This document shows, one piece after another, positions 1 through 26,211 of a DNA stretch of 26,211 nucleotides. The position numbers and the translations under genes are program-made. The DNA comes from a virus: IMG/VR virus record IMGVR_UViG_3300025141_000634, positions 1 to 26,211 of that record; one strand, written 5' to 3'. The notes under the pieces are model-generated. The model was given only the letters and a program-made list of their open reading frames with translations. It was not told where the DNA came from and searched no databases. How positions within the stretch are numbered: the first letter of the stretch is position 1; every line of letters begins with the position of its first letter.

Positions 1-466
1 TACCATAATGAAGGACGAGATCTGTTCCCGTTTCAGTATCGGTAATATCGCCATATTCAGGATTAAGAACAAGATTGAGCAATTGCTCATATACCATCTT
101 GCCATATCCCCAAATACGGACACCCTTCTCTTCTTCACCTCGCACAAGAACGGGCGAGAAGAACCGTTGACGAGCCATTAGAGACTTCGCCATCTTGATG
201 CTCTCTTCGGTGCCTTCGTTAAAAAGCTTCCGAACAAAATCATCCAACGGATCACCTTCACCGAAGTTCTTCTTCGGGCTTAGGAAACCAGGATTGTTGC
301 CCACATTATAGTGGAACCAGAAATCCTTAAAGGGATCTCCATCAGAGGTAGGAACAATACGAATACATTGTTCGCCGTCTTGTGGACGCCAGAACGTATC
401 GCGGTTACCTCCTCTACCATCTAGTGCAGCCTTGCGCTGCTTCATTTTATCAATATTAATTGCCAT
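1..466 (-). CDS. 32: gp32-like single-stranded DNA-binding protein (partial, 3' end outside window)
   Basis: The first 155 codons of a gene that runs off the window's left edge; I translated it by hand from the ATG at 464-466. The product begins MAINIDKMKQRKAALDGRGG and continues through WRPQDGEQCIRIVPTSDGDP, FWFHYNVG, PGFLSPKKNFGE, GTEESIKMAKSLMARQRFF and VRGEEEKGVRIWGYGK, then NPEYGDITD. This block order is that of gp32-type ssDNA-binding proteins of T4-like marine phages. Such proteins coat ssDNA during replication, recombination and repair. The start is set by AGGAG at 476-480, nine bases upstream. Where related proteins have zinc-ligand cysteines around the NFGE block, this one has S, D and D, so a zinc site looks absent. 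Unlike the structural genes it has its own sigma70-type promoter and a hairpin leader. Confidence 0.88.
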   Translation of the reverse strand, partial: MAINIDKMKQRKAALDGRGGNRDTFWRPQDGEQCIRIVPTSDGDPFKDFWFHYNVGNNPGFLSPKKNFGEGDPLDDFVRKLFNEGTEESIKMAKSLMARQRFFSPVLVRGEEEKGVRIWGYGKMVYEQLLNLVLNPEYGDITDTETGTDLVLHYG

Positions 467-504
467 TTTTTATTTCTCCTTATTTGTGGCTTTTGCCTTG
501 AGTT

Positions 505-526
505 AAAGCGATAAATATCTCGCTTT
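505..526 (-). promoter_or_regulatory. leader hairpin upstream of the gp32-like gene
   Basis: A perfect 6-bp inverted repeat, AAAGCG and CGCTTT, around a 10-base AT loop, lies in the predicted 5' untranslated RNA about 25 bases upstream of the ribosome binding site. It has no T-run and sits downstream of the promoter, so it is not a terminator. T4 gp32 represses its own translation by binding a structured leader and the unstructured AU-rich RNA beside it, so an autogenous operator is the natural reading. That role is inferred from position only. Confidence 0.45.
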
Positions 527-536
527 ACTAAGATAT

Positions 537-565
537 AATATAACATAACCTTGTAACGTTGTCAA
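537..565 (-). promoter_or_regulatory. sigma70-type promoter for the gp32-like gene
   Basis: On the minus strand, TTGACA (560-565) is followed by exactly 17 bases and TATATT (537-542): a consensus -35, an ideal spacer and a 5/6 match at -10. It lies right after the stop of the 87-aa gene and gives a leader of about 64 bases before the gp32-like ATG. It allows expression by unmodified host RNA polymerase, and hence early or middle expression independent of the structural operon. Confidence 0.75.
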
Positions 566-569
566 GGAA

Positions 570-833
570 TTAATCAAAAAAATTATGATCAATGGGGATA
601 TTAAGAATGAAGCCGCCCGATTGTTCGCACTGGCACGTTCCTTCATACTCAAATCCCGAAAAATCTGCTCCCAAAACAGAGCATGCCATTTCGCAATGAC
701 CGACTACTCGTCCAAATTCAAAGCCGGTCTTATATGTATTGACAGCCAAAAACGTGCCAAGTGCTGCCAAAGCAATCATTATAGCGGCTCGTTTCCAATA
801 TTTCTTTATGACATTTATTATTTTCTTTAGCAT
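570..833 (-). CDS. small single-pass membrane protein, function unknown
   Basis: 87 aa. A basic N-terminus (KKIINVIKKYWKR) is followed by one hydrophobic segment at about residues 16-32, then a 55-residue tail with four cysteines (C47, C51, C67, C69). By the positive-inside rule the N-terminus stays in the cytoplasm and the tail lies in the periplasm, where the cysteines could form disulfides. There is no lipobox and no cleavable signal-peptide pattern. The ATG at 831-833 has only a weak purine-rich AAAAGA upstream. It begins nine bases after the tubulin-like gene and probably shares its transcript. I recognise no family. A holin or spanin role is possible, but nothing specific supports it; a membrane anchor for the neighbouring protein is equally speculative. 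Confidence 0.6.
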   Translation of the reverse strand: MLKKIINVIKKYWKRAAIMIALAALGTFLAVNTYKTGFEFGRVVGHCEMACSVLGADFSGFEYEGTCQCEQSGGFILNIPIDHNFFD

Positions 834-842
834 GTTATCTTT

Positions 843-1679
843 TTAGTTATTTGTTTGGCTTGTGTTGACAACGACATAGCCATAATTTTGTTCGTATGAT
901 GTAGAGTGAACTTGAAACGCTGCTCTGATATCTTTGTCGATATTTTTATTAATATTCTCGGTTAATCGTCGCAGTAGTTTGCCGTCTGTTTCAAGTACTT
1001 CTGAGTTGATAGCATAATAATAACTCTTTTCAGAGATATTGTCAAGAGAAAAAAACAATTTTTCTTCACCGCTATCTATATCGACAACACCAATTGTGCT
1101 TACAGTCGCTGTGTCTTTAGGTTCATAAGCAGTGGTATGAACTGGTGTCTGATGATCGTATACATTTATCATATGAAGTGCCGATACGATTAAGTCATTT
1201 AGTTTATCATAATATCCAATAATTGGAACATCGCCCAGTATTGTTTCAAGTATCTTGTTATCAACTAAATATATACGCCCGAGGGCATGTGAACGAGCAT
1301 ATTCTTGTAAAATACATCGTACCAATCTTTCTTGGAGAGCGTTTTTTTCTCCCAGAAACTCACGATCTGGCTTAACATAAAGAACGCTCACATTTTTATT
1401 AGAGAGTTGCTCTAAGATTCCCAAGGAAGCTGCCGAGACATATCCAGCCCCAGAGAGCACAAAAAGAATATCATTGGTCGTGTGTCTAAAAAATGTTTTC
1501 AAAGATGGAATGTGTTTTTCATATTCCTCTGGAGATGTTTGTCTTTTCAAGAGATGTGTGCGCTTCTCTTCTTTGTCCACGTCTTCACTGTCGATTTTAA
1601 AAACTTTATATTGAGGGTACTGAGCAAATTTATCCGCAATAGCACAGCCCGCCTTTCCAAGACCGATTATTGTATCCAC
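843..1679 (-). CDS. divergent tubulin/FtsZ-superfamily protein
   Basis: 278 aa. Blocks follow the FtsZ/tubulin fold in order: a nucleotide-loop start IIGLGKAGCAIA (residues 4-15, compare FtsZ VIGxGGAGxNA); strand plus acidic loop VFKIDSED (26-33, compare VAINTD); DILFVLSGAGYVSAA (70-84) at the G-box/T4-loop position; VSVLYVKPDREFLGEKNA (97-114), compare VxVVTxPFxxEGxxR; IYLVDNKILETI (136-147), compare VIPNxxLLxI; the helix YYDKLNDLIVSALHMI (156-171), compare FxxADxVLxxAV; then VVDIDSG (198-204) near the expected T7 loop and a possible second domain ending GYVVVN. The signature GGGTG[ST]G is reduced to SGAGYVS, so GTP binding is uncertain. Such proteins form filaments; phage PhuZ and TubZ centre or segregate phage DNA. 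The GTG start (1677-1679) is supported by AGGAG six bases upstream. It overlaps the polymerase gene end by 13 bases, suggesting coupled translation. Confidence 0.72.
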   Translation of the reverse strand: MDTIIGLGKAGCAIADKFAQYPQYKVFKIDSEDVDKEEKRTHLLKRQTSPEEYEKHIPSLKTFFRHTTNDILFVLSGAGYVSAASLGILEQLSNKNVSVLYVKPDREFLGEKNALQERLVRCILQEYARSHALGRIYLVDNKILETILGDVPIIGYYDKLNDLIVSALHMINVYDHQTPVHTTAYEPKDTATVSTIGVVDIDSGEEKLFFSLDNISEKSYYYAINSEVLETDGKLLRRLTENINKNIDKDIRAAFQVHSTSYEQNYGYVVVNTSQTNN

Positions 1680-2869
1680 CCTAGTCTCCTCATTGTGCCA
1701 TACGATTTTCCAGCACTTACATTAACCTTAAAAGCGCCAAAAGGAGTTTCAGAGAAAATATCTATTAACTCTCCAATAACTGCACGCTCGCTATCATCAC
1801 AATCTATGATAATACTATCATGAAGTGTAAAAGAAATAAAGGACTTTTTCTCCTTCAAAACATCTGCGATTTTAAACGCTCTGGATAATACCAAGTCGCT
1901 TGTGGTGCTCTGTATTAAATAGTTTAATGCGTGGTGTTTGTCTGCTTCAATTTGTCTATCAAAAAAGGTTTTCACCTGTTTTCCGTTGAAGTGTTTTTTA
2001 AGTACTTCGTCACGGTTATAGTGCCGATTTGATAGATAGTCCTTAGACTTTGGATTATATAGCCATGCAAAAATACGCTTCTTTGCCTCTTCGCGTGTAC
2101 AGGTGCCGCGATAAATATTGTCAGTATTCCACTGATGGATGTCATCTTGTGGTTGTTCCTTTCCATTTAGCCCGAGAAGAACCCGGAGTTCGGCAGCATT
2201 ATAATCAAGCTCAACAAAATAATTATTTGTAGGTTTCAGTATGGTTCTATAGTCAGCATCTAAAGTTAGTATTGGAAAGCCTCCTTTATAGGTTGTCATT
2301 CGACCAGTCTTTGTTCCGTGAATGTTATATGAAATATATGGCTTAATGTATTTGCTTTTTTTTAAAAAATTTCTGGTCTTAAGATGGTGGCTTTGTCTCG
2401 CAATTTCTGCGTAGTCAACGGTTAGTTTTTGTTGTCTAATGTTATATGTGAACTCTGCCAGATTTCTCATAAAATCATAGTTCTCTGGCTTGTCATATTC
2501 GTTGAGGATGTGCTGAGTGATTTTATTCTTAACCTCGCAGTACTCAAGCAAAAATCTTTGGGGGACCAGATCATAGAAACAGTGCCTATCAAGGGAGACT
2601 TTCGCTGTCGAAAAGGACTTGTAGAATGCCTTCAGCCGAGCATTGATAGTCTCCCAACGATGCCTTAGAAAACCAGGACATACCTCATCCAATGATTTCC
2701 CCCCAACCAACAGAGAGGCAATGACAGCATCTTTTTGAGCGAAAATAGGGCTATAGTTCCAAGTTGCACTTACGGCATCGAGGTCGAATTCGTCACAATC
2801 ATATATCAGTTTACCCTCGTGATAAATGCCAATACAGTGCTGTTTGTCGTCTAATGCTTGAATAAGCAA
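1667..2869 (-). CDS. minimal family-A DNA polymerase (polymerase domain only)
   Basis: 400 aa with Pol I-type motifs in order: GTKTGRMTT (185-193, the TGR block before motif A); motif A DYNAAELRVLL (222-232, catalytic D222); the O-helix R259-x3-K263-x7-Y271, with N272 replacing the usual glycine; the LIQSTTSDLVLSRA block (318-331); and motif C as H350-D351-S352, where HDE is almost invariant. Residues 1-180 are divergent, and I see no 3'-5' exonuclease ExoI-III motifs or 5'-nuclease domain. It would extend DNA primers, in replication or more likely gap filling or repair. Translation starts at TTG (2867-2869), placed by AGGTGA at 873-878; the next in-frame ATG is over 130 codons downstream, so TTG is preferred. 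It ends inside the tubulin-like gene and begins 10 bases after a structural gene, an unusual place for a polymerase. Activity is uncertain because of motif C. Confidence 0.82.
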   Translation of the reverse strand: MLIQALDDKQHCIGIYHEGKLIYDCDEFDLDAVSATWNYSPIFAQKDAVIASLLVGGKSLDEVCPGFLRHRWETINARLKAFYKSFSTAKVSLDRHCFYDLVPQRFLLEYCEVKNKITQHILNEYDKPENYDFMRNLAEFTYNIRQQKLTVDYAEIARQSHHLKTRNFLKKSKYIKPYISYNIHGTKTGRMTTYKGGFPILTLDADYRTILKPTNNYFVELDYNAAELRVLLGLNGKEQPQDDIHQWNTDNIYRGTCTREEAKKRIFAWLYNPKSKDYLSNRHYNRDEVLKKHFNGKQVKTFFDRQIEADKHHALNYLIQSTTSDLVLSRAFKIADVLKEKKSFISFTLHDSIIIDCDDSERAVIGELIDIFSETPFGAFKVNVSAGKSYGTMRRLGWIQ

Positions 2870-2879
2870 AGTTCACCTA

Positions 2880-4256
2880 TTAATATCCACCAGTGCCGCC
2901 CATACCAGAGGTGCCGCCGCCATTCGAAGGCGACGTTGAGGTAGCTGCTGCTGTGGTAGCACTGGTTGATGTTTTGATATTGTCTTCATAGTTTGTCATC
3001 AATGCCATATCCTCTAAGGAATAGCGATAAAAATTAAACTTACTTCCAATATAACTGATAGCAGCATCAAAGTCAACATTTTTCTTTAAATCTTTAGCAT
3101 TTTTAATAGTTTTCTCTAAACTATGTTGATCCAAGGGGTTAGATAATTCATAATTTAAAAACTCAGCATATACAGGAAGCCAAAAGTCTTGATTATATTT
3201 ATTTTGTATATCACTATCCGATAAAGGTGTGCGTTCTATAAGCTTTGTATGGGTCATACTTTTTTGATTATCATAGGTGCTCATAACTGGTCGTCTTCGT
3301 AGCGCAAGTTCGCTTTCATTTAAAAAATATTTTCTAGCCGATCTGCTATGGCACGTTGTTGTTTCCGATACAACCGGATACGCCGAAGCATAATTATTAT
3401 AAAACTGTATTAAATAAACTCTAATGCATTCGTAATCATAGTCAGTGGCTTTATAATAATATGATTCAAAAAGATTGTCAAGACTTATATTGTAGGAAGC
3501 CATATAATTTTGCATTTCTGGGGTGCCAAGATCGGCAATAATCCTACCTGGGTATTCTTTATCTGCCATAAATCCAAACTTTCTAAGCGATCTCATGTAA
3601 AACTCAAAATTTGCACTTTCTATATATGTGAAATTCTTTGCCGCATCATCGGAATAATTTATCGATGGCTCAATTTCTACAACAAGTCCAGAAATAAGTT
3701 TTGAACATTTTTGCGATAATATAAAAGAGGAGCGACTAAGTGGGAACTTGGAACCTTTAGTCTTATAGAGGTGCTTAACGGATTGTAGGTACTTATCAAA
3801 GTTGGTTGGTCTAGCAAATTGTAGACCATTTTTTTCACTGGGCTTTTCAAAATAGACAGATACTAATGGTTGATATAGTGCTCGAATATGAGCGGCATAC
3901 TTAGTATGGACACTTTCCCAGCCTTTTGTTGGCACAATCGTTTGAATATTGTTTGCCTCATTTTTAATAAGACCCAGCGTGTTTGCTTTATTAAGATGAT
4001 TTTGCAAATCTGCAAAGGCATCGGCAACAAAATTTAACACGTATACCGTATCTTTAGGGGCTTCTTTGTTTGCAGGCAATGCCACAAGGTGACGCTCAGA
4101 GGGGTATACCACGTTACCCTTCATATCGACTTTGCCATAATATGGCGTTAACGAGAAGTCGAAAAAATTATCATATTTCTCAGTTGGAATATCGTGGTTT
4201 AAATATTTTTTTCTTAAATTAAATATTCGTTTTGCGCTGTTTTGTTTCTTTGCCAT
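2880..4256 (-). CDS. putative virion structural protein of unknown function
   Basis: 458 aa, soluble, no membrane segment. A central aromatic-rich part contains FGFMADKEYPGRIIADLG, MQNYMASYNISLDNLFESYY and YLIQFYNNY (about residues 228-290), a pattern I associate with unassigned structural proteins of marine phages. The C-terminus is low complexity: a Thr/Ala/Ser stretch, then GGGTSGMGGTGGY. The last residues resemble the Gly/Met-rich end of the preceding hub-like protein. ATG at 4254-4256 with no good Shine-Dalgarno and only 3 bases after the hub stop suggests translation by coupling. Its place at the end of the baseplate run suggests a baseplate or wedge part, by position only. Confidence 0.6.
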   Translation of the reverse strand: MAKKQNSAKRIFNLRKKYLNHDIPTEKYDNFFDFSLTPYYGKVDMKGNVVYPSERHLVALPANKEAPKDTVYVLNFVADAFADLQNHLNKANTLGLIKNEANNIQTIVPTKGWESVHTKYAAHIRALYQPLVSVYFEKPSEKNGLQFARPTNFDKYLQSVKHLYKTKGSKFPLSRSSFILSQKCSKLISGLVVEIEPSINYSDDAAKNFTYIESANFEFYMRSLRKFGFMADKEYPGRIIADLGTPEMQNYMASYNISLDNLFESYYYKATDYDYECIRVYLIQFYNNYASAYPVVSETTTCHSRSARKYFLNESELALRRRPVMSTYDNQKSMTHTKLIERTPLSDSDIQNKYNQDFWLPVYAEFLNYELSNPLDQHSLEKTIKNAKDLKKNVDFDAAISYIGSKFNFYRYSLEDMALMTNYEDNIKTSTSATTAAATSTSPSNGGGTSGMGGTGGY

Positions 4257-4259
4257 AGT

Positions 4260-7200
4260 TTAGTATTTCTTGCCCCCCATGCCCCCCATCGGGCCAAGGT
4301 TCTGTCCTGGTCGTCCGGTCCCTGGACGGTTGCGTTGCTTTGCTTCGTACTCTTCGATCTCCTTGGCGACGGCGGCTTGATTTGCTTCGCGGGCTTCCTT
4401 GGCAGCCTTCTCTGCACGTTCAACTCTGTCTTCTGCTGCATCTATTAAACACTGTTCTGTTGTCATCAAGTTAGGAGATCCGGGTGCTGTGAGTTGGTCG
4501 TAGCAAGAATCTGGAATTCCCTCTATATACTCAAATGAAAGCCATTTAGCTGCTAAAGTTGTGTTCCATTTTTTACCTGTTCCAAGGTGTCCAAAGTCAT
4601 GACTTACGCTGGTTACTGTAAAATATCCACCGAGCCCGAGGGCTCTAGCGGGCGAAACTTGTAGAGCCCACGGAAGCATCGCGCCACCGGTCTTTTGTTG
4701 ATTAAACTGGTCTGCGTCCATGTGTGATGATTGTAATCTGGTATGATCGAGATATAAAATTGCTCCGGGCTTGTAAACAACGTTACCTCGTAATAAAACA
4801 TCGGCATCATATTTCTCTCTTATTATCCCACGGCTATTTATTATAGAATCTTGCATCAAGTTTGCGGTCCCCAGAAGGGGCAAGTCATTTCTCTTAAATG
4901 TGGCGCTTATAAGTGCTTTTTTATTTGCCACATTTAAAATATAGTGTTGAATGCCGTGCTCTTTATCGATGCTGCGGAGTCCGGTACGCATTACCTTTCC
5001 TTCCGGCTTTTGTTGAATCAGAACAACATCATAACTATCAGTATTATTGGAGTTGTTTGACATTTCAGCAAACTCAGCGGATAGTTGTTTCGCAATCTCT
5101 GTTGTTTTGAAATAAGGTACGTATTGTACCAGCGCGGCTCGCTCACCAGAGAGAGCCATATTACACAACTCAGGATCCTCGTCGCAAAGCTCCTGTTGCT
5201 CTGCGGTCAAAGGAGCCATGGTCGGGTTGGCAGGGGGCGCGTCGGGGTTTTGTCTCTGTGCCTCGGGTGCCATTTCTTTTTTTAATTTTACATTTAAACC
5301 TGCGCCGAATCCGGGCAAAGCAAAGTAGCTTATGCGTGTGGTGGGCCGTTTTTGAGGAACTGAGGAGAGCGCTAATACTGCCCTGTTTGTAAGTGCATAA
5401 GGAATCAAGTGGGTCATGATGCCATTGATCAAATCTCTAAGAAAAAAACTCGTCTTTGCCGGTTTGGATACAACTTCATTAAACCAATAAGTTCTGAAAT
5501 GTTCAATATCAATTGGTATATCCGCTATATTAATATATCTTGTTGCGGGATCTGAGGATCTTTTTGGGAGCGTAATGTCTCCAAAAACATATTTTCCAAG
5601 AAGTTTAATTGTGGCTGTGGCAAGCGGTCCAAGCGCACCATCCGAAGCTACCTCTCTATAAAATGCGGCCACAGGCATATCATCCTGCTGGCTGCGCCCA
5701 GAAACAAGTCCAGGGCTTGGCACCGGAGTTTCCCCGAAATAATCATTATTGTATGCCACCAATTCTAAGGCGGCTTCAAAAATGTCTCCTATAAAAACAA
5801 AATTAAGTTGATAATAATCCGATCCTACGGCATTAAAAGTTGCATTCAAAAGGTTCTCTCGTTCATCGGAGGCACTATCTGTGTCATCATTCATCTCCTC
5901 ACCGTTCGCTAGCGCGGTGAGCCGCTCTTGATCAACGACGTTACTGGCAAGCGGCGATATGTTGGCATCGTGGCTATCTGTCCACCATACATCGCGGTAA
6001 TTTCTAATAAGTATAGGATTCTCCGCACGTTTAGCTTCTGCGTCTTGATCGCTAGCGCTGGGGCGCAAATCCAGAGTTTTCGGAATGCGAACCTTGTAGA
6101 TTCTGGAATTATCGTGCCCTTTAAGTAGTAGCTGGTTGTATAATCGCTTCTTTGCAATTAAAAATGCCTTGTCATATTCGCTTTGTGCATCCTTTAACAT
6201 AGTCTCCAGTGGCCATCGACAGTCCTCTCGATCTCTGTTTTGAGCCATTATTTCTGCATACTCTGGCGAGTCAGGGTCCAAACCTGCTGGGGGATCGTAT
6301 GCCTGTAAGTTGCCCAGATCTGCTTTTATATCATGTATAGAGCGCTGCTTGCGTGCTAACTCTTCTCGTATTTTTGAAGAGACTAATAAATCTGCTCCTG
6401 GGGCTCGATCCGCGAATTCGCTTCTGGCTATATAATGAATTTTTAATTCAACCTGCAAATCGGAGCCTAGAACAAACTCATGATGACTTAGCTGTAAATA
6501 GAATATTTCTCTATGATTTTCAATAATTTCGATAATGTCATCAACGTTAGGTCTGTCATGTTTTTCTAGTCTTGCCTTAAATTCTGCCTCTCCAATCTCG
6601 TCAATTAGTTGTTCGTTGTACTCCGCTGCGGCGATTATTTGTGCTTTGGCTGCGGGGGTCAGCGCAGAATTTTTCAGTGCTTCCCTGGCCTTGTTTGGGT
6701 CTTTCCAGACACGCTCTTTCCGTTCACGGGCATACAAGGCGTTCCTTATCTCAGACCTCGATGGTGTTCCATAGCCTATTACTAATTTTATTTCGGATTT
6801 GGGCGGATCGTATGATAAATCACAACTGTTAGAACTAGCCTCTCCTTTAGGGTTCATTTTAATCAAATCAATCCAAGCTACTCCATTATTTAAAATCCTC
6901 TCCGCTTCATCACTTAACTCTTGCCCCGTCATCTTGGCGGATACCTTTAGTTTCTCAAGTTCGGAAATTTTCCACCTATAAAATAAATTATTTAAATCCT
7001 GGGTTTCTACAGTAAGTTGCACCTTGATGTTGTTATCAACCCGGCCGGGATTCTCTCCCATTTTATCAATTTTACAGCCCGTAAGACCAACTCTAATATC
7101 TTTGTGTGGAGGCATGCCTTCAGCGGAAAAGGCTTTGGTTCCACGCGGGTTATTTCTTAGCCAATCTTTTTTAAATTCCACAGGGATAGGATCGCCGCCG

Positions 7201-7619
7201 GGTCGTGGATACATTTTATATATTTTGACGAAAGGCACTAAGATATTGAGCAGCTTAGTGTCGAGATCCAGTATAGAAAGGGTCTGTTTTGGCACAAAAG
7301 CATTTACTAGACTTTGCGGGTCATAAGTGTTAAGCAGTCCTTCGGCTGTCAAGCTCCCGTCACTGGTTCTGCCATCTCGAACCACTCTTGTAATCGCAAG
7401 AGCGGGCGGACCAGCGATAGTCTGGTCCCAGCCATCAGGTCTATCGGGATCGACTACATCGCCACCATCCTCGCCCCATTTGGCTACGTTGCCTGCGTAG
7501 ACTGGCTCGCCGGGAAAGCCGGTAGATCTGCCCGTTTGTACAAGCACTTCGTCTATACGATCTATTAAAAGCCTTTGTCCTAGCTCTCTTTCGGTATATT
7601 CTGGAGTGTCGCTTCCCAT
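4260..7619 (-). CDS. large baseplate hub-like structural protein
   Basis: 1119 aa, the longest complete reading frame here. An N-terminal part contains a hub-barrel-like stretch (GRVDNNIKVQLTVETQDLNN, about residues 200-220). A charged, partly helical middle (about 300-560) follows, then a beta-rich part with FVFIGDIFEAALELV. The C-terminal domain has ADVLLRGNVVYKPGAILYLD and LGLGGYFTVTSVSHDFG, followed by a beta-rich stretch ending AAKWLSFEY. That last pattern recalls gp27/gpD/VgrG-type hubs, where an LGxGGYYxV block precedes an FxTxLxA strand. No lysozyme motif is visible. The end is a coiled-coil-like Glu/Ala/Lys stretch and a Gly/Met tail ending GGMGGKKY. Likely role: central hub joining tube and wedges. 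The gp27-type assignment is inference; a baseplate role is supported by neighbours on both sides. Confidence 0.6.
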   Translation of the reverse strand: MGSDTPEYTERELGQRLLIDRIDEVLVQTGRSTGFPGEPVYAGNVAKWGEDGGDVVDPDRPDGWDQTIAGPPALAITRVVRDGRTSDGSLTAEGLLNTYDPQSLVNAFVPKQTLSILDLDTKLLNILVPFVKIYKMYPRPGGDPIPVEFKKDWLRNNPRGTKAFSAEGMPPHKDIRVGLTGCKIDKMGENPGRVDNNIKVQLTVETQDLNNLFYRWKISELEKLKVSAKMTGQELSDEAERILNNGVAWIDLIKMNPKGEASSNSCDLSYDPPKSEIKLVIGYGTPSRSEIRNALYARERKERVWKDPNKAREALKNSALTPAAKAQIIAAAEYNEQLIDEIGEAEFKARLEKHDRPNVDDIIEIIENHREIFYLQLSHHEFVLGSDLQVELKIHYIARSEFADRAPGADLLVSSKIREELARKQRSIHDIKADLGNLQAYDPPAGLDPDSPEYAEIMAQNRDREDCRWPLETMLKDAQSEYDKAFLIAKKRLYNQLLLKGHDNSRIYKVRIPKTLDLRPSASDQDAEAKRAENPILIRNYRDVWWTDSHDANISPLASNVVDQERLTALANGEEMNDDTDSASDERENLLNATFNAVGSDYYQLNFVFIGDIFEAALELVAYNNDYFGETPVPSPGLVSGRSQQDDMPVAAFYREVASDGALGPLATATIKLLGKYVFGDITLPKRSSDPATRYINIADIPIDIEHFRTYWFNEVVSKPAKTSFFLRDLINGIMTHLIPYALTNRAVLALSSVPQKRPTTRISYFALPGFGAGLNVKLKKEMAPEAQRQNPDAPPANPTMAPLTAEQQELCDEDPELCNMALSGERAALVQYVPYFKTTEIAKQLSAEFAEMSNNSNNTDSYDVVLIQQKPEGKVMRTGLRSIDKEHGIQHYILNVANKKALISATFKRNDLPLLGTANLMQDSIINSRGIIREKYDADVLLRGNVVYKPGAILYLDHTRLQSSHMDADQFNQQKTGGAMLPWALQVSPARALGLGGYFTVTSVSHDFGHLGTGKKWNTTLAAKWLSFEYIEGIPDSCYDQLTAPGSPNLMTTEQCLIDAAEDRVERAEKAAKEAREANQAAVAKEIEEYEAKQRNRPGTGRPGQNLGPMGGMGGKKY

Positions 7620-7622
7620 GTT

Positions 7623-7961
7623 TTATCGGCTTCCCAGAAACACATCTAGTGGGGTAGGGATAAAAATAACATCCCCAACCTTAAGATGTCCTTCGGTGGG
7701 AGCTTGATTGTACGAAGCTATAACCCACCAATATTCTGGATTTTGATAATATTGATTTGCGAGTTTAAAATATCTATCACCCGTTTTCCAAATATGGCTT
7801 ATATCTCTAATCGCTGAATTGGTATTTGGTGAAAGTGCCATGGATACCGGCGTTGTCCATTGAGTTATGCCGGGACTGTTTTTCCGTCTGAGTATATCAG
7901 TATATTTTTTACTTACATTGCGAAAAAACCGTCTTCCGTAATTTCTGGTCCTTGACGACAT
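7623..7961 (-). CDS. 53: LysM-like baseplate wedge protein (gp53-like)
   Basis: 112 aa. A basic N-terminal third is followed by a LysM-like fold: WKTGDRYFKLANQYYQNPEYWWVI (about residues 59-82) and HLKVGDVIFIPTPLDVFL. The GDRYxxLAxxYYxxPxYWWVI...L..GDVIxIP pattern is typical of small baseplate proteins such as T4 gp53 and Mu-type tail protein X, which clamp hub and wedge parts rather than bind peptidoglycan. Strong AAGGAGG ahead of the ATG. It is the first gene after a CTATTTA motif, so it may head a transcript with the hub gene 3 bases downstream. Confidence 0.68.
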   Translation of the reverse strand: MSSRTRNYGRRFFRNVSKKYTDILRRKNSPGITQWTTPVSMALSPNTNSAIRDISHIWKTGDRYFKLANQYYQNPEYWWVIASYNQAPTEGHLKVGDVIFIPTPLDVFLGSR

Positions 7962-7980
7962 TATTAACCCTCCTTGATAT

Positions 7981-7987
7981 TAAATAG
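7981..7987 (-). promoter_or_regulatory. CTATTTA late-promoter candidate upstream of the LysM-like gene
   Basis: Sense-strand CTATTTA, 19 bases before the ATG, in a 53-base AT-rich gap. One of seven CTAWWTA sites found in leaders of this block. The same gap also holds minus-strand ATAAATA at 8006-8012, which resembles the T4 late element TATAAATA and is a rival candidate. Confidence 0.35.
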
Positions 7988-8014
7988 ATATTAATACAAA
8001 TTTCCTATTTATTG

Positions 8015-9034
8015 TTATTTTAAAAGTCCTTTATATTTTTCGGTGATCGCTTCTGCCTCTTCCTGGTCTAATTCAATGTCCACCACTTGCTCGTTATTAG
8101 GGTCCAGTGGCGACCCCACTGCGCCTGGGGGTTGTCCACTGCCATCGTTGGGGGTACGCTGACAATATTCGGCTGCTGCGATTGGTCCGGTGCCATGGGG
8201 CCAGTCTAGCAATGCATTCCGAGGTGCACCTTTTGCCGATAACGACCAGCCAACCGATTCTGGGGCACGAAAGGATCCGCCAAAACCGATGGCCATCTGT
8301 TCATCTGTTTGCATTGCCATCTTAACAGTAACAAGTTTTGGATAGACTCCTCCTTTGTCGCCATGATACACATAAGAATCTTCTTTAATCACATCGCTTG
8401 GTTGATTGTTACCGGACGCCCAATATTTATCAGAACGCTCTCCGACAGTTAAGTCTTCAGTGTTCCGCGTCATCGGATCTATCATTTGTGATGGGGTTGA
8501 CCCATAGTCAAATACTCCTGCATCGAAATTTATATCAAAATCAAAAGACAACATTTTAACTATTTGTTCTCTTAAAAATGTTCCAAAATTAATAACATAG
8601 TCAGGTGTTGCACCTCCAGCCCATTCTATGGTGGACCGTTGTGGTCCCTCGACCCCGGCCGGGGGCGCTGTATAGCCTGGGACACCAATGAAATCCCTAT
8701 ACACGGTTTTTGCCAATTTTTGACAAAAATCTAAGTTTTTTTTCGCTTCGTGGACATTTCGAGCAGCCAAAGTAAAAGATATATCTATGGTCCGTATTGT
8801 TTTCGAGTACACCGGCTTTTGATTTATATCGCCGGGAGAGGTGTCGGAAAAATCCCAATCGGCCTTGTATGATTCAGAATAGCTATCTAAAAGAATATAT
8901 CTTACCATATGCATTCTGGGGGCGCTGTCTCTTCGGATTTCTAAAGGCGGATATGCTCCGTCTCCAGTTTGTTGAATCGCACTATATTGATTGCCGTTTC
9001 CATATTGCTTGGGACTTCCTTTAATTTTTGCCAT
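8015..9034 (-). CDS. tube-like baseplate junction protein (gp48/gp54-type)
   Basis: 339 aa. Blocks such as IRTIDISFTLAARNVHEAKKN (about residues 82-102), LREQIVKMLSFDFDINFDAGVFDYG and a late strand LVTVKMAMQTDEQMAIGFGG match the tube-like layout seen in baseplate proteins that start or cap the tail tube. The preceding gene has the same kind of block (VSFTLSLANASLEEARYNEQ), so the two look like distant paralogues, as T4 gp48 and gp54 are of tube protein gp19. The C-terminal 40 residues are acidic and helical. ATG at 9032-9034 with a modest AGGTAA. Assignment to gp48 rather than gp54 cannot be made by eye. Confidence 0.55.
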   Translation of the reverse strand: MAKIKGSPKQYGNGNQYSAIQQTGDGAYPPLEIRRDSAPRMHMVRYILLDSYSESYKADWDFSDTSPGDINQKPVYSKTIRTIDISFTLAARNVHEAKKNLDFCQKLAKTVYRDFIGVPGYTAPPAGVEGPQRSTIEWAGGATPDYVINFGTFLREQIVKMLSFDFDINFDAGVFDYGSTPSQMIDPMTRNTEDLTVGERSDKYWASGNNQPSDVIKEDSYVYHGDKGGVYPKLVTVKMAMQTDEQMAIGFGGSFRAPESVGWSLSAKGAPRNALLDWPHGTGPIAAAEYCQRTPNDGSGQPPGAVGSPLDPNNEQVVDIELDQEEAEAITEKYKGLLK

Positions 9035-9043
9035 AGTTGTTAC

Positions 9044-9676
9044 CTAGTAATATTTTGGATAAGTATCTGGAAATGGGTGCTGCAAGGAGTCTCCCTCTGA
9101 AATGATAGCATCCCCCGAAATTTGAATATCAATCTGTACTGGATAGATTTCGTCTTCTCCAAGAATTCCAGTACCCTTGCTTGTGATAAATCCAGCGTCT
9201 ATATTGGGACTGTATGTTAAATCACCGATGTATAGCCCTATTCCGTCTCTGCTGGCGGGATCTTGAAGAAACGATATCCCGCGACAGTATATCGTTGGAG
9301 TGCCTGTCCTTTTATCAGATGTGTCATATTGAGGGTACATCATGCATAGCAATAAATTAATGTTTTGCTCATTATATCGTGCCTCTTCAAGAGATGCGTT
9401 TGCCAACGAAAGTGTAAAACTAACTTGTCTAGCCGTCCACTTAGTATTAAATATAGGATTTGCATCATCCTGGTAGTATCTCATTTCGTTGTTACCTTTA
9501 TGGCTATCGGAAAAGCTTGTTATATTAGCTGGGAACTCGACCGAATGACCGGTAGCATGTGTAAATCTTACTTTGTATCCTTGTTGGATCGCCCAAGCAG
9601 CGGCAGACTTATCAATATGAGGTGCGCTAGATCCCTCGCCATATATTGGTCTGTGGGTTGCTTTAATAATACTCAT
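9044..9676 (-). CDS. tube-like baseplate/tail-tube initiator protein (gp48/gp54-type)
   Basis: 210 aa. Contains WTARQVSFTLSLANASLEEA, INLLLCMMYPQYD, GTPTIYCRGISFLQDP, then YIGDLTYSPNIDAGF. This order of a long strand, a helix with a hydrophobic MMYP end and a YSPNIDAGF loop is that of phage tube-like proteins at the tube-baseplate joint. Its ATG overlaps the tape-measure TGA (ATGA at 9673-9676), so the two are translationally coupled, which suits proteins that act together in starting tube assembly. Confidence 0.6.
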   Translation of the reverse strand: MSIIKATHRPIYGEGSSAPHIDKSAAAWAIQQGYKVRFTHATGHSVEFPANITSFSDSHKGNNEMRYYQDDANPIFNTKWTARQVSFTLSLANASLEEARYNEQNINLLLCMMYPQYDTSDKRTGTPTIYCRGISFLQDPASRDGIGLYIGDLTYSPNIDAGFITSKGTGILGEDEIYPVQIDIQISGDAIISEGDSLQHPFPDTYPKYY

Positions 9677-11865
9677 CGTGAGTCCAGCGCCAGCGTGCGC
9701 CCTCTTCTAAATCCTGCTGATTCTAGGTCACTTTGCAAAAGGACTGCTTGATTTCTATCTACTGCGTCTGTAATACGGCTTGCGACTTCATCAAGCTTGT
9801 TAATTAACGGCTCGAATGCAGCAGTATTTAATTGAACCGGAATTGTTCTGCCATTAGGCAATGGAACGACAGCTTCGGGACCGGCTTCTCCAGCAAGAGA
9901 CGGTCCTTGGGTGATGCCGCCTTCTGCCATTCCGCCGCCTATCGACGAGCCCAACGCTGCGCCGCCGCCGATTCCGAGGAGTCCACCGATGGCTGTTCCC
10001 ATACCGATGCCCGCTGATGCGCCCGCCGCAGTTCCGGCACCGGGCATCAAAAAACTGCCCGCTACCGCCCCGCCGATCCCCCCTACAACGGCTAGCGCGG
10101 TTCCGATTTGCGCTCTGTGCTTGGCTTTTTCTTCTTCCCCCGCTGCCTTGTCTCGTTCTATATCACTTATAAGTTTAGTTACCCCCATTACCGCTGCTGC
10201 GATGGCTATGGTGAGTGCGGTACCCTTCCCGATGGAGGCACCCACACCGGAGGCAGAGGTTGTTACTGCTCCTGTCGCAGCGTCGGTGGTTGACGTAGCG
10301 AGGAGTTGGGTCAGGAGGGTATGAGTCGTTACGTCCGACGCATAGGTTTGCATCAAAGGGTTTGAACCTCGCATCATTAGAGAACCAACGAGGGTCATGA
10401 GTGTGCCCCCCACTAAGGATGCGATCAACATCCCACCAACTTTCGCAATCCCCGCCATCCAGCCAAAACTTTCGTTAAAAGAATTTAAGAAGCCGCTAAT
10501 GGCACCCATTGTGTCCTTGAGTCGATTTAATGGACCCTGGAGAGATACTGCAAACGACATTGCTAAAATTTTCGCTTCCGTTGCAAAATCTCGACCTGCT
10601 TTCTGTAGCTCTACCATCTCGTCTTGTCTTAATCCGGCTTTTGTCATAGCAGCCTCTAGCGCGTCTACCTGCTCCTCTTGGTTCATCATCATAAGCAATT
10701 GTTCACTTGACATTCCTAATGTGCTAGCTAGAGCCTTTTGTGACCAATAATCAAGACTTTCGAAATCACCAACGGATTGCGAAATAGCATTGCGGAATAG
10801 CTCCATTCTTTCAGCCGGATTTGTAGTTTCAAGAATTTCCATTGTGTCAACAAGCGGCGTGCCACCCATTGAAGCAAGAACAGCGTTTAAGTTTCCGGCT
10901 GCGTCGGCAGCACTCTCAAACGTGTCAAACTGCTCAGACAGGGATACAATATCTTGCATTCCCATGCCAGTTCGTTTGGAGGCAGAATAGAGGTCATCAA
11001 AGACTTTTTCCATATTTCGTCCGTGAATTGCAAGCTTGGGCATTATTGTGCTGGCTTCCTGCATGACCTTATTTAGATCATCCCCAAAGGCTTTTGCAGT
11101 ACCCATTATAGACTTTTGAAGTTTTAGAGCACCAGTTCTTGTCCTGCCAGTTGTTCTAGTGACGGCTTGTAGAAAACCAGTTGTATTATCCGCAGAGACA
11201 CCGAATGTTTCAAATTGAGCCACGGTACCAGCTAAATCTTTTTGTGCTTTCTCGGACATCATTAAGAATTCAGAAAATCCGCCTTGAAGAGCACCAACTG
11301 CGGTAGCTGCCTGATCTGCGGTTACACCAAGATCACGATTTTGATACTCTACCGATTTGATTACATCCCTATATTTTAATCCGGTTCCTGTGGATTTGGC
11401 AAACGCCGCAGTAGCGTTATCAACACTTAGAGTTAAGACAGTTGACGCTTCAACAAACTTTTTAAAACCTGCAATCGCCAAGTTCGTCGGTGTCAGCGTT
11501 TCTGCAATTTCTTTACCCATTATGTGAAAGGCGGTTCCAACAGCCTCACCTTCGGAAATCATTCTGGCGAAACCGGCGGCCGCTCCATCTGCACCTCTTT
11601 CAACACCGGTTAGTGTTCTAATTAAGCGCTCAGTACCTCTTGCAAGAGTCCTGGAGGCGTCGGAGGTTTCCGCTATTTCGCGGCGCATTCTTGCCATTGC
11701 GGAGGCAACGCCCGCAGCGGCTTCACCGCCCCTAGTCAGCGCATCTTCCAGAATATCTAGCTCTGCTGCCCGTGCCGCGCCTTCAGCACCGAGCGCGGAG
11801 ACTTCGGCGCGAAGGTCAGCTAACTGTTGTTCGAGTGCTTCAATTTCTTCGGGGGTCAGAGCCAT
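9673..11865 (-). CDS. tail tape measure protein
   Basis: 730 aa. The N-terminal 70 residues are coiled coil (Glu/Leu/Ala heptads); a long helical body follows to about 460. Three hydrophobic segments lie at about 468-498, 546-566 and 586-640, the last extremely Gly/Ala rich. Near the C-terminus, MAEGGITQGPSLAGEAGPEA and VVPLPNGRTIPVQL (646-679) form the GEAGPEAVxPL block common in tape measure proteins. Such proteins set tail length, and their hydrophobic parts may cross the host membrane during DNA entry. At about 1.5 angstrom per residue, 730 residues predict a tail near 110 nm, similar to T4. The position between the tail-assembly chaperone genes and the tube-baseplate junction genes is the standard one. 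Confidence 0.85.
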   Translation of the reverse strand: MALTPEEIEALEQQLADLRAEVSALGAEGAARAAELDILEDALTRGGEAAAGVASAMARMRREIAETSDASRTLARGTERLIRTLTGVERGADGAAAGFARMISEGEAVGTAFHIMGKEIAETLTPTNLAIAGFKKFVEASTVLTLSVDNATAAFAKSTGTGLKYRDVIKSVEYQNRDLGVTADQAATAVGALQGGFSEFLMMSEKAQKDLAGTVAQFETFGVSADNTTGFLQAVTRTTGRTRTGALKLQKSIMGTAKAFGDDLNKVMQEASTIMPKLAIHGRNMEKVFDDLYSASKRTGMGMQDIVSLSEQFDTFESAADAAGNLNAVLASMGGTPLVDTMEILETTNPAERMELFRNAISQSVGDFESLDYWSQKALASTLGMSSEQLLMMMNQEEQVDALEAAMTKAGLRQDEMVELQKAGRDFATEAKILAMSFAVSLQGPLNRLKDTMGAISGFLNSFNESFGWMAGIAKVGGMLIASLVGGTLMTLVGSLMMRGSNPLMQTYASDVTTHTLLTQLLATSTTDAATGAVTTSASGVGASIGKGTALTIAIAAAVMGVTKLISDIERDKAAGEEEKAKHRAQIGTALAVVGGIGGAVAGSFLMPGAGTAAGASAGIGMGTAIGGLLGIGGGAALGSSIGGGMAEGGITQGPSLAGEAGPEAVVPLPNGRTIPVQLNTAAFEPLINKLDEVASRITDAVDRNQAVLLQSDLESAGFRRGRTLALDSR

Positions 11866-11878
11866 AATTTATTAAATC

Positions 11879-12214
11879 CTATTTAAATGGCCAAATAATT
11901 CCGGTTTCTTTTTCGAAGCTTTTTATTGCTTTATCTAAAGCTGCTTTGTTCTTTACAACCTTTGGATCATTTAAACCATATTTGTTCATTGCTCTGAGGT
12001 ATTTGGCTTCACCCGCGAGAGCTTTTTCAAAAGATTTAATTTGTGAACTCGATCCCACAACATTAACGGGAACAAGAGCGGGGCTTCGAGCACCAAACAT
12101 TCCACCTAGAATTGTTTGAATTGCGCCACCAAACATAGCAAGGTAACTTTCGTTAATTGCATTGCCAATTGTTAAATCAATTTTAATTGGCACTAAGTCA
12201 CCATTATCTTTCAT
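11879..12214 (-). CDS. small conserved-looking tail protein, function unknown
   Basis: 111 aa. A beta-like N-terminus (VPIKIDLTIGNAINES) leads to a short hydrophobic helix (YLAMFGGAIQTILGGMFG, about 24-41). The C-terminal half is a charged helical hairpin with FEKALAGEAKYLRAMNKYGL and a terminal FEKETGIIWPFK. AAGGA nine bases before the ATG. It is the first gene after a terminator and a CTAATTA motif and lies directly before the tape measure gene, so a tail or baseplate assembly role is likely by position. I do not recognise a named family. Confidence 0.6.
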   Translation of the reverse strand: MKDNGDLVPIKIDLTIGNAINESYLAMFGGAIQTILGGMFGARSPALVPVNVVGSSSQIKSFEKALAGEAKYLRAMNKYGLNDPKVVKNKAALDKAIKSFEKETGIIWPFK

Positions 12215-12243
12215 GAGAAGTTTTCCTTATATTGCTGCTTCTT

Positions 12244-12250
12244 TAATTAG
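12244..12250 (-). promoter_or_regulatory. CTAATTA late-promoter candidate before the tape-measure unit
   Basis: Sense-strand CTAATTA seven bases after the terminator T-run and 29 bases before the ATG of the 111-aa gene. The terminator-then-motif order recurs at 19806-19854 and 17068-17096. Confidence 0.35.
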
Positions 12251-12256
12251 TTCCAT

Positions 12257-12290
12257 AAAAAAAGAAAATTGGGCGTTAACCCAATTTTCT
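12257..12290 (-). terminator. rho-independent terminator after the tail chaperone genes
   Basis: A perfect 11-bp stem (AGAAAATTGGG at 263-273 of this kilobase pairing with CCCAATTTTCT at 280-290) around a 6-base loop, followed on the minus strand by a run of T (complement of 12257-12263). There is no T-run on the other strand, so it stops minus-strand transcripts only. It separates the chaperone genes from the tape-measure unit. Confidence 0.88.
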
Positions 12291-12302
12291 CATAGTATAA
12301 GT

Positions 12303-12482
12303 TCAGCGGCGGACTTTCGACTTGTTTTTTGCTTTTTCTACTTCGTGATTTTGTTCTTCGAAATGTTTCGATAGCCTTTTCACAAACCAATTACGCAACC
12401 CAATTGGTAAATTATATGCCTCTTGAAAGCCCCAGTTACCGTGCATTTTTAAATAAAAGAAATGCTCGTAAACCATCTCCAT
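12303..12482 (-). CDS. second tail-assembly chaperone ORF, probably made by frameshift from the gp26-like gene
   Basis: 59 codons from the ATG at 12480-12482: MEMVYEHFFYLKMHGNWGFQ, then EAYNLPIGLRNWFVKRLSKH and a charged tail. The open frame extends upstream through the end of the gp26-like gene, in the +1 frame relative to it. The ATG has no Shine-Dalgarno. A run of seven T (complement of 12501-12507) lies 12 bases before the stop of the first frame. There a +1 (or -2) slip lets the Phe codon re-pair perfectly and gives ...TADFFGLGNEYMEMVYEHFF, a fusion of about 353 aa. The LPIGLRNWFVKRL pattern suits the short second element of tail-assembly chaperone pairs. Independent initiation by coupling is the alternative. 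Confidence 0.6.
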   Translation of the reverse strand: MEMVYEHFFYLKMHGNWGFQEAYNLPIGLRNWFVKRLSKHFEEQNHEVEKAKNKSKVRR

Positions 12483-12489
12483 ATATTCA

Positions 12490-13365
12490 TTACCCAGGCC
12501 AAAAAAAGTCCGCTGTAAGCGGCACCTCCATTTCGGATTCATAGCCGCAGTTAGAGCAAGAGTATTCTTGTGACATGTCAACGTTTGGAGTTGCGCCAAT
12601 AACACAAGCCCGAAGGAAACGCGAATCGAGGGCTGGCATATTATCAACAAAATCACTTACTTCTCTGCTATTGGTAACATCGTTAACTGAGATAATAAGC
12701 CTTTTTAACAATTCTGTAGAATTGGAATCTGGTAAATTCATCTTTGATTTTTTATTGGCTGCTTCTGTTAAGTATTTTTCATCTTTTCCAGTTAAGAGTC
12801 GAAACTCAACTTGATATTCTGTTGTAGGTAGTGTTACCAAAAAAGTGCCGTTTGGGGATATCTCAACTTCCTCAACTCCTTCTGTCACAACTGTGCCTGG
12901 ACTTGTAGAAGTTGCGTCAAGATCGAAATCATAAACCGATGCTATTTTGCACCCTGGACATGTGACTCTAGTTTGATAAGACGAACCATATCCAGAAATC
13001 CTAGCGGCAAGAATTAGTGCGCTCTTGTCGCCAGCAAGCAAATCATCAACATCAATATCTTGGTTAATCAAGAGATTTTCCAGCATTCGATCAACCGCAA
13101 CGCCTTTACGCAAAAGAGTCTGTGATGTCAGAATATCTTCGTCTTTGGCAGTCATATATCTTATCTCAACCGTATCCTGCTTATATAGCGGGTGTCCCGG
13201 AGGGTAATAGCGCCCCTCGGACGGAAGCTCTACAAACTCTGTGGGGGCGACATATGCAAGACCACCCGGCTTGGGTGGTGCCTTGGGCTCCACCGGAGTT
13301 TCGTTTTCAACAGCATCGGTTGGTGCTTCCGCAACACCAGTGCGTGCTTGATTATTTCTAGCCAT
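12490..13365 (-). CDS. 26: gp26-like baseplate/tail-assembly chaperone
   Basis: 291 aa. After a Pro-rich disordered N-terminus (1-35) come FVELPSEGRYYP and VEIRYMTAKDEDILTSQTLL, with RKGVAVDRMLENLL after it: the conserved core of the T4 base-plate protein family (gp26 type). Two CxxC pairs, C136-PG-C139 and C270-SN-C273, could form one zinc ribbon joining the middle and end of the chain. It ends at ...TADFFWPG. ATG at 13363-13365 with GAGG five bases upstream. It follows the tube gene and precedes the tape measure unit, the classic place for the G/GT-type chaperone that loads the tape measure. The T7 run at its 3' end is the proposed frameshift site. Confidence 0.75.
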   Translation of the reverse strand: MARNNQARTGVAEAPTDAVENETPVEPKAPPKPGGLAYVAPTEFVELPSEGRYYPPGHPLYKQDTVEIRYMTAKDEDILTSQTLLRKGVAVDRMLENLLINQDIDVDDLLAGDKSALILAARISGYGSSYQTRVTCPGCKIASVYDFDLDATSTSPGTVVTEGVEEVEISPNGTFLVTLPTTEYQVEFRLLTGKDEKYLTEAANKKSKMNLPDSNSTELLKRLIISVNDVTNSREVSDFVDNMPALDSRFLRACVIGATPNVDMSQEYSCSNCGYESEMEVPLTADFFWPG

Positions 13366-13373
13366 TTATACCT

Positions 13374-13395
13374 CTGTATATGTTATAGTATACAG
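13374..13395. promoter_or_regulatory. inverted repeat in the gp26-like leader
   Basis: CTGTATA and TATACAG flank an 8-base AT spacer, a perfect 7-bp dyad overlapping two TATACT/TATAAC-like sequences 9-30 bases before the gp26-like start. It could be a repressor or activator operator, or an RNA hairpin covering the leader. AT-rich repeats arise by chance, so confidence is low. Confidence 0.3.
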
Positions 13396-13402
13396 TAATT
13401 AG
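13396..13402 (-). promoter_or_regulatory. CTAATTA late-promoter candidate before the gp26-like gene
   Basis: Sense-strand CTAATTA 30 bases before the ATG, directly beside the CTGTATA dyad. Same motif class as the other leaders of the block. Confidence 0.3.
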
Positions 13403-13421
13403 TATAATTTTTAAAATTAAA

Positions 13422-13973
13422 TTATGCTAATTTTCTACCTGTCGGTATTGCATCATATTCTGCCCAATCATATCGCAATGTTAGGCTTATTTCAACCATC
13501 TCATCTGCATCATATGAGTGGCTACCGAAGTTTACTTCGGTTATAAAAGCATTAACTAGTGCCCATTCGCCTATAATGACCGTATCACCCTTATCATTTG
13601 TGCCAAGTTCCCTGATCTTAACATCGCCAAGCGAGTTTACAGCAGACTGCTTCGTAATCGTTGTCGATGTCGCGGAAGTAAAATCCCTGGGCTGCTGAAT
13701 ACCGATATCAGATAAATAGTCATAAAGAACTTCGGTTGAACCTGGAGTTATGGCGTCAACTAGGGTCATCCCAACTGTATTCCAGTTCATTCTACCAGGA
13801 TAATAAAAAGTGTGGTTAAAGAATCGGTGCTCTTGTTCGCCAACTGTATAACTTGGGCGATCTGCCGTTTTACAAGCAAATCTCAACTCGGTTCCACCGG
13901 GCTGTAAGCTTACAATAAATCTAAACTGGCGTTTTGGCTCTAAGTCCTTTGATGACCAGAAATTTTGTGCCAT
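13422..13973 (-). CDS. 19: tail tube protein (gp19-like)
   Basis: 183 aa, close to T4 gp19 (163 aa). Has the expected blocks: KRQFRFIVSL (about 14-23), CKTADRPSYTVGEQEHRF, then FNHTFYYPGRMNWNTVGMTL (about 52-71), a near-signature for T4-type tube proteins, and late strands ALVNAFITEVNFGSHSYDAD and VEISLTLRYDWAEY. It polymerises as stacked hexamer rings inside the sheath. AGGAG nine bases before the ATG. It sits just after the sheath gene with its own CTATATA-bearing leader, fitting a protein needed in high copy. Confidence 0.9.
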   Translation of the reverse strand: MAQNFWSSKDLEPKRQFRFIVSLQPGGTELRFACKTADRPSYTVGEQEHRFFNHTFYYPGRMNWNTVGMTLVDAITPGSTEVLYDYLSDIGIQQPRDFTSATSTTITKQSAVNSLGDVKIRELGTNDKGDTVIIGEWALVNAFITEVNFGSHSYDADEMVEISLTLRYDWAEYDAIPTGRKLA

Positions 13974-13997
13974 TATTTGTTTCTCCTGTTTCTATAA

Positions 13998-14004
13998 TAT
14001 ATAG
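13998..14004 (-). promoter_or_regulatory. CTATATA late-promoter candidate before the tail tube gene
   Basis: Sense-strand CTATATA 24 bases before the tube ATG, in the 42-base gap after the sheath stop. Same position class as the other CTAWWTA sites. Confidence 0.35.
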
Positions 14005-14015
14005 TTCTTTTATTC

Positions 14016-16997
14016 TTAATCTTCAAAGCTAGCACCTGTATTTGTGATAACAAAATCGAGTGCAATAAACTCAATTGCTCGTGCGGGTTTTAATAGAATC
14101 TTAGCGTACATAATGTTTCTATCAATTAGCTCTGGAGTTGTTGTGGTTTCATCCAAAATAACTCTAAAGTCTGTAAGTCCAAGTCTCGCCTGCACACTTC
14201 TTAAGAAGGGGTTAACCTTGTTTAAGAACCGATCCCAAGTTGATTGCACGTTTTGATCGAATAGAAGCGTAGCTGCCATTCTTGAAATCTCTTTCTTGAC
14301 AAAAATCATCAAACGACGCACATTAATTCTGTCTAATGCCGAAGGCGTTACCTGAAGTGTCTTTTGACCAAAGATTACAATACCCTCTGCTGGGAATGTA
14401 GCAATTGGATTAATGTTTGCTTCATAGAGATCATCACGGTTCTTGGAGGTTAGTCTTTCGCGGGTCTGTAATACTGGTAATCCAGCAGAGCCTTCGGTCA
14501 AACCTCCCCTCGTAAAGCCAGCGGGGGCAAACCAAAGCTCGCTCCTCTTTTGTGCGCTAGAGAATGTACCAAGCGCTACAATACTGGGGGGTGCCCACAG
14601 AATGCTGTTACTAATATTGTCTCTAATCTGGACCCATGGGTAGTAAGCACATCCATAACTTGAATTAATCTTTCTATTTCTCATGTTTGTGACGGCTGTT
14701 GCGACAGATCCTAGGTTAGAACTCACTGAGTTTGTGTTTTCTGTCTCGGCATAGAAGCCGGTCTTAGGATCGATGACTGCGAGCGCATCGCCCCGAGCTT
14801 CACATACCTCAATCATATGGGCAGTAAGGCTTTCATTCCAGATACCGGGTGCAGCCATTAAGTTATATTCTGCAACCTCTGGGTCAGCAACCGTATCAAT
14901 TGCTCGCTTAACGGAATAGTAACCATAATTTGTTGAATCTGCTCCATCAGCGAGATCGGTATTGTTAAAAGGTTCTTTGTCTCTAATATCTAGACCGTTG
15001 AACCCGCCATAGAGTGGAACAGTAAATCTGTTATATCCCTCATCTAAGACCTCTTTATACGTACCACTTAGAGCCGTGTAAGATGTTCCGGCTGCGCGGG
15101 AACCAGAAACCCAAACCGCAACACCTGTTCCGGCGAGATTTCCAGCAGAAGAGCTTAGGTCATCAAGGCTAAATAGATATGAAAATTCAGTGCCTGCGGC
15201 TGTGGTAAAGGAGTCGCCAGAATATGGCAGTACCTGTAGCACATCGGCATAGCTATCATCATGTCGGTTGTTGGAAGCCTGTGTGGAGTCCGCTCCGAAA
15301 TATGCATCCTTTGGATTAGGAACGCCACCAGCGGAAGCGCTTGCTCTCAATGGAAGAGTGGGATATACCGCTTTAAGCTGAGTGTACCATTCGTCACGGA
15401 TCGGGAAATTGTCACCGTCCCCAGCCGCGACTTGCGAGCCCGATATGTTTATGAATAATTGATCAACACCCTTCACTGGTTGGGTGATATTACTTCCGCC
15501 ACGTACCCAGGCGTTTTGACCAGAGGCATCGGGCGATGTGGCGGCCGCGCCACTATGAAATGTCCACGACTTCATCCGAATGGGTCCATATGAACCGAAG
15601 GGAAGAAGTGCCGGATCCGTTACACCAGCATCTACGTCACTATTAACTTCAACGCGCACATATTGTGATGCATTAAGATAATTTCCGTATAATCTATGTC
15701 GTCTTTCGGTATCATCCCATGAAAGGTATTGATCTCCGATAACTCGTGAAACATATTTGTTCGAGTTAGGGTTAAGGTTACAGGCATTAAATCTTTCTAG
15801 CACAACTGGTGCATTGTCATTATCACGCGCATCTCTGATTTCGACACTGAATGAACCGTAAGGATCAAAATCATTGGTTGCAACCTTAATGTCGGTAATA
15901 GAGATCTTAAGTTTCTTCATCTCATCTTCACCGGCATCAAGCGTGTGGAACTTGAACAGTTTCCTAACACGACTAGTGTTCGTTATTTCGTAGTTGGTAT
16001 AAGATGACTGAAGATCTTGTGAAATAATCCAGGGAGTTTGTGCCGCTTGGAATCCCATACGGAAATCAGCAGCAGCGGCACTGGAGCCACTATCAAGACC
16101 CAGAACGACGCCCCATGATTGTCCCGCTGAAGAGCCGGTAGCATAGACACCTAAGTGTCTTTCAAAACTTCCACCAAGGAAATAAGTTTTTTGTTGTGCC
16201 GTTCTGGTAATTGCTGAGTTTACAAGAGTTGGGTTTGTGTTGAAAACTTTTCTTATGTATCTCGCGGAAGAGGGAGAAAAGTTAAATGCGGTTTCTTCTA
16301 CAATATTACCGTCGTTGTTTTTGATAATTGCATAAAACTCATTAGCAACCGCTGCGGAGGAAGACTGTGCGGTTCCTGCAACCCGTGTATTGGCACTTAA
16401 AGATCTAATCATAACACCACTACCAGTAACGAAAGAGCCGAGCGCTCCTGCTCCAGTGCAGTTTCTTGCCGATCCCGAAATGGTGAGTGAACCTTCGTTT
16501 AAATACCAGACTGCGGCAAGGGCACCTGTCATTATTTGTCCAGCCGCCGTGGGAGCCGACGCTGATGGGAAAACAAACAATCCATAAGCGCCGCCATTAG
16601 TGGCTTCGCTAGCGGCGTTTGATTTCGCGGCTGTCTGCCACCCTGCTTCTCCAGAAGAGCCGTGTGAAAGTCCGCTTTTTTGAGCGCCAGCAAGACGCAC
16701 CATTGTAACAGCGTTACTGTTCTTCAAATACGCTTGAGCAGCATATGCAGCATATGTGGGAGCAAGGTAGTTTCCGTCACGCCAAACATCGCCGCCCTGT
16801 CCGCCTGGGATGGGGTTTCCAAATATTTGAACGAATTCCGAAAAGGCGTTAACCGTGATGGGTCGCATCGATGGACCACGTTCTGTGCGTCCGATAATAA
16901 CTGGACCCATTTCCTCTGGAAGTGCTGGCAATTCTGAATTATCAATTTCATCAATAAAAATGCCGGGTGAAATAAACTTGAAAGACTTAGCTGCCAT
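14016..16997 (-). CDS. 18: tail sheath protein (gp18-like), unusually large
   Basis: 993 aa, against 659 in T4. The N-terminal 95 residues carry the sheath signature: KFISPGIFIDEIDNSELPAL, GPVIIGRTERGPSMRPITV and FSEFVQIFGNP. The C-terminal third (about 690-993) has the conserved core, including FPAEGIVIFGQKTLQ, LDRINVRRLMIFVKKEI, VNPFLRSVQARLGLTDFRV, then DRNIMYAKILLKPARAIEFI. Between them lie some 590 residues of Ser/Ala/Gly-rich beta-type sequence, the surface-domain region that varies between phages. The sheath contracts to drive the tube through the envelope. AAGGAG ten bases before the ATG. A long leader (112 bases) with a hairpin and CTATTTA suggests its own strong late promoter. Confidence 0.93.
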   Translation of the reverse strand: MAAKSFKFISPGIFIDEIDNSELPALPEEMGPVIIGRTERGPSMRPITVNAFSEFVQIFGNPIPGGQGGDVWRDGNYLAPTYAAYAAQAYLKNSNAVTMVRLAGAQKSGLSHGSSGEAGWQTAAKSNAASEATNGGAYGLFVFPSASAPTAAGQIMTGALAAVWYLNEGSLTISGSARNCTGAGALGSFVTGSGVMIRSLSANTRVAGTAQSSSAAVANEFYAIIKNNDGNIVEETAFNFSPSSARYIRKVFNTNPTLVNSAITRTAQQKTYFLGGSFERHLGVYATGSSAGQSWGVVLGLDSGSSAAAADFRMGFQAAQTPWIISQDLQSSYTNYEITNTSRVRKLFKFHTLDAGEDEMKKLKISITDIKVATNDFDPYGSFSVEIRDARDNDNAPVVLERFNACNLNPNSNKYVSRVIGDQYLSWDDTERRHRLYGNYLNASQYVRVEVNSDVDAGVTDPALLPFGSYGPIRMKSWTFHSGAAATSPDASGQNAWVRGGSNITQPVKGVDQLFINISGSQVAAGDGDNFPIRDEWYTQLKAVYPTLPLRASASAGGVPNPKDAYFGADSTQASNNRHDDSYADVLQVLPYSGDSFTTAAGTEFSYLFSLDDLSSSAGNLAGTGVAVWVSGSRAAGTSYTALSGTYKEVLDEGYNRFTVPLYGGFNGLDIRDKEPFNNTDLADGADSTNYGYYSVKRAIDTVADPEVAEYNLMAAPGIWNESLTAHMIEVCEARGDALAVIDPKTGFYAETENTNSVSSNLGSVATAVTNMRNRKINSSYGCAYYPWVQIRDNISNSILWAPPSIVALGTFSSAQKRSELWFAPAGFTRGGLTEGSAGLPVLQTRERLTSKNRDDLYEANINPIATFPAEGIVIFGQKTLQVTPSALDRINVRRLMIFVKKEISRMAATLLFDQNVQSTWDRFLNKVNPFLRSVQARLGLTDFRVILDETTTTPELIDRNIMYAKILLKPARAIEFIALDFVITNTGASFED

Positions 16998-17067
16998 TAT
17001 GAAGTGTCTCCTTGTACTGCTTCAATACAATATTAATATGAATATTTTATATTCTTGCTATCGTTAA

Positions 17068-17074
17068 TAAATAG
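17068..17074 (-). promoter_or_regulatory. CTATTTA late-promoter candidate before the sheath gene
   Basis: Sense-strand TTCAACTATTTATTAACG context, 70 bases before the sheath ATG and six bases after the weak terminator hairpin's T-run. It shares the longer TCAACTATTTA string with the site at 19806-19812. Confidence 0.4.
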
Positions 17075-17080
17075 TTGAAC

Positions 17081-17096
17081 AAAAGGCGAAAGCCCC
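17081..17096 (-). terminator. weak terminator-like hairpin after the gp15-like gene
   Basis: Minus strand GGGGCTTTCGCCTTTT: three G-C pairs closed by a TTTC loop, extendable by two G-U pairs, then TTTTG. Short for a rho-independent terminator, but its place 14 bases after a stop codon and just before a CTATTTA motif matches the two stronger terminators of the block. Confidence 0.4.
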
Positions 17097-17109
17097 AAAT
17101 AAGTCAAAA

Positions 17110-18000
17110 CTACTCTCGATAAAATGGCACGTTTCCGCTGACATGTAGATTTTCTGGAATGTCTCCGAATATTACCTGTTCGCGTGGGATCTTAACTTCG
17201 ACCGCATTCTCTCGTCTAACAATCTTGGGGCGATCTTCGTTTTTATCGCCACCAATAATATATCCCCGTACCCTAAGAGATGCCTGTGTTTGATATCCTC
17301 TTGTATCCTCCATCAGCGAAGCGGCATTATTATTTAAATCATAGTCTGATTCAATGAAAGCTTCAAAATGGTGTCCATCTTTGGAAATATTAAAATAATC
17401 CGGTCCATATACTGAGGTGGTCATAAGCGCTGTAAGAGCTTCGTTTATTTGCTGTTGATATTCTGCGTGGATAGTTAAAGTGTATTGTACTTCTAAATAC
17501 ATTGGAATGGGCATAGTGATCGTTTCATAGACGACTTTGGAGTTATGTTTTGGGAAATTGTTTTGTTTGTTTCCTATGTTGTTATTTATAAGTCTTTTTG
17601 AATCGGCATTGGCAAAATTTGCTGTTTTATCTTGTTTAATCATTCTTGCGACTGTCATCAAACCGCCTTTAGCATCTTGTCTGTTGGGTATCGCAGCATA
17701 AAATGCACCTCTCTTTGACACATCTTTTGAAATAGCTGTTCTTTCAAGAGTCATTATTGGATATATTAAAAAACCATTAGAATCCCTTAAATCTTTATTG
17801 TGTTTAATTTGATAAGCCCGCTCTGCACCTGTCCAGATAAAAGGTAATTTATTAAAACCCTTGTTCGTCGTGCAAGATATATTTAACTCATCATCAATAT
17901 AATCAAACAAAGCACGATCAATAGTCTCGATTGTCGAGGGCATAAAAGGTATTTCTTGCAAAGGTGCCAAGTCTTGGTTTCTTGGGTTATCAGGTGGCAT
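17110..18000 (-). CDS. 15: tail sheath stabiliser/completion protein (gp15-like)
   Basis: 296 aa (T4 gp15 is 272). LIYPIMTLERTAISKD (about residues 78-93) and TITMPIPMYLEVQYTLTIHA with EYQQQINEALTALM after it (about 165-198) match the gp15 family, whose ring caps the finished sheath and tube and joins the tail to the neck. RGYQTQASLRVRGYIIGG follows near the end. The ATG overlaps the gp14-like stop by 11 bases, with AGGG eight bases upstream. The order gp13-gp14-gp15-gp18-gp19 is T4-like. Confidence 0.72.
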   Translation of the reverse strand: MPPDNPRNQDLAPLQEIPFMPSTIETIDRALFDYIDDELNISCTTNKGFNKLPFIWTGAERAYQIKHNKDLRDSNGFLIYPIMTLERTAISKDVSKRGAFYAAIPNRQDAKGGLMTVARMIKQDKTANFANADSKRLINNNIGNKQNNFPKHNSKVVYETITMPIPMYLEVQYTLTIHAEYQQQINEALTALMTTSVYGPDYFNISKDGHHFEAFIESDYDLNNNAASLMEDTRGYQTQASLRVRGYIIGGDKNEDRPKIVRRENAVEVKIPREQVIFGDIPENLHVSGNVPFYRE

Positions 18001-18481
18001 CGAACAGTCCCTCTCTTGAATAGTAACATGTTGCTACAATTTCGAATTTATGATCTATCTGTCCAAACAATTGCCGTGCCCAGGATACGCTTGTTATTTC
18101 GTAAAAATAGTCTCCGTATAAAACAAAGTCGCCCTCCCGCACATACAAGTCTTGATCGTCTGTCAACCTTCTTTTGTGAAAATAAATAGTAATTGTATTA
18201 GACTTATCAATACCAACCGATTCATCGGCTTTCGTTTCAGTACTTTGGTAATCGACTAGTGCGTATACTCGTATTGGTGGTAGAAATGATTTCTCAATCG
18301 CCTCTCCATAAAGATCATTATAATTTGTAATAGTTTGATCAATGGGATAATAAACAACTTGTTGTCCGATAACTCGTTCAATAAGTTCATCATTGACCTG
18401 CTTAACAAGATTACGTTCTTTTTCGCCTACAAATAGTGGTGGAGGTGCTTGCGAAGGTTGGGACCATTTGTCATCAGCCAT
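17990..18481 (-). CDS. 14: neck protein (gp14-like)
   Basis: 163 aa, shorter than T4 gp14 (256). Contains VNDELIERVIGQQVVYYPID (about 29-48), AIEKSFLPPIRVYALVDYQ and a beta-rich end (TITIYFHKRRLTDD, VREGDFVLYGDYFYEI, FEIVATCYY). The IGQxVxYYPI...F.xxxxVYALVDY layout is that of gp14-type neck proteins in marine T4-like phages. With gp13 it forms the collar on which the tail docks. The Shine-Dalgarno is a G-run (AGGGGGG) eight bases from the ATG, 13 bases after the gp13-like stop. Confidence 0.68.
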   Translation of the reverse strand: MADDKWSQPSQAPPPLFVGEKERNLVKQVNDELIERVIGQQVVYYPIDQTITNYNDLYGEAIEKSFLPPIRVYALVDYQSTETKADESVGIDKSNTITIYFHKRRLTDDQDLYVREGDFVLYGDYFYEITSVSWARQLFGQIDHKFEIVATCYYSREGLFDAT

Positions 18482-18494
18482 TTAAAATACCCCC

Positions 18495-19784
18495 CTACCC
18501 AACATACACGCCTGCTGGTACATTTTGGTTAATTGTGTTGGCTGATTCCGCAATAGCTGAATCCTTCTCCATCAAGGCTTGATATGTTAATTGATCAAGC
18601 GTTTCTTTTAACTCTGTTCTGAGCTTGTCTTGGTCTTCTCGTGCCTCCGAGATCAGAGCAGGACCATTAAGCGTAACAGATTCGCCTGGAATGGGGACTG
18701 TGGCAAATTTGGATCGTACTTGACCCAGAGTCTCTTTTGATAAAGAAAGCGAAAAGCGGCGAATCCACTGCTTACCAATAGAATTAATATTTTGGTAAGG
18801 AATATTTGCAAATGGAATTGTATTCATATTATTAATTCCATCTACCATAGAGCCCGAGGAGGCTGTCCAGGCATCTTCAACTATCCGAAAATTAAACCAG
18901 AAATAGTTCGGTGAAGCCCCTCCTTGAACTGGTGTAGGAAATATTCTTAACATATTATTATTTAGTTCGAAGGACCAGTGGGAATTTCTCGAATAAATCG
19001 AGTCTTCAAACGCCATTGCCTGCGCCTTATTTTGCCAAACTGGGACTAGTTGAAATGTTGAATCGTCTGCATATTGTCCATAGTTTGCTAGGTTACCCAC
19101 GGTATTTAGTCCGCCATAATATCCAAAAAATCTCCACATTGATGAAGGAGTTTTATAATAAACTTTTTCCACTATTATTCTGCTTCCACTTACAAACCCG
19201 GCATAAGGGACTGGTTCGCCTGTGGCTGCATCTAAATTATTAACACTAGAGCTATGGAGAATCTGCTGTAAATCATAATCCTGTACACTTCCAGTGGTGC
19301 TGAAGGATGCGGAATATATTCTCGTGGTACCTCCTGCGCGTGCCTCGGTTGAAAAGGCATCTGCTACCCTTTGTGCGTATGAAAATGTAAACTGTGGATA
19401 CTTAAGAGCAACGTGTGTGCCGCTAAGACTAGAAGACAATGTGCCTGCAAGCAGTTCCCCGTCACTATTGAAAGTACCAGTTGTCATTCCCAAAACATCT
19501 GATAATATATTTTTTGCCTGATGCATGTTGACAATATAAGAATATTCTAATACTGCCTCTTCGTAGGAAGCATAAACACTTCCGGTTGTAATTTCAAGAT
19601 CTAAAACATCTCCACCAAGCTTTTTATATGTATATGCAACCTGTTCTGCGGCTCCAGATAAAAACTCTGTAGAACCGGTAAACATCCCAAACGGACACTG
19701 ATCTGCCACATATAGGGCTGAGCCCGTGGCAGGAAGTACGATTGCACTAACTGTGCTTTTTGGAGTAAGGGTGGGTATCGCCAT
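18495..19784 (-). CDS. 13: neck/head completion protein (gp13-like)
   Basis: 429 aa, longer than T4 gp13 (309). The C-terminal part carries the gp13-type block: GKQWIRRFSLSLSKETLGQV, RSKFATVPIPGESVTLNG, then a helical SEAREDQDKLRTELKETLDQ, compare ...YxTALxKxQWGxNLxKFxxVxxPGGVTLNG...A.EE. The middle (about 225-330) contains FFGYYGGLNTVGNL and FWFNFRIVEDAW. It seals the filled head and forms the neck with gp14. GAGGAGG ten bases before the ATG. It lies between the capsid terminator and gp14. Extra N-terminal length suggests an added domain. Confidence 0.65.
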   Translation of the reverse strand: MAIPTLTPKSTVSAIVLPATGSALYVADQCPFGMFTGSTEFLSGAAEQVAYTYKKLGGDVLDLEITTGSVYASYEEAVLEYSYIVNMHQAKNILSDVLGMTTGTFNSDGELLAGTLSSSLSGTHVALKYPQFTFSYAQRVADAFSTEARAGGTTRIYSASFSTTGSVQDYDLQQILHSSSVNNLDAATGEPVPYAGFVSGSRIIVEKVYYKTPSSMWRFFGYYGGLNTVGNLANYGQYADDSTFQLVPVWQNKAQAMAFEDSIYSRNSHWSFELNNNMLRIFPTPVQGGASPNYFWFNFRIVEDAWTASSGSMVDGINNMNTIPFANIPYQNINSIGKQWIRRFSLSLSKETLGQVRSKFATVPIPGESVTLNGPALISEAREDQDKLRTELKETLDQLTYQALMEKDSAIAESANTINQNVPAGVYVG

Positions 19785-19805
19785 TGGGTATAAGCCTCCT
19801 CACTG

Positions 19806-19812
19806 TAAATAG
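19806..19812 (-). promoter_or_regulatory. CTATTTA late-promoter candidate before the neck operon
   Basis: Sense-strand CTCAACTATTTACAGTG, nine bases after the terminator T-rich tail and 21 bases before the gp13-like ATG. Part of the terminator-then-motif arrangement. Confidence 0.4.
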
Positions 19813-19821
19813 TTGAGCACT

Positions 19822-19854
19822 AAAAGAAAACCCCCGCCATTTGCATGACGAGGG
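19822..19854 (-). terminator. rho-independent terminator after the major capsid gene
   Basis: Minus strand CCCTCG and CGGGGG pair (one G-U) with an inner CAT/ATG pair around GCAA, followed by TTTTCTTTT. It starts 31 bases after the capsid stop. A terminator here lets capsid mRNA accumulate apart from the low-copy neck proteins. Confidence 0.82.
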
Positions 19855-19885
19855 CAATCTTTTATATTATCGCTTTTTTGCTCGC

Positions 19886-21700
19886 TTATACGAGGTCAAG
19901 TACGACGACTAGTCCATACATGTCAGGACGAACCATCTTCTTGCCGTAGCGCGTCATAACTCCCTTGCGGGGTACGAAGTCTTCGGTTCCGAAGATAGTG
20001 GGCGTGACCTGTAATGGCACATATGGGGCATACACGTAGCCACTTTCCAAGAAAGAGCCACCCTTGCGACCGACGAGAACGAGGTTTCGAGGGAAGTAGG
20101 GGTCTACATAGACATCCCACTTCTTAGAAAGCGCTCCAGTCTTGACTGCGCCAACAGTACCCTTGTCAACATCACCAGTGACATTTGCACGGAATCCCGC
20201 AGTGAACTCAAGAATGTTTGCTACTTCAGGTCCAACGACGATGAAGTTAGCGCCACCTCTTAAGGTCTTGCGATGAATTTGTGCAGAAACATCATTGATT
20301 GTTTCAACAAGAGTTTCATACCATTCAGACACAGTACCGGTAAAGTCAGGTGTAGCCGTAGTTACACCAACTTCTTCACCAGCGCCGGTACCGGTTCGTC
20401 TCACAAACCTACCGGGTGCCCTGGACCAATAGTACTTACCGGCAGTTTGACCATTCACGAGGTCCGCGAGGATCTCCCGGTCAATCTCAAGAGCAATTTG
20501 CTCAGAGAGAATGCTAGTAAGCTCTACTTCTGCATCCAAGTTGTGATAGGCGTTAAGATCTTGTCCTAACTCCGGTGTCCACTTGGCTTTCAGCTTCTTG
20601 GTCATAGCAGTAATGCTCACAGAGTCAACCTTGATATCAATCTCAGGGATGACATCTCGTCCGTTGGCCTCGCTAGCGCTAGCTGCTGCCTGCTCAAGAC
20701 CCCAAAGGGGATCCCCAATCACTGAACCCTTTGCTCCACCAGCGACGAAATCATCATCGATGGACCAAGAGGTTTCGGGAGAGAGGTAGGTCAACGGTTG
20801 AATTGAAGCCGACAACTGTGCAATAGTTTGTGAGTCCGAAGACCAGAACATCAAAAGATGAGTTTCTGCATCACCGGGCTTCCAAATACCCTTATTCGCA
20901 GCAGATCCAGAAAGCTGAGTCAATCTACGATTCAGTTGAACACCTGAGCCCAAACCAAGAGATGCACTGACAGTAACCCAATTCCTCTTATTGATCTGAG
21001 AGAGACTTGCAATTGCAACTCTACCGATCATAACATTGGTTGTACCAGAAGTAAATTCTGGATCGAATCGGCAAAGCTGATCTCCCAGCGCACCAGACAT
21101 AATTGAACCAAGCACGTTTACATTGGTTTGTGCATTCCATTGGGTAGTCTTATATCCACTACCACCGAATGTGCCGGAAGCAACACCTTGAATGGTTACC
21201 GCAGCGGAACCAGTTGGTGAAGAATAGCCATTATTTAAGTTGTAGAAGCTATCTTCTGCCTCATCACCGGAAAGCGAAACACCACCAGTAATCTCAGCAG
21301 CGACCTTGCCACCACCATAAATGGAATCACCAGACTCATATCCACCCCGAGCACCAGTTTCATCAGAAACAGTAAAGTCAAGGAAGAAAATCAGACCAGA
21401 GGGCAAGCTCATGGGCTGAACGCTAACAAGATCGTTAGCAACCAAGCCGCCGAATACACGACGAACAATGGGGAAAGCAACAGCGGCAAAACCTTCTACA
21501 TCACCACCAGCCATAGCGGAAGTTTCACGAAGAAGTTCCTTAGCTTGGTTCTCTAGAAGACGAGCCATACTTTGCTTAGTACGGTCATTGTCTAAACCTT
21601 CCAAAAGTCCAGTGCGTTCCCACTTTGATAAAAGTGCAGCACCTTCCTTTGAAAGATCTCTATCGACAATGCCTTCAGTTAGTTTTTTTAATACGGACAT
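19886..21700 (-). CDS. 23: major capsid protein (gp23-like)
   Basis: 604 aa (T4 gp23 is 521). Strong family blocks: FPIVRRVFGGLVANDLVSVQ with PMSLPSGLIFFLDF (76-109), TKKLKAKWTPELGQDL, AEVELTSILSEQIALEIDRE, YVYAPYVPLQVTPTIFG, then MTRYGKKMVRPDMYGLVVV near the end. It is the hexamer-forming HK97-fold shell protein. The N-terminal 60 residues are charged and helical, as expected of the segment that binds scaffold and is removed in T4-like phages; the cleavage site cannot be set from this sequence alone. The ATG overlaps the scaffold stop (TAATG), with a full AGGAGG at 21710-21715. A residue 120-330 region rich in Gly/Ser/Ala probably holds the surface insertion. Confidence 0.95.
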   Translation of the reverse strand: MSVLKKLTEGIVDRDLSKEGAALLSKWERTGLLEGLDNDRTKQSMARLLENQAKELLRETSAMAGGDVEGFAAVAFPIVRRVFGGLVANDLVSVQPMSLPSGLIFFLDFTVSDETGARGGYESGDSIYGGGKVAAEITGGVSLSGDEAEDSFYNLNNGYSSPTGSAAVTIQGVASGTFGGSGYKTTQWNAQTNVNVLGSIMSGALGDQLCRFDPEFTSGTTNVMIGRVAIASLSQINKRNWVTVSASLGLGSGVQLNRRLTQLSGSAANKGIWKPGDAETHLLMFWSSDSQTIAQLSASIQPLTYLSPETSWSIDDDFVAGGAKGSVIGDPLWGLEQAAASASEANGRDVIPEIDIKVDSVSITAMTKKLKAKWTPELGQDLNAYHNLDAEVELTSILSEQIALEIDREILADLVNGQTAGKYYWSRAPGRFVRRTGTGAGEEVGVTTATPDFTGTVSEWYETLVETINDVSAQIHRKTLRGGANFIVVGPEVANILEFTAGFRANVTGDVDKGTVGAVKTGALSKKWDVYVDPYFPRNLVLVGRKGGSFLESGYVYAPYVPLQVTPTIFGTEDFVPRKGVMTRYGKKMVRPDMYGLVVVLDLV

Positions 21701-22665
21701 TATTTATTACCTCCTTTAATGCCTGCTAGTGCTCTCATCCGATCAAAATGCGGATTTTGAACACTAAGTGCCTCCCTTCTTGCAATGCTTCGGGGAAGCG
21801 TTGGCGATGGTTTCTCTACTGCTTCGCGTAGTGATTGTGGAGATTGACTATTTCTAGCATCTCCCACGGCGCTTTGAAGGGTTTCGTAAATGACCTTCGC
21901 CTCTTCTACAGAATCTGCGTTTGAAATAGACTCGACAATTTTAATTTTTTGTCGCTCATTCAAGGAGGTGCTATTTAATACTCGATTTGTATAAAGTAAA
22001 CGAGCGTTGGAAAGATTAACTTCTTCCAATCGCTCCTTAAGATGTAAAACTGTTTTTTCTAATTTTGATTTTTGAGTTCTAAGGGTTTCCACTTGCTCCA
22101 TGTACATACCAGCTTCTTCTCTAGCTTTTTCTAGAGCAGCATGTTCTTCTGCAAGTTCATCATCCTTAAGGGCAGCAAGTTGTACTTTTTGCCCTTCTAA
22201 ATTTCTATCAGTTGGAGTTGTGCGTCCACCAAGTCCTTGATCTGGAATTCCTACGTCAACTTTTAATTCTTCTGCTATGGCATTAAGAATCATCTCATCA
22301 AGCTCAATATCTTCTTCTTGAATATCGTCTTCAAGATCTTCGGCAAGTTCTTCGTGTGTTTCTTCAGCATCGGTGGAACCTTCTTCTTGGAGCGCACGTT
22401 CTAATGCTTCGAGATCAAGTCGAACCATAATTGGATCGTCGCCTTCTTCAACTGCAAAAGGAACCTCGTCCATTACTGGACTTTCATCCTCTGGGGCTTC
22501 TTCAAGATCGCCAAGGAGATCTTCGCCCCCTTGTTCAATTAAAGATGCAACTGCGGCTTTAACCTCAGAGGAATATTTTTCAATAATAGATGCTTCTGCG
22601 TTTTTCATAGCGGCTTCTTTTAGTGCCTCGGCATCAACTATCGCTTGCTCAAGCAAAGTAGACAT
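21700..22665 (-). CDS. 22: prohead core/scaffold protein (gp22-like)
   Basis: 321 aa from the ATG at 22663-22665. Mostly charged helix: an acidic central stretch (Glu/Asp-rich, about 50-130), a coiled coil (about 165-225) and a conserved-type end (NERQKIKIVESISNADSVEE then AKVIYETLQSA; terminal FDRMRALAGIKGGNK). Position directly before the gp23-like gene, with TAATG overlap, and this composition fit the internal scaffold that shapes the prohead and is destroyed on maturation. An in-frame ATG five codons upstream (22680) lacks a ribosome site, while GGAG lies nine bases before the chosen ATG. The prohead protease (gp21) and portal (gp20) expected just upstream are not here. Confidence 0.78.
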   Translation of the reverse strand: MSTLLEQAIVDAEALKEAAMKNAEASIIEKYSSEVKAAVASLIEQGGEDLLGDLEEAPEDESPVMDEVPFAVEEGDDPIMVRLDLEALERALQEEGSTDAEETHEELAEDLEDDIQEEDIELDEMILNAIAEELKVDVGIPDQGLGGRTTPTDRNLEGQKVQLAALKDDELAEEHAALEKAREEAGMYMEQVETLRTQKSKLEKTVLHLKERLEEVNLSNARLLYTNRVLNSTSLNERQKIKIVESISNADSVEEAKVIYETLQSAVGDARNSQSPQSLREAVEKPSPTLPRSIARREALSVQNPHFDRMRALAGIKGGNK

Positions 22666-22700
22666 ATAAATAAACTCCATTAAAGATACTTAATCACAAA

Positions 22701-22707
22701 TAAATAG
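22701..22707 (-). promoter_or_regulatory. CTATTTA late-promoter candidate before the scaffold-capsid genes
   Basis: Sense-strand ACACTATTTATTTGTG, 35 bases before the chosen scaffold ATG, in the 90-base gap after the propeller gene. No convincing terminator hairpin precedes it. Confidence 0.4.
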
Positions 22708-22755
22708 TGTTCTAAAAAGTTAAATGCCAGATTTTATGGTTATTCCTGCATCGTC

Positions 22756-23922
22756 CTATTTGTAGATTCCTGACCCTATAATATCGCATGCAATAGATTT
22801 TAAGGCGTTGGTGCCAACATTGTCAGCGCGGACGGCTGCTGTCCAAGATGTACCATTAGTAGTAGCCCAGATTCTACCGCTCTGCCCCACGGCGACGGCT
22901 GTCTTGTGATCTGTTGCAATTGCGTTCATACTGGTGGAATCGGGAGGTGACATATTGGTCCAATTGTCATCACCTTCATCAATAGCTGCATTGGTTTGGC
23001 TTTTGCCTACTCCGTTTTGTCCGACCGCAATCCACCTATTTACACTCCCTTTCATATACACTACTTGCATAAGGTGCAAAGACGTTCCGGTCTTTGAACT
23101 TTGATCTACAAAGTTGTCTCCATCATCGTCGGTGTAAAGAGCATCACCGCTGTTTCCCACAATCATCCATCGACCCGCACCGTCGTAGGCGATAGAAGTC
23201 CAAGTCGCCGTACCACCAGTCAATACTCTTGTCCAATTAGCTCCATTGTCAGTGGATCTCCAGATAGATTTACCATGTGCTGCCAGCCATGTATCGCCAG
23301 TACCCTTATAACACACCGCCATTGCTTCATCCGCTTCATCATTGCTTTCTATTAACCGAGTCCAAAAGACTCCATAGTTACTCGATCTGTAAAACGTTCG
23401 ATAGTCGCCACTAACATTTTCGTCTTGACCGGCACCCATCCAAATATCATTTCCATAACCAATACCCTGTACACCCTGAAATCCAGCCACCATCTCAGGA
23501 GCGGATCCTGAAGTCCAATTACTAGATGTTGTATAATATGGTCTACCAGCACCATCAATTCCAGAACCAGAATTAATATAAACTATTGCACCAAAGGGTC
23601 CGCTCTTGAGATTAAGACCAACTATCCAACGGTCGGGATCGAGGGCATCGTCGCTACTTCTGCCATAGGCAACAGTCTCAACATCTCCATTTCCGAGATC
23701 TAGAAGAGATCCGTTTGTGCCAAGACCATCACCCCATCCATTGAGTCCATTTGAAGCGGTTGTGGAAAATACCCTGCCAGTGTTCGCGCCTGCCATCCAT
23801 CTTGTAGCTGCACAGGTTGTGTAATCTTTACCTGCACAGGTAAGAATATTACTGATTTCAGTCTCGCCTACTTTGACTGCATCGCAGCCTTCAACGCCAT
23901 TTACTTTAAGTATGTTGGCCAT
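22756..23922 (-). CDS. Asp-box (BNR-type) beta-propeller protein, candidate receptor-binding protein
   Basis: 388 aa. Asp-box motifs (S/T-x-D/N-x-G-x-x-W/F) recur at about 180-187 (SSNYGVFW), 223-230 (STDNGANW), 264-271 (TDDDGDNF) and 354-360 (TTNGTSW), each next to strands such as RWMIVGNSG, RWIAVGQNG and TAVAVGQSG. That is the blade repeat of sialidase/YCF48-type propellers. Sialidase catalytic residues cannot be confirmed by eye, and the YCF48-like blades argue for binding rather than catalysis. The N-terminal 30 residues (MANILKVNGVEGCDAVKVGE) are distinct and may attach the protein to the virion. The ATG overlaps the fibre gene stop (TAATG), with no strong ribosome site, so the two are probably coupled. 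Likely a tail or head fibre tip. Confidence 0.65.
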   Translation of the reverse strand: MANILKVNGVEGCDAVKVGETEISNILTCAGKDYTTCAATRWMAGANTGRVFSTTASNGLNGWGDGLGTNGSLLDLGNGDVETVAYGRSSDDALDPDRWIVGLNLKSGPFGAIVYINSGSGIDGAGRPYYTTSSNWTSGSAPEMVAGFQGVQGIGYGNDIWMGAGQDENVSGDYRTFYRSSNYGVFWTRLIESNDEADEAMAVCYKGTGDTWLAAHGKSIWRSTDNGANWTRVLTGGTATWTSIAYDGAGRWMIVGNSGDALYTDDDGDNFVDQSSKTGTSLHLMQVVYMKGSVNRWIAVGQNGVGKSQTNAAIDEGDDNWTNMSPPDSTSMNAIATDHKTAVAVGQSGRIWATTNGTSWTAAVRADNVGTNALKSIACDIIGSGIYK

Positions 23923-26211
23923 TATAGTTCAATCCAGGTATTATCTGGACAGAAATATATAACATTAGTCACACTAGTTCCATAGCCGACTACTCGTACA
24001 GTATCACCAGAGGAATTTGGGGCAACGAAATCAACGGAGCCAGCATTTTCTGACACATAACATGGTTGACCAGCTTTAAAACTTCCTTGTACAGAAGCAA
24101 AATGGAAGTAGCCTCGTACAAGGATACCATCAGTTATAGAAGTTCCAAGCGCTACTCCGAGCAGGGCACTGCTGCTGAGTAATTCATCTGCGTCTGCATA
24201 GTTCCAAACTCCATCATCTTGCAAGCACATTAGTTTACCTGCGGCGAGAGTATCGGAACCATCCTCTGCTCCAAATGTCACGACTTCTCCACCTCCTGTT
24301 GCCGATTTTAATGTAGTTGGGTTAAAATGAGCATTTACACCAAGACTTGATGTAGCTACTGTCCCGCCTCCAACATTCACTCCAAACGAGCCAGCATCAA
24401 TGTCAAATGTCGTGGCTTGGACCTTGTAGGTTCCTGCCCCGTTATTTGCTGAAGACGAGATATTTCCATCAATCACATGATTAAAATGAGCAGTCGCTCC
24501 ACCACCGGCTTCACTAGTGGTGATAGTTGTTTCTCCGTCTGCTATAGTTGCAATTGTACAGTAATCGCCGCCGTCAGCGGTGGATTTTATTTGAATATCG
24601 CTCCCTGCGCCATCTTCTGCGGCGATAACGAGCCCATAGTTGGAGGCTGCATCAGTGACACTAATATCTATACCAGTATTGATTGTAGTGCCTTGGGTGT
24701 TGGCAGAGTCCACGTTAACATCCAAGCCTGTCATTGTTACCTCACTACCTGCGTGGTTGGTAGCAGCATCACTCATATCAATCTTTACCGCAGTGGGGCG
24801 CTGTTCGGCTTCATCGGCAGCTACTCCGCTTTTATCATAATCAATATGCAAAGTTGTTGGATTTACTTCGTCTCCAGTTTGAGAATCGTTGTGATCGATT
24901 ACTAATCCGGCTCCAGTGGTAACATTGCCAAGACTAAGCCTGTGACCCGTTCCTGTTGTTACTTCTGTCGCGTCGACATCGACTACAATACCCGTTGTTT
25001 GTTCGGAGTCGATATATAAAGCAGCAGCAGCGGCTCCCGCTGTTGAGTCATAATCAATAAACAATCCTGAGTGACGGTTTGAGGCATGCCCTCGGTCGCC
25101 ATTGGATTTAATCGCAACCAAAGCAGAAGCGGAACCGGTCTGAGTGCTTGTACTTGCCACAACCAACCCGGCTCCTGTTGTTAGAGCATTAGCGTCGATA
25201 TTTAATGCAGCAGCAGTTGTTACAGCATTGGCAGTAATATCAACAACAGAAGCATCAATATTTGCAGCATTAATATCTAACGCTGTCTTATCAGTATCGT
25301 TGCTATTAAGTTGTATAAGAGGGACACCACCATCACTAGCATTAGTAACTTCCAACGTTGCGGCGGGACTATCAACGGAGGCACCGATACTAACACGGTC
25401 GTTCGCCGCTTCTGCGAAAATGAGGTGGGTTTCACTATCTCCCTCGATGCGGAAATCACAGTCAATTCCAGCATCATTAACAACTACTTCACATACGGCA
25501 CCGTCTTTGACCTCGCCACCTATCGACAAGAGATTTGTTGATGCAGCGGTGCCTGCTTGTCCTCCAGCAAACACGTTGAATACAATCTTACCTCCCTCGT
25601 CATCCTCGGCTGTGTCGGAAGCAGATCCTACAATGGTTGCGTATTCGATATTATCCGGCCAGCTTGCGGCGTCGTGCACACCCTGGAATATGATGGTGCC
25701 GATACCCATATCGTCAGCATCAGCCCACGATGCGCGATTGAGCTTGAGTATCGGTGGCTTGTCCGTCGCGGTGTTCGAGTTTCTTATCTCAACAATCGCT
25801 TCTGTCTCTGCTGCTGTTGACTCGACCAGGAGTATCGGATCCCCAGCACCCCCAACGGCGTCATTCTTGAAATGAACCATCTGAACGCCAACCGCTGCTG
25901 TGTTGTCATTGTGGACAGTAAAAAGAGTTCTGTTACCGGCATCAGAAGAGTCTGATTGTAAGTGAAGTAATCCGCCTGTTGTGAGAGCACTTCCTGTTAC
26001 CTCTATTACATTGCTTGTAGTATTTGATGCTTTAATCTGAGCTACTTGAACAGTTGTGTTTGCGGCCTCGATGAGTAAGGCGTGTTGATCAACATCATTA
26101 TTATTAAGCTGCACAAGAGGAACGTTATACGCTCCAGCAGATGCATTGTTTGTGATTTCTAAGGTGGCTGCGGGAGAGTCTACGGAATCACCGATGCTTA
26201 CTCTATTGGAT
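23922..26211 (-). CDS. repetitive fibre-like virion protein (partial, 5' end outside window)
   Basis: At least 762 codons are visible; the frame stays open to the window edge, so the GTG at 26114 is internal. It is rich in Asp/Asn/Ala/Thr/Val, with irregular repeats of ALxIxAxxxTTGxGL type, as in beta-helical or stacked-strand fibres. A longer unit occurs twice: RVSIGDSVDSPAATLE at the window edge and RVSIGASVDSPAATLE about 268 residues later, each followed by QLNxND. The RVSIG..SPAATLEV pattern is common in phage tail-fibre shafts. The last 110 residues (LLGVALGTSITDGILVRGYF to VIYFCPDNTWIEL) form a separate compact domain of a kind seen in phage surface and decoration proteins. Likely role: tail or capsid fibre in host contact. 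Confidence 0.6.
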   Translation of the reverse strand, partial: SNRVSIGDSVDSPAATLEITNNASAGAYNVPLVQLNNNDVDQHALLIEAANTTVQVAQIKASNTTSNVIEVTGSALTTGGLLHLQSDSSDAGNRTLFTVHNDNTAAVGVQMVHFKNDAVGGAGDPILLVESTAAETEAIVEIRNSNTATDKPPILKLNRASWADADDMGIGTIIFQGVHDAASWPDNIEYATIVGSASDTAEDDEGGKIVFNVFAGGQAGTAASTNLLSIGGEVKDGAVCEVVVNDAGIDCDFRIEGDSETHLIFAEAANDRVSIGASVDSPAATLEVTNASDGGVPLIQLNSNDTDKTALDINAANIDASVVDITANAVTTAAALNIDANALTTGAGLVVASTSTQTGSASALVAIKSNGDRGHASNRHSGLFIDYDSTAGAAAAALYIDSEQTTGIVVDVDATEVTTGTGHRLSLGNVTTGAGLVIDHNDSQTGDEVNPTTLHIDYDKSGVAADEAEQRPTAVKIDMSDAATNHAGSEVTMTGLDVNVDSANTQGTTINTGIDISVTDAASNYGLVIAAEDGAGSDIQIKSTADGGDYCTIATIADGETTITTSEAGGGATAHFNHVIDGNISSSANNGAGTYKVQATTFDIDAGSFGVNVGGGTVATSSLGVNAHFNPTTLKSATGGGEVVTFGAEDGSDTLAAGKLMCLQDDGVWNYADADELLSSSALLGVALGTSITDGILVRGYFHFASVQGSFKAGQPCYVSENAGSVDFVAPNSSGDTVRVVGYGTSVTNVIYFCPDNTWIEL

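Follow-up and report, generated by a model that had tools for sequence, protein, structure and literature searches.

A stretch of viral DNA 26,211 nt long (IMG/VR record IMGVR_UViG_3300025141_000634, positions 1 to 26,211; referred to below as the window) carries, next to a DNA polymerase gene, an open reading frame whose product had been read from its sequence as a divergent relative of tubulin and FtsZ with an altered G-box. The locus raises the question of what a tubulin-like protein of this kind could do in such a setting. We name the 278-aa product TubB. The open reading frame was found as described, on the minus strand and with a GTG start codon, and the sequence blocks quoted in the sequence-only reading occur in it in the quoted order. 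A ribosome-binding site (GAGGAG) lies a few bases 5′ of the start codon (Table 1). TubB is encoded by a real gene: its relatives keep the reading frame and the length down to ~40% identity. The relatives that were aligned are 39 to 91% identical to the window protein, and the residue counts given below refer to an alignment of 55 members.

Table 1. Positions in the window of TubB, its sequence elements, and the neighboring genes
Feature	Position	Strand	Remarks
gp32-like single-strand DNA-binding protein (SSB), cut by window end	2..466	minus	after TubB in 79/82 loci
87-aa protein with N-terminal membrane-like segment (cluster 9)	570..833	minus	after TubB in 16/82 loci
TubB CDS (tubulin-fold protein)	843..1679	minus	278 aa, GTG start; homologs, predicted structure
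H7-to-S7 linker, residues 176-192 (place of T7 and H8 in FtsZ/TubZ)	1104..1154	minus	helix-free in both models; constant length in 55 members
Guanine-contact pattern on H6-H7, Asn141...Tyr157-x3-Asn161	1197..1259	minus	from the 55-member alignment
Altered G-box (loop T4), residues 76-82, SGAGYVS	1434..1454	minus	short loop joining strand 70-76 and helix 80-91
Loop T1, residues 6-13, GLGKAGCA	1641..1664	minus	family GLGxAGCN; Gly6 and Gly8 invariant, 55/55
Ribosome-binding site GAGGAG of TubB	1686..1691	minus	within end of polymerase gene
Family A DNA polymerase, 400 aa	1667..2869	minus	no separate 3′-5′ exonuclease domain recognized; 13-nt overlap with TubB
458-aa protein of unknown function, upstream of polymerase	2880..4256	minus	conserved neighbor, 60/82 loci

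Structure prediction indicated that TubB almost certainly has the tubulin/FtsZ fold. AlphaFold modeled the window protein with a pLDDT of 87 and a pTM of 0.87 from 11 sequences (five models spanning 68 to 87) and a 46% identical relative (L066) with a pLDDT of 93.9 and a pTM of 0.91 from 55 sequences (all five models >92). The order of elements was identical in the two models and included H7, S7, and a C-terminal beta/alpha domain, so that the Rossmann-like nucleotide-binding domain, the H7 core helix, and the C-terminal domain typical of the superfamily were all present in the predicted structures. When either model was compared with the PDB using Foldseek, TubZ and FtsZ ranked first (E ~3e-13), and the top matches were all tubulin, FtsZ, or TubZ structures and covered both domains. 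In VIA-align, the best match was CetZ, for the window protein (Z 25.4, 256 residues, 2.8 Å) as well as for L066 (Z 24.2, 250 residues, 2.9 Å), followed by TubZ, FtsZ, and eukaryotic tubulin across the whole TubB model. The nearest viral model in BFVD, A0A6J5RW92 (“FtsZ Cell division GTPase” of an uncultured Caudovirales phage; TM 0.80 on the TubB query), is 452 aa long compared to 278 aa for TubB. The TubB models stop soon after the last strand and show no long PhuZ-type C-terminal tail. As a prediction, the fold assignment is secure, and the earlier claim of a tubulin/FtsZ fold with H7 holds: a Rossmann GTPase core and H7 were in place, and the best matches were CetZ, TubZ, and FtsZ, not an unrelated family.

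Comparisons of sequence gave no such result. The best Pfam match of the window protein was TrkA_N (E 0.03, below the cut-off), and the Pfam Tubulin family appeared for 1 of 11 TubB members (E 0.04); the curated cut-off of PF00091 Tubulin was not reached (best E values across TubB members, 0.007 to 0.04), nor was that of any other Pfam family. There was no significant match in PHROGs or NCBIfam, a profile search of the PDB returned nothing, and the TubB profile aligned to a profile of canonical phage tubulins with a p value of only 0.03, although T1, T4, and H6-H7 were paired as the fold predicts. Since none of these searches reached significance, assignment of the family by sequence was dropped, and the superfamily assignment made here is based on predicted structure together with motif register.

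The elements of the nucleotide pocket fall into two groups. The glycine-rich loop T1 is present, with the family pattern GLGxAGC[N/A] (Gly6 and Gly8 in 55/55 members, Gly11 in 54/55); residue 13 is Ala in the window protein, and Asn is commoner in the family. The G-box GGGTG[ST]G of loop T4 is absent. Its columns read [G/S]-G(50/55)-[S/A](50/55)-G(50/55)-x-[I/V]-S(44/55)-[G/A]-A, mostly G[SA]GxxS and often GGSGxISGA, and the window protein has Ser in place of the first Gly. The altered G-box noted earlier was thus confirmed, and it characterizes the family rather than being a mutation peculiar to the window protein, because the same column pattern extends across the 55 members. Helices H6 and H7 carry the pattern Asn141-x15-[Tyr/Phe]157-x3-Asn161. 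Both Asn141 and Asn161 were found in 52/55 members and Tyr or Phe at position 157 in most, and the spacing was 20 and 4 residues in 55/55. A WOR-3 FtsZ has Asn, Phe, and Asn at a spacing of 21 and 4, and canonical phage tubulins have Asn, Phe/Tyr (Met in two sequences), and Asn, also at 21 and 4; the superfamily's guanine-contact residues (Asn, Phe/Tyr, Asn/Asp) are therefore present in TubB at a spacing no more than 1 residue off that of FtsZ. In tubulin and FtsZ structures, the Asn, Phe/Tyr, and Asn residues of H6 and H7 touch the guanine base. Given that the majority of members conserve loop T1 and these base-binding residues, most TubB proteins probably still bind guanine nucleotide. In 3 of the 55 members neither Asn is present, and this small subgroup may have lost nucleotide binding as well. 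The suggestion of a “dead GTPase” was therefore too simple: the G-box is altered, but the nucleotide site as a whole does not appear to have been lost.

The second departure, which the sequence-only reading had missed, lies between H7 and S7. In canonical tubulins, loop T7 and helix H8 contribute the acidic residue used in catalysis and form a large part of the bottom half of the contact between subunits. No helix was present between H7 (which ends at residue 174/175) and S7 (which starts at residue 193) in either TubB model. The loop T7 is shortened in all 55 members, the spacing from His169 to Gly197 is 28 in 55/55, and the acidic positions in the linker (186 and 189) are not conserved; a T7 loop with a catalytic acidic residue, followed by H8, is thus not found in TubB. 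In the TubZ of phage phiKZ, the T7 catalytic aspartate acts on the nucleotide of the next subunit (PMC3678025). Judged from the alignment and the models, degeneration in TubB is selective, with the residues for base recognition kept and the half concerned with hydrolysis and assembly lost, and canonical hydrolysis is likely to be absent. Given the loss of T7 and H8, canonical hydrolyzing filaments of TubB would not be expected. The earlier description of a “phage cytoskeletal protein” was not substantiated, since a lack of H8 would be expected to compromise the canonical end-to-end contact.

These features set TubB apart from the systems that it most resembles. The phage tubulins known so far use GTP-driven filaments to place DNA or to segregate it, and CetZ is a cellular protein that, unlike TubB, has a canonical nucleotide site with T7 and H8. 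Bacterial and archaeal FtsZ proteins share with TubB the fold, H7, T1, and the base-binding Asn, Phe/Tyr, and Asn; in contrast to FtsZ, TubB has no GGGTG[ST]G and no T7 or H8, is only ~8 to 15% identical in structural alignments, and has a shorter C-terminal domain with strands in place of the FtsZ helix H9. The structures with the top scores against TubB, over the whole protein, were those of archaeal CetZ (PDB 3zid and 4b45). TubZ and PhuZ (PDB 4ei7 and 2xka; phiKZ TubZ, PMC3678025) have the same two-domain fold (TubZ, Z ~21 to 24, 13 to 19% identity), and PhuZ, like TubB, is encoded by phages. However, TubZ and PhuZ have T4, T7 with the catalytic Asp, H8, a C-terminal tail, and dynamic filaments, whereas TubB has an altered T4, a shortened T7, no H8, and a gene set in a replication operon. 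The divergent FtsZl-1 family (Makarova and Koonin 2010, PMC2875224), in which the T6-H7 region and the C-terminal domain could not be identified, shows the reverse of what is seen in TubB: it keeps the GGGTG GTP-binding loop and lacks a recognizable H7 and C-terminal domain. No account of a TubB-like family or architecture was found in the literature that was searched, and we regard TubB as a new family inside a known fold superfamily.

TubB has many viral relatives. A direct search of viral contigs found 19 relatives, and a profile scan found at least 578 matching contig stretches; its carriers number in the hundreds and are uncultured T4-related phages, for the most part marine. A protein search of cultured phage records found no match. 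The single match in the bacterial genome collection was in a WOR-3 metagenome-assembled genome (CP070664), where it falls in a phage fragment of ~5 kb lying between runs of N in the “chromosome” (~2,249,000 to 2,254,300; L099). This fragment is most likely an artifact of assembly or binning, and a cellular origin of TubB was rejected because this sole bacterial match is of that nature.

We examined the gene neighborhood at 82 TubB loci, of which those without a given neighbor are often cut by a contig end. The genes follow a fixed order: a 1,119-aa protein, a 458-aa protein, polymerase A, TubB, the gp32-like SSB, UvsX, a dCMP deaminase, and a 5′-3′ (FEN) exonuclease. Polymerase A was found in 74/82 loci, the SSB in 79/82, and UvsX in 64. 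Some loci have, between polymerase and TubB, a gene for a small protein that weakly resembles nucleotide pyrophosphohydrolases, and a small gene often sits between TubB and the SSB. The polymerase and TubB genes are direct neighbors in 47 loci, and in 42 of these they share 1 to 16 nt, which suggests translational coupling. The sequence-only reading, which had placed TubB in an operon with a polymerase and a membrane protein, was correct on both neighbors (the latter is small and has one membrane-like segment), and the operon can now be described further as a replication operon of fixed gene order. A gene for an FKBP-type prolyl isomerase follows the SSB in 11/82 loci (e.g., L054:6795-7310).

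Among nine large contigs, PF00476 was matched in 9/9 and PF00136 in 0/9, and the ~400-aa polymerase A was the only DNA polymerase recognized; this enzyme, which has no recognized exonuclease domain, appears to be the sole DNA polymerase of these T4-like phages. PF02916 (the T4 gp45 clamp) had no match in 11 genomes in a search run without a T4 positive control. The tail sheath is of the T4 type and, after one uncultured phage, is nearest among annotated phages to those of Microcystis phage Mel-JY01 and Flavobacterium phage immuto. It is longer than usual (window 14016-16997; 993 aa) and matches known sheaths mainly in its C-terminal part, and a large additional domain of the sheath may therefore decorate the tail. 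Elsewhere in the window, a long, repetitive fiber-like protein is cut by the window end (23922-26210), and the gene after it (22756-23922) encodes repeated W/G-rich motifs resembling beta-propeller blades.

Both Mel-JY01 and immuto have a comparable SSB-UvsX-FEN-helicase block with a polymerase-like gene upstream and no recognized tubulin in the TubB slot. The protein in that slot in Mel-JY01 (L223:7598-8884, upstream of the SSB) has 428 aa and is not a tubulin; its N-terminal part resembles S-AdoMet lyase. As these two phages have the block without TubB, the idea that TubB is a general need of such a replication block is unsupported, and TubB was therefore either gained in its T4-like clade or kept only there.

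Some of these phages encode a second tubulin. On a TubB contig of 165,872 bp there is also a gene for a canonical FtsZ-like protein of 364 aa; the protein belongs to the same superfamily as TubB, and its gene lies at another location in the genome. The family of this protein (alignment A3; ~364 aa) has intact T1, T4, and T7, seen as conserved GVGGxGxK, GGGTGS, and QxFDxKDL. At least 107 stretches of viral contigs match it, the contigs being as long as 281 kb, and no cultured member was found. At one locus (L101:1027-2121, minus strand), the gene lies beside one for a gp55-like late sigma factor. TubB was present on 6 of 19 contigs chosen for the canonical tubulin, and the canonical tubulin was present on 1 of 20 TubB viral contigs tested, most of which are fragments. 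Two TubB contigs, 190 and 184 kb long, were scanned in full in all six frames and contain no second tubulin, and an obligate partnership was on that ground rejected as the general role of TubB. From these counts and scans, many of the phages probably have a TubB that functions independently of the canonical tubulin.

What, then, might TubB do? We tentatively favor the view that it is a guanine-nucleotide-binding protein of tubulin fold that does not carry out canonical hydrolysis and that serves the replication machinery directly, and the direct role in replication is put forward with the same reserve. TubB would keep guanine-nucleotide binding without the T7 loop and helix H8; the loss of these would mean that it does not form GTP-hydrolyzing, treadmilling protofilaments by the canonical route; and, with nucleotide bound, it would act as an accessory or organizer that holds or regulates the polymerase and the replication proteins. 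Gene neighborhood, which counts for this view, is no proof of function. Against the view stand the members without either Asn, the Ala at residue 13 of T1 and the Ser that opens the G-box in the window protein, and the cultured phages Mel-JY01 and immuto, whose similar block does without TubB. It is doubtful whether one can go as far as a TubB that is a working part of the DNA replication machine, i.e., a polymerase accessory that binds guanine nucleotide and was derived from a filament-forming tubulin through the loss of T7 and H8. The main rival is that TubB docks on one end of the host FtsZ filament, blocks its growth, and so stops division during phage replication, since a subunit that has only one of the two faces used in contact lends itself to capping a filament. 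TubB indeed appears to keep the nucleotide face and to have lost part of the other contact half, and unrelated phages encode FtsZ inhibitors (Gp0.4 of phage T7, Icd of P1, and Hdi of T5; PMC13423816, PMC11897509, and PMC10714956). We consider this rival unlikely, however, in view of the low identity of TubB to FtsZ in structural alignments. Moreover, known phage FtsZ inhibitors are small and of patchy distribution, unlike TubB, whose gene belongs to the replication operon and has been retained throughout a diverse clade.

Alternatively, TubB may polymerize through a changed contact into stable, nonhydrolyzing filaments that anchor replicating phage DNA, as a fixed version of the PhuZ/TubZ cytoskeleton. 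The full tubulin fold, with its C-terminal domain, is consistent with this, and loss of T7 would yield stable rather than dynamic polymers; yet H8 and T7 belong to the known end-to-end contact, and the lack of a helix there in the TubB models, like the lack of a long PhuZ-type tail, makes such a scaffold distinctly unlikely. A role for TubB in capping or nucleating the canonical FtsZ-like tubulin, or in assembling together with it, would fit the contigs that encode both proteins and the intact T1, T4, and T7 of the latter, but it is improbable given the 190- and 184-kb contigs without a second tubulin and the rarity of that gene among the mostly fragmentary TubB contigs tested. Finally, the sequence searches, with their nonsignificant scores for TrkA_N, Tubulin, and the canonical tubulin profile, would by themselves allow TubB to be an unrelated Rossmann-type protein whose likeness to FtsZ is coincidental. 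This is scarcely credible when the top Foldseek matches are uniformly tubulin, FtsZ, and TubZ structures over both domains and the profile alignments, weak as they are, keep the register that the fold predicts.

None of the family libraries searched annotates TubB, and a gene conserved on many viral contigs is here given a fold and a place. A large uncultured group of T4-like phages encodes, together with its replicative polymerase, a tubulin fold that has lost the elements for hydrolysis and assembly but kept those for base recognition. If the more far-reaching view, of TubB as a working part of the replication machine, is true, TubB would be a tubulin relative with a noncytoskeletal role. 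TubB may represent either a tubulin recruited into DNA replication or a phage tubulin decoy directed against the host.
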